Shown here one piece after another: positions 1-64,000 of a stretch of DNA of 64,000 bases (the stretch's first letter is position 1; every line of letters begins with the position of its first letter). A program made the position numbers and the translations under genes. This DNA comes from Helicobacter cappadocius (GTDB taxonomy: Bacteria; Campylobacterota; Campylobacteria; Campylobacterales; Helicobacteraceae). The notes under the pieces were generated by a model that had not been told where the DNA came from, did not search any database, and worked only from the letters and a program-made list of their open reading frames with translations. The stretch is from positions 164,019 to 228,018 of the forward strand of contig NZ_JAUYZK010000002.1 of NCBI RefSeq assembly GCF_030688855.1, read 5' to 3'.

Positions 1-113
1 AAGGATTTTTTTGCTTCACTGGCGGTGGTATGTTTTATGAAGGGATTCAATCACTGTTTGAAATAAAGATGATTAACATGGGGATTGTAAATAATCTTAT
101 AACTCCCCATTAA
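1..113 (+). CDS. C-terminal fragment of a protein, possibly shikimate dehydrogenase
   Basis: An open frame enters from the left edge (first complete codon at base 3) and stops at TAA 111-113, leaving about 36 residues. The visible tail includes TGGGMFYEGIQSLFEI, which loosely resembles the last helix of AroE (G-x-GM...QG...FE). aroE also lies near lysS-glyA in Campylobacter as I recall, but there on the same strand; here the fragment converges on the SPOR gene. The identification is tentative because most of the protein is outside the window. Confidence 0.4.
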   Translation, partial: GFFCFTGGGMFYEGIQSLFEIKMINMGIVNNLITPH

Positions 114-126
114 TTAATGAGGAGTT
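101..126. terminator. Inverted repeat between converging genes
   Basis: AACTCC and GGAGTT flank a second palindrome, CATTAA/TTAATG, with a single C/A mismatch between the two arms. The 26-base structure lies exactly between the stop codons of the left-edge gene and the SPOR gene, so a bidirectional terminator is the natural reading. There is no strong T tract on either side, which keeps confidence moderate. Confidence 0.45.
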
Positions 127-139
127 TATAGCAAATCTA

Positions 140-994
140 TTATTTAATTTGAATATAGACAGGTTTTGTTATTTTGGCTGTAATGTCTGCTAGATTTTTA
201 TCTGCTTCAGCTCTAGATTTGTATGGTCCTATCAGGTATTTTGTAACAGTTTCACCATTTAATGTTGAAGTTTGGGTGCGATAGGTATATTTTCTGATCT
301 TATCCATAAAAACTTTGTTAGGTGTTTTATTAAAAACTCCTACTTGTAGATAATGACCAGGTGTTGCATTAGAACCATTTTTGACGATAGGTTTTGGCTT
401 AGTGGGTACAGCTTCTTTTTTTGTATTGATTGGTTTTGTATCTTTTTTTACTACAGGTTTTGTTTGAGCCGGTTTTATTGATTGCGCCTTGGAAGACTCA
501 TTAGTTGTAGATTTTGGTGCTGGTTTCACATTTTCAGTAGTGTGATTGTCTAAAATACTAGATGCTTTATTTTCCTTTTGATTTGTAATAGGTAACATTT
601 CATCGCTAGAATCTTGGGCAGGTGGGCTAAAGTGAGTATCTTCGGCTTGACTCTGGTTAGCTAGTTGCTTTGATTTAATATCTTTAACAATTTTGTCAAA
701 TTTACTATCTTCATCTGACTTTGACATATCATCAATAGACATATTATCAAAATCATCATTCATATCACTAGTATCAGTTGCATCATGTAGAGTATCCATT
801 TTTTGGATGGAGTTATCTGTTGTTGTAGGGGTTTCCTTTGTATCTTGAGTCTTCATTTTCCATGCTACTACCAATAAAATCAAAATAATCACAATTGCGA
901 TGATGATCATCAAGAATAATTTTTTTGTTTTTGATGATTGTGTATTATTGCTATCTCCTAGCAAAATTTCATTTAACTCTTTTTTGTCTTCCAT
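140..994 (-). CDS. SPOR-domain inner membrane protein
   Basis: This 284-residue protein has a short cytoplasmic N-terminus, one transmembrane segment at about residues 27-45 (run of I, V, L), a long low-complexity periplasmic linker rich in K, T, P, S and D, and a C-terminal SPOR domain from about residue 212 (GHYLQVGVF through the final YIQIK). SPOR domains bind denuded peptidoglycan glycan strands, typically at the division septum, so a role in septal wall remodelling is inferred. It is the last gene of the cvpA-lysS-glyA-DUF1882 run, and the same neighbourhood occurs in Campylobacter. The catalytic fold is absent, so it is probably a structural or recruiting factor. Confidence 0.8.
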   Translation of the reverse strand: MEDKKELNEILLGDSNNTQSSKTKKLFLMIIIAIVIILILLVVAWKMKTQDTKETPTTTDNSIQKMDTLHDATDTSDMNDDFDNMSIDDMSKSDEDSKFDKIVKDIKSKQLANQSQAEDTHFSPPAQDSSDEMLPITNQKENKASSILDNHTTENVKPAPKSTTNESSKAQSIKPAQTKPVVKKDTKPINTKKEAVPTKPKPIVKNGSNATPGHYLQVGVFNKTPNKVFMDKIRKYTYRTQTSTLNGETVTKYLIGPYKSRAEADKNLADITAKITKPVYIQIK

Positions 995-1014
995 TATTTA
1001 CTCCTTAGTATAGA

Positions 1015-1557
1015 TTAAAGATGCCTTGCCCATGAAGAACCACGCTCTTTTGCATAGACTTCATAAGGTAGTGCTAATATATTAAATTCAGTGGGCATTT
1101 CATCATTTGGAAATACCTTCCATTCTGTTGGAAACATTTGTGATAACTTCAACGATAACATTCTACCCAATCTTTTTCCTTCACTTAGTTCTGTATGTCC
1201 TTTATGGATATACAGGTGAAGATGACCAGGTGTTTTTGATTGGTAGGCAGTAAAATTCATAAAACCTTCTTCTCTTAACATTAGTTGGGCTTTATGGTAG
1301 AATTTTTCAGTATTTCTACCATTGTAATCAAAAACAATATTTTCGACTTTATTATCATTTAATATTAAAGAGTGAGCTAAAATTACCTCTTTTTTAAGAT
1401 GTTTTTGAATTAGTGTGCTTGTGAGTAACGAATCAACTTTTTCAAACTTATCATAAAAGATCCTACCTAGATGAGCAATCTTTTTGCCTAAACCGTCTTT
1501 TTTCTGATAATAAAAAGAAGTATTCATTTTGATAAGCTTTAAATCCATCTCAGTCAT
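1015..1557 (-). CDS. DUF1882 family protein (HP0184-like)
   Basis: This 180-residue soluble protein starts [11 protein letters not shown] and matches the DUF1882 family, found in Helicobacter and Campylobacter next to glyA. No catalytic motif is visible. The sequence carries several His-containing stretches ([16 protein letters not shown]) but no recognisable metal site. It begins 9 bases after the glyA stop and is followed by the SPOR gene, so it is almost certainly in the same operon. Its function is unknown; the constant position beside glyA/lysS is the only clue. Confidence 0.75.
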
Positions 1558-1566
1558 AAGACTACC

Positions 1567-2817
1567 TTAAAAAATAGGTTTTTCATAAGCTATAAATCCT
1601 TTTGTTAGTTGTTTTATTTCTTCTTTGATGTTAGCTTGTTTTGAAATATTTGTAATATCATCAAGTATATCAGCAATTTTATTGCCTATCCATTCAAATT
1701 CTTTTTCTTTCATCCCTCTTGCAGTAAGTGCAGGGGAGCCTATCCTAATTCCACTAGTAACAAAAGGGCTTCTATTCTCGCCAGGGACGGTGTTTTTATT
1801 TACCGTAATTCCCGCATTTCCAAGTGCTATATCAGCATCTTTTCCACTGAAAGGCTTATCCAAAAAGCTCATCAATATTAAGTGATTATCACTTCCTCCA
1901 CTGACAAGATTATAGCCCCTAGATACCAAAACTTCAGCCATTGTTTTGATATTTGTTTTTACATTTTTAGCATAAATTTTCCATTCTGGTTTTAGATTTT
2001 CTCCAAAACCTACAGCTTTTGCAGCAATTACATGCATCAAAGGACCACCTTGCATACCGGGGAAAACAGCTTTATTAATTTTCTGGGAAATTTCTTCATC
2101 ATTTGTCAAAATCATTCCCCCTCTAGGACCGCGAAGTGTTTTGTGTGTAGTAGTAGTCACAATATGGCAATGTGGAAAAGGATTGGGATATTCTCCTGCA
2201 ACAATCAGTCCAGCAATGTGTGCAACATCACCCATCAAGATTGCACCTACACTGTCAGCTATTTCTCGAAATCTCTTAAAATCAAGCTCTCTAGTATATG
2301 CTGAAAATCCACATACAATCATTTTTGGTTTTACTATTTGAGCAATTTGAGCCACCTTTTCATAGTTGATTCTACCATCAAGTTCTACACCATAAAAAAA
2401 ACTCTGATAAGTTTGTCCTGTTGTGCTTACTTTTGCTCCATGTGTAAGATGCCCACCGTGACTCAAATCCATCCCTAAGATTTTGTCATAAGGCTTCAAA
2501 AGTGCAGCATAAACAGCTCCATTTGCTTGAGATCCAGAATGTGGTTGAACATTTGCAAACTCACAGCCAAAGAGTTTTTTTGCTCTAGCGATGGCAATGT
2601 TTTCAATTTCATCTACAAATTCACAACCACCGTAATATCTTTTGCCCGGATATCCTTCAGCGTATTTGTTTGTTAATACACTTCCCATAGCTTCCATAAC
2701 ACTAGGAAATGTATAGTTTTCACTGGCAATCATCTCAAGATGATCATTTTGTCTTTGAAGTTCTTTGCTAATAAAATCAAAGATCTCTTTATCGGATTTT
2801 TGTATTTCATAATTCAT
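1567..2817 (-). CDS. glyA: Serine hydroxymethyltransferase
   Basis: At 416 residues this is the normal length. It interconverts serine and glycine using PLP and tetrahydrofolate, supplying one-carbon units in the cytoplasm. The signature around the PLP lysine is clear ([14 protein letters not shown], about residues 222-235), as are the N-terminal [10 protein letters not shown] and the [14 protein letters not shown] substrate-loop motifs. It starts one base after the lysS stop codon, so the two are translationally linked, and DUF1882 follows 9 bases later. Nothing unusual is seen. Confidence 0.97.
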
Positions 2818-2818
2818 T

Positions 2819-4339
2819 TTATTCCCTTTCTTCTGTGATGGAGTTATTATAATCTATTTTAACTGGTTTCATTGCGGGAAATAAAATAACATCCTTGATT
2901 GTTTTGGAATCGCTGAGCAACATTACAAGCCTATCAATACCAATTCCTTGTCCTGCTGTTGGTGGTAGACCATATCCTAGTGCCCATACATAATCCTCAT
3001 CCATATATTGAGCTTCTTCATCTCCAGCATCCTTCGCTTTCACTTGTGCTTTGAATCTTTCTAGTTGATCTAGAGGATCGTTTAATTCACTAAAACCATT
3101 TGCAATTTCTTTACCACCAATAAAGAGTTCAAATCTATCTGCAATTTCAGGGTTTTGGTCATTTCTTCTAGCTAATGGACTAATATCAATAGGGTATTGA
3201 GTAATGAAGGTTGGATCAATAAGCTTCTCTTCTACAAATTCATCAAATGCTTCTCCGAGTAACTTTCCATATCCCATTGTAGAATCGATTTTTATATGAT
3301 GTTTTTGAAGAAATGTTTTTAGCTTTTGTTCATCTTCGATGATGTCCCTTGAGATATTTCCTATTTTTTCTAATGCATCTTTGTAAGAAATGATGGTGAA
3401 ATTGCTAAAGTCAATCACATTCCCATTATGTGGAATTTTTGTAGGTAGATGTAATTTTTCTAATAGATATGCAAAAAGTTCCTTGCTTAATGTAATTAGA
3501 TCCTCGTATGTTTTGTATGCCCAATAAAACTCAATCATTGTAAATTCTGGATTGTGAGAGTGATCCATTCCTTCATTTCTAAAGTTTCTATTTATTTCAA
3601 AAACAGCCTCAAATCCTCCAACTACTAATCTTTTGAGATAAAGCTCAGGGGCAATACGGAGGTATCTATGAACATCAAGAGCATTATGGTGAGTAATAAA
3701 AGGTTTGGCATTTGCACCACCTGGAATTGGGTGAAGCATTGGCGTTTCGACCTCTAAAAACCCTTTATCTTCAAAAAATCTTCGGACATTTGAAATGATA
3801 GCAGATCGGAGTTTGAAAGTTTCTTTGACATCTGGATTTACTATGAGATCAAGGTATCTTTGTCTATATCTTAGTTCGATATCTGTAAGACCATGAAATT
3901 TTTCAGGTAGAGGAATAATAGATTTTGTGAGTATCTTAAATTCCATCGTGTGGATGCTTAGTTCTCCTGTTTTGGTAACAAAAGGGTAGCCATAGATATT
4001 TACAATATCCCCAACTTCAAGAATTTTTTTTACAAGTTCAAAATCTTCTGCTAAGTCATTTTGAGATAAATAAGCTTGTAAAATACCGCTTTGATCTTCA
4101 ATTTTTATAAAGGCAGCCTTCCCCATCAAACGTAAAAATTTTACTCTTCCGCTTACCCAATAACTAGAAGAAACATCTTTTCTTTCTCCTTCTGCTAGGG
4201 ATTTGAGATTTTCAAATTTTTGAGTGAAAATAAGATTTGAAATGGTTTTGGAAGAATCATTTCTGTAAGGTTTCTTACCCATTTCCAGTAGGTCTTGAGC
4301 TTTTTGTATCCGTTGTTTTATATATTGATTTTCAAACAT
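2819..4339 (-). CDS. lysS: Lysyl-tRNA synthetase, class II
   Basis: This 506-residue class II synthetase charges tRNA-Lys. An N-terminal OB-fold anticodon-binding domain ([19 protein letters not shown], about residues 62-80) precedes the catalytic core with motif 2 ([21 protein letters not shown]) and motif 3 ([20 protein letters not shown]). The gene lies between cvpA and glyA with minimal spacing, the same order as in H. pylori HP0181-HP0183. Length and motifs are complete. Confidence 0.97.
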
Positions 4340-4353
4340 TCCTATCCCTATTT

Positions 4354-5037
4354 TTAGAAGTCCGCTTGAGTATTATTTTTGTCAGCACCAACATCAGGAG
4401 TTAGTTTTTGGGGGATTTTTTTAATCGCCTCTTTTGTGCTTTCTGTGATATTATCTTGCAAGTCTTGAGTTGTACTATTGACTGTTTCTTGAAGCTTTTT
4501 TACTCCATCTTTGTGTATTCTTTCTCCAACTGATTGTGTGTTGCCTAGAGTTTCTTGAACACTAGGGATTTTTAAAATCGTTGCAGAAATCGCATTCATT
4601 ATAGGATATATTTTACTATTTTTTTCTAAGTAAGCATTAAAACCTTGAGTGAATTTTGGTTTTGAAACTCCATAGAGTATGAAACCTATGATTAAAAATA
4701 TTTTACAACACGAAAAAATAAAACCAAGTGTTTTGTCAATAATAGAAAAATCTGTTATCTTGATAAATCTACTCAAAATCACACCCACTATTAGAAACGC
4801 TACCCATATGACAGCTAAAATAATAACAAAACCTATCAAAGTAGCTATGGAAGGAGTTCTGAAATCATATACATTGATTGTGATCCATTCACCCATACTC
4901 GTGGCAAATCTTGAACCAAGAAATACTCCAAGTATGATTCCCAAGACACCTGAAACCTCATTTACAAATCCATTGTAAAAACCTCTTAGTCCAATTACCA
5001 CGATGATTATAATCAATATTAAGTCTATGTAGCCCAT
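4354..5037 (-). CDS. cvpA: CvpA family membrane protein
   Basis: This is a CvpA-type inner membrane protein (named for its effect on colicin V production). Four hydrophobic segments occupy the first roughly 130 residues, including the family-typical start [11 protein letters not shown] and [19 protein letters not shown] charged, probably coiled C-terminal tail of about 90 residues follows. The start at ATG 5037 is chosen over an in-frame GTG two codons upstream because the family begins MG-I-D. It heads the minus-strand cvpA-lysS-glyA operon and is divergent from lnt. The biochemical function of the family is not settled. Confidence 0.85.
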
Positions 5038-5311
5038 TTTCACTCTGCATTTTTTAGTTTTATTTCGTATTCTACAACAAATAAGCTAAAAATAAAAATC
5101 TTAAAATAAATCAAGAAATAGGAAATAGATGATGAACTTATAGATGGTATGGTTTGCACATATTTGTATCTTGATAATAGTCTAAAAATCTCATCACAAC
5201 AACATTTTCTATTTATTCTTCAGGAAGCAAGAATAATGCTAAAATTTCAAGATATGCAGAGTAATGCTGATATAAACATTGAGATTGATAATATTTTAGG
5301 AGAGTTGCTGG

Positions 5312-6664
5312 ATGGTTGTGTCCAAAATAAAGAATATAAAGGAATATTTTTCATATGCATATTTACTTAACCATAAAGATTTGAGAATGCGGATATTTTG
5401 GGCTTTGATCTTTGCAGCAATTTTTTTGCTACCAGTGTATGTTGGAGGTATTTTTATCTATTTGGGGCTTGAAAAAACTGCTGTGATTTTTGAGAGTTTT
5501 TTTGGACTTTTAAGTATTTGGATTTTTTTGCTTGTACCTAGAGTATTGAAGTTTTGGTTTGGATTTTTTGTTGGATTGGGACTGTTTTATTGGACAGGAC
5601 TTAGTTTCCGATTCTCTCCTATGGAGTTTTTGATACCCTTTGTAATGATTTTTGTGAGTATTGTATATGGCGTTGTATTTTATTTTTTACTTTTTTACAA
5701 TTCTTATTTTTGGAGAATATTTACTTTGATGATAGCTAGTTATATTCATCCATTTGGTTTTGATTGGCTAGTGATCGAATCATTTTTTTCTTACAGTATT
5801 TTTGCTGTGGATAAATGGAGTTTTTTTGGATTGATACTCGGAGTGATTGCATTATGGAATTTTCGAAGGTATTATAAACTTATAAGTATTTGCTTTTTGC
5901 TTTTTGCATTGGATTGGGGACATATAAGAGAGGATGGAAAGTGGCAGGATTTAAATATCAATACTTCTGAAATAAATAAGGACAAATTGAATTTGAAAAT
6001 TACCACAACAGATATTCCGCAATCTGAAAAATGGGAAGAAAAAGAAATGAGCTATATAGTTGATAATAATTTCAACTTGATTTATCAGGCAAAGCAAGAT
6101 CATCAAAATGCGGTTGTTCTACCTGAGACGGCTTTTCCTTTTGTGCTTAATAGGAGCTTTCTTATCGATAATCTAAAAATACTCGGAAAAGACATTGTGA
6201 TTATTGCAGGAGGATTGCGTGAGGATGATAATCATAGAATTTATAACAGTATATACATATTTCAAAATGGTAATTTCAGCTATATAGATAAGGTTGTTCT
6301 AGCTCCTTTTGGAGAGAAAATCCCACTTCCTGAATTTTTAGCAAAACCTTTGAGGAAAATGTTTTTTGGAGAGGAGATAGGGCTTAGTGATGCAAAAAAA
6401 CCAGGAAATATTCAAATAGGTAAGGAAGTTTTTCGTGGAGCAATTTGTTATGAAGGAACTTCGGCGATAATGTATAAAGATAAACCCAAATATGTTATTG
6501 TTATTAGTAATAATGCTTGGTTTGTGCCTAGTATTGAACCTATTCTTCAAAGAATGTTGATAAAATACTATGCTAGGCTTTATAAAACAGTAGTTATTCA
6601 TAGTAGCAATCAATCCCCATCCTATGTTCTTTCTAGCTCTGTTTTTGGGGATAAAAATCTTTAA
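5312..6664 (+). CDS. lnt: Apolipoprotein N-acyltransferase
   Basis: Lnt adds the third acyl chain to the N-terminal cysteine of lipoproteins in the inner membrane. The 450-residue protein has about six hydrophobic segments in the first 200 residues, then a nitrilase-like domain. Residues corresponding to the catalytic triad are visible: Glu in VVLPETAFPF, Lys in YIDKVVLAPFGEK, and Cys in GAICYEG. The start ATG 5312 has a strong AGGAGAG seven bases upstream (5298-5304); a later ATG at 5387 lacks one. It is followed 12 bases on by the LolD-like ATPase gene, which suits a lipoprotein-maturation and sorting operon. Confidence 0.93.
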   Translation: MVVSKIKNIKEYFSYAYLLNHKDLRMRIFWALIFAAIFLLPVYVGGIFIYLGLEKTAVIFESFFGLLSIWIFLLVPRVLKFWFGFFVGLGLFYWTGLSFRFSPMEFLIPFVMIFVSIVYGVVFYFLLFYNSYFWRIFTLMIASYIHPFGFDWLVIESFFSYSIFAVDKWSFFGLILGVIALWNFRRYYKLISICFLLFALDWGHIREDGKWQDLNINTSEINKDKLNLKITTTDIPQSEKWEEKEMSYIVDNNFNLIYQAKQDHQNAVVLPETAFPFVLNRSFLIDNLKILGKDIVIIAGGLREDDNHRIYNSIYIFQNGNFSYIDKVVLAPFGEKIPLPEFLAKPLRKMFFGEEIGLSDAKKPGNIQIGKEVFRGAICYEGTSAIMYKDKPKYVIVISNNAWFVPSIEPILQRMLIKYYARLYKTVVIHSSNQSPSYVLSSSVFGDKNL

Positions 6665-6676
6665 AGAAAGGAATAA

Positions 6677-7315
6677 ATGTTAAAAGCAATCCAATTAACT
6701 CATCGTTTTGAAAATTTACTTTATGAAAATCTTAATTTTGAAGTTTTTTCAGGACAATCTATGGCTATTTTAGGTGTGAGTGGGAGTGGAAAATCCACTA
6801 TATTAAATAATCTTTCTACGATGCTAAAACCTATAGAAGGAAGGGTGGATATTTTAGAACATAAGGATATTTATTCTTTATCTAATGCACAACTCTTAAA
6901 AATTAGACGCTATGATATAGGTATTATTTTTCAATCTCATTATTTGTTTCGAGGATTTAGTGGAATGGAAAATTTGAAAGTTGCTTCAATTATTTCTTCT
7001 AATGATTTGGATGAGGAGTTATTAAGAGATTTGGGTATTCTTGAAGTAATCTATCAAAATATTGGTGAGCTTAGTGGTGGTCAGCAACAACGTTTGTCGA
7101 TTGCTAGAGTCTTGACCAAAAAACCTAAAATAATTTTTGCGGACGAACCTACAGGGAATTTAGATAAAGAAACAGCACAGAGCACAATGAAAGTTATTTT
7201 TGAATATATTAGAAAAACACAGGGTGTGTTAGTTCTTGCCACACATGATGAAAAAATAGCAACAGATTGTACCCAGATGTTTAGATTGGAAAATAAAAGA
7301 TTAAATCGAATTTAA
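6677..7315 (+). CDS. ABC transporter ATP-binding protein, LolD/FtsE-like
   Basis: At 212 residues this is a stand-alone ABC ATPase. Walker A is GVSGSGKST (about residues 33-41), the signature is LSGGQQQRLSIAR, Walker B is IIFADEPTGNLD, and the H-loop is ATHDE. The family is LolD/MacB/FtsE, which drives extrusion of substrates from the inner membrane. Its position directly after lnt matches H. pylori HP0179-HP0180 and suggests LolD, releasing lipoproteins for outer-membrane transfer. No permease partner lies next to it. It has an AAAGG Shine-Dalgarno at 6666-6671. Confidence 0.85.
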   Translation: MLKAIQLTHRFENLLYENLNFEVFSGQSMAILGVSGSGKSTILNNLSTMLKPIEGRVDILEHKDIYSLSNAQLLKIRRYDIGIIFQSHYLFRGFSGMENLKVASIISSNDLDEELLRDLGILEVIYQNIGELSGGQQQRLSIARVLTKKPKIIFADEPTGNLDKETAQSTMKVIFEYIRKTQGVLVLATHDEKIATDCTQMFRLENKRLNRI

Positions 7316-7318
7316 AAA

Positions 7319-8227
7319 TTATAAGTTTGATTGGGAGTGAATATATTCAGCGATAGCTTCTTTTATTGTTGGATTAATTTCTAGTTCAAGTTCTATCAGA
7401 CTTATCGGAATAGGGCATTCTTTGAGCTTGACTTCGTCTTTTTGGGTCACTAGTATGGAAGTGGCACCGTGTTTTTGAACTTCTAGTTGTAATTTATCTA
7501 TATTGAAATCACTATGGTCGCCTAGTATTATTTTTCCAACAATATTGGGAAGATATTCATCTAGTCGAGAGGGATTGGCTATAGCTGTAACTAAAAGCAT
7601 CCTTTGAGTTTGATTAACAATCTTCACTTTACGTTTATAATCTATTCCTTCTATAGCTAAAATATCAGCAGTTTTGTATAAGGAGGGTCTTTCTCGGTAG
7701 ATTCCACTTGGAATACAAAATCTAAAATAAGGTTCTAGTTTTGGTTTAAGCAAAACATTCAATTTTTTAAAGTTGAAACGAAATCCATCATCTAAGAAAA
7801 TAATCTTACAGCCAATCTCTTTTGCTTTTTGAATCCCCAAATTTCGATTTTTACTGACAATTACACTTGCATTTTTTAGTCTCTTTGCCATTAGATAGGC
7901 CTCATCACCCGATTCTTTTTGGGTGCATATAATTTTACCATTTTGACTTACTATCACGACCCCTTTGGATTTTCTTTTATAGCCTCTAGAGATAATAGCA
8001 ACATCAATATATTCTTTGGCAATTTCCATAATAAAGGGAGTTTTACCACTTCCTCCTGCGATTAGGTTGCCAATACTTATAATCGGTATTTTAAAATCAG
8101 CAAAACGAGATATTTTCCTACGCAAAACCGAAGCCATGCAATAGAGCCAAGAGATAGGTAAGAGAATAAAGGAAATGATTTTTTGCAAAAAACTTGGTTT
8201 ATAAAAATATCTATCAATGAAGCGCAA
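7319..8227 (-). CDS. lpxK: Tetraacyldisaccharide 4'-kinase
   Basis: LpxK phosphorylates the 4' position of the lipid A disaccharide at the inner membrane. This 302-residue protein has an N-terminal membrane-associated helix (FLQKIISFILLPISWLYCMAS) and a P-loop (SIGNLIAGGSGKTPF, about residues 51-65), followed by SRGYKRKSKG. The conserved IFLDDGF motif is present. It is convergent with the LolD gene (3-base gap) and precedes nadE on the other side, as in H. pylori HP0328-HP0329. Confidence 0.93.
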   Translation of the reverse strand: MRFIDRYFYKPSFLQKIISFILLPISWLYCMASVLRRKISRFADFKIPIISIGNLIAGGSGKTPFIMEIAKEYIDVAIISRGYKRKSKGVVIVSQNGKIICTQKESGDEAYLMAKRLKNASVIVSKNRNLGIQKAKEIGCKIIFLDDGFRFNFKKLNVLLKPKLEPYFRFCIPSGIYRERPSLYKTADILAIEGIDYKRKVKIVNQTQRMLLVTAIANPSRLDEYLPNIVGKIILGDHSDFNIDKLQLEVQKHGATSILVTQKDEVKLKECPIPISLIELELEINPTIKEAIAEYIHSQSNL

Positions 8228-8237
8228 AATTAACTCT

Positions 8238-9026
8238 CTAACCCTTTTTTATCGTAAAAATAGCTGGAGGAGTTCTTTTAAAGAGATTTTTTTTGATTCT
8301 AGTGACGATTGAATTTACCATTTCTTTTTCAAAACCAAGTTGATAGAATTTCTTCACATCAATTTCAGATAAGTCACTGTACATTTTAGAGATTTCAAAA
8401 AGCAATCTATCAACTTCTTCATAGGTGTATCCCAATTCATCTTCATCGCTTTGTCCGGCATATAAATCAGCACTAGGCTTTTTGTCTATTATATGTCTAG
8501 GGATATTGAGTATTTTGGCCAATTCATATACTTGTGTTTTGTAAAAATCTCCGATAGGGTTGATGGCATAGGCGAGATCCCCATGTATTGTTCCATAGCC
8601 TAGCATTAATTCGCTTTTATTACTAGTGCCTACTACAATCGCACGAACTTCTTGAGATAAATCATAAAGCAAAGACATTCGAACTCGCGTACAAAAGTTA
8701 CCTTTTCTAATTAGATTGGCTTCTTTGTGATTAGTCCTAAATGATTCATCATATTGATTGATAGATTGAACTTGATAAGGAATATCAAATTGTTCGCATA
8801 ATGCGATACCATCAGTAAGGCTATTTTTTGAGGAGGTGATGGAGGGCATTAAAAGTGCCTCTAAGTGCGTACCAAAAGTCATTTTGCATAAGACTGCGAC
8901 CACTGCACTATCTATTCCTCCGCTTACTCCCAAAACAACACGATTGAAGCCACGACTTTTTGCTTCTTGATATAAAAAATTTATCAGTGACTTAACGATA
9001 TTTTGAGGTAAAGCAGGTATATTCAT
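8238..9026 (-). CDS. nadE: NH3-dependent NAD+ synthetase
   Basis: NadE amidates nicotinic acid adenine dinucleotide to NAD+ in the cytoplasm. The 262-residue length is that of the short ammonia-dependent type without a glutaminase domain. The PP-loop GVSGGIDSAVVA (about residues 33-44) binds ATP, and GTSNKSELMLGYGTIHGD and KPSADLYAGQSDEDELGYTYEEVD are diagnostic. It is transcribed away from petA and runs into lpxK with an 11-base gap. Confidence 0.96.
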   Translation of the reverse strand: MNIPALPQNIVKSLINFLYQEAKSRGFNRVVLGVSGGIDSAVVAVLCKMTFGTHLEALLMPSITSSKNSLTDGIALCEQFDIPYQVQSINQYDESFRTNHKEANLIRKGNFCTRVRMSLLYDLSQEVRAIVVGTSNKSELMLGYGTIHGDLAYAINPIGDFYKTQVYELAKILNIPRHIIDKKPSADLYAGQSDEDELGYTYEEVDRLLFEISKMYSDLSEIDVKKFYQLGFEKEMVNSIVTRIKKNLFKRTPPAIFTIKKG

Positions 9027-9397
9027 ATATTTTTCCTATTCTTAAGAGATTTAATAATGGTGAAATTCTACCAAAAATATTTGCTAATTTTGCTATGGTG
9101 AGGAAAATTTTTGTAATTTTTTATAAAAATTGATTTTTTATAATGTTTTTTTTGATTTTTTTCTTAGATTTTTTAGAATTTTTATGGACTTGAATAATCT
9201 TCTAACAAATTCCTATTTTTACGCAGTAATGAGGAGTTAAAATAGTAATCTCAATCCCTGTTTGAAACATTTTTAGAGTTAAAATTTAGGTTATTTTTCT
9301 AAAATCAAAAATATTTAAGTCTAAATCAAATACAATTCAGAGATTTTAATCTACGTTTTTCAAAAAAACAACCTAACAACAAAAAGGAGAATGGACG
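9027..9397. promoter_or_regulatory. Divergent nadE/petA intergenic region
   Basis: These 371 bases separate two divergent starts. The left half is extremely AT-rich with repeated T runs (for example around 9118-9172), as is common upstream of Campylobacterota promoters. A good extended -10, TACAAT, lies at 9331-9336 about 60 bases before petA, and AAGGAG at 9384-9389 is its ribosome-binding site. I see no gene, tRNA or clear terminator here. Confidence 0.5.
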
Positions 9398-9901
9398 ATG
9401 GCTGAGATTAAACGACGTGATTTTTTAGGAATGACGCTCGGTGGCGTAACCGCTGTTGGAGCAATAACTTCTTTGGTCGCTATGAAAAAAACTTGGGATC
9501 CTTTGCCAAGTGTTGTATCTGCAGGTTTTACAACTGTGGATATTAGTGGAATCAAAGAAGGAGAGTTTTTTCAATCTGAATGGAGAGGTAAGCCTATCTA
9601 TATTATTCGAAAAACATCCGATGAGGGTTTTGATCCCAAAAGAGATTTTAAGATAAATGATAGTGTTTTTACATTAGGTATTCAAATTTGCACACACTTG
9701 GGATGTATTCCTATTTTTCATCCAGATTTAAAAGAATTTTTATGTCCATGCCATGGAGGAAAATTCACTATTGATGGAATTAATATAAAGGGTACTCCAC
9801 CACCAAGACCTTTTGATATACCACCTTTTAAGGTTGATGGAACAAAGATTGTGTTTGGAGAAGTGGGTGTTGAGTATCAAACAATGATAGGCAAGGCATA
9901 A
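9398..9901 (+). CDS. petA: Ubiquinol-cytochrome c reductase, Rieske iron-sulfur subunit
   Basis: This 167-residue subunit of the cytochrome bc1 complex carries the [2Fe-2S] cluster that accepts electrons from quinol. It has a twin-arginine signal-anchor (IKRRDFLGM, residues 5-13, then a hydrophobic segment) and both cluster-binding boxes, CTHLGC and CPCHGG. It is very close to H. pylori HP1540. It opens the petABC operon, 10 bases before petB, and has a clear AAGGAG ribosome-binding site. Confidence 0.97.
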   Translation: MAEIKRRDFLGMTLGGVTAVGAITSLVAMKKTWDPLPSVVSAGFTTVDISGIKEGEFFQSEWRGKPIYIIRKTSDEGFDPKRDFKINDSVFTLGIQICTHLGCIPIFHPDLKEFLCPCHGGKFTIDGINIKGTPPPRPFDIPPFKVDGTKIVFGEVGVEYQTMIGKA

Positions 9902-9911
9902 GGAGGAAAAA

Positions 9912-11153
9912 ATGGCAGAAATTAAAAAGGCTGATGGATTCATTGATTGGTTAGATCAGAGGCTGGGAGTCAAAAAATTAACAAAAGTTTTGATGACTGA
10001 ATACTGGATTCCTAAAAACATAAATTTTTTGTGGGCTATGGGAGTTGTTTTGACAGCTCTATTTACCATACTTCTTGTTTCGGGAATTTTTTTATTGATG
10101 TATTATAAGCCCGATGCAAATATGGCTTTTGATAGTGTTAATTATACAATTATGCAAGAAGTTGCATATGGTTGGCTATGGCGACATATTCATGCTGTTG
10201 CAGCAAGTATGATATTTGTTATTCTTTATATTCATATGTTTGTTGCCATTTACTATGGCTCTTATAAAAGAGGCAGAGAGATGATTTGGGTAAGTGGTAT
10301 GTTGCTGTTTGTGACATTTTCTGCAGAAGCATTCAGTGGATATATGTTGCCTTGGGGGCAGATGAGTTATTGGGCTGCAACAGTTATTACAAATCTTTTT
10401 GGTGGTATTCCTTTTATAGGCAATGATGTTGTTGAATGGATAAGAGGAAACTATGTAGTTGCAGATTCTACACTGACAAGATTTTTTATGTTGCACGTAT
10501 TTTTACTTCCCGTAGTGATTATGATCTTGATCGTAGTGCATTTTTATTCGCTTAGAATTCCTCATGTTAATAATCAAGAAGGCGAGGTTTTTGATTTTGA
10601 AGCTGAGGAGAAAAAATACATTGAAGGGAAGAAAAAAGATTCAAAAGTAATTCCATTTTGGCCAGTATTTCTCTCAAAAGATATATTTGTTATCTGTACC
10701 TTCATGATATTTTTCTTTTATTTGGTTTGTTATCACTATGAATTTGCTATGGATCCTGTAAATTTTGATCCTGCTAATAGCTTGAAAACACCTACACACA
10801 TTTATCCTGAGTGGTATTTTTTATGGAGTTATGAAGTACTTAGAGGATTCTTTTTTAGTGCAAATCTAGGATTGATAGCTTTTGGTATTGCTCAAGTTAT
10901 TTTCTTTTTCTTACCTTGGTTAGATAGAAGTCAAAAAGTAGCACCAGCACATAAGAGACCTTTATTTTTTATTTGGTATTGGTTGATGATAATTGATCTG
11001 ATTGTTTTAACAATCTTTGGAAAGCTACCACCAGAAGGAAACAGTATTTATATAGGGTTTGTTGCCTCTATAGCATTTTTGTTCTTATTTCTTGTGGCAT
11101 TACCAGTGATTACAATTATGGAAAGAAATAAAAATGGAGGTGCAAAATGCTAA
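9912..11153 (+). CDS. petB: Cytochrome b subunit of the bc1 complex
   Basis: This 413-residue multi-spanning inner membrane protein binds two b hemes and forms the quinol-oxidising and quinone-reducing sites. Visible signatures include WRHIHAVAAS and LHVFLLPVV, which supply heme-ligand histidines, GYMLPWGQMSYW, and the quinol-site PEWYFLW (PEWY). It has the full-length b/IV architecture in one chain. The stop codon overlaps the petC start by 7 bases, so translation is coupled. Confidence 0.97.
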   Translation: MAEIKKADGFIDWLDQRLGVKKLTKVLMTEYWIPKNINFLWAMGVVLTALFTILLVSGIFLLMYYKPDANMAFDSVNYTIMQEVAYGWLWRHIHAVAASMIFVILYIHMFVAIYYGSYKRGREMIWVSGMLLFVTFSAEAFSGYMLPWGQMSYWAATVITNLFGGIPFIGNDVVEWIRGNYVVADSTLTRFFMLHVFLLPVVIMILIVVHFYSLRIPHVNNQEGEVFDFEAEEKKYIEGKKKDSKVIPFWPVFLSKDIFVICTFMIFFFYLVCYHYEFAMDPVNFDPANSLKTPTHIYPEWYFLWSYEVLRGFFFSANLGLIAFGIAQVIFFFLPWLDRSQKVAPAHKRPLFFIWYWLMIIDLIVLTIFGKLPPEGNSIYIGFVASIAFLFLFLVALPVITIMERNKNGGAKC

Positions 11154-12007
11154 GGGAGTTAAAAATACTTCTTCTTTTAATTATTGTTGTGGGTATTATT
11201 TATTGGGGTGTTGAGCCTTTAGCTCATTCTATTATGCATCCAAAGGTTGCACCTGCAGATTATGAGTTTAAAGATTTGGACAAAATAGATTTGAGTAAGG
11301 GTGATGCCCAGAAGGGAAAAAAGTTAGTTACAGAGAATTGTACTGCTTGTCATGGAATCAAAGCTGAAAAAATTAATCCTCCCATGGATAATGCTTCTTC
11401 TGCGAGTAGCTACGGAGTAGTTCCTCCTGATCTATCAAATATTGCAGCAGTGCTTGATCATAATTTTTTGGCAAACTTCATTAAAAATCCTGTTAAGGCA
11501 ACTGAACTTTCTCATAAGTTTGGTGACTCCAATCCCTATCCAATGCCTGGTTATGACTGGATGAGTGATGATGAAATCTCTGATATTGTAGCTTATCTTG
11601 CTTCTATCGCATCTAAGAACCTTAGCGATAAAGATGTATTCACTCAAGCTTGTGATAGATGTCATAGTATCAGGTATGATAAAATGGTTGCCCTTACTCC
11701 TGATGCTGATTTGGAAAGGTATTTGGGTACCAAAGCTCCTGACTTGTCTATGATGATAAGAAGTCGAGGTCCTAAAGAATTGAGCGTATTTATTAATAAT
11801 CCTCAAAAAATGATACCTAATACTCCAATGCCTAGAGTTGGACTTACACAACAGGCCGAGAAACAAGTTATTAGCTATTTGGAAAAAGTAGGTGATAGTA
11901 AAAAAGCACAAAGAGATTCACTTGGAATTAAGATTATGATATTCTTTGCAGTAATGGCATTACTTGCATATGCTTGGAAACGGAAAATATGGAGTGATTT
12001 ACATTAA
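11147..12007 (+). CDS. petC: Diheme cytochrome c1-type subunit of the bc1 complex
   Basis: At 286 residues, this is the c-type cytochrome of the Campylobacterota bc1 complex. An N-terminal anchor (residues 5-20) is followed by two heme c sites: CTACH at about residue 65 and CDRCH at about residue 170. A C-terminal transmembrane helix follows (IKIMIFFAVMALLAYAW). Two hemes rather than the single heme of classical cytochrome c1 is the known arrangement in this group (H. pylori HP1538). It overlaps petB by 7 bases and is the last operon gene. Confidence 0.95.
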   Translation: MLRELKILLLLIIVVGIIYWGVEPLAHSIMHPKVAPADYEFKDLDKIDLSKGDAQKGKKLVTENCTACHGIKAEKINPPMDNASSASSYGVVPPDLSNIAAVLDHNFLANFIKNPVKATELSHKFGDSNPYPMPGYDWMSDDEISDIVAYLASIASKNLSDKDVFTQACDRCHSIRYDKMVALTPDADLERYLGTKAPDLSMMIRSRGPKELSVFINNPQKMIPNTPMPRVGLTQQAEKQVISYLEKVGDSKKAQRDSLGIKIMIFFAVMALLAYAWKRKIWSDLH

Positions 12008-12033
12008 AAAAAATAACATAAAGCTTCATATTA

Positions 12034-12067
12034 TAATACCCTCCCTTGTTTTACGAGGGGAGGGTAT
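12034..12067 (+). terminator. Terminator of the petABC operon
   Basis: ATACCCTCCC (12036-12045) pairs perfectly with GGGAGGGTAT (12058-12067), extended by two weaker pairs, with a loop of about 8 bases. It lies 28 bases after the petC stop. The following sequence (ATCTTCTATATTTT) is T-rich but not a clean T run. Confidence 0.7.
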
Positions 12068-12109
12068 ATCTTCTATATTTTACTCATGTTTTGAGTTTAA
12101 TTAAAAATT

Positions 12110-12515
12110 ATTATCAAATAAATTCTTAATATTCCTTTATTTTAATAATCTTATTAGGGTTTTTCTTAGGAAAGACTATAAGATGACTAGGCTCAATATA
12201 TTGCTGTTTTAATTTAAACCAATGTTTGCAGTCATATATACTTAATTGCGATTATTATTTAGAGAATAATTAAGAATAAATTTGTGGAATGCAAACTCAA
12301 GCACTCTAAAAAGAATCATTTCCTATAATAAGGCAATATCAATATCTATCACCTTGATATCAAGTTATCTTTTTAAGCTTTTTACCAAATCGTCATTATC
12401 AGTTAAATGCAATCCTATCGCGATCTTCAATCAAGCTCACTTGCTTCACAATGAGGGACTTTATTGATATTTTCAAATTCAAAGCAAATCGATATCGCAA
12501 GGATTGGAAATTAAA
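12110..12515 (-). pseudogene. Decayed coding remnant downstream of motB
   Basis: No intact gene fits the 585 bases between petC and motB. On the minus strand, fragments in different frames read like broken protein: LSIYDCKHWFKLKQQYIEPS followed by HLIVFPKKNPNK near 12140-12245, and DNDDLVKSLKR then LDIKVIDIDIALL near 12320-12410, separated by stops and frame changes. I do not recognise the parent family. An inverted repeat TAGTATC/GATACTA near 12520-12550 could end the motAB transcript. This is an inference from codon-like composition only. Confidence 0.3.
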
Positions 12516-12592
12516 AATAAAATATAGTATCTTAAAATTAAAAAAATGATACTACCTAATTAGGATTAATTATTAAAAATTAATATAACGAT

Positions 12593-13378
12593 TTACTTAT
12601 CTTTTTTCTTATTTTTATCAAGAATGGATTTTACTTCTTCAAGATTATTTGGATTTGTGGAGAGATAAATCTCTACACGATTATTTTTAATTTTGTTTTC
12701 TGGACTATTATTTGGTGCGATAGGTTTGCTATCTCCATAAGACGAAAAAGAGAGTTGGTTAGGTGAAACACCATCTTGTATTAACGCTCTCATTACTTTA
12801 GCAGCTCTACTTGCGGCAAGCTCATAATGATCTTTAAAATCGGAAGTTTTGCTCAATGGAGAATTATCTGTAAAACCTCTGACATCAATCATCACTTGAG
12901 GAGGAAGTTTTTTTATGATTTGTGCGATTCTTTTGATATACATTATCATATCGCTATTAGCAATCTCTGAGCTTCCTTCCTTAAATATAAGATTTGCAGG
13001 AAGTCTAAGTGTTGTTCCTTGTTCTATTTGTTCTAAAATACCACCTTCCTCGGTCATATCTTGGAGTTGAGCAACATTTTCTATTGACATCGAAGAAGAA
13101 TTTTGATCAGACTGCCTAATTTTTTCTCCCTCAGTCTGTTCGGATTCTTCGCCAGGATTTGGAGGTATGGGTAAAACAGGCTGGAGGGTTTCGGGTTTGG
13201 CAGTAGAGTCAAATATTTTTATAAATTCAACTTTTAGAGCTTCAACCTTTGATTTATTCGTTGCAGATATAGCATAAAGAGCAATAAAAAGTGCAAGTAA
13301 TAAGGACAAAAAGTCTGCATAGGGTACCGCCCATTTTTCACCTGCTGGACATTCTTCTGCTTTTTTCTTTTTAGCCAT
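12593..13378 (-). CDS. motB: Flagellar motor stator protein MotB
   Basis: MotB (261 residues) anchors the stator to peptidoglycan. It has the short basic N-terminus, one transmembrane helix with the proton-binding aspartate (KWAVPYADFLSLLLALFIALYA, about residues 16-37), a flexible linker rich in P and E, and a C-terminal OmpA-like peptidoglycan-binding domain (IDVRGFTDNSPL, then NNRVEIYL). It starts 10 bases after motA and is transcribed with it, as in H. pylori HP0815-HP0816. Confidence 0.96.
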   Translation of the reverse strand: MAKKKKAEECPAGEKWAVPYADFLSLLLALFIALYAISATNKSKVEALKVEFIKIFDSTAKPETLQPVLPIPPNPGEESEQTEGEKIRQSDQNSSSMSIENVAQLQDMTEEGGILEQIEQGTTLRLPANLIFKEGSSEIANSDMIMYIKRIAQIIKKLPPQVMIDVRGFTDNSPLSKTSDFKDHYELAASRAAKVMRALIQDGVSPNQLSFSSYGDSKPIAPNNSPENKIKNNRVEIYLSTNPNNLEEVKSILDKNKKKDK

Positions 13379-13388
13379 TCATTTTTCT

Positions 13389-14159
13389 TTATTCAAACTG
13401 TGAAACCTTAGGTTCGTCAGGACCTAAGAAGCTCAATAATTTTGCTTCCAAACTTCTAGGGTTATCGCCATTGGCGATTCCGATAATTCCTTCTAAGACG
13501 ACAATCTTTTCTTTTACGATGTCTTTTGATTTCGCTTTGAGTTTATTTCCCCAAGGACCAAATATAGCATAACTACACATAATACCCGTAACTGTCGCTG
13601 TAAATGCTCCTGCTATTCCCGCTGCCATTTCAGCAGGATTATCAAGTTTTTGTAGTGCTAACATTAGACCCATAACTGCCCCAACAAGACCAAATGTAGG
13701 AGCTGATTCTCCTGCGATAATCCAATAATGGGCTGCCCCGTGATAATACTCTTCAAGTTCTTCTATTTGAACTTCCATATCTTCTCTAACAGATTTAGCA
13801 TCTTTTCCATCTATAATCATGGATAAAGCTTCTCTGGTAAAGTCATCTTCAATTTGTGCAGCTTTTGCTTCTAACGATAGAACACCATCTCTTCTAGCTA
13901 GAGTGGCAAACTCCACAAGTTGTCTTATCGTAGCGTTTAAATTGACTTTTGAACCAAGAAAAACAACCTTAAGTTCTTTGTAACCAGCTTTTACAAAACG
14001 AGCATGTGTACCGGTCATTGCAGAAAACAAGGTTGTGGGAACGATAATAATAACAGAGCTTAAATGGACAATGTGCAATGGATTTCCACCTTCTAAAATA
14101 TCTCCTAGTGATATTGAAGAGAGTGCAAGAACCATACCTAATAAAGTCGAGAGATCCAT
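13389..14159 (-). CDS. motA: Flagellar motor stator protein MotA
   Basis: MotA (256 residues) forms the proton-conducting stator ring with MotB and contacts the FliG rotor. It shows four membrane segments: two near the N-terminus (MDLSTLLGMVLALSSISLG and LSSVIIIVPTTLFSAM) and two near residues 150-205 (APTFGLVGAVMGLMLAL, AFTATVTGIMCSYAIFGPWG). The cytoplasmic loop between them contains the expected charged residues. It leads the motAB operon and is followed on the same strand by the JAMM/E1 pair upstream. Confidence 0.96.
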   Translation of the reverse strand: MDLSTLLGMVLALSSISLGDILEGGNPLHIVHLSSVIIIVPTTLFSAMTGTHARFVKAGYKELKVVFLGSKVNLNATIRQLVEFATLARRDGVLSLEAKAAQIEDDFTREALSMIIDGKDAKSVREDMEVQIEELEEYYHGAAHYWIIAGESAPTFGLVGAVMGLMLALQKLDNPAEMAAGIAGAFTATVTGIMCSYAIFGPWGNKLKAKSKDIVKEKIVVLEGIIGIANGDNPRSLEAKLLSFLGPDEPKVSQFE

Positions 14160-14219
14160 AATCCATCCATCATTTTGATTTTATTTTGAATATATTATAA
14201 CCAATTAATCGGCATTTTT

Positions 14220-14633
14220 TTAAATTTTTATTGTTTCTTCACAAATTTCTGTTTCTTTGATCCTGAAAGATTTGACTTGGGGTATTTTTTCTAGCAAGGA
14301 TATGATAGTGTAGCTATGTCTATGATCATAAATATATTTCATATCTTCATTAGACGGATATGCTTTTGAATGTGGATGTGAATGGAATATACCGATAATT
14401 TCAAGATTTTCTTTTTTGCACTTTATTAGAGCATCTAATTGTTCTTGAGGAGAAAACATAAAGAAGTCTTTTGGATTTTCATGAATATTATTCATCTTGA
14501 ATATTTGTTTGACAATGTTTTGATTATTTGATGTATCTCTAAAACCAAAAAAATATCCACAACACTCCTTAGGTGAGTGCAATTTGGCATAGTTGATAAG
14601 TTCTTGAAAAAATACCTCGCCTAAAACTATCAT
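14220..14633 (-). CDS. JAMM/MPN-family metallopeptidase (Mov34/PAD-1-like)
   Basis: This 137-residue protein is a minimal JAB1/MPN domain. The zinc motif is complete: HSHPHSKAYPSNED gives H-S-H, seven residues, S-x-x-D, and PKECCGYFFG supplies the upstream glutamate. Family members cleave isopeptide or C-terminal peptide bonds of ubiquitin-like proteins, or process ThiS/MoaD/CysO-type sulfur carriers. Its ATG overlaps the stop of the E1-like gene (ATGA), so the two are co-translated. No ubiquitin-like or sulfur-carrier gene is visible in the window. H. pylori, as I recall, has the E1-like gene directly next to motA without this protein. Confidence 0.85.
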   Translation of the reverse strand: MIVLGEVFFQELINYAKLHSPKECCGYFFGFRDTSNNQNIVKQIFKMNNIHENPKDFFMFSPQEQLDALIKCKKENLEIIGIFHSHPHSKAYPSNEDMKYIYDHRHSYTIISLLEKIPQVKSFRIKETEICEETIKI

Positions 14634-15409
14634 TGCGGGTAATCCTTCAGTTTTTTGATACCATCTTTACCACATACACGACATTCGGGATTTTTAGATA
14701 CTTGTATTTTCCTAAAATCCATCGTTTTTGCATCCATCATTAGCAAATTATTGGTGATGAGTTCTTCAATATTTAACAAATATTTTATTGCTTCTGCAGC
14801 TTGTATGCAGCCTATAATTCCCGGAATAACTCCAAATAAACCAGCCCTAAACTTGGGATTGAGTTCCACTGGGGGAGGGGTATCAAAAGCACAAGCAAAA
14901 CAAGCGGTTTTATGAGGAATAACTGTCATTGTCTGTCCTCTGTATTTTAGCACCCCTGCATGGGAGTATGGTTTATTTGCTAGGATACAAGCATCATTAA
15001 TGAGGAATTTTCCTGCAAAATTATCTGTAGCATCTATGATAAAATCGTATTCTTGCACAATCTTTAGAGCATTTAAAGAGGTAAATTTTTCAAAGTAAGT
15101 ATGCACCTCTACTTCTGGATTGATGGCATTCATTCTGATTTTCGCAGATCTAGTTTTTGGGTGCGAAATTTCATCTGTCGTGTGAATAATCTGTCTTTGA
15201 AGATTGCTGATTTCAACTATATCAAAATCTAAAATACCAATTTTTCCTATTCCTGCAGCTGTCAAATACATAGCATTGGGGGATCCTAATCCTCCAGCTC
15301 CTATGATAAGAACGCTTGAGTGAAGGAGTTTTTCTTGCCCCTCTTCTCCAACATCTTCAAGCATAATATGTCTCAAATAACGTTCTTTTTGACTTTGAGT
15401 AAGTTTCAT
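14630..15409 (-). CDS. E1-like adenylyltransferase, ThiF/MoeB family
   Basis: This 259-residue enzyme is a ThiF/MoeB/HesA-family protein that adenylates the C-terminal glycine of sulfur-carrier proteins such as MoaD or ThiS. The ATP-binding GAGGLGSPNA and the DFDIVEISNLQRQ motif are clear, and two zinc pairs are present (CFAC and CRVC). There is no rhodanese domain. The start at 15409 has AAAGGAG upstream; a longer frame to 15439 would overlap the previous gene. It is sandwiched between the metallo-hydrolase and the JAMM gene. Whether it serves molybdopterin, thiamine or another carrier cannot be decided here. Confidence 0.9.
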   Translation of the reverse strand: MKLTQSQKERYLRHIMLEDVGEEGQEKLLHSSVLIIGAGGLGSPNAMYLTAAGIGKIGILDFDIVEISNLQRQIIHTTDEISHPKTRSAKIRMNAINPEVEVHTYFEKFTSLNALKIVQEYDFIIDATDNFAGKFLINDACILANKPYSHAGVLKYRGQTMTVIPHKTACFACAFDTPPPVELNPKFRAGLFGVIPGIIGCIQAAEAIKYLLNIEELITNNLLMMDAKTMDFRKIQVSKNPECRVCGKDGIKKLKDYPQ

Positions 15410-15420
15410 TTTTTCTCCTT

Positions 15421-16032
15421 TTAGATTCTTTTGATCCATAGATCTGCGTTTTTTTGTTCTTGAAATAAAGAAGTGTTTTGACCATGACCAGGATAAATCG
15501 TTTTATCTGTGTCTGATTGAATTTGTCGGAACCTTATAAGAGATTCTTTCATATCAGAAGGGTTGGAATACGGAAAATCATATCTACCAATTGAGCGATA
15601 GAATATAAAATCGCCACTAAAAATAATATTATCTATTTCAATAATGGAACATCCGGGCGTATGCCCAGGAAGATGATGATATTTGATTGTATAATCAGAA
15701 ATTTTTAACGTAGAAGTGGATTTTTCTCCTTCTATTATATTACTTGGAGTGCATGGCGTTAGACCGGTTTGAAAACAATCAGTTTCCAGCATAAATACAT
15801 CTTTTTTTGGACAATAAATCGGGGTATTCGGAAGGTTTGATTTTAACTCTGCCAAACTCCAAATATGATCATAGTGTCCGTGAGTTATTAGTATGGCCAA
15901 AGGGTTTGTAGAGTTTTCTAGCACCCACTCACTTGCTCCAATGCCAGGATCTACAATAAAGTCTCCCTTAGAAGTACCATATATATAGCAGTTTGTTTGA
16001 GGTGCTCCAAAGGCCTTTTTGAGGAGTTTCAT
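15421..16032 (-). CDS. Metallo-beta-lactamase-fold hydrolase (glyoxalase II-like)
   Basis: At 203 residues this is a short MBL-fold hydrolase related to GloB and H. pylori HP0813. The metal motif THGHYDHIW (about residue 50) and later ligands (LPGHTPGCS, FSGDFIF, YPGHGQNT) are all present, so it should bind two metals and be active. The C-terminal extension that binds glutathione in true glyoxalase II is missing, so the substrate is uncertain. It is the first gene of the set with the E1-like and JAMM proteins. Confidence 0.85.
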   Translation of the reverse strand: MKLLKKAFGAPQTNCYIYGTSKGDFIVDPGIGASEWVLENSTNPLAILITHGHYDHIWSLAELKSNLPNTPIYCPKKDVFMLETDCFQTGLTPCTPSNIIEGEKSTSTLKISDYTIKYHHLPGHTPGCSIIEIDNIIFSGDFIFYRSIGRYDFPYSNPSDMKESLIRFRQIQSDTDKTIYPGHGQNTSLFQEQKNADLWIKRI

Positions 16033-16174
16033 CAGTTATTTCCTTCTTTTATACATTTGCAACCAAAGTATGTTGTATTCTAGCTAATATCAACCTAAGA
16101 TTTTATTAAATATTCAGGCAAAGATAGTACAATCTATGAAAACACACATTAAATATGTAAAAAAGGCTTAAGAG

Positions 16175-17332
16175 ATGTTTGACAAGAATTACAAAATAGA
16201 TGATTTGATGGAGATTGATAATCAATATATATTGCATACTTATGAACGTAAAAAGATTCGCTTTGCTTATGGAGATGGTTCAAAACTCTACACCCCTTGC
16301 AGTAAGCAATTTATCGATTTTGGAAGTGGGATTGGTGAGAATATATTAGGATATGGAAATCCAAAATTTGTCAAGGGTATAAGCGAACAAGCACGAGATT
16401 TGATAAGTTTGTCCAATTATTATTTAGTAGAACCTCAAGCTCTTTTAGCAAAAAAAATATTAGAACTTAGCGGTTTTGATGCGAGGATATTTTTTGGAAA
16501 CTCTGGAGAGGATGCAAATAGATGTGCGATAAGAATTGCAAAGAAGTTTGGAGACAAAGATAGAGATAAGATTATTGTATTGGGCAATCAATTTTATGAT
16601 CGGATTATGGGTGAGAATGATTTTGTTTCTGAATATTTTATATGTGCTCAAGACATTGATGATATTTATTCCTTGGTTGATCATAAAACTTGTGCTATTT
16701 TTATGGAGTTCTCTGAAGATGGAGTAGAATTTTTAAGAACACACATGGTTCAAATAACACATCTAGCAGATTTTTTGAAAAAAAAGAAAATTCTTTTTAT
16801 GGTTGATGAAAATCAGAGTGGAGTATATAGAAGTGGAGAAATCTTTGTATCTAGTTTGTATGGATTGATGCCAGATGTATTGACAATTTCAGGAGGATTG
16901 GGTGGAGGAGTGCCTATTGGAGCTACGATATGCAGTCTAAAAGATATCTTTACACATGGTGATTATGAAAATGTATTCGGAGGAAATTTTCTTTCTTCAA
17001 GGGCTGGATTGCTTGTGTTTGAAGCATTGGAAGAAGAGCATAAGAGTGGAAATTTGGAAAGAACGATTGATTTATTCAATATTCAATTGGATAAAATACT
17101 AAAGAATTTTTCTAATTTATTTGAAAAAAAAGTTGGAGTAGGTCTTATGTTGAGTTTGGTGATCAAGGATGAAAAAAATCAAAAAAATATTATTGAAAGT
17201 GCTTTTGAAGAACAGCTTTTGATACTCAAAGGAGATAAAGACAGAATAAGATTCTTACCTGCGTTGAATATAAGCATTGATGAAATCAATGAAGGATTTG
17301 AACGTTTACATAAAGCTTGCGAAAAGTTATGA
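16175..17332 (+). CDS. Class III aminotransferase-fold protein lacking the PLP lysine (ArgD-like)
   Basis: The 385-residue protein aligns throughout with acetylornithine/succinyldiaminopimelate aminotransferases: FGSGIGENILGYGNP, FFGNSGEDANRCAIRIAKKFG, the PLP-aspartate region MVDENQSGVYRSGEIF (Asp211), and GGLGGGVPIGA. The position of the Schiff-base lysine is glycine (DVLTISGGLGGG, Gly240; family DVLTxAKGLGGG). The usual HGR box is QFYDRIMG, and the EP-x-QGEGG region reads FMEFSEDGVEF. The frame is intact and its codon use matches its neighbours, so it is expressed but probably not a normal transaminase. It overlaps the next gene by ATGA. Confidence 0.8.
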   Translation: MFDKNYKIDDLMEIDNQYILHTYERKKIRFAYGDGSKLYTPCSKQFIDFGSGIGENILGYGNPKFVKGISEQARDLISLSNYYLVEPQALLAKKILELSGFDARIFFGNSGEDANRCAIRIAKKFGDKDRDKIIVLGNQFYDRIMGENDFVSEYFICAQDIDDIYSLVDHKTCAIFMEFSEDGVEFLRTHMVQITHLADFLKKKKILFMVDENQSGVYRSGEIFVSSLYGLMPDVLTISGGLGGGVPIGATICSLKDIFTHGDYENVFGGNFLSSRAGLLVFEALEEEHKSGNLERTIDLFNIQLDKILKNFSNLFEKKVGVGLMLSLVIKDEKNQKNIIESAFEEQLLILKGDKDRIRFLPALNISIDEINEGFERLHKACEKL

Positions 17333-18327
17333 TTAGTTTTTCTTCTTATATGAACGAATGGCTCTACGGGAATAATGGCTATTATCGTGCCGCCATGATT
17401 GGTAAAAATGGAGATTTTTATACTTCTGTTTCAGTCAGTAAATTTTTTGGTGGAAGTATTGCTCAATATATTGTAAAACTTTTAGAACAAGAGAAACTTA
17501 GCTTACCTTTAAAAATTATTGAAATAGGTGCTGATAAGGCTCATTTGATAGGAGATGTTGCAGAATTTTTATCCTCTATATCTATTGGAGTGATAGAGGA
17601 ATGTGAATTTGCTACCATTGAGCCATTGTCAGAATTAGCCAAGATGCAAAAAGAAGCTTTTTTGTATCGCGTGGGTCATCAACTTAAAATTTATGAAAAA
17701 ATTCAAGATTTAATCTTGAATAAAAATGAGAGTGTTTTTGTGTTTTCCAATGAAGTTTTTGATTCTTTTGTTTGTGAGGTTATCAATGAATCAAAAATGA
17801 TTTATATAGATAATCATAAAGTTCTATGGAGAGATATATCTCCACAAATAAAGCATTTAGCAAAACAATATGAGATTATTAAAGGAGAGATACCTGTCAA
17901 ATTAGAAGAGTTTGTTTTTTCTTTAGTGAATGTTTTAAATAAAAGTAAAAAATGGGAATTTTTAAGTTTTGATTATGGTTATTGGGAAGCTAGAAATGAT
18001 ATTAATTTGAGAACTTATCAAAAACATCAGGTTGAGAATTTTTTGGAAATTTCTGATAGATTGGAGAATTTTTATCAGAAGTCCGATATTACATATGATG
18101 TAAATTTTTCTTTACTTGATAGGATTTTTACAAAAAATGGAGCAAAGAAAATATTTTACACTTCTCAAGCAAAAGCAATGATAGAAATGGGTATTTTAGA
18201 ACTATTAGAAAAATTTTCTGAAAATGTAGATTATTCAATCTATCTAAGAGAGGTCGGCAAAATAAAACCTCTCATCAGCCCTATGGGGCTAGGAGAAAGG
18301 TTTCAATGTATAAGCTTTGGAGGATAG
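17329..18327 (+). CDS. SAM-dependent methyltransferase, MidA/NDUFAF7 (DUF185) family
   Basis: The 332-residue protein matches the COG1565 family: GYYRAAMIGKNGDFYTSVSVS near the N-terminus, FFGGSIAQYI, a Rossmann motif IIEIGADKAHLIGD, FVFSNEVFDSF, SFDYG, and a C-terminal LISPMGLGERFQ. In mitochondria the family methylates an arginine of complex I subunit NDUFS2; the bacterial target is not known. The ATG at 17329 overlaps the aminotransferase-like stop (ATGA), so I prefer it to an upstream TTG at 17317. The tight coupling suggests a joint role. Confidence 0.82.
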   Translation: MISFSSYMNEWLYGNNGYYRAAMIGKNGDFYTSVSVSKFFGGSIAQYIVKLLEQEKLSLPLKIIEIGADKAHLIGDVAEFLSSISIGVIEECEFATIEPLSELAKMQKEAFLYRVGHQLKIYEKIQDLILNKNESVFVFSNEVFDSFVCEVINESKMIYIDNHKVLWRDISPQIKHLAKQYEIIKGEIPVKLEEFVFSLVNVLNKSKKWEFLSFDYGYWEARNDINLRTYQKHQVENFLEISDRLENFYQKSDITYDVNFSLLDRIFTKNGAKKIFYTSQAKAMIEMGILELLEKFSENVDYSIYLREVGKIKPLISPMGLGERFQCISFGG

Positions 18328-18335
18328 TAGAAGTA

Positions 18336-19013
18336 TTATTCTTCAGCTTGTTTTGGATAGCAGAATCGATAGCCTCTTCGTCGAACCGTCTCTACAGTTG
18401 AAATATTTAATGGTTTATCCATTTTTTGTCTGATTTGATTGATGGCAACCTCAATAACATTGGGAGTTACGAGTTCAGGTTCTTCCCAAATAGCATCAAG
18501 GAGTTGTTCTTTTGATACAATTTGATCTCTATGTCTTGCCAAATGTGTAAGCACTTCAAAAGGTTTCCCTTTTACTTCTATTTCTTTGCCTTTGTAGGTA
18601 ATTTTTTCTTCATCTGGATTAATAACTAAATCTTCTATTTCAATGAGGCTTGAACCCCAAAATCTAAGTCTAGCTTCTATTCTGGCGAGCAAGACATTCA
18701 TATCAAAAGGTTTTGCAATAAAATCGTCCGCACCGGCCTTAAATGCAAAAACCTCTTCCTCAGGACTATGTTTTTGAGAAATCATAATTACTGGAACGCG
18801 AGGGTATTTTGATTTGATATGAGGAATAATATTAGTAGCTTCACCATCTCTGAGTTTGGCACTAGTAAGCACTAAATCGTAGTTTCTAATGCTAATGAAA
18901 TATTCACCATCTTTTAAATTCTCTGCTAGATCCATTTGATAGCCATTTTGGTTTAAGAATTCACTAAGAGTTTTGCTTAGTTCAGAATCATCTTCTATTA
19001 TTAAAATACGCAT
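18336..19013 (-). CDS. hsrA: Orphan response regulator HsrA (HP1043-like)
   Basis: This 225-residue OmpR/PhoB-type regulator is the homologue of the essential H. pylori HP1043 (HsrA). The winged-helix half is almost identical to the H. pylori protein (EVKGKPFEVLTHLARHRDQ, SKEQLLDAIWEEPE, TVETVRRRGYRFCYPK). In the receiver half the acidic pocket is present (IIEDDSE), but the expected phosphoacceptor aspartate is Ser51 (YDLVLTSAK), so it should work without phosphorylation, as does HP1043. No sensor kinase is adjacent. It is divergent from a candidate RepG RNA. Confidence 0.95.
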   Translation of the reverse strand: MRILIIEDDSELSKTLSEFLNQNGYQMDLAENLKDGEYFISIRNYDLVLTSAKLRDGEATNIIPHIKSKYPRVPVIMISQKHSPEEEVFAFKAGADDFIAKPFDMNVLLARIEARLRFWGSSLIEIEDLVINPDEEKITYKGKEIEVKGKPFEVLTHLARHRDQIVSKEQLLDAIWEEPELVTPNVIEVAINQIRQKMDKPLNISTVETVRRRGYRFCYPKQAEE

Positions 19014-19056
19014 CTACTATCCTTGAGCTTAAAGTTTAATATTTTTAAATCTTGCT

Positions 19057-19062
19057 ATTATA
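19057..19062 (-). promoter_or_regulatory. -10 element for hsrA
   Basis: On the minus strand the sequence reads TATGCTATAAT, an extended -10 with perfect TATAAT, about 45 bases before the hsrA start codon. The upstream sequence is AT-rich with no obvious -35, as is normal in Helicobacter. Confidence 0.6.
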
Positions 19063-19143
19063 GCATAGTTTTAGATTATTTTAAACGAAATAATACTTAG
19101 AATTTCATTAAACATCGTTAGCTAATTATATACTTTTTGTTCA

Positions 19144-19149
19144 TATAAT
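19144..19149 (+). promoter_or_regulatory. -10 element for the RepG-like small RNA
   Basis: TATAAT at 19144-19149 lies seven bases before the base of the first RNA hairpin, placing the start of transcription near 19156. Confidence 0.6.
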
Positions 19150-19155
19150 TGTCCT

Positions 19156-19248
19156 AGCCAAATTCTTTAATATTTGGGTTTGGTTAGATGTGCAGAGTAG
19201 AGCAACCTCCCCTCCTTCTCTACTCTTGTTGCACATCGACTCCTTTTT
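19156..19248 (+). ncRNA. repG: Candidate RepG small RNA
   Basis: The predicted RNA of about 93 nt begins 7 bases after a perfect TATAAT. A 5' hairpin can form from CCAAAT (19158-19163) and ATTTGG (19172-19177), or the longer CTAGCCAAA/TTTGGTTAG. A strong second hairpin follows: GATGTGC/GCACATC (19187-19193 and 19231-19237) continuing into AGAGTAGAG/CTCTACTCT, with a C/U-rich loop CAACCTCCCCTCCTT and then a T run (19244-19248). H. pylori RepG has this two-hairpin layout, with a C/U-rich terminator loop that binds G-repeats in mRNA leaders, and is encoded beside HP1043. Homology is inferred from position and structure, not alignment. Confidence 0.72.
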
Positions 19249-19279
19249 GTTTTGTTAAGTTTATAAAAATACCACTATG

Positions 19280-19310
19280 TAATCACCACCTTATAAAGGG
19301 GTGGTGGTTA
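19280..19310. terminator. Hairpin between repG region and flgL
   Basis: TAATCACCACC (19280-19290) pairs over 11 positions, with one G-T pair, with GGTGGTGGTTA (19300-19310), leaving a 9-base loop. It follows the flgL stop by 23 bases on the minus strand, so it most likely ends the flgL transcript; a T5 run two bases beyond on the plus strand means it may also work in that direction. Confidence 0.65.
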
Positions 19311-19332
19311 TCATTTTTAAAAAAATCCTAAA

Positions 19333-21879
19333 TTATAAATAATTCACTAAAGACATTTGATTGATTTTGCTTGTTGATGCTAGGACTGCATTGTAGTTTG
19401 TGGTTAGGTTTGAAAATTTATTATAAGTCTCTGCGATGTCCGTGCCTATTGTCTCGCCTTTGATGGAATCTACTTGGACCTTCAATATTTCATTTCTTCT
19501 GATAATATTTTCAAAGGTTTTTCCATGAACTCCATTTAAAGAGACCATTTTTTCAACATGATCGCTTAGATGATCAAGTGCTGATATGCCATTTTGTATA
19601 CCTATTTTTCGCATATCTTCAGTATAGTTTTTTCCGGTTGCATCGGGTCTATAAATACCCCTTCTCACTGAGTCTATAATATCATCAATTTGTTCAAAAA
19701 AATTAATATCAGGTTGATCAATTGTGAGTGCATTATTTGCGTTTAAACGAATAGAAGAAATATCATTTTTTATACCTTGTGCTGAAAAATCACTTGTATT
19801 ATCGTTATAAAGCATAAATTTCATTTTGCTAACTGAACGAACATTATCTTCTATTTGTATCTTTCCATCTCTGGTCATACTTATAGATAATGGTCCTTTA
19901 GATCTTTGAAGAATTGCTTCATAATTATCTTTCCCATCTTGGGAGGGCTCGTTACGTTTTCCTTCTGCTTTTAGAAAATTATCCGCAGGTTCATTACTAT
20001 AATTGAGTGCTATAGAGATCGCATCCATGAGCTGTTGATAGGTTACATCATCAGCTTTTGTGACGCTTATAGCAGGAGGCTCATCATGTGGATTATATAA
20101 AGGGATAATATACTCAGATTTATTGGGAGTTTTACTTGGAAGTTTGAGATAAGAACCCTTATCGTCAAATAAAATTTGAGCTTGTAGTGGGATTCCATTA
20201 TGATCGTTTAGTTTTAAGGTATAGGATTGTCCATTGATGCTTCCTCCAGCAACTTCAGAGAGTTTTGTATTTGGGCTTGCAAAACCACTGCCATCAGCCA
20301 AAACCTGAGAAATATTCCCGATAAGTTTTGGACCTTTATTAGTGAAGTAGGTTTTATCATATTCGGTTTCATAATCAGCTGGTATACCATCTGTTTCTAA
20401 GCCATTTTTATCAAATGTTTTTAATGTTACATTTAATCCGTGTTCTCCATCAAATGGAGGAGATTTGCTATCGTGTTGCTTGTTTGTAACATTTTTATCA
20501 AGAATGCTAAGTCTTCCATTTGATAATTCTACTTCTATATTTCCACCAAAGTGTGATTTGATATTATCCATTAAATCTTGCATTGTAGAGTTTTCAACAT
20601 CAATTTGAAGTGGCTCTAAAGGTTCTTGGTTGATAGTGCCATCTTTGTTGTTTGGGCGTGTGCCATCGATGATAAGCGTCGCTGTATCTGGACCTAAAAT
20701 ATCTGACAATTTTGTATTTTTTGTAGCAGCAGAGTTGTCTTTATCAATAAAAGCTGTAGGAATATGTACGTATCTAAAATCATAAGTATCATCTACACTT
20801 TTTATGCTAGATAGCGATCTATCTGTTAGGAAAGGACTTTTATTAAAAGAAGTGATACGTGCTCCATTACTTTTGAGTTCTTCAAGATTATCTACATCTT
20901 GATCGCTAGAGACAAGATTGAAGTCAATAACGCTGTTTCCTGGTTTAAGATCCCTTATTTCTATTTGACCCCAAGAATTCATCGAAACATCTACAACTTT
21001 GTTTTGAGGAGTATTACCATATTCCTTTCCAATTTGTTCAAGCAAATCATTTACAGTGGTGGCATTGTTTTTATTTTTATAAGCTTTATCAAAACTGAAT
21101 TTTGACTTGAATGTGGAACCATCTGGTCTTACACCCCGCAAATAAAAATACTCTTTAGCATCATTGGTTGTATCATTGTCATTATCACCTATAAGATCTC
21201 TTAGTGTGTCTTCAGGCTTAATATAGACTTCCTCTGGTGCATCTCCCTTTTTTAGCGCATCCATTACATCAGGATGAAGTTTGTTTTGATTGAACATTTT
21301 AATGTTTGAAGTGATAAGTTTTTGTTTGTCTGAATCTCTACCAAAAAACAATTCTTGCCCTGTTATATTATAGGGAACAAGGTTGTTAGAACTAATAAGA
21401 GCGTTGAGTTTTTCATCATTGCCATAGTAGTTTCCTTGCGAATCAAAAGGTGCTCTATCAACTTTGCTTCCACCGAATAAAAATTCCCCACCTATAGAGG
21501 TATTGGCTAAATTGATGATATGATCTTTGAGTTTTTCTAGATCTTTGGCAATGGCTTCGCGTGAATTTGGAGAGTGAATATCATTAGCAGCTTGAATAAG
21601 CTTAGTTTTGAATTGGACCATTATTTCAGATAATTCAGAGAGTGCTTTATCTGTATTTAAGGTGGTATTTTGAGCATCTTTTGCTACATCTATACCTTGT
21701 TCAAGAGTATTTTTTTCAAACTCTAACTTGAGGTTTTGATTATTCACACTGCTATCTTGATAGCCGTATTGGATCTTTAATCCTGAGGCTATTTTTGTGT
21801 TCATTTCATTTAATTTGTTTTGCAGGACATTTTGATAATAATTCATCTGATTGTATTTTGTCCCAAAGGTTATACGCAT
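19333..21879 (-). CDS. flgL: Flagellar hook-filament junction protein FlgL
   Basis: At 848 residues this is close to the unusually long Helicobacter FlgL (H. pylori HP0295, about 828). The flagellin-like ends are conserved: the N-terminal helix MRITFGTKYNQMNYYQNVLQ with KIASGLKIQYGYQDSSVN, and the C-terminal helix ending SKINQMSLVNYL. The middle of about 600 residues is a large surface-exposed insertion with beta-rich, Asp/Asn-rich sequence. FlgL joins the hook to the filament. A sigma-54 promoter lies 45 bases upstream and the gene is monocistronic. Confidence 0.93.
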   Translation of the reverse strand: MRITFGTKYNQMNYYQNVLQNKLNEMNTKIASGLKIQYGYQDSSVNNQNLKLEFEKNTLEQGIDVAKDAQNTTLNTDKALSELSEIMVQFKTKLIQAANDIHSPNSREAIAKDLEKLKDHIINLANTSIGGEFLFGGSKVDRAPFDSQGNYYGNDEKLNALISSNNLVPYNITGQELFFGRDSDKQKLITSNIKMFNQNKLHPDVMDALKKGDAPEEVYIKPEDTLRDLIGDNDNDTTNDAKEYFYLRGVRPDGSTFKSKFSFDKAYKNKNNATTVNDLLEQIGKEYGNTPQNKVVDVSMNSWGQIEIRDLKPGNSVIDFNLVSSDQDVDNLEELKSNGARITSFNKSPFLTDRSLSSIKSVDDTYDFRYVHIPTAFIDKDNSAATKNTKLSDILGPDTATLIIDGTRPNNKDGTINQEPLEPLQIDVENSTMQDLMDNIKSHFGGNIEVELSNGRLSILDKNVTNKQHDSKSPPFDGEHGLNVTLKTFDKNGLETDGIPADYETEYDKTYFTNKGPKLIGNISQVLADGSGFASPNTKLSEVAGGSINGQSYTLKLNDHNGIPLQAQILFDDKGSYLKLPSKTPNKSEYIIPLYNPHDEPPAISVTKADDVTYQQLMDAISIALNYSNEPADNFLKAEGKRNEPSQDGKDNYEAILQRSKGPLSISMTRDGKIQIEDNVRSVSKMKFMLYNDNTSDFSAQGIKNDISSIRLNANNALTIDQPDINFFEQIDDIIDSVRRGIYRPDATGKNYTEDMRKIGIQNGISALDHLSDHVEKMVSLNGVHGKTFENIIRRNEILKVQVDSIKGETIGTDIAETYNKFSNLTTNYNAVLASTSKINQMSLVNYL

Positions 21880-21920
21880 TCCAAGTATCCCAAAATAAGT
21901 TTAAAATCATTTCATTAGCC

Positions 21921-21937
21921 AAGCAAAAATAATTCCA
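21921..21937 (-). promoter_or_regulatory. Sigma-54 (RpoN) promoter of flgL
   Basis: On the minus strand TGGAATTATTTTTGCTT contains GG and GC separated by exactly 10 bases, with the TTTGCTT typical of Campylobacterota RpoN promoters. It ends about 42 bases before the flgL start codon. Middle-class flagellar genes in H. pylori are RpoN-dependent, which supports the call. Confidence 0.75.
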
Positions 21938-22030
21938 CTTGTCTTAATGGCTGATATAAATACAGCCTTTTTGCTTTCCAAATGAATATTTATATGCACA
22001 TCGGATTTTTAGATAAATGGTTTAAATTTT

Positions 22031-22429
22031 TTATTCAGCAGGAATAATTTCTTCTTTCATTAAGTAAGGAATCTTTTTTTTGTCCCATTGTTTGTTTTTG
22101 TTAATAAGCGGAATCTGTTGTGTTGATTTTATAGGGGTAGCATCTTGAGTATCGTCGCTTTTTTTGTTTAAATCTATTTTTGTGGTAGGAGCGATGATAT
22201 TTTCTGCATTATTATTGTTGGATTTTTTTGGTAGGGGGATTCTGATTATTTTTCCACTTTGAGTTACCTCTATGATGCCAATAGCTTTTTGAGTTCTACC
22301 ATCAAACAATAAAACTTGATTATCTTTTAGGGGGATTTTTGCGATGATTTCATCTTCGCTGATCGTAGTATCAGCCAATAGATTGCCAAAAAAAATACCC
22401 AAAATAATAAAAATAAAGTGGATTTTCAT
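22031..22429 (-). CDS. Secreted hypothetical protein
   Basis: This 132-residue protein begins with a clear signal peptide (MKIHFIFIILGIFFGNLLADT; cleavage likely after LLA). The mature part has a small folded-looking stretch (VLLFDGRTQKAIGIIEVTQSG) followed by a disordered Asn/Lys-rich tail. I do not recognise a family. It is probably periplasmic. Its start codon is divergent from ridA with only about 70 bases between them, and it lies downstream of nothing on its strand, so it is likely a single-gene unit. Confidence 0.6.
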   Translation of the reverse strand: MKIHFIFIILGIFFGNLLADTTISEDEIIAKIPLKDNQVLLFDGRTQKAIGIIEVTQSGKIIRIPLPKKSNNNNAENIIAPTTKIDLNKKSDDTQDATPIKSTQQIPLINKNKQWDKKKIPYLMKEEIIPAE

Positions 22430-22462
22430 GACTGCCCCTTCATATTTTCAGACTTGCTGTAT

Positions 22463-22468
22463 TATAAT
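22463..22468 (+). promoter_or_regulatory. -10 element for ridA
   Basis: GCTGTATTATAATAG contains a perfect TATAAT about 30 bases before the GTG start of ridA, with no competing element nearby. Confidence 0.55.
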
Positions 22469-22498
22469 AGAGAAAACAAAAAATTACAAGGATATAAA

Positions 22499-22870
22499 GT
22501 GAAAATCGTTTCTACTCCCAATGCTCCACAAGCCATAGGACCTTATTCTCAAGCGATTATTTTAGGGGATATTATCTATACATCAGGGCAAATTGCACTC
22601 AGACCTGATGGAAGTTTTTTGGATGGAGATATTATCTCACAGACAAGGCAAGTTTTAGAAAATCTCAAACACGTTCTAGAGTCTCAAAACAGTTCTTTGA
22701 GTAAAGTGATTAAAACAACAGTTTTTTTGTCTGATATGAATAATTTTAATCAGCTTAATGAGGTTTATGCTCAATATTTTGAAAACCATAAACCAGCTAG
22801 AACAACTGTTGCGGTAAAAACATTGCCAAGAAACGCACTTGTTGAGATAGAATGTATTGCACAAAAATAG
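22499..22870 (+). CDS. ridA: RidA family enamine/imine deaminase
   Basis: RidA hydrolyses reactive 2-aminoacrylate and related enamines to keto acids, protecting PLP enzymes. The 123-residue protein shows the family signatures APQAIGPYSQAI (N-terminal), TSGQIAL, and C-terminal RTTVAVKTLPRNALVEIECIA. I chose GTG 22499 because AAGGA sits six bases upstream (22488-22492) and the family begins just there; an open frame extends back to ATG 22418 but would put a 27-residue nonconserved extension across the promoter. Confidence 0.92.
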   Translation: MKIVSTPNAPQAIGPYSQAIILGDIIYTSGQIALRPDGSFLDGDIISQTRQVLENLKHVLESQNSSLSKVIKTTVFLSDMNNFNQLNEVYAQYFENHKPARTTVAVKTLPRNALVEIECIAQK

Positions 22871-22901
22871 AAATTTAAACTAAAAATCAGATTCTATTAT
22901 G

Positions 22902-22907
22902 TATAAT
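22902..22907 (+). promoter_or_regulatory. -10 element for rplU-rpmA
   Basis: ATTATGTATAATCGC contains TATAAT about 74 bases before rplU, giving a leader of about 65 bases that could be a site of ribosomal-protein autoregulation, though I see no known motif. Confidence 0.5.
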
Positions 22908-22980
22908 CGCACACTTGTTTCGCACCAAAAAGCTGAAAACTCTGGAGCGTCTCAAAAGAACAACTTCGCAAGGAAAAGCA

Positions 22981-23292
22981 ATGTATGCAGTATTTAAGAA
23001 TGGAGGCAAACAATACAAGGTCAAAGAAGGTGATATAATCCTACTTGATAAAATGAGCCTTGAGCCAAAGTCAAAATTAGAATTAAACGAAGTTTTAGCT
23101 ATTTCCAATGAAGATAAATTCAGTCTAGGAACTCCTTTTGTAAAAGGAGCTAAAATTGAGATTGAGGTTATCAACGAAGGAAGAGCGAAAAAAGTCGTTA
23201 CATTCAAGAAAAGAAGAAGAAAAGATAGCAAAACCAAAAGAGGTTTCAGACGAGATTTTACTCGAGTAAGAGTTTTGAAGATTGTAGGATAA
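22981..23292 (+). CDS. rplU: 50S ribosomal protein L21
   Basis: L21 binds 23S rRNA in the large subunit. The 103-residue protein begins [18 protein letters not shown], the universal start of the family, and ends with [23 protein letters not shown]. The ATG at 22981 has AAGGA six bases upstream (22970-22974); a longer open frame from 22915 is not part of the gene. It is followed 10 bases on by rpmA. Confidence 0.97.
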
Positions 23293-23302
23293 GGAGTAAA
23301 AA

Positions 23303-23557
23303 ATGGCACACAAGAAAGGTCAGGGTAGTACCCAAAATAACCGTGATTCAGCGGGTAGAAGATTAGGTGTAAAAAAGTTTGGTTCGCAGTTTGTTCGAGC
23401 TGGAAATATTATTATCAGACAAAGAGGAACAAAGGTTCATCCTGGTTTAAATGTTGGTATGGGTAAAGATCATACAATTTTTGCTTTGGTTGATGGAATT
23501 GTAAAGTTTCAACAAAAAGATAAATATCGCAAAAAAGTCTCTGTTGTCTCCGCATAA
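23303..23557 (+). CDS. rpmA: 50S ribosomal protein L27
   Basis: L27 lies near the peptidyl-transferase centre. The 84-residue sequence starts [20 protein letters not shown] and continues [15 protein letters not shown], matching the family throughout. The N-terminus begins directly at AHKKG without the cleavable extension found in Firmicutes. It pairs with rplU and is closed by a strong hairpin. Confidence 0.97.
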
Positions 23558-23565
23558 TACAATTC

Positions 23566-23597
23566 AGGAAAGTATTTCTTTTAAGAAATCCTTTCCT
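23566..23597 (+). terminator. Terminator of rplU-rpmA
   Basis: AGGAAAG-T-ATTTCTT-TT-AAGAAAT-C-CTTTCCT forms a nearly perfect 32-base inverted repeat with one T/C mismatch, 8 bases after the rpmA stop. The tail (ATTCTTCAAATTT) is T-rich. Confidence 0.7.
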
Positions 23598-23628
23598 ATT
23601 CTTCAAATTTACTCTTCTTCTAGTATAG

Positions 23629-23647
23629 TACAATTTTTATTGGGGGG
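23629..23647 (+). promoter_or_regulatory. -10 element and G6 tract before the unknown gene upstream of obgE
   Basis: TACAAT (23629-23634) would start a transcript near 23641, right at a run of six G (23642-23647). The G run is about 20 bases before the ATG at 23668. A short G-repeat in a leader is the type of site RepG-like RNAs bind in H. pylori, but that link is speculative. Confidence 0.35.
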
Positions 23648-23667
23648 CTTAATTATAAAGGGGATTG

Positions 23668-24159
23668 ATGAGGCGGTTTTTTACTTTATGTTGTCTAAAA
23701 AACATCAAACTAAAAGTCACTCTAAATTATTATCTATCATATTATATAAGAAAGATTATTTTTCATCATCATGTTGAGAAAAACGGAAAACTTATCAATA
23801 CTCAGCGACTAATTTATATTCCTGACTTTTTTCAAAACTGCTCTGTTGTTTGCGATGTTGTGATTAAATGTTTTTACAGTAGAGGGTTCAGATCAAAACA
23901 AAGATATGAATACGTAGTTTTAGATATTTGTTCTATACGAAGACTTTATTTGCGAGATGGTATTTATTTTTGGAGAAAAAGAGTAGAAGCTTTGAATATT
24001 ATGGAAGTATCTAAGCATTGTTGCTTGACCTATAAACAAAAAAGTCTTAATGATAAACCTTCAATGTATGAAAAATATTTTAAAATATTTCAGCAAATGG
24101 GGGATATTTGCAATCAAAAGCTAGAGAATTCTTCAGATAAAAAATTAGGTGAGTATTGA
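23668..24159 (+). CDS. Hypothetical cysteine-rich protein
   Basis: This 163-residue protein starts [12 protein letters not shown] with AAGGGG about 6 bases upstream. It is basic and contains at least eight cysteines, often near aromatic residues ([27 protein letters not shown]). No signal peptide or membrane segment is convincing, and I do not recognise a family. Its TGA stop overlaps the obgE ATG by one base, so it is translationally coupled to obgE, which argues that it is real. It may be restricted to this lineage. Confidence 0.6.
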
Positions 24160-25283
24160 TGTTTGTTGATAATGTAGATATTTTTATTTCTTCGGGTAAT
24201 GGAGGGGCTGGGGCTGTCAGCTTCAGGAGAGAAAAATTTGTTCTCAATGGTGGTCCAGATGGAGGAGATGGAGGAGATGGAGGAGATGTATATTTTGAAA
24301 TTGATAAAAATACTGACACACTCTCGCGATTTCGAGGCACTAAACACTACAGAGCAAAAAATGGTCAACCAGGTGGGGGTAAAAAATGTAGCGGAAAAAG
24401 AGGGGAAGATATTGTTATAAAAATCCCACCAGGCACCCAGATATTCGACTTTGACACAGATCAATTGCTCTATGATTTTACAAACCAAACAGACAAAATT
24501 ATGGTTTTAAAAGGCGGAAAGGGCGGACTTGGAAATGCAAGATTTAAAAACTCAGTAAATCAAAGACCCACTTATGCACAAAGTGGTTTATCTGGCGTTG
24601 AGTGCCATATTCGTCTTGAGCTCAAGATGATTGCAGATGTAGGACTTGTGGGTTTTCCAAATGTTGGCAAATCTACACTTATTTCTACCATCTCAAATGC
24701 AAAACCAGAAATAGCTAATTATGAATTTACAACCCTAATACCCAATCTTGGAGTTGTGGAAATTGATGAAATAAACTCTTTTGTGGTGGCAGATATTCCA
24801 GGTATCATTGATGGAGCAAGTGAGGGCAAGGGATTAGGAATAGAGTTTTTAAGGCATATAGAGAGAACAAAATTTTTACTCTTTGTAATCGAAGCAGGTG
24901 GGTATAGAAAACTTATCGATCAATACGAAAGACTTAAAGCAGAGCTAAAGAATTTTTCACAAGATCTTGCCAACAGACCTTTTGGAATAGTTTTGAGTAA
25001 AATAGATACTATAAATCCAGATTTTGATGAAAAAAATGAGTTTTATCATTTTTTTAATATGAAACCTTCTGCTAGAGATGAATTTGGGTTGAGCAAAGAA
25101 TGGGATTTTCTTTTTAGGAAAGATTTTTTTGATGAAAATATTCTGGAGAGTTCATTAAGTCCTTTGTTTGTATTGCCTATTTCTTCATCAGCTCATATTA
25201 ATACAACTGCATTGAAATTTATTTTGTCAAAAATATTGACAAAAATATCTGAAGTGGATATGAGATACAAAGATAATCAGTAG
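24159..25283 (+). CDS. obgE: Obg family GTPase
   Basis: ObgE is an essential GTPase linked to large-ribosomal-subunit assembly and the stringent response. The 374-residue protein has the glycine-rich Obg fold at its N-terminus and a G domain with [12 protein letters not shown] (P-loop), [16 protein letters not shown] (switch II) and LSKID. A 9-base unit, GATGGAGGA, is repeated three times at about 24258-24286 and encodes the DGGDGGDGG stretch. I use ATG 24159 rather than TTG 24156. The start overlaps the preceding hypothetical gene. Confidence 0.95.
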
Positions 25284-25308
25284 ATTTTTTGATACATTAG
25301 GAGATTGA

Positions 25309-26220
25309 ATGAAAATTTTATTTATGGGCACTCCTTGTTTTGCTAAAATTGTTTTGGAAAAAATCTTAGAGGACTCTACTCATCAAATTATTGGTTTATT
25401 TTCCCAGCCAGACAGACCTTTTGGCAGAAAACAAGAGTTAAAGTTTCCAGATACAAAAGAATTTTTAATTCAAAGGAAAGAAAAAATTCCAATTTTTCAA
25501 CCTGAAGTATTGGATGAAAAATGTGTGGATATAATCTCTAGTTTATCTCCGGATGTGATTTTGGTGGTTGCATATGGGAAGATATTACCCAAAAAAATAT
25601 TATCATTGAGTAAGTGCATCAATATTCACGCCTCTATTTTGCCAAAATATCGCGGAGCATCTCCGATACAGGAAATGATTTTAAATGATGACAGTGAATA
25701 TGGCGTGAGTGTAATTAATATGGAAGAATCTCTTGATAGCGGAGATATTTTAGGGGTACATTCCTTTGAAGTAAAAGAATATATGGATATTGATAGTTTA
25801 AGTAGGGTTCTAGCACAGATGGGAGCAGATCTAGTTTTAAGAATTTTACAAAATTTAAGTCATATTCAGCCTATTAGACAAATACATTCAGAAAGCTCTT
25901 ATTGTAAGAAAATACTCAAAGAAGATGGACTAATTGATTTTGGAGATGCTAAAAAAATATTTTTAAAGTCCTTAGCTTATGCATCTTGGCCAAATATATT
26001 TTTAAAAAATGGCTTGAAATTTTTTGGAATTAATCTCGTAGATGAAGATGGGAGTTTTTCTCCTGGAGAGATATTGGAGATTAGAAAAAATACTATTGTT
26101 GTAGGTTGTAAAAAGGGCATTATAGAAATAACAACTCTCCAAGCTCCGGGAAAACAAAAAATATCTGCGAGTGCCTATGTTAGAGGTAAGAGATTCGAAA
26201 TTGGGCATATACTCAAATAA
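25309..26220 (+). CDS. fmt: Methionyl-tRNA formyltransferase
   Basis: Fmt formylates initiator Met-tRNA using 10-formyltetrahydrofolate. The 303-residue protein has the N-terminal hydrolase fold with MKILFMGTPCFA, the catalytic region CINIHASILPKYRGASPIQ and the SLDSGDIL aspartate, and a C-terminal OB domain ending in AYVRGKRFEIG. It follows obgE by 25 bases and precedes birA, all on the plus strand. Confidence 0.95.
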   Translation: MKILFMGTPCFAKIVLEKILEDSTHQIIGLFSQPDRPFGRKQELKFPDTKEFLIQRKEKIPIFQPEVLDEKCVDIISSLSPDVILVVAYGKILPKKILSLSKCINIHASILPKYRGASPIQEMILNDDSEYGVSVINMEESLDSGDILGVHSFEVKEYMDIDSLSRVLAQMGADLVLRILQNLSHIQPIRQIHSESSYCKKILKEDGLIDFGDAKKIFLKSLAYASWPNIFLKNGLKFFGINLVDEDGSFSPGEILEIRKNTIVVGCKKGIIEITTLQAPGKQKISASAYVRGKRFEIGHILK

Positions 26221-26257
26221 AAAAACTTGATTAAAAAATATTTCTAAAGAGGTGATG

Positions 26258-26887
26258 ATGAAAATAATAGATTTTGATGAGCTCCCATCAACTCAAACAT
26301 ATCTAGTAGAAAATCTTCGATCGGGATTGCTTAAATCGCCTATTTGCATTGTTGCAAAAAAACAAAGTGCAGGAATTGGGAGTAGGGGCAATGATTGGAA
26401 ACAAGTTGAAAATGCTCTTACATTTTCTTTCTCTTATGAAATATCTAGTTTGCCTCAAGATTTACCTACTCAGAGTGCATCTATTTTCTTTGGATTTATT
26501 TTCAAAGAAACTCTAGCTTCAATGGGCTTTGATGTATGGTTAAAATGGCCAAATGATGTTTATTTCGAAGATAGAAAAATTGCAGGTATTATTGTGAATG
26601 TTTGGAAAAATAATCTTGTTTGTGGGATTGGATTAAATATTAGTGCAAGTAACTTTGCCTCATTGAAAACAACTATCGATAAAAAGGCATTTTTGGAGAT
26701 TTTTTTTGAAAAAATCAAAAATACTCTTGAATGGAAGGATATTTTTAGTAAATATGAGCTAGAATTTTACAAGAATTTTAGTTTCAGCTTCCATCATCAA
26801 AATCGCAAAATAGACCTACAAGAGGCTAAACTGTGTTCAGATGGCGGAATAGAAATAAATGGCGAGAAAATTTATAGTTTTAGATAA
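26258..26887 (+). CDS. birA: Biotin-[acetyl-CoA carboxylase] ligase
   Basis: BirA attaches biotin to the carboxylase carrier protein. This 209-residue form lacks the N-terminal helix-turn-helix, so it is a group I ligase and not a biotin repressor. Visible motifs are DELPSTQTYL, SAGIGSRGNDW (biotinyl-AMP loop), WLKWPNDVYFEDRKIAGI, and CGIGLNI. Three near-identical starts exist (GTG 26252, ATG 26255, ATG 26258); the last has the best spacing from AGAGG. It is followed 14 bases on by parA. Confidence 0.9.
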   Translation: MKIIDFDELPSTQTYLVENLRSGLLKSPICIVAKKQSAGIGSRGNDWKQVENALTFSFSYEISSLPQDLPTQSASIFFGFIFKETLASMGFDVWLKWPNDVYFEDRKIAGIIVNVWKNNLVCGIGLNISASNFASLKTTIDKKAFLEIFFEKIKNTLEWKDIFSKYELEFYKNFSFSFHHQNRKIDLQEAKLCSDGGIEINGEKIYSFR

Positions 26888-26901
26888 ATTGAGGTGATAA
26901 T

Positions 26902-27690
26902 ATGTGTGAGATTATAGCAGTTGCAAATCAAAAAGGTGGCGTAGGTAAAACTACTACAGCAGTGAATCTAGCAGCTTCTTTGGCTTTGGCTGAAAAAAAT
27001 GTTTTGTTGATAGATTTTGATCCTCAATCAAACGCTACAACAAGTTTGGGTTTTCGTAAAAATGATATTGAATTTGATATTTATCATGTGCTGATGGGAA
27101 CAAAAAAACTCTCTCAGATTATAAAAGAAACTGAAATGCCTTTTATGCATTTAGCACCTTCAAATATTGGTTTGGTAGGTATTGAAAAAGAATTTTATAG
27201 CAAAAAAAATGCCGGGAGAGAACTTATACTCAAAAAGAAAGTTCAAGAAGTTGTGGATTCTTATGATTTTATTATTATTGATTCTCCACCCGCACTCGGA
27301 CCTTTGACTATCAATGCACTTTCAGTAGCTAATTCAGTTATTATTCCTATCCAATGTGAATTTTTTGCACTAGAAGGGTTGGCACAGCTTTTAAGTACTA
27401 TTAAAATTTTGCGTGATTCCATCAATCCAAATTTGAAAATCAAGGGATTTTTACCTACTATGTATTCATCTCAAAATAATCTTTCTAAACAGGTTTTTTC
27501 TGACTTATCTCAACATTTTGACGAGAAGTTATTTAAAGACAAAACCAATAACAACTATATTATCGTGCCTAGAAGTATCAAACTTGCTGAATCACCAAGC
27601 TTTGGAAAACCTGTTTTGCTGTATGATGTAAAATCAAATGGAAGTGTTGCTTATCAGGCATTAGCACAAACAATACTTCAAGGGGCATAA
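26902..27690 (+). CDS. parA: Chromosome partitioning ATPase ParA/Soj
   Basis: ParA binds DNA in the ATP form and moves ParB-parS complexes. The 262-residue protein begins MCEIIAVANQKGGVGKTTTA with the deviant Walker A (KGGVGKTT, residues 11-18) and has FIIIDSPPALG and LIDFDPQSNATTS. It is the chromosomal Soj type. It is 2 bases from parB and upstream of the ATP synthase genes, as in H. pylori HP1138-HP1139. Confidence 0.96.
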   Translation: MCEIIAVANQKGGVGKTTTAVNLAASLALAEKNVLLIDFDPQSNATTSLGFRKNDIEFDIYHVLMGTKKLSQIIKETEMPFMHLAPSNIGLVGIEKEFYSKKNAGRELILKKKVQEVVDSYDFIIIDSPPALGPLTINALSVANSVIIPIQCEFFALEGLAQLLSTIKILRDSINPNLKIKGFLPTMYSSQNNLSKQVFSDLSQHFDEKLFKDKTNNNYIIVPRSIKLAESPSFGKPVLLYDVKSNGSVAYQALAQTILQGA

Positions 27691-27692
27691 TT

Positions 27693-28580
27693 TTGGCAAA
27701 AAAAAATCTGGCATTAGGTAGGGGTTTAGGTGCTATACTTAGCGAGGTTGGTCAGGCTTATGAAAACAATTTCTCTGATAATTCAGAGCTTGTAGTTGAA
27801 TTAGATGTTGATAATATCAAACCAAATCCTTATCAGCCTAGAAAACATTTCTCTGATGATTCAGTAAGTGAACTATCGCAGTCGATATCAGAACATGGGC
27901 TTTTGCAACCTATCTTAGTATATGAGGATGAAAATAACGATTATGTCTTAATAGCAGGAGAACGTCGTCTAAGAGCTACTAAACTTGCTAGTATAAAAAC
28001 GATTAAAGCCATCATTGTTGAAATGGATTTGACCAAACTTAGAGAAATTGCCTTAATTGAAAATATTCAAAGAGAAGATTTGAATATAATTGATTTAGCT
28101 AATTCGTATAGGGAGTTGATAGATGATTATCAAATTACCCATGAAGAATTGGCAAAGAGAATCAAAAAATCGAGGACACAAATAACAAATACATTGCGTA
28201 TTTTGAATCTATCTACAGAGATTCAAGAAATGCTAATAGAAGAAAAAATTTCTCAAGGTCATGCAAAAATACTAGTAGCATTAGAACAAAAAGAGCAAAA
28301 AATAGTACTAGATTCAATAGTGGGGCAAAAACTTTCAGTACGCGATACTGAGAGTTTGGTAAAAAAACTTAAAGACAGCAATGAATCCAAAGGCAAAATT
28401 GAATCTTTTGCAGATAGAAACAAATCACCAAAAACAGTATTAAACTCTGATCCCAAGATTGGAGAGTTGGTAAGTTTATTAAAAAAATACCTTATTTCTG
28501 CTTCAATAAAAAACAATCATCTTATATTAGATATTTCTGATAGATCAAAAATCAGCGAGGTCATCAAGAAATTATCCTGA
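27693..28580 (+). CDS. parB: Chromosome partitioning protein ParB/Spo0J
   Basis: ParB (295 residues) loads at parS sites and organises the origin region. The start is TTG at 27693. It shows NPYQPRKHF, the CTP-binding AGERRLRATKLA, ENIQREDLNIIDLA, and the helix-turn-helix LAKRIKKSRTQITNTLRILNL. I found no perfect parS (TGTTTCACGTGAAACA) in the window. It is followed by an inverted repeat and then the ATP synthase operon. Confidence 0.95.
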   Translation: MAKKNLALGRGLGAILSEVGQAYENNFSDNSELVVELDVDNIKPNPYQPRKHFSDDSVSELSQSISEHGLLQPILVYEDENNDYVLIAGERRLRATKLASIKTIKAIIVEMDLTKLREIALIENIQREDLNIIDLANSYRELIDDYQITHEELAKRIKKSRTQITNTLRILNLSTEIQEMLIEEKISQGHAKILVALEQKEQKIVLDSIVGQKLSVRDTESLVKKLKDSNESKGKIESFADRNKSPKTVLNSDPKIGELVSLLKKYLISASIKNNHLILDISDRSKISEVIKKLS

Positions 28581-28596
28581 TTCAAACATTGTTTTT

Positions 28597-28621
28597 AAGG
28601 TATTTTATGCTAAAATACCTT
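28597..28621 (+). terminator. Perfect inverted repeat between parB and atpF'
   Basis: AAGGTATTTTA (28597-28607), a TGC loop, and TAAAATACCTT (28611-28621) form a perfect 11-base-pair hairpin 17 bases after parB. The tail AAATTTGATATTTT is T-rich but weak. It may terminate or attenuate parAB transcription before the atp genes, or act as an operator site. Confidence 0.5.
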
Positions 28622-28655
28622 AAATTTGATATTTTATATGAAACAGGGAGTTAAA

Positions 28656-29081
28656 ATGACCATAACTGTAAATCCTTATTTGATGCTCTTGGTCTTTATA
28701 GTGTTTTTGGTCAGTGTTTTTTTCTTGAATACTTGGCTTTATAGACCACTACTTAGTTTTATGGATAAGCGAGAAGCTTCCATAACTCAAGATTTACAAC
28801 ATGTGCAACAAAGCGATCAGGAAATTATTAGAATCAACGAGGAAATAAAACAAATCATCGAAAATGCACGATTGGAATCAACTCAAATTATAGAACAAGC
28901 TAGCAATGAAGCCAAACTAGAATATGAAGCCAAAATTGCAAAGAAAAAGGTTGAGTTTGCTTCAAAATTAGAAGATTTCTTTGTAGAACTAAAGAAAGAA
29001 GAGAGTGTATTAAAAGATTCTCTTGTGGCTCATATAAGCGACTTTGAGTTATCTCTTAAGACTAAAATATCTCAGATGTAG
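28656..29081 (+). CDS. atpF': ATP synthase F0 subunit b'
   Basis: The 141-residue b' subunit forms half of the peripheral stalk. An N-terminal membrane helix (YLMLLVFIVFLVSVFFLNTWLY) precedes a long charged coiled coil. ATG 28656 is chosen because GGGAG lies just upstream and the H. pylori homologue starts with the same VNPYLM region; an open frame extends back to 28626. It is the first gene of atpF'FHAGDC. atpB and atpE are not in this window, as in H. pylori where they are separate. Confidence 0.93.
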   Translation: MTITVNPYLMLLVFIVFLVSVFFLNTWLYRPLLSFMDKREASITQDLQHVQQSDQEIIRINEEIKQIIENARLESTQIIEQASNEAKLEYEAKIAKKKVEFASKLEDFFVELKKEESVLKDSLVAHISDFELSLKTKISQM

Positions 29082-29092
29082 GTGGAGTTAGA

Positions 29093-29602
29093 ATGAAATA
29101 TATTTTATTATTTTTACTTGGAAGTTCGATGCTATTTGCCGCAGACGTAAATATTTCTCAAACTGATATTGTGGAGAGAACTATCAATTTCTTTATCTTT
29201 TTGGCTATTTTGTGGTATTTTGTCGCAGATAAACTCAAATATATATTTACAAATCGTCGAGAACAAATTGTTTTACGTCTCAATCAAACGCAGGAAAAAT
29301 TAAAGATAGCAAAGAAAGCAAGAGAAGAAGCCATAAAAAGGTTAGATGAAGCAAAAGAAAGAGCAACAGATATGGTTGCATTAGCAAAAAAAGAAGCTTA
29401 TTTAGTATCTCAAAAGCTAGATGAACAGTTTAAATTAGATGTTGAGAATATGATTAAAAATAATGAAGCGTTGATGGAGTTTGAACGTAAACGAATGGAA
29501 AAAAAGGTAGTTGAAGAGATTCTTTCTAGGTTGTTTCAAACAGATGCTAGTTCTTTTGATGTTTCAAAATATGTAAATATACTAAATAAAAGGGTTGCCT
29601 GA
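29093..29602 (+). CDS. atpF: ATP synthase F0 subunit b
   Basis: This 169-residue peripheral-stalk subunit begins with a signal-like segment (MKYILLFLLGSSMLFAADVN), then a membrane helix (TINFFIFLAILWYFVADKL) and a coiled coil. The extra N-terminal hydrophobic segment is also seen in H. pylori AtpF. The stop overlaps the atpH start by one base. Confidence 0.94.
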   Translation: MKYILLFLLGSSMLFAADVNISQTDIVERTINFFIFLAILWYFVADKLKYIFTNRREQIVLRLNQTQEKLKIAKKAREEAIKRLDEAKERATDMVALAKKEAYLVSQKLDEQFKLDVENMIKNNEALMEFERKRMEKKVVEEILSRLFQTDASSFDVSKYVNILNKRVA

Positions 29603-30141
29603 TGGTTGAAATAATCGCTAAAAAATATGCTAAAGCTGTTGTTCAGAGTATTGGGTTTGCTGATCTTGATTCTTTTTTGCAAAATTTAAAAACAATAACA
29701 CAAGCATTTGCTTCAGATAAGTTTGTAGATATTATCGACTCACCCCATATTTCAAAAACAAAAAAACAGGATTTTTTACTTGATTTTATCGACAAGAAAT
29801 ATTCTAAATTTAATGAAATGAAGAATTTTATTAAAATATTAGTTCAAAGCAATAGAATTGATTTAATTCCATATATTTGTGATATGCTTAAGACCTACCT
29901 TGATGAGCAAAATAACTTCTATACAGGTATCTTATATACAGATAAACAGATAAAACCTGAAGATATAGAACATATTAGAAAAAATCTTTCAAAACGTTTG
30001 GATATAGATTTTAATATTGAGCAAGTAGTTACTAGCATTGAAGGTATCAAACTTGTGATTGAAGACCTGGATATAGAAATTTCTTTTTCTAAAGAATATT
30101 TCTTAAGAGAGCTTCGATCTTATATATTAAAAGCAATTTAA
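29602..30141 (+). CDS. atpH: ATP synthase F1 subunit delta
   Basis: The 179-residue delta subunit links the peripheral stalk to the top of F1. It starts MVEIIAKKYAKAVVQ, shows the family-typical helical N-terminal domain, and ends with GIKLVIEDLDIEISFSKEY and the LRSYILKAI helix. It is coupled to atpF by a 1-base overlap and lies 20 bases before atpA. Confidence 0.93.
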   Translation: MVEIIAKKYAKAVVQSIGFADLDSFLQNLKTITQAFASDKFVDIIDSPHISKTKKQDFLLDFIDKKYSKFNEMKNFIKILVQSNRIDLIPYICDMLKTYLDEQNNFYTGILYTDKQIKPEDIEHIRKNLSKRLDIDFNIEQVVTSIEGIKLVIEDLDIEISFSKEYFLRELRSYILKAI

Positions 30142-30161
30142 TTTAAAAAAGGAGTTAAAAA

Positions 30162-31676
30162 GTGCTATCAAAACTAAAACCAGAAGAAATAAGTTCAATC
30201 ATCAAAGAAAGAATAGAAAATTTTGAAATCAATATTGATATAGCCGAAACAGGAGAGGTAATTGCCTACGCTGATGGGGTTGCTAGAGTTTATGGGTTGA
30301 AAAATGTTATGTCCTACGAGATGGTTGAGTTTGATACAGGAGATAGGGGACTTGCTTCAAATCTTGAAGAGGGCAGTGTGGGGGTTGTTGTTCTTGGATC
30401 TGGTAAGAATATCAAAGAAGGAACATCGGTCAAAAGATTAGGCAAATTGATGAAAGTTCCTGTTGGAGATGCTATTGTAGGAAGAGTCATCAATACTTTA
30501 GGCGAACCTATAGATGGCAAAGGTCCTATTGAAAGTGCAGAGTATCAGTTTGTTGAACAAAAAGCACCCGGAATTATGGATAGAAAATCAGTTCATGAAC
30601 CACTTCAGACAGGAATAAAAGCTATTGATGCACTCGTTCCTATTGGTAGAGGTCAAAGAGAACTTATTATTGGAGATCGCCAGACTGGAAAAACAACTGT
30701 GGCTATTGATACTATTATCAATCAAAAAGGTCAAGATGTTGTTTGTATTTATGTTGCTATTGGTCAAAAAGAATCTACTGTCGCTCAAGTTGTTAGAAAA
30801 CTTGAAGAATATGGAGCTATGGAATATACTGTTATCGTTAATGCTTCTGCTTCCGAATCTGCAGCTATGCAATTTTTAGCTCCCTATACGGGAGTAACGA
30901 TCGGAGAATATTTTAGGGATAATGCTAGACATGCTTTGATTGTATATGATGATTTGAGCAAACACGCTGTAGCTTATAGAGAGATGTCTTTGATTTTGAG
31001 GAGACCTCCTGGTAGAGAGGCATTTCCTGGAGATGTATTTTATATTCATTCAAGATTACTTGAAAGAGCTGCAAAAGTTAGCGATGAAAAAGGTGCTGGT
31101 TCTTTGACTGCATTGCCTATCATAGAGACTCAAGCAGGGGATGTTTCGGCATATATTCCAACAAATGTAATTTCTATTACCGATGGTCAAATTTTTTTAG
31201 AAACCGATTTATTTTTCTCTGGTATTAGACCTGCTATCAATGTGGGATTATCCGTTTCTAGAGTGGGTGGTGCTGCTCAAATCAAGGCAACCAAACAGGT
31301 TTCTGGTACGCTTCGATTAGATCTCGCACAGTATAGAGAATTACAGGCTTTTGCACAGTTTGCTTCAGATCTAGATGAGTCAAGCCGGAAACAATTAGAC
31401 CGAGGTCAAAGAATGATTGAAGTTCTCAAACAACCTCCGTATTCTCCATTGTCTATTGAAAAACAAGTTGTTGCTATTTATGCGGGGGCTAAGGGATTTT
31501 TAGATGATATTCCTGTTAATAAAGTCGTAAAATTCGAAGATGAACTTTACCCATTCCTAGAAGCAAAATATCCTAAAATTTTTGAAGACATTAGAATGAA
31601 AAAAGCATTGGATAAGGATTTGGAAGCTGTCTTGTCAAAAGCTTTGGATGAGTTTAAAATAAGTTTTACAGCTTGA
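30162..31676 (+). CDS. atpA: ATP synthase F1 subunit alpha
   Basis: The non-catalytic alpha subunit (504 residues) starts at GTG 30162 with an AAAGGAG ribosome-binding site. The P-loop is [11 protein letters not shown] (about residues 169-179) and the ATPase signature [10 protein letters not shown] is present. It is near-identical to the H. pylori protein over long stretches (for example [20 protein letters not shown]). No anomaly. Confidence 0.98.
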
Positions 31677-31691
31677 TATTAGGAATTGTAA

Positions 31692-32588
31692 ATGGGAAAT
31701 AACTTAAAAGAAATTAGAAAACAAATTGGAAGTGTTAAAAATACCCAAAAAACAACCCGAGCTATGAAGTTAGTTTCCACTTCAAAATTGAAAAAAGCAG
31801 AGGAGATGGCCAAACGCTCCAGACTTTTTGCAAACAAGTTAAATGAAGTATTTGATGATATATTATCAAAAATGAAAACCAGAGGATTAGAGAATATTAA
31901 CAGCAAGTATTTTCTGAACTTAAAAGATCGTGATATTAAAAAGGTAGATATTATTTTTGTTACTGCAGATAAGGGTCTTTGTGGTGGATTTAATTCTGCA
32001 ACCATTAAAGAGGTCAGCCGTCTTATGACTGAGTATAAAAATAAGGGTATCAAAGTTAGACTCAGAGGAATTGGCAAAAAGGGTATTGCTTACTTTCTAT
32101 TCAATGATATTAAAGTGTTAGATAAAATAACAGATCTAAGTTCGCTTCCTGATTTTCAAAGAGCTGCTGATTTTATAATGAAAGTTACACAAGATTACCT
32201 AGAAGGGCTTACTGATGAAGTCTTGATTGTTCATAATGGGTTTAAAAATATGATATCTCAAGAGCTGAAAGTAAAGGTAGTATTACCACTAGATTTTCAA
32301 ACACAAGATGCTTCATCAAGTATGGATGCGGTTTCAATCGAACCCGACGAGGAAGAAGATGTTGTATTGGAAGAGTTAGCTAAGAAATATATACAATATA
32401 ATATGTATTATGCTTTGATTGATTCTTTGGCTGCGGAGCATAGTGCTAGGATGCAGGCAATGGATACTGCGACAAATAATGCTGGGGAGTTGGTAAAAAG
32501 TTTGACAATTTCTTATAACAAGGCAAGGCAAGAGGCTATCACTACAGAACTTGTAGAGATTAATGCGGGCGTTGAGGCTATGAAATAA
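31692..32588 (+). CDS. atpG: ATP synthase F1 subunit gamma
   Basis: The 298-residue rotor shaft begins [20 protein letters not shown] and ends with the helical [16 protein letters not shown], the expected terminal coiled coils that run through the alpha/beta ring. [10 protein letters not shown] is the conserved Rossmann-like core. It lies between atpA and atpD with 15-base gaps. Confidence 0.97.
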
Positions 32589-32594
32589 AGTTAG

Positions 32595-34004
<1,410 letters not shown>

Positions 34005-34016
34005 AAGGTATATCTT

Positions 34017-34412
34017 ATGGAAGAGTTATTGGTTAATATTATTACCCCTTATGGGGAAATCTTTTCTGGAGAAGTTCGAAGCATTACTCTCCCTGGTTCA
34101 GAAGGGGAATTTGGCGTTCTTAGAGGACATAGTCATATGCTTTCTTTGCTCAAAACAGGTGTAATTGAGATCGAAAGAATGAATAAAACTAAAGATTTGG
34201 TCGCTATTAATTGGGGCTATGCGGAAGTAAAAGAAACTAAAGTAAATATTCTAGCAGATGGTGCAGTTGCAATTGGCGGTAAAGATGAAAATGAAATTTC
34301 TAATGCCATTTCTAGTGCAAAAAAACTTTTAGAAGAAGCTACTTCAGATAAAGTGGCGATATCAAATGTTGTATCCAGGATAGAAAACTCCGCTAGAGGT
34401 AAGATACAATGA
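34017..34412 (+). CDS. atpC: ATP synthase F1 subunit epsilon
   Basis: The 131-residue epsilon subunit has the N-terminal beta barrel (LVNIITPYGEIFSGEVRSITLPGSEGEFGVLRGH) and a C-terminal helical hairpin. The stop overlaps the tolQ start by ATGA, tying ATP synthase translation to the Tol-Pal genes. Confidence 0.95.
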   Translation: MEELLVNIITPYGEIFSGEVRSITLPGSEGEFGVLRGHSHMLSLLKTGVIEIERMNKTKDLVAINWGYAEVKETKVNILADGAVAIGGKDENEISNAISSAKKLLEEATSDKVAISNVVSRIENSARGKIQ

Positions 34413-34981
34413 CCTCCATTCAAGCCTTCTTTTATGAAAGTGGTGCAGTAACGATATTTGTAATATCTTGGTTATCTATATATTTTGTTTTGACATTATG
34501 GATTTTTGTATATAAATTTTTTTCTATTAGAGCATCAATTGAAAGAGAAAAAAAATCCCTTGATAGAATCATAAAAAATGAACAAAAACTTCCAAATTAT
34601 CCTATATTTGATATTCTTGGTACAAATGGAAATACCCCAAAAGAAATGTTACAAATCTGGAAAAATCAAGTTCTAAAATATAGCACTACAGGATTAGTCG
34701 TATTGAGTATAGTTTCATCCACAGCTCCTTTTATAGGTCTTTTTGGAACAGTGATTGAGATTTTAAATGCTTTTGGTAGGCTTGGTCTTGGTGGTCAAGT
34801 ATCATTTGATGTTATAGCACCTATTATATCTAAGGCATTGGTTGCAACTGCAGCGGGTATATTGACAGCAATTCCGGCTTATTCATTTTTTCTCCTACTT
34901 AGAAGAAAAACTTATGATTTGTCTGTATATATTCAAATGCAGATTGATGTTATTCTTTCAAAAAATATTGAGCACAAATAA
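34409..34981 (+). CDS. tolQ: TolQ/ExbB proton channel protein
   Basis: This 190-residue MotA/TolQ/ExbB family protein has a first membrane helix near residues 14-35 and two more near residues 90-160 flanking STAPFIGLFGTVIEILNAF, with the family signature ISKALVATAAGILTAIPAY. With TolR it energises TolA from the proton gradient. Its place before tolR, tolA, tolB and pal makes TolQ more likely than ExbB. It overlaps atpC by four bases and tolR by one. Confidence 0.88.
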   Translation: MTSIQAFFYESGAVTIFVISWLSIYFVLTLWIFVYKFFSIRASIEREKKSLDRIIKNEQKLPNYPIFDILGTNGNTPKEMLQIWKNQVLKYSTTGLVVLSIVSSTAPFIGLFGTVIEILNAFGRLGLGGQVSFDVIAPIISKALVATAAGILTAIPAYSFFLLLRRKTYDLSVYIQMQIDVILSKNIEHK

Positions 34982-35379
34982 TGGAAAATGATTTTAATTG
35001 GGATGAAAAACCTGAATTAAATATCACGCCATTAGTTGATATTATGCTAGTTTTGTTAGCTATTTTGATGGTGACAACACCCACTATTACTTATCAAGAG
35101 CAAATATCACTTCCAAAAGGCTCTAAAACTTCTAAAGCAGATGAACAAAAATCTCTTGAAATCCGAATGGATGCAAAAAAGAAAATATATATCAAAAATA
35201 CTGTTTATGATTATAATTCTTTTCCTGATAGTCTTAATCTTTTAGCAAAACAATATGATAAAAATACTAGCGTTTATATCCGTGCAGATAAAAACCTCAA
35301 ATATGATAATATTGTTTATTTACTCAAGAGTATCAAAGAGGCAGGGTTTTTGAAAGTTTCTTTGGTTACTAGCGATTGA
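34981..35379 (+). CDS. tolR: TolR/ExbD protein
   Basis: The 132-residue protein has the short N-terminus, a single membrane helix with the proton-carrying aspartate (NITPLVDIMLVLLAILMV, Asp near residue 20), and a small periplasmic domain ending in GFLKVSLVTSD. It overlaps tolQ and tolA by one base each. Confidence 0.9.
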   Translation: MENDFNWDEKPELNITPLVDIMLVLLAILMVTTPTITYQEQISLPKGSKTSKADEQKSLEIRMDAKKKIYIKNTVYDYNSFPDSLNLLAKQYDKNTSVYIRADKNLKYDNIVYLLKSIKEAGFLKVSLVTSD

Positions 35380-36095
35380 TGAATACAAAAAAGTTATTTA
35401 TATTATCTGGTATTTTTTCTGTCGCGATCTATTTTATTGTTATTTTTTCTTTGATTTTTGGATTCAATCTTTCCAATCCCAAACGTTATGTTTCAAAATC
35501 TGATACAAGTATAGAGCAGTCCATAAGCATTGATGCCATTGTGTCTTCTTTTGAAAAACAAGATCAAGAGGATAAAGGGGGTAGTCCTGTAGAAGGCACA
35601 GGGATAAAAGATATTTTTTCTTCCATTGATTCTGAAACTCAGCCTACTGATGAAATATCTGACAATCGTGATGAGATCGCAAAAAACTTGGAATTAAACA
35701 AAAAAAGAAAGAAAGCCTTTGAAGAAATTCAAGGAAACTTGCAAAATATCAATTCTAAACTTCAGAATATTAGAAATAAAACTATTGATATAAAATCACA
35801 AACCCCAAAACCTGACACTTCTGATGGACTTTATGATGAATGGTTTTCTAAAGTGTATAAAATTTTGTATTCAAAATGGAACGCTAGTTTTTATCAGAAT
35901 GCGTCTGTCAGTGTTCTGCTTACGATTACTGATAATGGAGATTTTAGTTATAAAATATTAAGATATTCTCGTTATGATGAGTACAACAAAAGTGTTCAAG
36001 CATTGCTAGATTCATTACAGGGAAAAAAGTTTCCTCCTTATCCCAAAGGAAAATCTATTAGTATAGAAGTAAATTTTAAAACAGAAGGAAATTGA
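35379..36095 (+). CDS. tolA: TolA/TonB-like periplasm-spanning protein
   Basis: The 238-residue protein has one N-terminal membrane helix (LFILSGIFSVAIYFIVIFSLIFG), a charged helical linker (KKRKKAFEEIQGNLQNINSK), and a C-terminal domain of TolA/TonB type (WNASFYQNASVSVLLTITDNG). It should bridge TolQR to outer-membrane TolB-Pal. The ATG 35379 overlaps the tolR stop, and the TGA overlaps the tolB ATG. Confidence 0.85.
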   Translation: MNTKKLFILSGIFSVAIYFIVIFSLIFGFNLSNPKRYVSKSDTSIEQSISIDAIVSSFEKQDQEDKGGSPVEGTGIKDIFSSIDSETQPTDEISDNRDEIAKNLELNKKRKKAFEEIQGNLQNINSKLQNIRNKTIDIKSQTPKPDTSDGLYDEWFSKVYKILYSKWNASFYQNASVSVLLTITDNGDFSYKILRYSRYDEYNKSVQALLDSLQGKKFPPYPKGKSISIEVNFKTEGN

Positions 36096-37351
36096 TGAAA
36101 ATATTTAAAATTTTATTATTGATCTGTAGTTTTTATGCAAATTTATTTGCTATAGATGCAACATTAGACATTGTAAAAACAATTCAAACGCCAAATATTG
36201 AGGTCGCTTATTTGGATTCAAAAAATTCCGAAATGGCTAAAAAAATCTATAAAATTTTAATGAATGATTTAAAAGTTAGCGGTCATTTTGAAGTATTTGA
36301 TGCGGACAAATATAGCGGTAATGTGAATTTCCCTGCCTATAAAAGCAAAAAAATTGATCTTGTGGCACGAGTAGAAGTTCAAAATACTGATAATGGAGTT
36401 AAGGCTAATTTATACCTATATGACATAAACGCTTCAAGTATTAAGATAAGTAAAACATATAATATCACCGATAAAGCCTTATATCCATTTGCTTCACATA
36501 AAATGGCTATTGATATTAACGATTATATAAAAGCTCCTTCTATAGCGTGGATGAATCGATTTGTTGTTCTCTCTAAATATACCAATCCTGGAGAAACTGA
36601 TATTTTGATCTCTGATTATAGTTTGACTTATCAAAAAATTGTTGTGCGAGGTGGGCTTAATATTTTTCCAAAATGGGCCAATGCGGATCAGACAGAAATC
36701 TTTTTTACAAAATATTTAAAAAAACCAACGATTGTTAGATATAACATCTATACAGGCATCACTCAAAAAATTATTCAAAGCGATGGTATGGCTATCGTTT
36801 CAGATGTTAGCAAGGATGGAACTAAACTGCTGTTGTCGCTTGCACCAGAAACACAATCAAATATTTATCTTTATGATCTTGTCAGCAAAAAAAATACGCA
36901 GCTTACAAAATACCCTGGCATAGATGTTTCTGGGAATTTTATCAACAATGATACCGCGATGATTTTCGTTTCAGATAGGGCTGGTTATCCTAATATTTTT
37001 GCAAAAAAACTAGATATAAATGCACCTGTAGAGCAGGTAGTCTATCATGGTAGAAATAATAGTTCAGCTTCTGCAAATGGCGATTATGTCGTATATACAA
37101 GCAGAGAAAGTGCCAATGAATTTGGACTAAATACATTTAATTTATACTTGATTTCTACAAAAAGTGATTATATCAGACGCCTTACAGCCAATGGCACAAA
37201 CCAAATGCCTAGATTTTCTAGTGATGGAGGGAGCATTATGTTTTTAAAACACACACAAAATCAAAGTGCTTTAGGAATCATTAGATTAGATTATAATCGT
37301 AGCTTTTTGTTTCCATTGAGCAATATTAAAATTCAAGCATTTGATTGGTAA
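36095..37351 (+). CDS. tolB: Tol-Pal system protein TolB
   Basis: The 418-residue periplasmic protein has a signal peptide ([19 protein letters not shown]), an N-terminal alpha/beta domain, and a beta-propeller with TolB-type repeats (FPKWANADQTEIFFT, MPRFSSDGGSIMFLK). It connects Pal and TolA during outer-membrane constriction. ATG 36095 overlaps the tolA stop by one base. Confidence 0.93.
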   Translation: MKIFKILLLICSFYANLFAIDATLDIVKTIQTPNIEVAYLDSKNSEMAKKIYKILMNDLKVSGHFEVFDADKYSGNVNFPAYKSKKIDLVARVEVQNTDNGVKANLYLYDINASSIKISKTYNITDKALYPFASHKMAIDINDYIKAPSIAWMNRFVVLSKYTNPGETDILISDYSLTYQKIVVRGGLNIFPKWANADQTEIFFTKYLKKPTIVRYNIYTGITQKIIQSDGMAIVSDVSKDGTKLLLSLAPETQSNIYLYDLVSKKNTQLTKYPGIDVSGNFINNDTAMIFVSDRAGYPNIFAKKLDINAPVEQVVYHGRNNSSASANGDYVVYTSRESANEFGLNTFNLYLISTKSDYIRRLTANGTNQMPRFSSDGGSIMFLKHTQNQSALGIIRLDYNRSFLFPLSNIKIQAFDW

Positions 37352-37395
37352 CCTAAAAGTTGAGAGCACTTGAGGATAAAATTAATTTTTTTGGG

Positions 37396-37413
37396 TATAA
37401 TCAGAGCTATAAT
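37396..37413 (+). promoter_or_regulatory. Two -10 elements upstream of pal
   Basis: TATAAT occurs at 37396-37401 and again at 37408-37413, 20-40 bases before the pal start. pal may therefore be transcribed on its own in addition to read-through from tolB. Confidence 0.5.
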
Positions 37414-37433
37414 TAAATTTGAGGAGCTTTTTT

Positions 37434-37952
37434 ATGAATAAAATTCTAGGTATCGGATTTGTTTCCATCGCTTTATTAATCAGTGCTTGTGCTGAAAAAG
37501 ATGTCAGTGTTGCAAATTCTGGAATTTCAGAACAGGAAAATATTGAAACTGCAGTTGCTGAAGCACCACAGCCGCAAGAGGAAACACCACAGCCACAAAC
37601 AACAGAAGCGATTCCTAGTGGAACAGTAGTGGGCAGTGTTTATTTTGATTTTGATAAATATAACATAAGACCTGATATGCAAGGGACAGTTGATGATTCT
37701 GCACAAAAAATAAAAGACTCCGATATGAATGTTTTAATTGAAGGTAATACTGATGAGTTCGGAAGTGATGAATACAATTACGCACTTGGAACAAAAAGAG
37801 CTTTGACTGTAAAAAATGCTTTGGTGGTAAAAGGCATAGCAAAAGATAAGATTAAAACAATAAGTTATGGAGAGAGCAAACCAATTTGCCAAGAGAAAAC
37901 AAAAGCTTGTTACGAAAAAAATAGACGAGCTGATGTTAAGTTAGTTAAATAA
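37434..37952 (+). CDS. pal: Peptidoglycan-associated lipoprotein Pal
   Basis: The 172-residue lipoprotein has a lipobox (ALLISAC, Cys near residue 20), a Pro/Gln-rich linker (QPQEETPQPQ), and an OmpA-like domain with FDFDKYNIRPD, EGNTDEFGSDEYN and NRRADVKLVK. It anchors the outer membrane to peptidoglycan. ATG 37434 has GAGGAG seven bases upstream; an open frame to 37419 is not used. Confidence 0.95.
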   Translation: MNKILGIGFVSIALLISACAEKDVSVANSGISEQENIETAVAEAPQPQEETPQPQTTEAIPSGTVVGSVYFDFDKYNIRPDMQGTVDDSAQKIKDSDMNVLIEGNTDEFGSDEYNYALGTKRALTVKNALVVKGIAKDKIKTISYGESKPICQEKTKACYEKNRRADVKLVK

Positions 37953-37973
37953 AACTAAAAACAGTGATTATAT

Positions 37974-38990
37974 ATGAGGCAAACTATATTATCTCCTCAT
38001 AAGATTGGTTCATATTTTTTAATTGGGGTGATGATTCACCCATTTTTTATTATCCCTTTGTCTGCAGAACCATCGGCATTTGAAATGCAAAGTGGTGCTA
38101 CAAAAAAAGAACTCAGATCTCTTCAAACAAGTAGTAAAAATCTCGAAACTATTATAACAGAACTTCAAAATAAGGTTATATCTCTTGATCAATCTCAAGA
38201 TGGAGTGAAAAGCTTGTTTGAAGGTCAATCCCTGAAGATAAAAAATCTTTTGGACGCTTCGGCTTCTCAAGAGAATTCAATAAAGTCTTTAAGCTCTGTT
38301 CAAGATACACATTCAAACACACTTAAGCAACAATCTGATTTATTGACTCTTCTAAAAGATCGTATTGATAAAAATCAAAAAGCTATCGAGGGTTTGAATA
38401 AAAAAGTCGATGATATTACAGAACTTATCGGACATATTAATTCTGATTTGATGGCACAACTTGAGCTTATTAAAAAAAATTTGGAAATTCCTACAACTCC
38501 AACAAGCACCTCAAATACCTCTAAAATTTCTAATGTAAAAAAACAAACCACACCCAAAGAATCAAAAACATCAAACACAGATACATTTAAAAAAGATGGC
38601 TCAAAACAAAAGACAATCTTCATTGAAGCTGAGGAGCTTTACAAAAAAGGGAAGCTAAAAGAAGCAAAAGAACGTTTTGAATGGTTGGTAGAAATGAACT
38701 ACAGACCTGCAAACAGCCTATATTTATTGGGTGAAATTGCATACAAACAGAAGAATTATCAACAAGCGGTTGTGTTTTATAAAAAAAGTGCGCTAGAAAA
38801 TGATAAGGCAAATTATATGCCTATTTTGTTGTGGCACACTGCTTGGGCGTTTAGATATTCAAAAGATTTGCCAAATTATGAAAAATTTTTGGATTCTTTG
38901 ATATACTTATATCCCAATAGTGAGCAAGGTCAAAAGGCCAAGGACATTAGAAAAAAAACAAAGGATAAAAATGAACATAGAAACAAATAA
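37974..38990 (+). CDS. cpoB: CpoB/YbgF-like cell division coordinator
   Basis: The 338-residue protein has a signal-like hydrophobic segment (residues 12-30), a coiled coil (residues 40-160, LQTSSKNLETIITELQNKV), a Ser/Thr/Lys-rich linker, and C-terminal TPR repeats (AEELYKKGKLKEAKERFEWL, YLLGEIAYKQKNYQQAVVFY). YbgF/CpoB coordinates peptidoglycan synthesis with Tol-Pal constriction. It overlaps slyD by 20 bases. Confidence 0.85.
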   Translation: MRQTILSPHKIGSYFLIGVMIHPFFIIPLSAEPSAFEMQSGATKKELRSLQTSSKNLETIITELQNKVISLDQSQDGVKSLFEGQSLKIKNLLDASASQENSIKSLSSVQDTHSNTLKQQSDLLTLLKDRIDKNQKAIEGLNKKVDDITELIGHINSDLMAQLELIKKNLEIPTTPTSTSNTSKISNVKKQTTPKESKTSNTDTFKKDGSKQKTIFIEAEELYKKGKLKEAKERFEWLVEMNYRPANSLYLLGEIAYKQKNYQQAVVFYKKSALENDKANYMPILLWHTAWAFRYSKDLPNYEKFLDSLIYLYPNSEQGQKAKDIRKKTKDKNEHRNK

Positions 38991-39531
38991 AGTTGTATCT
39001 ATCGAATATGAAGTGATGGATTTTGAAAGCAAAGAAATAGTTGATTCAAATATCGGTGCGAAGCCTTTAGAGTTTTTGGTCGGTGCTGGTCAGGTGATTA
39101 CAGGTCTTGAAAAAGCGATTATCGGTGCAGAAATAGGCAAAAAATTGGAAATACAAGTCAAACCAGAAGAAGCTTACGGGATTTATCAGAATGATTTTTT
39201 ACAAGAAGTCCCAAGAGAACAATTTGAAGGTATTGAATTACAAAAAGGCATGACTCTTTTTGGACAAGGTGAAAATGGACAAACTGTTCAAGTTGTGGTC
39301 AAAGATTTTAGTGATAAAATGGTAATGATAGATTATAATCATCCATTGGCGGGGAAAACTTTGCTTTTTAATATCACGGTTTTGGACTCTAGAGATCCTA
39401 CAGAACAAGAAATTATTAGCGGTGGAGTCGGTGGAGGTTGCGGTTGCCAATCAGGAGATAAACATGAACATCATCACGGAGAAGGTGGATGTTGTGGTGG
39501 AGGCGGTGGAGGCTGTGGCTGCTCACACTAG
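38971..39531 (+). CDS. slyD: FKBP-type peptidyl-prolyl isomerase SlyD
   Basis: The 186-residue protein has a split FKBP domain with the inserted chaperone flap (VVSIEYEVMD, EKAIIGAEIGKKLEIQVKPEEAYG). The C-terminal tail of about 36 residues is extremely rich in Gly, Cys and His (eight Cys, several His including EHHHGE), so it should bind nickel or other metals. SlyD delivers nickel to hydrogenase and urease in other species. ATG 38971 is chosen; it lies inside the end of cpoB. Confidence 0.93.
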   Translation: MNIETNKVVSIEYEVMDFESKEIVDSNIGAKPLEFLVGAGQVITGLEKAIIGAEIGKKLEIQVKPEEAYGIYQNDFLQEVPREQFEGIELQKGMTLFGQGENGQTVQVVVKDFSDKMVMIDYNHPLAGKTLLFNITVLDSRDPTEQEIISGGVGGGCGCQSGDKHEHHHGEGGCCGGGGGGCGCSH

Positions 39532-39610
39532 AATCACACACCGATCTCTTTATGCCAAGCACAGCGAGTATAGCATTGCGGGACTAGGGAATATGGATAT
39601 GCAATAGTGA

Positions 39611-39634
39611 GGGATTTTGCTTTTACAAAATCTC
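39611..39634 (+). terminator. Hairpin downstream of slyD
   Basis: GATTTTG (39613-39619) and CAAAATC (39626-39632) form a perfect 7-base-pair stem with a CTTTTA loop, extendable by two pairs. It lies 80 bases after slyD in otherwise unassigned sequence. The tail TCCTCTTTT is modest. Confidence 0.4.
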
Positions 39635-39711
39635 CTCTTTTCCCATAGGACTAAGAGGCGAACCAAAAGCAGGGTTTTTTAGCTTCCCTTGTCAATCAAG
39701 TCGTTTATAAT

Positions 39712-40376
39712 TCAAGCTATCTTTATTTTCCCGATGACTACATCATTGATCAGGCTGTTTTTGTATTCTTTGAGCAAGGCAATGTATTTGTTTTGGGCAT
39801 TTATGGCTTTGTCTATCTTATCTACCTTTTCATCGAGAAGATCCGCGATCTGCTTTTGTTCTAATAGGGGGTGGAAGGGGGATTAAAACATCTCCAAATT
39901 TATCAAAATACAATCTTAATCTCATTTCCATAATACCACGAGAATACTTCTTTACTTTCTTTGAAAATCTTTTTTAAATAGTTCGTGATAATATTTTCCA
40001 ATTATTGGAGCTTTTGCTCTTGAAATATCGTAAGCCGGGCTTGTAACTCCATATATTCGGATAATCCAATTGCTCCCAACCAAGCCAACAATTTATTCAC
40101 AATAAAATTACTTTTTTACCTTCCAATAGCCATCAGTCGTTGAAGCCTTATTTCCTCTTTCTTCAAGCTCTTTTCTAGGTTTTACACCGATGTCTGTGTA
40201 AATTGAAAGCAATTCTTCATTATTTTCTTTTGGAGCAGATTCAACGATTAGACTAAAAACATGCTTCAGCTTTTTAACCTCCCCAGTGGGTAGGGATGAA
40301 GCCTAGATAGTCTATGGCGGTATCTTTATAAGAGGGGTATGTTTGGAATCTCTGAAGAGTTATGTTTTCTATATTG
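39712..40376 (-). pseudogene. hsdS: Frameshifted remnant of type I restriction specificity gene hsdS
   Basis: Minus-strand segments in shifting frames reconstruct one half-size HsdS: YKDTAIDYLGFIPTHW, then EVKKLKHVF...SIYTDIGVKPRKELEERG and STTDGYWKVKK, then FIVNKLLAWLGAIG, GVTSPAYDISRAKAPIIG, YSRGIMEMRLRLYFDKFGD, and finally LLEQKQIADLLDEKVDKIDK to GKIKIA and a TGA. These are hallmark HsdS phrases around one target-recognition domain and its conserved coiled coils. At least five frame changes are needed, several at short G/C runs (for example CCCCC). No hsdM or hsdR is nearby, so it is a solitary dead gene. Confidence 0.85.
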
Positions 40377-40392
40377 GATGCTTATTGATGAT

Positions 40393-43429
<3,037 letters not shown>

Positions 43430-43447
43430 TTGAATAAAAGGAAAAGA

Positions 43448-45196
43448 ATGCGAACACATTTATGTGCTGATTTAAATGAAAAAGATATTGGAAAAGAAGT
43501 TGTCTTGTGTGGTTGGTGTAATACTTATAGAGATCATGGAGGAGTTGTTTTTATTGATCTTAGAGATAAGAGCGGACTTATACAGCTAGTTTCCGATCCT
43601 GCTACAACAGCGCATTCTGTGGCAACAAATGTACGCGATGAATATGTGCTTATTGGTAGAGGAAAAATCAGAGCAAGAGGAGAGGGGCTTGAGAATCCAA
43701 AGTTGAAAACAGGTAAGATTGAAGTTATTTTGAGTGATCTGATTATAGAAAACAAAAGTCTCACTCCTCCTATAGCTATTGGCGATGAGAGTGTAAATGA
43801 AGATTTGAGACTTAAATATAGATATTTAGATTTAAGATCGAAGAAATCTTATAATGTGTTTAAAATTCGCAGTGATGTGGCTATAACCACAAGAAATTCT
43901 TTGATGAAGATGGGATTTATGGAAGTGGAAACTCCCATATTATCAAAAGCGACTCCTGAAGGAGCGAGAGATTATTTGATTCCAAGCAGGGTAAATGATG
44001 GTGAATTTTTTGCATTGCCACAAAGTCCGCAGCTTTATAAACAGCTTTTGATGATGAGTGGGTTTGATAGATATTTTCAGATTGCAAAATGTTTTCGGGA
44101 TGAGGATTTGAGAGCGGATAGACAGCCTGAATTTACACAAATCGATGTTGAGATGAGCTTTTGTTCTCAAGAAGATGTCATGCAAGTAGCAGAGAATCTT
44201 ATCAAAGACATTTTTGATGTAGCCTCGATAAAAATACAAACTCCCTTTAGACGCATGAAATATTTTGAAGCGATGGAATCATATGGTTCAGATAAACCCG
44301 ATTTGAGATTTAATATGCCATTATTTGAAGTGAGTGATTTATTTGTAGATTCTAGTAATGAAATATTTAAAAACATTGCCTTAGATACAAGAAAAAATCG
44401 CTTCAAGGCATTGAAGGTTGATGGAGGCGATGAATTTTTTACTCGTAAGACTTTGGGGGAAGCTGAAGAATTTGTTCGAAAATTTGGTGCTAAAGGTTTG
44501 GCTTATATTCAGATTAAAGAAGATGGAGCAAAGGGACCATTAGTAAAATTTTTATCTGAAGAGAATCTAAAAAAACTAATACAGAGACTTGAAGCAAAAG
44601 TCGGGGATATTGTGTTTTTCGGAGCAGGGGATAAAAAGATTGTTTGGGATTATATGGGAAGATTGCGTTTGAAAATCGCTGAAGATATGAAAATGTACCA
44701 GGACAATCAATTTGAATTTTTATGGGTTGTGGATTTTCCAATGTTTGAAAAAGCGGATGGACGTGCTTATGCCCTACATCACCCCTTCACTATGCCAAAA
44801 AATATAGATAAAGAAGATGTTGAAGAAATAGAATCAATCGCCTATGATGTTGTCTTAAATGGTGTTGAGCTTGGAGGGGGGAGTATTAGGATACATAAAG
44901 AAGAAATTCAAGAGAAGGTATTTAATATTTTAGGAATTTCTCAAGAAGAAGCAAAGGATAAATTTGGATTCCTGCTTGATGCTTTGAGTTTTGGAGCACC
45001 CCCACATGGTGGATTTGCCATAGGGCTTGATAGATTGGTGATGTTGTTGACAAAATCTAATAGCATTCGAGATGTGATTGCATTTCCAAAAACTCAAAAA
45101 GCCACCTGCCCACTTACAAATGCTCCAAGTGTTGTAGGTGAAGAACAGTTGAGAGAGCTTCATATTCGACTACGAAACCCAAGTTCTAAGAATTAA
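43448..45196 (+). CDS. aspS: Aspartyl-tRNA synthetase
   Basis: The 582-residue class II synthetase starts [16 protein letters not shown] at ATG 43448 with AAGGA upstream; an in-frame TTG at 43430 is less likely. It has an OB-fold anticodon domain, the catalytic core with [18 protein letters not shown] (motif 2), the bacterial GAD insert, and GLDRLVMLL (motif 3). In Helicobacter this enzyme is typically non-discriminating and also charges tRNA-Asn, followed by GatCAB correction; the sequence alone does not prove that here. Confidence 0.96.
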
Positions 45197-45215
45197 AATT
45201 TTAAGAGGAGAAAAA

Positions 45216-45788
45216 ATGAAAAAGTTATTTTTAATTATCGGAGCACCCGGAAGCGGAAAAACTACCGATGCAGAACTTATCGCAAAAAATTTTAGCGATA
45301 AAATCGTGCATTATTCTACAGGTGATCTTCTTAGAGCAGAAGTGGCAAGTGGTAGCGAACAGGGGAAATTAATAGAGAGTTTTACTAGCAAGGGCAATTT
45401 AGTTCCATTAGAAATCGTTGTTCGTACTATTATCACGGCTATAAAAAATGCACCTAAAGAAGTTATTCTTATTGATGGGTATCCTAGAAGCGTTGAACAA
45501 ATGAATGCGTTAGATGTTGAACTAAAATCTCAAAATGAAGTTTCTTTGATAAGTGTTATTGAAGTAACAGTTAGTGAAGAAATAGCTCGTGATAGAGTTT
45601 TGGGAAGAGCAAGGGGAGCTGATGATAATATAGAAGTTTTCAACAATAGAATGAAGGTTTATACCGATCCATTAAATGCGATTCAAGATTTTTATACCCA
45701 AAAGAATATTTTGAAAAAAATCAATGGCGAGAGAAGTATTCAAGAAATCGTGAGTGAAATGGAAACATTTATCCAAACTAAAATATAA
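45216..45788 (+). CDS. adk: Adenylate kinase
   Basis: Adk (190 residues) balances AMP, ADP and ATP. The P-loop [12 protein letters not shown] (residues 9-20), [15 protein letters not shown] and [12 protein letters not shown] are clear. The length and the short RGADDN segment mean it is the short form without an extended LID or zinc site. It follows aspS by 20 bases and precedes ppa. Confidence 0.95.
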
Positions 45789-45798
45789 GGAGTTAAAA

Positions 45799-46317
45799 AT
45801 GAATATATCAAAAATCCCTGTAGGAGAAAATCCAGACAAAATAAATGCAGTCATAGAGATACCTTATGGATCAAATATTAAATATGAGATAGATAAAGAT
45901 AGTGGAGCAGTCGTTGTAGATCGCATTATGTATAGTGCGATGTTTTATCCTGCTAACTATGGTTTTGTTCCTAATACATTGAGTGATGATGGCGATCCAG
46001 CTGATATTTTGGTTCTGAATGAATACCCGCTTCAAGCTGGGAGTGTTATCAAAGTTCGCTTGATAGGTGTTCTTATTATGGAGGATGAAAGTGGTATGGA
46101 TGAAAAACTTTTGGCTGTGCCATTGAGTAAAATTGATCCTAGATATGATCATATTAAAGAATTGAGTGATTTACCTAAAATTACATTAGATAGAATCAAG
46201 AATTTCTTTGAAACTTATAAGATGCTTGAACCAAATAAATGGGTAAAGGTAAAAGGCTTTCAAGGTAAAGCAGAAGCACAGGTAATTTTAGAAAAAGCTA
46301 TCAAAGCAGTTAAATAA
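45799..46317 (+). CDS. ppa: Inorganic pyrophosphatase
   Basis: The 172-residue family I pyrophosphatase carries the metal-binding DDGDPADILVL signature and NYGFVPNTL. It hydrolyses pyrophosphate from biosynthetic reactions. ATG 45799 (MNISKIPVGENPD) has AAGGAG upstream and gives the standard length; an open frame from 45754 overlaps adk. It ends the cheV-aspS-adk-ppa operon and converges on folE. Confidence 0.96.
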   Translation: MNISKIPVGENPDKINAVIEIPYGSNIKYEIDKDSGAVVVDRIMYSAMFYPANYGFVPNTLSDDGDPADILVLNEYPLQAGSVIKVRLIGVLIMEDESGMDEKLLAVPLSKIDPRYDHIKELSDLPKITLDRIKNFFETYKMLEPNKWVKVKGFQGKAEAQVILEKAIKAVK

Positions 46318-46369
46318 GAATACAAACTCTCTCTTCGTGGGGAGGGGGGATGTCTAAGGAAATTAAGTT

Positions 46370-46918
46370 TTAAGATTTTAGAAGTTGCATAAACTCCGAT
46401 CGGGTTTTAGAATCTGATTTAAAAAGTCCTCGAATTGCACTTGTATTGATCTTTGCATTTTGTTTTTGGACCCCCCTCATACTCATGCATAAGTGTTTAG
46501 CCTCGCATACCACCATTACGCCTTTTGGACTTAAGACTTCCATGATGGTATCTGCTATTTGAGTTGTTAATCTTTCTTGTATTTGAAGTCTTCTTGAATA
46601 AATTTCTACTAATCGCACCAATCCACTGATCCCAGCTATTTTTTTATCTGGGATGTATCCGATGCTAATATGTCCAAAAAATGGAAGAATATGATGTTCG
46701 CACATTGAATAAAATTCGATTTGTTTTATCATTACCATTTCATCACAAGCACCTTGTTCAAACACACTTCCAAGTGCCATTTTTGGATCTTTTGTGTAGC
46801 CACTATATAGAAAATCCCAAGATTCCTCTACTCTTGCAGGAGTCTGTTTAAGTCCTTCTCTATCGATATTTTCACCGATTTTTTTAAAAAAATAATCGAA
46901 ATAATTTTGATTAGTCAT
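46370..46918 (-). CDS. folE: GTP cyclohydrolase I
   Basis: FolE (182 residues) makes dihydroneopterin triphosphate, the first step of folate (and queuosine-type) synthesis. Zinc ligands are visible in MCEHHILPFFG and CEAKHLCMSMRGVQK. It begins directly after the htpX stop codon, so the two form a minus-strand operon downstream of truD and alr. Confidence 0.95.
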   Translation of the reverse strand: MTNQNYFDYFFKKIGENIDREGLKQTPARVEESWDFLYSGYTKDPKMALGSVFEQGACDEMVMIKQIEFYSMCEHHILPFFGHISIGYIPDKKIAGISGLVRLVEIYSRRLQIQERLTTQIADTIMEVLSPKGVMVVCEAKHLCMSMRGVQKQNAKINTSAIRGLFKSDSKTRSEFMQLLKS

Positions 46919-47845
46919 TTATCTACCTAATAGAGATTTTATTCTGTTTTGGGTGCTAGGATGTGTGCTAAAGGTTTCAGAAGCATCAAAAATATAGGCA
47001 GCCTTGCGGGTAGGATTGGTATCAACCTGAGAATAATCGGTGCTATTATAATCAGCACTAATTTTTTGTAATGCTCTAATCATAGGTCTAGAATCATTCA
47101 TAATGTACGCAGCTCCGCTATCTGCCATATATTCTCGACTTCGGCTTAAATACATCTGTAAAAAGAAAGTAAAGATGGGTAAAATAAATTGCAAAATCAA
47201 TAAGATTGTCCTTGCTGTATTTGCACCTTTTTGGTGATTTGAACCTAAAAATATCCATACAATAGAATTCGTGACCAAAAGCATAATATTGCTTAATATT
47301 CCCACACACATTGTAAGTCTTATATCTCCATGTCTTATATGGCTTAGTTCGTGTGCCATCACTGCCTTTATTTCTTCATATTCAAGTCTCTTTATCAGAG
47401 AGCTTGTGAGTGCAATTAGGGAGTTGTTTTCATTCCATCCACTTGCAAATGCGTTGATATAGGGAGCATCGATAATGTAAAGTTTAGGGACAAATAAGGT
47501 ATCAGATTCTTTGATAAGATCTTCTAAAATACCATATATTCTACGTTCTGTCTGATTCATCACTTTTGAAGGATCTAAGAGTTTATACTCACTTCCACTC
47601 AATATAATTTGTTTAAAATTTATAACAGAAAAACAAATAATCAAAACAGCCACTCCAAGCATGCAGAGTGTTGCAAGTGGAAAAATCTGAAAAGTGATAA
47701 GTTTTATCAATGCCTCAAAAAAAGATGGGGCATTGATACGAATAATATCTACAAGCAGTCCAATAAAAATAAAAATCACGATATAAGTCACTAAAACGGC
47801 ACTTGTTTTTAAATGATTACGAAATATGATTTTTTGAAAATTCAT
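46919..47845 (-). CDS. htpX: M48 family membrane metalloprotease HtpX
   Basis: The 308-residue inner membrane protease has two N-terminal membrane helices, the zinc motif [10 protein letters not shown] (about residue 155), two further hydrophobic segments, and a downstream glutamate in [12 protein letters not shown]. HtpX degrades misfolded membrane proteins. It directly abuts folE and follows truD by about 50 bases. Confidence 0.92.
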
Positions 47846-47893
47846 TTAGTTGCCCTTTGTCAGATGAATATATTCTATTATCGCAAAAGAATT

Positions 47894-49039
47894 TTAATCA
47901 ATCTTAACATTTCTATGAGCAATCTCCTCAATAAGAGTTGTTGCATAGCTACCCTTAGGTAAGAAAAATTCAAGCTCTAGCCATGCATTTTCTTGAATAT
48001 AGTTATATTTTAGATTTTCTATCCAAATCCATGCAAAACGTCTTGTACCTGTTGCATGGATAGATTTATCAATAAAACAAGTCTCAATTTCTCCAGCTAC
48101 TTTTGTAGCATTTAGAACCTTTTTCCCACTGAGTAGTCCTGTAGGGGTGATATTTCGATCAAAAAAACGAGAAATGTCGTTTTGTGTTTCAAGTTCAAAA
48201 ACTTTTCCATAAGGATAATGGTGCATAATATCGCCCTCAAAGAGTTTAAATAAAGAAGGTTGGTTTTTGATAGATTTGATTTTTGCAATATCAAGTGTTT
48301 TTAGATTTTGTATATTTGTTTGTCTGTATTCAGAAAATATATTATCCATACACAGAGCTTGAAGAATTTCTTGAGGTTCAAAAGCTTGGAAAATTTTGCT
48401 AATTTTTACTCGAAAATTAAGCCACTGGTTAAATAAAAAACTTTGATATGAGGATATGAGAAAATCACTCATTCTTTTATTTTTTATCTTCAGCTCCCCT
48501 CGAACAATTTTTTGACCTTCTAAAAAATTTTCTCCATCTTTCCCAAATCTCTGATAACCAAAATAATTTGGCAAACCATTTTTTTCGATTATTTTAAGAA
48601 CAGAGTTTATTTTTTCAAAGACGCTTGGTGTGACTTTTTTGAGACGAATAAAAAAGTTATTTCCCTTTAAGTGTCCTATTTTTAATTTATTGTTGTGATA
48701 AGTGCAGGAGAGTATTTTAATATTTTTTTCTTCTAAAAGTGGAAGTATGGAATCTAGATTTTGAGTGAATTTTTTATTAATAGAGATATATTGGGAAGTC
48801 ATCGCATTTTTATCTTTTAGTCCGCTATAACCGATTTCGCTTGATTTGATTCCTAATATACTGGAAAAAATATTAATCATCTCTATGGTGTTCAAACCTT
48901 TTTTTCGCACATTGAGTATATGATGCTCACCTTCATTGCTAAAATGATAAAGAGGAACTTCTCTAACAATAAAATCTCTAGGATTTTGTGAAAAATGAAA
49001 ATCAATCGGCGAGTGGTTGAGTGAGTAGATTTTATTCAT
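47894..49039 (-). CDS. truD: tRNA pseudouridine(13) synthase TruD
   Basis: The 381-residue protein matches Helicobacter TruD: FVVREVPLY-like RDFIVREVPLYHF at the N-terminus, the catalytic aspartate in GYSGLKDKNAMTSQ (about residue 80), and NYFGYQRFG. It isomerises U13 of tRNA-Glu. The start overlaps the alr stop by one base. Confidence 0.92.
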   Translation of the reverse strand: MNKIYSLNHSPIDFHFSQNPRDFIVREVPLYHFSNEGEHHILNVRKKGLNTIEMINIFSSILGIKSSEIGYSGLKDKNAMTSQYISINKKFTQNLDSILPLLEEKNIKILSCTYHNNKLKIGHLKGNNFFIRLKKVTPSVFEKINSVLKIIEKNGLPNYFGYQRFGKDGENFLEGQKIVRGELKIKNKRMSDFLISSYQSFLFNQWLNFRVKISKIFQAFEPQEILQALCMDNIFSEYRQTNIQNLKTLDIAKIKSIKNQPSLFKLFEGDIMHHYPYGKVFELETQNDISRFFDRNITPTGLLSGKKVLNATKVAGEIETCFIDKSIHATGTRRFAWIWIENLKYNYIQENAWLELEFFLPKGSYATTLIEEIAHRNVKID

Positions 49040-50067
49040 TAAATAACAGAACGTTTTATAAAGGGAGATAAGCTAGTGAGAACTTCATAAGGGATTGTAT
49101 CAAATAATTTGGCTATTGAGGTTGCATCATCAAAAACACAAACTCTTTCAAGGGTGCTTTCGCAAGAAAAACAATCCATTGAAGTCACAGGCAATATGAT
49201 ATAGCCTTCCGCAGTTTTTAATGATGGTTTATTTCCATTAATACGAAACAATCCATCTCCATAGCCTATATCATAAGTGCTAATAATGGTATCTTTTTCT
49301 AATACGGTTTTGCCACCATAACCGATTTTAGATCCTTTTTTTAGGGATTGTTCGCAGATTTTATCTGCCCAAAGTGAAGCTATGGGAGTGAGCTTCTTGC
49401 TCAAAGGAATATCAAAAGTATTGCTAAGATACCCATATGCAGCGATTCCTATTCTAACTAGATCATCTTCTATTTTATCACTTCTTAGTGTTCCTGAGGA
49501 GCTTAGAGAATGAAATCTTGGAATTTTGAAACTCAATTTTTCGGCTAGATATAAAACCTCTTCTTTGACCTCTGAGAAAACTTTTTGAGCGTCTTGAAAA
49601 GATTGTTCTGACACATCTCCATACCCATTATGCGCAAATACTCCAAATAGAACTAGTTTCTTTAAGAGTATTTCCTCGATAAAAGTTTGCAATTTTTCTC
49701 TGGGGATTCCATTGCGATTCATTCCTGTATTTACCTTGAGTTCTACGCAACGCGATGGCTCAAGTGAATGAATATTATCCATAGAGTTTATGGAAACGTG
49801 GATGTTCAATGGAGAATCATTGCAGATACGACCGTATAAAACAGTGATATGTTCAAATAAATGAGCTATTTTTAGAGCTTCAGATTCATTTTTAACAAAA
49901 ATATTCTTGATACCATAAGCACAAGCTAAGGTGGCGATTTCTTGTAGCCCATGACCATAAGCATTATCTTTCATGACAAGAGCTAGTTTATCTTTATCGC
50001 CAATATGTTCAGCGATGAGATCAAGATTATTTTTAAATTTTGTTGAATTTATAAGTATTTCTGACAT
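49039..50067 (-). CDS. alr: Alanine racemase
   Basis: Alr makes D-alanine for peptidoglycan. The PLP lysine is in LVMKDNAYGHG (about residue 33) and the catalytic tyrosine in GSKIGYGGKTV. At 342 residues it is a little shorter than the usual 360-380, mostly in loops. It precedes truD with a 1-base overlap. Confidence 0.93.
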   Translation of the reverse strand: MSEILINSTKFKNNLDLIAEHIGDKDKLALVMKDNAYGHGLQEIATLACAYGIKNIFVKNESEALKIAHLFEHITVLYGRICNDSPLNIHVSINSMDNIHSLEPSRCVELKVNTGMNRNGIPREKLQTFIEEILLKKLVLFGVFAHNGYGDVSEQSFQDAQKVFSEVKEEVLYLAEKLSFKIPRFHSLSSSGTLRSDKIEDDLVRIGIAAYGYLSNTFDIPLSKKLTPIASLWADKICEQSLKKGSKIGYGGKTVLEKDTIISTYDIGYGDGLFRINGNKPSLKTAEGYIILPVTSMDCFSCESTLERVCVFDDATSIAKLFDTIPYEVLTSLSPFIKRSVI

Positions 50068-50101
50068 ATTTTATTGGCGGGGATTTCCCCCACCTAACCA
50101 T

Positions 50102-50416
50102 TTATTTTTTTGCAGGAAGTTTGCTAATATAATCAGCAAGAACTTCTATATCTGCATCAGAAACGTTTTTCATTTGACTATACATAATTGCTTTTGCGCC
50201 ACCATTATCAGCGGTTCCAGCTTTGTAACCTTTGAGATCTTTGAGTAGTTTGTCTTTTGGCAAACCAGCGATTGTGATACCACCTTTTGCACCTGGAGCT
50301 ACTTTTTGTCCATTTGCACCATGACAAGCCATGCATTTTTTGAATGCTGCTGGAGCTTCAGCTGCCATTGCTACGCTCATAGCACCTACTAGTGTTAGAA
50401 TGAGAAGTTTGTTCAT
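50102..50416 (-). CDS. Periplasmic cytochrome c553
   Basis: The 104-residue protein has a signal peptide (MNKLLILTLVGAMSVAMAAEAP), one heme site CMACH, and the axial methionine in MYSQMKNVSDADI. It is the small cytochrome (H. pylori HP1227) that carries electrons from the bc1 complex to the cbb3 oxidase, so it is a partner of PetABC. ATG 50416 has AAGGAGA upstream; a longer frame from 50440 is not used. Confidence 0.92.
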   Translation of the reverse strand: MNKLLILTLVGAMSVAMAAEAPAAFKKCMACHGANGQKVAPGAKGGITIAGLPKDKLLKDLKGYKAGTADNGGAKAIMYSQMKNVSDADIEVLADYISKLPAKK

Positions 50417-50528
50417 CGTGTCTCCTTTTGTTTTTCTCAATTGCCCAAATTAAGCAACTCAGGTGATCATTGTACAAGCTTTAAGCTTAGACAATCCTAA
50501 GATGAAACAAAAATGATAATGCCAAAAA

Positions 50529-51110
50529 TCATAATTTTACTCTACTGCTAAATGCTCTCAAAAGAGATAGTTGATCGATATTTTCAAGTCCAATTCCAGT
50601 AGGTACTCCCTGTGCAATTTTGGTAAAAATAATATCAATATCATTTAATTTGTCTTCAATATAAAGCATAATAGCTTCATTTGCAAGAGTGGGAGAAAAA
50701 GCAAAAATAATTTCTTTAATTGCACATTTTTGGATATGCTTTTTTAGAGTCTCAAAATCTAAATTTTCAAGATCTTCAATTACTCGATAATAGCCCTTGA
50801 AATCTCCAATCTCTTCGATTGTAAAAATATCCTTAGGGTGCAAAACAATGCAAAGTTGTCCATTATTTCGTTCCTCATCCATACAAATTTCGCAGATTTC
50901 ATCTTCGCTAAGTCCTCCACATAGATTGCATTTACGAATATTATCAATTGCATTTTCTAGTAAATGAGCAATCTTTAATCCTAGATATTTATCACTAACA
51001 CTTAGGTTATAAGCCATCTTTTGGGCAGATTTTTTCCCTATGCTAGGGGTTTGTTCAAAAGCTTCTATAAGTGAAAAAAAATGATTTAAGCTGTTTTTAT
51101 AGTTTTTCAT
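50529..51110 (-). CDS. recR: Recombination mediator RecR
   Basis: The 193-residue protein has the helix-hairpin-helix region (QTPSIGKKSAQKMAYNL), a four-cysteine zinc site (CNLCGG, CEIC), and a Toprim domain (CIVLHPKDIFTIEEI). RecR with RecO loads RecA on single-stranded gaps. ATG 51110 is used because H. pylori RecR begins at the matching residue; a TTG at 51116 is also possible. It is divergent from dnaJ. Confidence 0.93.
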   Translation of the reverse strand: MKNYKNSLNHFFSLIEAFEQTPSIGKKSAQKMAYNLSVSDKYLGLKIAHLLENAIDNIRKCNLCGGLSEDEICEICMDEERNNGQLCIVLHPKDIFTIEEIGDFKGYYRVIEDLENLDFETLKKHIQKCAIKEIIFAFSPTLANEAIMLYIEDKLNDIDIIFTKIAQGVPTGIGLENIDQLSLLRAFSSRVKL

Positions 51111-51199
51111 AATCAAAATAATATCTCAAGGTATTTTAACAATGAATAAAACTTTTTTGAGATAGAATTACAAATTAAAATTTTGAGATTTGGGAGAGT

Positions 51200-52366
51200 A
51201 TGGTTTTGGAAAGTTTTGATTATTATGAAATCTTAGAAGTTAGTCAAACTAGCGATAAAGAAACAATCAAAAAAGCTTATAGAAAAATGGCACTCAAATA
51301 TCATCCAGATAGAAATCCAGATGATAAAGAAGCTGAGGAAATGTTCAAAAAAATCAACGAAGCTTACGAGGTCTTAAGTGATGAATCCAAACGACAAATT
51401 TATGACAGGTATGGCAAACAAGGACTTGAAAATAATGGTTTCAGTGGTTTTAGTGGCAAGGATTTTGGAGATATATTTGGAGATTTAGGCTCTATTTTTG
51501 AGTCAGCATTTGGTTCTGGGTTTAACTTTGGAGGCTCTAGGAAAAAAGAATCTAAGAGCAAATTTATACCTGATTATCTTTATAAGCTTGATTTGAGCTT
51601 TAGAGAGGCTGTTTTTGGATGTAAGAAAAACATCAAAACCAAATACAAATCTTTTTGCAAAGATTGCAACGGTACGGGTGCAAAAGATGGAAAGATTGAA
51701 ACTTGTCCAGAATGTCAAGGTAAGGGGCAGGTATTTATGCGTCAAGGTTTTATGACCTTTGCCCAAACTTGTTCAAAATGTAATGGAGAAGGAAGTCTTG
51801 CAAAAGAAAAATGTTCAACCTGTCATGCTGAAGGATTTGTTTTTATAGAAGAAGAATTTGAAATCAATGTGCCAGAAGGTGTAGATGATGAAAATAGAAT
51901 TCGTATTATTGGCAAGGGTAATCAGCAGAAAAATGGATCAAGGGGAGATTTATATATTCTTACCTATGTAGAATCTGACGATTATTTTGTACGCGATGGT
52001 ATTGATATATATATTGAAGTTCCTGTATTTTTTACTTCAATCCCGCTTGGAGCAAATGTAAAAATTCCATCTTTGAAAGGAGAGCTTGAACTTCGCATTC
52101 CGCCAAATTCTGAAGATAGTTCTAGGTTTGTGTTTAAAGGTGAGGGGATTAAGGAGGTCAATAGGAATAATTACGGAAATCTTATAGCAGTGATCAAGAT
52201 TGTCTATCCAAAGTCTATCAACGAAGAACAAAGAGAGCTTTTGCTAGAACTTCATAATAGTTTTGGCTATGAGAGTGAGCCACACAAAAATCTTTTTGAA
52301 GAGTGTTTTGATAGAATCAAAAATTGGTTCAAACCAGAAAATAAGACCAAGAATAAGAAAAATTAG
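51200..52366 (+). CDS. dnaJ: Co-chaperone DnaJ
   Basis: The 388-residue type I J-protein has a J domain with [10 protein letters not shown], a Gly/Phe-rich region ([17 protein letters not shown]), four CxxCxGxG-type zinc repeats ([32 protein letters not shown]), and a C-terminal substrate-binding domain. The last repeat has Ala in place of Gly, a minor deviation. It stimulates DnaK ATPase. Confidence 0.95.
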
Positions 52367-52395
52367 AAATAGCAGTTTGGAATATTTTTTTGGTC

Positions 52396-52419
52396 GCTTG
52401 ATTTTTAAATCAAGCTTTT
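52396..52419 (+). terminator. Terminator of dnaJ
   Basis: GCTTGATTT-TT-AAATCAAGC is a perfect 9-base-pair stem followed by TTTT, 30 bases after dnaJ. It overlaps the last codons of the convergent dxr gene. Confidence 0.7.
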
Positions 52420-53496
52420 GCTGAATTCTCTAACTTCTTTATCTATTTCTGATATATCATTTTTATTTTGAACTCTATTAACCTCACGATCGAATCTCTC
52501 AATACTTTTTAGCACTATGGAACTAATATTGCCAAAATTAATTTTGTGGTTGAGGAAATATTCTACTGCAATTTCATTGCTTGCATTCAATACAATTCCT
52601 AATTTTGGATTTTTTATAAGAGATTCTTTTAGTTCCCATAAAGGGTATTTTTTAATATCTATAGGTTCAAATTTTATGGGAGGGATATTCAAAATATCAA
52701 TACCATCTATCACAGGAGTATTTTTTGCTTGAAGTGTGTCTAGGGCATATGCGATGGGTAGCTTCATATCTGGAGTGGCAAAATGTGCCACCAAGCTTCC
52801 ATCTAAGAATTCAATCAAGGCGTGTATATTGGAGCTTCTTTCAATATAAGCTTCTATCTCATCGTATCTAAAGAGCCATTTTGCTTCTAGGATTTCAAAT
52901 AATTTATTCACCATACTTGCAGAATCAATGGTGATTTTTTTCCCCATTTTCCAGTTAGGATGTTTGAGTGCATCTATGGGTTTTTTTGTAGGAATTTCTT
53001 TTGATGAAATATCTCTAAATGCTCCGCCACTAGCAGTGATAATGAGTTTTTTAATAGGCCTACTGCCACTTAGATACCATAATCCAAAATGTTCGCTATC
53101 AATAGGGATTATCTTACTAGCATCTATCATCCAGCCACCAATAACAAGAGATTCTTTATTTGCTAGTGCAAGTTTTTTATTGTACTTTAAAGCAGTAAGT
53201 GTGGGGTCAAGACCTCCAAATCCGACGATAGCATTTACAACCAAAGAAGAGGAAGATTCAGCAATCATCTCGCAAATACCTTCATTTCCGACATAAATTT
53301 TTGCACCTTGGGGAGTTAGTTTGTGTATATCTTCTTCGTGGATTATGGCAATCTTTTTTGGTCGATACTTGGCAATTTGAGAGTTTAATAACTCTATATT
53401 TCTTCCTGCACTCAAAGATTCCACTTTAATATTAAATTTTTGAGCCATTATGAGCGTATTTACGCCAATGCTTCCTGTGCTTCCTAAAAGTATCAC
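52405..53496 (-). CDS. dxr: 1-deoxy-D-xylulose 5-phosphate reductoisomerase
   Basis: Dxr catalyses the committed step of the non-mevalonate isoprenoid pathway using NADPH. The 363-residue protein begins LLGSTGSIGVNTL, and has LANKESLVIGG, the catalytic region IPIDSEHFGLW, and TASGGAFRD and KMGKKITIDSASMVNK. It follows cdsA by 10 bases on the minus strand, as in H. pylori HP0215-HP0216. Confidence 0.96.
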   Translation of the reverse strand: MILLGSTGSIGVNTLIMAQKFNIKVESLSAGRNIELLNSQIAKYRPKKIAIIHEEDIHKLTPQGAKIYVGNEGICEMIAESSSSLVVNAIVGFGGLDPTLTALKYNKKLALANKESLVIGGWMIDASKIIPIDSEHFGLWYLSGSRPIKKLIITASGGAFRDISSKEIPTKKPIDALKHPNWKMGKKITIDSASMVNKLFEILEAKWLFRYDEIEAYIERSSNIHALIEFLDGSLVAHFATPDMKLPIAYALDTLQAKNTPVIDGIDILNIPPIKFEPIDIKKYPLWELKESLIKNPKLGIVLNASNEIAVEYFLNHKINFGNISSIVLKSIERFDREVNRVQNKNDISEIDKEVREFSKSLI

Positions 53497-53506
53497 GAAA
53501 AATTCC

Positions 53507-54319
53507 TCAAATCATTATTATGGAGGATTCTTTCCACATTTCTAAAAAATACAACAAAAAGTGCATCATAATAGCTCCAAATAAAATCGCATCTAATCTA
53601 TCTAAAATACCTCCGTGACCGGGTAAAATTCTTCCACTATCTTTGAGATTTGCATTTCTTTTGAGGTAGCTTTCATATAGATCTCCCAAAATAGCACTGA
53701 TAGAGATCGCAAAACTAAATACTATTCCAACAATAAAATTTCCTCCTACCCCTATACCAAAGAAACTACCCACCGCAACGGCAACTGCTAAGCCAATAAT
53801 AGCCCCTTCAAGGGTTTTGTTTGGAGAAGTAGGACTAAAAGGAGTTCGTCCAAATGCTTTTCCTCCAAAATATGCTCCAATATCAGTAAGTGCAACCACT
53901 ACAACAAGCCATATAATAGCCCTAACTCCAAAATCTTTATACACGGCAAATAACACTAAAAAAGGGATGCTTGGATAAATAAAAGGGAGGATTTGTTTAG
54001 GTTCAAAAGATTTTCTATAGCCCAAGTATCCAGCCATTAACATTGCCACAAAAATACTTGATTCTATAGGTCTGCCATTAAGCCCAGCAAATATCCATAC
54101 AAGAATAGCTAACACATACATCATAAAATGTGATTTGCAACCAAAAAGCTTGATGGATTCAGAAAATCCAATCAAATAAGCAGCCCCTAGAACTGCCCAA
54201 ACAAGAATGATTTCATTGATCCAAAAAATCAGCACAAGGGCTGCTATAATGATCAATCCAGTGATATAACGTTGTTTTTCTTTGCTAAAGCTATTTGAAA
54301 AAAAATCTTTAAAATTCAT
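53507..54319 (-). CDS. cdsA: Phosphatidate cytidylyltransferase
   Basis: CdsA (270 residues) makes CDP-diacylglycerol for phospholipid synthesis. It has seven to eight hydrophobic segments and the C-terminal signature region DLYESYLKRNANLKDSGRILPGHGGILDRLDA. It is divergent from mnmG and drives a short operon with dxr. Confidence 0.95.
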   Translation of the reverse strand: MNFKDFFSNSFSKEKQRYITGLIIIAALVLIFWINEIILVWAVLGAAYLIGFSESIKLFGCKSHFMMYVLAILVWIFAGLNGRPIESSIFVAMLMAGYLGYRKSFEPKQILPFIYPSIPFLVLFAVYKDFGVRAIIWLVVVVALTDIGAYFGGKAFGRTPFSPTSPNKTLEGAIIGLAVAVAVGSFFGIGVGGNFIVGIVFSFAISISAILGDLYESYLKRNANLKDSGRILPGHGGILDRLDAILFGAIMMHFLLYFLEMWKESSIIMI

Positions 54320-54377
54320 TTTTGCCTCATCCTTAATATTGTTGATAAATTATAATCTAAAACTGATTAAAGCTTGT

Positions 54378-54383
54378 TATAAT
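54378..54383 (+). promoter_or_regulatory. -10 element for mnmG
   Basis: AGCTTGTTATAATCC contains TATAAT 36 bases before mnmG. A second ATTATAATC at about 54350-54358 reads TATAAT on both strands and could serve cdsA. Confidence 0.5.
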
Positions 54384-54418
54384 CCTAAAAAATTATTTTT
54401 TTAAGGGTAAGAAAAAAT

Positions 54419-56317
54419 ATGAAATATGATGTGATCGTGATTGGTGGAGGACATGCTGGGATTGAAGCAAGTCTTGTGAGTGCAAAAATGGGGGCAAAAA
54501 CCCATCTTTTGACAATTTTGGTAGAGAATATAGGGTTGGCAAGTTGTAATCCTGCTGTAGGGGGACTAGGAAAGGGGCATTTGACAAAAGAGGTGGATGC
54601 ACTAGGAGGGGCAATAGGGATTATTACGGATAATTGTGGGATACAGTATCGGACTTTAAATGCCTCTAAGGGTCCTGCTGTGAGAGGAACTAGAGCACAG
54701 ATTGATATGGATAAATACAGAATTTTTGCTAGAAATCTTGTTCTTAATACTCCTAATTTAAGCGTTTCTCAAGAAATTGCAGAAGAACTGATTGTGCAAA
54801 ATAATAGTGTTGTTGGAGTTAAAACAAGCATTGGAAAGATTTATTATGCAAATAAAATCATTATCACAACAGGAACTTTTCTTAGAGGTTTGGTTCATAT
54901 AGGGGAGAGCAAGAGTCAAAATGGTAGATTTGGAGAAAATGCTTCAATAGGGCTTTCAAAAAGCCTAGAATCTCTAGGCTTTGAAATGGGAAGACTTAAA
55001 ACTGGCACTTGTGCAAGGATAGATGGAAAAACGATTGATTTTTCTAAACTTGAGATTCATAACGGAGATTTTCCTGCTCCTAGCTTTAGCTATAAAACTG
55101 ATGTTAAAAATTTTAATCCAATACAACTTCCCTGTTATGTGACTTATACAAACGAGAAAACGCATCAGCTCATTCGTGATAATTTTCATAGAGCCCCTTT
55201 ATTTACAGGTCAAATAGAAGGGGTGGGTCCTAGATATTGTCCAAGTATCGAAGACAAAGTTAATCGTTTTGCAGATAGAGAACGTCATCAATTGTTTTTA
55301 GAACCTCAAACCATAGAAGCAACAGAATACTATGTGAATGGATTGAGTACTTCTTTGCCTTTTGATATTCAAGAAAAAATCATTGCTTCCATAGAAGGAC
55401 TTGAAAATGCAAGAATCACTCGCTATGGTTATGCAATCGAATATGATTATGTACAACCTACAGAGCTTTTTCATACACTAGAGACCAAAAAAATTAAAAA
55501 TCTCTATCTTGCTGGTCAAATCAATGGTACTACAGGATATGAAGAAGCAGCAGCACAAGGCATTATGGCGGGTATCAATGCGGTTTTGAGCTTAAAAAAA
55601 GAGAGTGATAGATTTTCTAATTGTTTTGGAGATATGCAAGAGTTTATCTTACGTAGAGATGAAGCCTATATCGGTGTAATGATTGATGATTTGGTAACAA
55701 AAGGGACAAAAGAGCCATATAGGGTTTTTACTTCTCGGGCAGAATATCGACTTTTGCTTCGCGAAGATAATGCAATTTTTCGATTAATACCATACGCACA
55801 TGTTTTAGGGACAATTGAGCAGAAGGATTATGAAAAATTTTCCAAAGATATCAAAAATATTTCAGAAGCGATGGAATTTTTAGAAAATGCCACCCTCACA
55901 CCTTCAAAAGAAAATCTAGCTTTGCTTGATAGCCTTAATGAGATTCCAATAAATGATAAATGTTCCCCAATGCTTGTAATAGGTAGGGATAGTTTTGATA
56001 ATGCAAAATTAAAGAAATTTAATCCTATATTTCAGGATTTTAGCGAATTAGCTTTGGATCAAATTCGCATACAATGTAAATATCATAGCTATATTCAAAA
56101 ACAATATGAGAGTATTTCTAAAATGAATGAAATGCTTGAGGTTCAAATTCCTGAAGGTTTTGTATTTGATGGGATTCCTGGCCTAAGTCTTGAGGTAGTT
56201 GAAAAACTTAACAAATTTCGTCCTAAAAGCTTATTTAATGCTTCTCAAATTAGTGGGATAACCCCTGCAAGTTTGGATGTATTGCATCTGTATATTCACT
56301 TGCGAAAATCTTGTTAA
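54419..56317 (+). CDS. mnmG: tRNA uridine 5-carboxymethylaminomethyl modification enzyme MnmG
   Basis: MnmG (632 residues, also called GidA) works with MnmE to modify U34 of several tRNAs. It begins with the FAD-binding [11 protein letters not shown] and has [28 protein letters not shown], and [16 protein letters not shown]. The C-terminal helical domain is present. It is followed by dapE 8 bases later. Confidence 0.97.
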
Positions 56318-56325
56318 GGAAGCAA

Positions 56326-57480
56326 ATGTATCCAAATGTATGTGAATTTTTATCTCACCTCATAAGCTATCCTAGCGTTACACCAAAAGAATGTGGTATC
56401 TATGATTTTATTCAATCACAACTACCAGATTTTGAGGTTTTGACAATCCATGAAGGCGATGTAAAAAATATATTTTTATTCAAACATTTTAAAGTAGGGG
56501 AGGGGAAGCCATTACATTTATGTTTTGCTGGACATATAGATGTTGTTCCACCTGGAGATGGATGGGAGTACGATCCGTTTAAATCTACTTTAAAAGATGG
56601 GTATCTCTATGGAAGAGGTGCGCAAGATATGAAGAGTGGTGTGAGTGCTTTTATATGTGCAATAAGAGATTTTGCTACTACTTATTCATCTGCTCAAGCA
56701 AAACAATCTCTTATTATTTCTGTATTGCTAACAAGCGATGAAGAAGGTCCGGGTATTTATGGAACTAAGGTTGTTTTAGAAACTTTAAAGAAGCGAAATT
56801 TGCTTCCAGATATGGCTATTGTTGCTGAACCAACTTGCAGCATGAAGATAGGAGATACGATCAAGATTGGGAGACGTGGTTCTATCAATGGAGTGATAAA
56901 TATACAAGGTATTCAAGGTCATGTTGCCTATCCTGAAAAATGTTCTAATCCAATTGAACTACTAGGTGATAAACTAGGCTTAATAGCGGGTATAGAGCTA
57001 GATGATGGAGATGAGCATTTTTCTCCTAGTAAGCTTGTAGTAACCGATATAAGAGGTGGAATACAAGCAGTCAATGTAACCCCGGCAAACCTTAAAATGA
57101 TGTTTAATATCAGAAATTCTACTCGCACAAATATCACTGATGTAGAAACTTATATTAAGAAAATCCTAAATGGACTCAAATACGATCTTGAACTTAAGCA
57201 AAGTTCTATGCCATTTATTACAAGTAGCAATTCAAAGATCGCTAAAGTTTTATCCAGTGTTGTTGTAGAAATTTGCTCCATAACGCCAAGTTTTAGCACA
57301 AGTGGAGGAACAAGTGATGCTCGTTATTTTAGTAGTTTTGGGGTAGAGGTTGTAGAATTTGGGGTATTAAATGATAGAATTCACTCAGCTAATGAATGTG
57401 TAAAAATCGAAGATTTAAGAATTTTATATGAAGTATTTTTAAAAACAATCCATTGTTTTAATCAAGGAGTAAATAAATGA
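56326..57480 (+). CDS. dapE: Succinyl-diaminopimelate desuccinylase
   Basis: DapE (384 residues) releases succinate in the lysine/meso-diaminopimelate pathway. Metal and catalytic residues are visible in FAGHIDVVPPGDGW, YGRGAQDMKSG, TSDEEGPG and VAEPT, and a later GGTSDARYF. ATG 56326 has AAGGAAG upstream; an in-frame TTG at 56311 lies inside mnmG. The stop overlaps the YedF-like gene by ATGA. Confidence 0.94.
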   Translation: MYPNVCEFLSHLISYPSVTPKECGIYDFIQSQLPDFEVLTIHEGDVKNIFLFKHFKVGEGKPLHLCFAGHIDVVPPGDGWEYDPFKSTLKDGYLYGRGAQDMKSGVSAFICAIRDFATTYSSAQAKQSLIISVLLTSDEEGPGIYGTKVVLETLKKRNLLPDMAIVAEPTCSMKIGDTIKIGRRGSINGVINIQGIQGHVAYPEKCSNPIELLGDKLGLIAGIELDDGDEHFSPSKLVVTDIRGGIQAVNVTPANLKMMFNIRNSTRTNITDVETYIKKILNGLKYDLELKQSSMPFITSSNSKIAKVLSSVVVEICSITPSFSTSGGTSDARYFSSFGVEVVEFGVLNDRIHSANECVKIEDLRILYEVFLKTIHCFNQGVNK

Positions 57481-57827
57481 AAAATAAAACTATACTTTTG
57501 AAATCAGATAAAATAGGAGAGGGTGATTTGGGCAGTATTGTTGCAAATGGTTTTATAGCAATCACCAAAATGCCCAAAGAAATCTTACCTAAAAAAATTG
57601 TCTTTCTTAATCGTGGAGTGCTACTTAGCACTGAAAATTCGATCGTGCAAAATGCTAATATTATTTCCTCTTTAAAAATTTTAGAAGGATTTGGAGTACA
57701 GATACTTTCTTGCGAAACTTGTCTTGTGCATTTTGACTTAAAAGATAAGGTTCTTGTGGGTAAAATCAGTAACGCACTTGATGTAATGAAAGATATGCTC
57801 TGCAATGAAGGTACAATCTCACTATAA
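57477..57827 (+). CDS. YedF-like selenium metabolism protein (DsrE domain only)
   Basis: This 116-residue protein resembles the C-terminal DsrE-like half of YedF, the sulfurtransferase-like protein often found with selD in selenium-using bacteria. It has IVFLNRGVLLSTENS and a cysteine pair in LSCETCLVHF. The N-terminal TusA-like half is absent. It is coupled to dapE by ATGA and lies 8 bases before selD with AAGGA bridging them, so a role in selenium handling, possibly delivery to SelD, is inferred from context. Confidence 0.75.
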   Translation: MKNKTILLKSDKIGEGDLGSIVANGFIAITKMPKEILPKKIVFLNRGVLLSTENSIVQNANIISSLKILEGFGVQILSCETCLVHFDLKDKVLVGKISNALDVMKDMLCNEGTISL

Positions 57828-57835
57828 GGAAGGAT

Positions 57836-58858
57836 ATGAACAAAAAATTGACAAAATTTGTTCGTTGTGCGGGTTGAGCTGCTAAAGTGGGTCTGGAAGA
57901 TCTCAAACAAATCACAGCCAATCTCAAACAACCTGATTATAAAAATCTTTTGCTAGATTTTAAAAACAACGATGATTGTGGTATTTTTCGTTTAGATAAT
58001 AACACTCTCTTAGTTCAAAGTGTGGATTTTATCACGCCTATTGTAGATGATGCTTATATTTATGGACGAATTGCTGCAGCAAATTCTCTGAGTGATATAT
58101 TTGCCAAAGGGGCAAAAGCTATCAGTGCTATGAGTATTCTGATGTGGGATAAAGAACATTTAGATACTCAAGATATTAATGCAATCTTGCAGGGTTCTTT
58201 AGATACATTGATTGAATGTGAATGTGCGTTATTAGGGGGGCATAGTATAAATGATACAGAACAAAAATATGGATTATCTGTAAGCGGTATCATTAAAGAT
58301 AATATTTTTTGGCGCAACAATACTGCAAAAATTGGTGATGTGATTATTCTTACCAAGCCTATTGGAAGTGGGATACTTACTACAGCATTTAAAAATGATG
58401 AGTTGGAATTTGCCACGAATTTAGATGTGGTTTCTAGCATGATGACTTTAAATCTAAATACTGCTATGTGTGCAAAAAAATATCCTCTCAGTGCTTGTAC
58501 GGATGTAACAGGATATGGACTTATAGGACATTTATGCGAAATGGTGAATAAGGATATTTCTATATGTTTGCATTATGATAAGATTTTATTTTTTGAAAAT
58601 GCTATAACACTCGCTGATAAGGGTGTTGTTCCAGGAGGGAGTTATGAGAATAAAAAGGCATTAGAACATAGGGTAAAAAATACAACCAAATATAATGATA
58701 TTATTTGCTATGATGCTCAGACTTCAGGAGGATTGCTTATAGCTATGGATGAAAAAAATGCACAAAAACTTGTCTATGAACTTCGCAATGAAGGAATACA
58801 AGCGAGTATAATTGCAGAAGTTGTTATAAAAAGTGAATATGATGTTTATTTGAAATGA
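57836..58858 (+). CDS. selD: Selenide, water dikinase, a selenoprotein (Sec at residue 14)
   Basis: SelD makes selenophosphate from selenide and ATP, the selenium donor for selenocysteine and 2-selenouridine. The full gene starts at ATG 57836 (AAGGAAGG upstream) and reads MNKKLTKFVRCAG-UGA-AAK; UGA at 57875-57877 stands at the catalytic Cys/Sec with the partner lysine three residues on (Lys17), as in E. coli Cys17/Lys20. The rest is intact: QSVDFITPIVDDAYIYGRIAAANSLSDIFAKG and TDVTGYGLIGHL. Translation is 340 residues if UGA is read as selenocysteine. A standard caller would truncate it to GTG 57887. selA, selB and selC are not in the window. Confidence 0.93.
57875..57902 (+). promoter_or_regulatory. 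Selenocysteine UGA codon and putative bacterial SECIS hairpin
   Basis: UGA at 57875-57877 is followed by a possible stem GGTC (57890-57893)/GATC (57899-57902) with loop TGGAA, whose start is 17 bases from the UGA. Bacterial SECIS loops lie about 16-37 bases downstream with a G early in the loop, which fits. The stem is short (one G-T pair), so the exact structure is uncertain. Confidence 0.55.
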
Positions 58859-58880
58859 TATTAACTATAATTTTCTTGTC

Positions 58881-59981
58881 TTAATCTTCTGGAATATCTT
58901 CCATATCTTTTGGAATATCTTCCATTGTGTTCGCAGCCTCTAGTAGTCGCTTTTTGTCAAAATGTGTGTAAATACGCGTTGTATTTAGATCAGCATGTCC
59001 AAGTGCCTCTTGAACAAGAACTAAATCTTGATGTTTTTGATAGAGTAGGGTAGCAAAAGAATGTCGTAACATATGTGCTCCATTTTTTTCTTTTCTGATT
59101 CCAGCACTCATTAAAATATTTTCAACATTTTTGTAGATATAAGCTTGAGAGAGAGCTGCTCCTTTTTGATTACAAAAAAGTAGATTATTTTCAATATCTT
59201 TGATAGTATTGCGAATACTTAGCCAGTCTTTCAGAAGAATCTCTATATTTTTTTTACGAATCATCACCATACGATATTTATCTCCCTTACCTCTGATACT
59301 TAAAAGATATACATCATTTTCTAAGGTTATGTCTTTTAATCTTAGATTGAGTGCTTCACTCACGCGAATTCCAGTATAGATAATCATCTTGATAATTAAG
59401 CGGTTTCTTGAAGCAATTTTTGGGGACATTTTAAAACATTCTATGCCACGAAAAAATTTTTCTAGCTCTGATTCATTCATATAGGTCGGGAGTTTTTGAC
59501 CAGATTTGCCTCTGGTGCCACCAATGTTTTTAAGTTCTATATTATAAACATATGAAATGCCTGTATTGTCACGATTTTGTTTGTCAATATACCCAAAAAG
59601 ACCTATGAGTGCAATACGATAGTTTTTCTTACTCGCGACGCTTAAGTTGCTCGTATATATGGTTAAAAAATCAATCAGAGATTCTTCGTCTATTTCTTTC
59701 ATTGAGGTAAAAATATTCTTACTTACAAAATGCTCATAAAGTTTAATAACAGGAGATGCGTAAGTTCCAATGCCTATTAATCCAGCATTTCTGACATTTT
59801 TGCATATAGTCTCTAATTCTGAAATATTTTTAATCTTGTCTATTTTAAATAGAGCATCTCGGACGCATTCTTTGTCTTTTACATTGCGATTAGAAAGTGT
59901 GGTTATTTTATGTCTAATAAACCTGGAACACCAAAACAATAAATCGTTTGCAAAACCTTCAGCCTCTAAGGAGTATCTCAT
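58881..59981 (-). CDS. xerH: Tyrosine recombinase XerH
   Basis: XerH (366 residues) is the single chromosome-dimer-resolving recombinase of Campylobacterota, acting at dif near the replication terminus with FtsK. The N-terminal SAM-like domain precedes the catalytic domain with IYTGIRVSEAL (Arg), HMLRHSFATLLYQ (His-x-x-Arg), LGHADLNTTRIYTHF (nucleophilic Tyr in RIYTHF). It is very similar to H. pylori HP0675. The last residues repeat MEDIPKD/MEDIPED. It converges on selD, and a dif-like repeat lies just upstream. Confidence 0.94.
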   Translation of the reverse strand: MRYSLEAEGFANDLLFWCSRFIRHKITTLSNRNVKDKECVRDALFKIDKIKNISELETICKNVRNAGLIGIGTYASPVIKLYEHFVSKNIFTSMKEIDEESLIDFLTIYTSNLSVASKKNYRIALIGLFGYIDKQNRDNTGISYVYNIELKNIGGTRGKSGQKLPTYMNESELEKFFRGIECFKMSPKIASRNRLIIKMIIYTGIRVSEALNLRLKDITLENDVYLLSIRGKGDKYRMVMIRKKNIEILLKDWLSIRNTIKDIENNLLFCNQKGAALSQAYIYKNVENILMSAGIRKEKNGAHMLRHSFATLLYQKHQDLVLVQEALGHADLNTTRIYTHFDKKRLLEAANTMEDIPKDMEDIPED

Positions 59982-60003
59982 TATTTGCCTTTTAAATTAT
60001 ATT

Positions 60004-60033
60004 TAGTTATGAAAACCATAATTTTCAAACTAT
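60004..60033. other. Putative dif site (XerH recombination site)
   Basis: TAGTTATGAAAA (60004-60015), a 6-base spacer CCATAA, and TTTTCAAACTAT (60022-60033) form an imperfect inverted repeat of the right size for a Xer site. It is 23 bases upstream of xerH. In Campylobacterota the difH site lies beside xerH, and the half-site here (AGTTATGAAAA / AGTTTGAAAA) agrees with what I recall of difH. No comparison could be run. Confidence 0.65.
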
Positions 60034-60089
60034 ATGTATTTAACCGCGATACATCTAAGTATCTAAACCATTATATGAAGTTTACTTTT

Positions 60090-60099
60090 TTGTGCTACA
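60090..60099 (+). promoter_or_regulatory. -10 region of the surface-protein gene
   Basis: TGTGCTACACT, an extended -10 (TG-C-TACACT), lies about 45-50 bases before GTG 60144, in the 110-base gap after the dif-like site. A C5 run follows in the leader. Confidence 0.4.
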
Positions 60100-60143
60100 C
60101 TTCCGCCCCCGAAAAGACAACTAAAATTAAACAAGGAAATCCT

Positions 60144-63100
60144 GTGAGAAATATAACGTATAAAACCAAATTAATGCCTTATGATGTACAAAATTCAGTA
60201 ATGCCCCCCCCCCCATCGTCTTTATTTAAAAGTCCTTTTTCAAAGGATTTTGATAAACTTTTAGATTTAAACAATAAAAAAATTCAAAAAAAAACTTTTA
60301 TTCCAATTATTTCTTTAGTTTTATCTAGTTTTTTTCTTTCTTTTAGTGGAGAACTCAGAGCAACTACATTTGGAAATTCTAACTGTACATTTGATTCAGA
60401 ATCTGCTTGTATAGGTGGAAATTACTCTGGAGGCGGACTAACCCTCTCAGGAAGTGGCGACAATAGAACTTTAAAGCTAAGTGGTGGTTTTTGGAGTGGT
60501 TCAAGTTCAATAAAATCTATGAATGTATATAAAAGTATCTTGAATACAGGTTCAGGTAAAGATGATTTTTATTACGCTAGTGGATCAACTGTCAATGCTT
60601 CTCTTAAAGATTCTGTATGGAATGGAGATATTGAGAATTCTGATAACAACTTTGGTGGAGTTTCTAGCTTTAGTTTCAGTGGAAATTATACAGGAGATAG
60701 CAATGCAAGTTTGAAAGGTTATGCTTTTGTGGGGAATGTTAGTAGCCGCCTCGCCAAAATGAAAATGACCTTTAGTGATGGTGCCATATGGAAAGGTGGA
60801 ATAAGAAAAAATTACAAAGACAATAAAGAACAAGGAGCTATGCTTGAAGCTACCTTTGATTCTGGCTCTAAGTGGTTAACCACTTTATCCCCCTCATATG
60901 GAAATATAGATGCCACTTTTACTAACAATTCTTCTATAGTAGGAAGCATAACAAATCGCACAGGAGAGCAGTGGAATTGGAGTTTAGATAATTCTAGCAT
61001 AGATGCTAATATAAAATTAACAGATAATTCTAATTTTATATTTACTCTTAAAAATCAATCAAATATGAAGAAAGATATAGAAATCGATTCTGGATATTTA
61101 AGTATCACTTCAGAGAGCAACTCTACAATAGATGGTAATATAAAAGCAACAGGTGGCACTTCTAATATTGTTTTAAACTCAAGTTCTTTTGCAGGCACTA
61201 TAACCACTTCAGGAGGCAGTATCACACAAGGCAAATTAGGTGGCACACTCACATTGAACGCAGAGTCTAATTCCATTATTGGCAAATCTGCTAATTCTAG
61301 TTCAAATGAGCTATTTGCAAGATGGGGAAGCATTGCTGTTAATTTGGATAATTCTACTATGTACGGAAGGATGACTTGGCGAGATGGAACTCTCAATGCT
61401 ACTTTTAAAAACCATTCCCAATTCATAGGAGATATTGGTGGTGGCATTACACCAAGTACTGTAGATCCTGATTTAAAAAATACTGTTAGTAATGTTACAT
61501 TTGTTGATTCTTCTATGAAGGGAAATATCGTACTTAAAAGCAAATTAGTATCAAAAATCAACCCTACGACCCTAAATAATGAATTAAAGGTTTCGTTTTC
61601 TGGAAATTCCTCCTTTGAAGGTACTGTTAGCACTGATAGCACCGCAGGGACTAATTTAAAAGCAGGAAAAGTTACCTTGGATGCTTCCTTTGATAACACA
61701 ACTCTTAATATAAAATCTATTTCAGCTACTTCTGCTAGTAGCGACTCTACGCTTAATTTTAAAAATATTTCTAATGCCAAAATAGGAAATATCTCTTTTA
61801 ATAATGGCACAATAACAGGTGATTTTTCTTCCTCCTCTTTGGGTGATATTATCAACACTTCTCAAAATTCCTCTTTGTCTTTAAAAAATACGCAAGGACA
61901 AAGCTATGGAAATATTGGAACAAGTTCTCTTGCATATAATGGAAGTTTATTTGCAAATTTTGATTTTACAGATAATGAAAATTCTAAAACTACTATAGGA
62001 AATATTTATCTTGGTTCTAATTCTAAGGCAGATATTTCTTTTAACTTTTCTGTTTCAGATGACAATAATATTATCAACAACAAGCAATCCAATGCAAAAA
62101 TTACTGGAGGAAATGCCTCTTCTTCTTTTAGTTTTTCTAATATTGGCACCTTATCTTTAAAAACAGATATATTAGACAGCATTACTGATAACACAGGGAT
62201 TGTTCTAAGTAATATCAAAGGAAACCTTTCTCTCTCTAAGACTAACGTTATCTTAGCCCCCTCCTCTACTGACACATCAACTCCTGATAACACTTCTAGT
62301 TTTTCTTTAAGTAAGGCTAATACCTCCTTAGCATTAAATGCAACCTTTGGAAATGCTATGTTGGAAGATAGTGCAAATAGGACTCCTAATATTGTTGCTA
62401 ATGATTCAAATATTTTTTATACTCTCACAAATACTGCTTCTAGCACCACAAATGCAGAATATGTAAAAGGGAAATCTTCTAATGGAAATATTGGTTATGT
62501 GGGAGATAATATTGAAAAACATATCAATTTTGTTTTTACAGAAGGTACCTTTGATAATAAAACAAGTGGTTATACAGGAACTATAAGAGGTGGAACAGCA
62601 AATTCTACCTATGGATTTTATAATGCAGGTTCTCTTAATGTTTCTCAAATCACCGATTATTTAGGAACACTCAATCTTTACAATACATTGCTAGTGGATG
62701 TGATTGGAAAGACCATTGAAACCAAAGCAGCAGATGGAACTGTCACTTCTACACCCAAAGATGTTTCTATTTCGTTAGATTATTCTAAAAATTCCAATCC
62801 TTACGGACTAGGGATTGTAGGAATTGGAAAGCATAACATAACTTTTAACTTCACTGACAATAGTAATGCTATTAAGTTTGGAGGTACTCTTCTAGGAGGA
62901 ACCACTGATAAAATAGCAGGAAGCAACAATACTGATAATCAAATCACTATTTACGGTTTAGAGGGAGTTGAAAACAAACAAAGTGATTCTAACAACTCTT
63001 TAGTTGAACTTTTACATAATGCCGGAGTGATCGGAATTAATGCGGTTGATGGTATTAAAAACTCAAATGGAACTACGGATTCTTTTACTGATTCAAAATC

Positions 63101-64000
63101 TCAAGCTCATATTTCAGGTTATAAGGATGTTAAGAGTACTGATAAAAATATTATTACTAAAGGCACTACCTTTAAATTCTTAAATACCACTTTTAACTCT
63201 GATCTCAAAGAAAGTGATTATGCTTTGGATTTGACCTTCACTTCAGCAGAAGTTGCCAATGAAGCTAATATTAAAAATGCCAATAACGATCCAAGTTCCC
63301 CAGTTTTTAACCCTAACACCTCGATTCCTTTAGTGGCTTCTTCTTTTAATGGAGAGTATATTGATTTAGGTAGTAATATTTATGATAATAACCTCTCTTT
63401 TTTGGGACAAGGTTCTATTACTAATAAGTCTAATTTGCTTAATGTTACACTAGGAAGTGGCAAAACGAATATAGTAGCAATAGATACGAATTCTACTTTG
63501 GTTCTAACAAATACCGATAAAGTAGCAACTAATTCAAGTTTAAAACTTTCTAATACTTCTTTGATAGGCGATTGGAATAATGGAGGGAGCTTTATCTTTG
63601 GGGATAATGTTCTTTTAAATGCGGATGGAACATCTTCGCTTGTGAATTCGAAATTCTATGGAAGGCTTTCTAGTAACAACAATTCTGCTTTGAGTGTAAT
63701 CTTAAATCACAATTCACTCCTATCTAGCTCTGATTCAAATGTAAAAAACTCATATCAAGGAAAATTGAAAAGCACTCCCTCAGGAAGCATAACTTCAATT
63801 TTTGATGTTCCTACAATTAATTTTTCTAATACTGATAGCTCCAAAAACAAACTGATTTTAGATAATCCAGGTGGAGTTTTAAAACTCACAGGGCTTAGCA
63901 AGACAGTAAGCCTCTCTAGTGATTCTACCCTCACCTCAAAGAATACAAGCATCATTGGGGATATTTATGGAAATAGTTTTCAAACTAGTGCTAATGGTAA
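60144..64000 (+). CDS. Giant phase-variable surface protein, N-terminal part (autotransporter/Hsr-like)
   Basis: An open frame with no stop runs from GTG 60144 (AAGGA at 60133-60137, 6-base spacing) past the window end: at least 1285 residues. The N-terminus is an extended signal region (charged residues 1-50, then FIPIISLVLSSFFLSFSGELRA), then a passenger dominated by Ser, Thr, Asn and Gly with repetitive beta-strand phrases (NATFKNHSQFIGD, NNSSIVGSI, NSTIDGNI). This suggests a beta-helix autotransporter like the large Helicobacter Hsr/VacA-like proteins; no outer-membrane barrel is seen because the C-terminus is outside. Codons 21-24 are a C11 tract, and with 11 C the frame is open. Confidence 0.85.
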   Translation, partial: MRNITYKTKLMPYDVQNSVMPPPPSSLFKSPFSKDFDKLLDLNNKKIQKKTFIPIISLVLSSFFLSFSGELRATTFGNSNCTFDSESACIGGNYSGGGLTLSGSGDNRTLKLSGGFWSGSSSIKSMNVYKSILNTGSGKDDFYYASGSTVNASLKDSVWNGDIENSDNNFGGVSSFSFSGNYTGDSNASLKGYAFVGNVSSRLAKMKMTFSDGAIWKGGIRKNYKDNKEQGAMLEATFDSGSKWLTTLSPSYGNIDATFTNNSSIVGSITNRTGEQWNWSLDNSSIDANIKLTDNSNFIFTLKNQSNMKKDIEIDSGYLSITSESNSTIDGNIKATGGTSNIVLNSSSFAGTITTSGGSITQGKLGGTLTLNAESNSIIGKSANSSSNELFARWGSIAVNLDNSTMYGRMTWRDGTLNATFKNHSQFIGDIGGGITPSTVDPDLKNTVSNVTFVDSSMKGNIVLKSKLVSKINPTTLNNELKVSFSGNSSFEGTVSTDSTAGTNLKAGKVTLDASFDNTTLNIKSISATSASSDSTLNFKNISNAKIGNISFNNGTITGDFSSSSLGDIINTSQNSSLSLKNTQGQSYGNIGTSSLAYNGSLFANFDFTDNENSKTTIGNIYLGSNSKADISFNFSVSDDNNIINNKQSNAKITGGNASSSFSFSNIGTLSLKTDILDSITDNTGIVLSNIKGNLSLSKTNVILAPSSTDTSTPDNTSSFSLSKANTSLALNATFGNAMLEDSANRTPNIVANDSNIFYTLTNTASSTTNAEYVKGKSSNGNIGYVGDNIEKHINFVFTEGTFDNKTSGYTGTIRGGTANSTYGFYNAGSLNVSQITDYLGTLNLYNTLLVDVIGKTIETKAADGTVTSTPKDVSISLDYSKNSNPYGLGIVGIGKHNITFNFTDNSNAIKFGGTLLGGTTDKIAGSNNTDNQITIYGLEGVENKQSDSNNSLVELLHNAGVIGINAVDGIKNSNGTTDSFTDSKSQAHISGYKDVKSTDKNIITKGTTFKFLNTTFNSDLKESDYALDLTFTSAEVANEANIKNANNDPSSPVFNPNTSIPLVASSFNGEYIDLGSNIYDNNLSFLGQGSITNKSNLLNVTLGSGKTNIVAIDTNSTLVLTNTDKVATNSSLKLSNTSLIGDWNNGGSFIFGDNVLLNADGTSSLVNSKFYGRLSSNNNSALSVILNHNSLLSSSDSNVKNSYQGKLKSTPSGSITSIFDVPTINFSNTDSSKNKLILDNPGGVLKLTGLSKTVSLSSDSTLTSKNTSIIGDIYGNSFQTSANG
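60204..60214 (+). repeat. Poly-C tract (C11), phase-variation switch
   Basis: Eleven consecutive C at 60204-60214 encode four prolines (PPPP) in codons 21-24 of the surface-protein gene. Gain or loss of one C by slipped-strand mispairing shifts the frame. As sequenced the frame is ON. Downstream ATG starts in another frame do not restore the signal peptide, so loss of frame should abolish export. Confidence 0.9.

Follow-up and report, generated by a model that had tools for sequence, protein, structure and literature searches.

Slippage in a run of 11 cytosines (C11) near the start of an open reading frame would likely switch the export of a giant protein, predicted to be an autotransporter of about 4,000 residues that ends in a barrel and a SPOR-like tail. 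The analyzed window (a stretch of 64,000 nucleotides) lies at the end of contig C12 in a genome assembly of 1,754,933 bases in 33 contigs, and the contig stops at base 64000, inside the giant gene. The coordinates of the features are collected in Table 1.

Table 1. Features of the giant gene, its surroundings, and its two leader paralogues (window positions, or contig and position)
Feature	Position	Strand	Basis or remark
5' part of giant autotransporter-type gene, 1285 codons	60144..63998	+	No stop, gene cut by contig end; paralogues and homologues
Shine-Dalgarno-like AAGGA	60133..60137	+	Sequence reading; spacing similar in two paralogues
C11 tract, codons 21-24; the assembled length is in frame (ON)	60204..60214	+	Sequence reading
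Predicted signal peptide, about residues 46-73 (...SFSGELRA)	60279..60362	+	Paralogue alignment and genus search; limits and cleavage site by eye
Conserved Cys pair C81...C89, near mature N-terminus	60384..60410	+	Two nearly invariant alignment columns
Ser/Thr/Asn-rich, beta-rich passenger, incomplete	60363..63998	+	Residues 366-1274 modelled; no family above cut-off
77 bases identical to end of contig C1 within paralogous gene; assembly break	63924..64000	+	Contig-end comparison
Leader paralogue, C10	C1:281907		Frame of 2771 codons up to contig end
Leader paralogue, C10	C3:57494		689 codons up to contig end
Site taken to be a dif-like Xer site, neighbour upstream of gene, outside switch	60003..60034	+

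The frame opened by the GTG at 60144, which aligned with the ATG of two paralogues and had a similar spacing, contained no stop up to 63998 (1285 residues). The original prediction had given an open frame of at least 3.85 kb with C11 in codons 21–24, and both statements were confirmed when the tract was counted from this GTG. The tract was the sole C/G run of at least 9 nt in the window, and such runs were obtained in 0 of 100 dinucleotide shuffles of it. Lengthening or shortening the tract by 1 or 2 bases would make translation from the GTG stop after 27, 28, 39, or 40 residues. The early stops in both alternative frames precede the predicted signal peptide (KIQKKTFIPIISLVLSSFFLSFSGELRA), which begins approximately 21 codons past the tract, as expected from the earlier placing of the tract ahead of it. 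No in-frame ATG, GTG, or TTG was found between the tract and the predicted signal peptide. The homopolymer thus lies near the start, within the coding sequence, and only one of the three frames is productive; since both alternative frames stop early and no start codon offers a bypass, slippage would switch export. The claim that every single-base slip toggles export was narrowed: a slip from the ON length would always lead to OFF, but from an OFF length only one of the two slips would restore ON.

The same leader was carried by two other giants of the genome, on contigs C1 and C3, each with a tract of 10 C, and all three poly-C giants were in frame. The C1 and C3 paralogues had a block of 443 bp in common (97% identity; fully identical between approximately 100 bases ahead of the tract and 200 past its start), on both sides of which the sequence diverged. 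This shared block of about 440 bp holds the upstream sequence, start, tract, signal peptide, and Cys pair, and the passengers differ. The block suggests that the leader was duplicated or spread by gene conversion and, since it is shared by genes with different passengers, the switch and the leader likely travel together from one gene to another. In the genome scans, which covered all contigs except a dozen short ones reading as N, there were 42 C/G runs of at least 10 nt, and the autotransporter barrel PF03797 was matched 12 times, 11 of them above the cut-off. Eight autotransporter-type genes had a tract at the 5' end, with the start in frame in four and out of frame in four; three of the eight were the poly-C giants, whose barrels would lie beyond the contig ends, and for the gene on contig C28 the barrel was found in the genome search with PF03797 and was absent from the whole-protein Pfam scan. 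With three giants having the leader and eight tract-bearing autotransporter-type genes in one genome, the suggestion that the window protein is the major surface protein is not supported. The suggestion that it is immune-selected likewise found no support.

A leader profile was built from twelve leaders and searched against 121 family genomes. Matches were obtained in 12 of them, including all seven of the genus, which gave 33 matches. The other five were among the 114 genomes outside the genus and gave five weak matches (E 7e-4 to 9e-3); four of these were set aside as likely chance, and the remaining one was in genome G017. The leader census comprised 25 of the 33 genus matches, with one genome per species. 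A tract of 9–13 nt was present upstream of the signal peptide in 20 of these 25 loci (6 C, 14 G). In 19 of the 20 it lay 25–282 nt before the best profile match; in the remaining locus the distance exceeded 400 nt, with tract and match in the same frame. The tract was absent in the other five, one of which had only 69 nt of upstream sequence. In all 20 tract-bearing loci, the signal-peptide frame was open back to the tract.

Starts were assigned as ATG, GTG, or TTG with a Shine-Dalgarno-like word and a frame open to the tract. By this rule, the start was in frame in 11 of the 20 tract-bearing leaders and out of frame in seven, with two unassigned; three pairs had the same leader DNA, including the C1 and C3 genes, and when these were counted once, the numbers were 8, 7, and 2, respectively. 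Homologous loci were thus found both in and out of frame, with the frame downstream intact. One could regard the tract as a fixed proline-coding run in which slippage is too rare to be useful, so that the gene is always on, as the in-frame state of all three poly-C giants of this genome would allow. This is quite improbable: the tract is poly-G rather than poly-C in 14 of the 20 leaders that have one, and hence the conserved feature is not proline; seven of the 20 are out of frame with an intact frame behind the tract; and variation in tracts of similar length is described for meningococcal autotransporters and for Helicobacter canadensis (PMC3723659, PMC2823697). Given the exchange of poly-C and poly-G among leaders, it seems to be the repeat, rather than the residues, that is kept. 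The out-of-frame copies might instead be decaying pseudogenes, as proposed for capC and capD of Campylobacter, where decay linked to lineage is reported (PMC7168839), and in a relative there is at least one gene that seems to be broken at another point. Against such decay, which we think improbable, the frame from the tract through the signal peptide was open in all seven out-of-frame leaders, and six of the seven loci had open frames of 590–1264 codons (the seventh, of 168 codons, was at a contig end). Genes that are switched off remain the preferred reading of these copies.

The predicted signal peptide, a feature of type Va autotransporters, was conserved and basic-hydrophobic as judged from the sequence pattern. 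The model of passenger residues 366–1274 (five sequences, pLDDT 73.8) consisted mostly of beta strands and loops with few helices. In a fold search with this model, no match was obtained at E 0.001 or better, and many of the weak top rows were beta-helix proteins. Of the Ser/Thr/Asn-rich beta-type repeats proposed earlier, the beta-rich character was supported by the model, but direct DNA repeats of at least 25 nt were not found in 60144–64000. Neither Pfam nor NCBIfam gave a family above the cut-off for the window protein, and a sub-threshold Pfam match to DUF1885 (E 0.076) was discounted. The protein search with the window protein returned only itself and one relative of 2046 residues; a plasmid search with its first 784 residues gave no match.

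No visible contig continues the gene beyond base 64000: the final 77 bases of the window matched only the end of contig C1, which runs the same way. Exactly 77 bases were common, in the same direction, to eight pairs of contig ends. These shared ends are an assembly break at a repeat. Because the same 77 bases end two contigs, one could also suspect that the repeat has produced a chimeric or misassembled giant gene and that no single long frame exists; we hold this to be very improbable in view of open frames of 1285 codons here, 2771 in the paralogue, and 3973 and 4407 in relatives. The gene is treated as one long frame, cut by the contig end. Because the contig ends inside it and no visible contig continues, we infer its length and its C-terminus from the relatives.

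When the contig C1 paralogue was used as the query, homologues of 4005 residues were found, including P0004 (4005 residues, 50% identity to the paralogue over 70% of the query). At its C-terminal end, P0004 has a barrel (read by eye, since the Pfam scan of the entire protein gave no family), then a CQGC linker, and finally a SPOR-like tail. Neither P0004 nor P0005 has a stretch of Pro or Gly ahead of the signal peptide. A search with the P0004 tail gave five proteins, all of 2593–4023 residues. The genome of the window itself has a frame of 3571 codons with barrel and tail on contig C11, and a frame of 1007 codons with a barrel on contig C14, which overlaps by 77 bases with the end of contig C30, where the tail was read. 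The barrels on both contigs were found with PF03797, as in relatives, and the genome's own contigs with barrel and tail matched NCBIfam TIGR01414 at 119 bits. In two relatives, the tract, leader, PF03797 barrel, and tail were read in a single frame, of 4407 codons in genome G006 (C13; start not assigned by the frame rule) and of 3973 codons in genome G001 (G11). A gene of Helicobacter sp. 13S00482-2 had the same layout in 1819 codons, with a C11 tract (barrel in P0010). Genomes G136 and G028, of another genus, have frames of 3329 and 3442 codons that contain barrel and tail but no tract.

In neither P0004 nor the relatives that were read was the barrel at the extreme C-terminus, since the SPOR-like tail came after it. 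The C-terminal barrel that had been expected was found in paralogues and homologues, whereas the window frame itself ends at the contig edge before any barrel. By comparison with these proteins, the window gene would end in the same way, in an autotransporter barrel and then a SPOR-like domain. No report of the two together was found among the titles listed in a literature search (in the paper on Helicobacter cinaedi among them, Spor is the name of an author), and this order is the unusual part of the anatomy.

The tail is SPOR-like and is predicted, from sequence and model, to bind peptidoglycan. Its model (pLDDT 74.3) had the beta-alpha-beta-beta-alpha-beta order expected of SPOR, and the top Foldseek matches were SPOR domains of RlpA (PDB 6i05 and 6i09; E 0.0094, probability 1.00). 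RlpA is not an autotransporter, and in the window family the domain would follow an outer-membrane barrel. With Pfam SPOR, one of ten tails was above the cut-off (21.2 bits vs 21) and three of ten matched at E up to 1; in longer tail-containing pieces, the match was at 14.5–16.8 bits or absent. A PDB sequence search with the tail profile gave no match. The VIA-align Z score was 6.7 for SPOR, tied with LarC2 (6.8). These weak Pfam scores and the tie with another fold would suit some other small alpha/beta domain that has no peptidoglycan role. That identity is unlikely, since the tail profile, which matched in 110 of the 121 family genomes, picks up short frames with the length of SPOR proteins in many of them: among the matches listed, the frames outside two genera had at most 622 codons and were mostly of this size. 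One such match lies in the window at 140–994 (95.9% probability), and this short frame, the only one checked with Pfam in this way, scored 28.2 bits for SPOR. A SPOR-like domain thus remains the favored identity of the tail.

Phase-variable autotransporters are already known in Neisseria, Campylobacter, and Helicobacter. Two such proteins of Neisseria meningitidis, NalP and MspA, are smaller than the window protein. They are described as being expressed or not according to the length of a poly-C in the coding sequence, as checked by immunoblotting (PMC3723659). They share with the window gene the coding poly-C and the autotransporter type predicted for it, although in other bacteria and as compared by description. 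HCAN_0457 of Helicobacter canadensis, a VacA-type protein annotated as a vacuolating cytotoxin precursor, is reported to have on and off states and a poly-G of 12 to 20 G at the population level (PMC2823697); compared by description, it is likewise a Helicobacter homopolymer gene, with poly-G in place of C11. In the surface-ring autotransporter Hsr of Helicobacter mustelae, antigenic variation is described as the recombination of epitope cassettes (PMC2846917), whereas the window family shows the 443-bp leader block shared by two paralogues. The same source describes HMU08270 of Helicobacter mustelae as a protein of 4,094 residues with a barrel that is not at the extreme C-terminus (PMC2846917), and the 4098-codon frame of genome G017 (4094 residues from the first Met) is probably this gene. 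Like the relatives of the window gene, it is a giant autotransporter with a non-terminal barrel; unlike them, it showed no leader tract, and its tail was Gln-rich without a SPOR-like stretch. CapC and CapD of Campylobacter, also autotransporters with homopolymer tracts when compared by description, are reported to have poly-G tracts whose positions are conserved; the capD tract either lies inside the coding sequence or is missing, and the same report describes tract length as giving no explanation for the active or inactive state of capC (PMC7168839).

The nearest named relatives were Helicobacter sp. 13S00482-2, 13S00477-4, 12S02634-8, and 11S02596-1, which are described as coming from lizards (PMC5566214), and the host Helicobacter is probably lizard-associated. 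Upstream of the gene, what we take to be a dif-like Xer site (Table 1) is a neighbor only; a genus-wide link between this site and the giant gene was dropped because, in those relatives for which xer was observed, the side facing away from xer is occupied by other genes.

In the proposed mechanism, slippage of the C11 run, which precedes the predicted signal peptide, would turn export on or off, and we infer that the tract slips in living cells. An off cell would make only a peptide of 27–40 residues. A cell in the on state would expose the beta-rich passenger on its surface, with the barrel in the outer membrane; in the periplasm, the SPOR-like tail would tether the protein to peptidoglycan, perhaps at cell-division sites. 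A broader proposal is put forward tentatively and with slightly more doubt than belief: a portable cassette of start, C-or-G tract, signal peptide, and Cys pair would drive giants with SPOR after the barrel, and a fibre of approximately 4,000 residues would be pinned to freshly denuded septal peptidoglycan.

The principle is ordinary, a homopolymer switch on a surface autotransporter, and the anatomy is unusual in its reused leader cassette, its predicted size of about 4,000 residues, and its SPOR-like tail. The reuse of one hypermutable leader across giants, with poly-C and poly-G exchanged, argues that selection keeps mutability itself. The usual signal for insertion by the BAM machinery is C-terminal, and a barrel with a large C-terminal extension raises the question of how BAM would insert it. 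If true, the combination of barrel and SPOR-like domain would be a peptidoglycan-binding anchor on a surface fibre, and a fibre anchored in this way could couple surface display to cell division.

The SPOR protein encoded near the start of the window, in which a membrane segment is predicted in addition to the C-terminal domain, is likely a relative of the autotransporter tails, the SPOR-like domains that follow the barrel in paralogues and relatives of the giant gene. Of ten such tails, seven have a CQGC motif immediately N-terminal to the SPOR-like domain. In the product of the autotransporter-type gene on contig C28 of the source genome, the barrel is followed by several hundred residues rich in lysine, and this tail, judged by eye from the sequence, looks like a coiled-coil.

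Further C/G runs were recorded in the source genome and in relatives. Seven runs of at least 10 lie within approximately 15 kb in the region 41000–60500 of contig C23 (L032). In the comparison genome G006 (L167), a frame of 4407 codons has a C13 run in its leader, and an additional C14 run is located 98 nt upstream of the frame. In Helicobacter sp. 13S00477-4 (L137), the leader-region match and a barrel are on the same strand, with approximately 7.5 kb between them; because the barrel frame starts only at 6209, the locus looks like either one interrupted gene or two genes.

Coordinates of the annotated features
Feature	Position	Strand	Details
Protein with predicted membrane segment and C-terminal SPOR domain	window 140–994	-	SPOR 28.2 bits
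Xer-type tyrosine recombinase gene	window 58881–59981	-	adjoins dif-like site
dif-like site	window 60003–60034		13-base arms and 6-base spacer
Autotransporter-type gene	L092:6374–12766 (contig C28)	-	G13 run directly 5' of signal-peptide sequence

The recombinase and the site beside it are given the names XerH and dif. In a search allowing up to 3 mismatches, the dif-like site was present in all seven genomes of the genus, and a recombinase gene was located within 1.5 kb of it in five of the seven. A pair of dif-like sites approximately 74 bases apart adjoins xer in the comparison genome G004 (L160, L162), and a third was observed on a different contig (L161); this is possibly the trace of a dif-using element. 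In the window, the GC skew is mostly positive and falls to 0 in the interval 60001–64000, in keeping with a replication terminus near the dif-like site.
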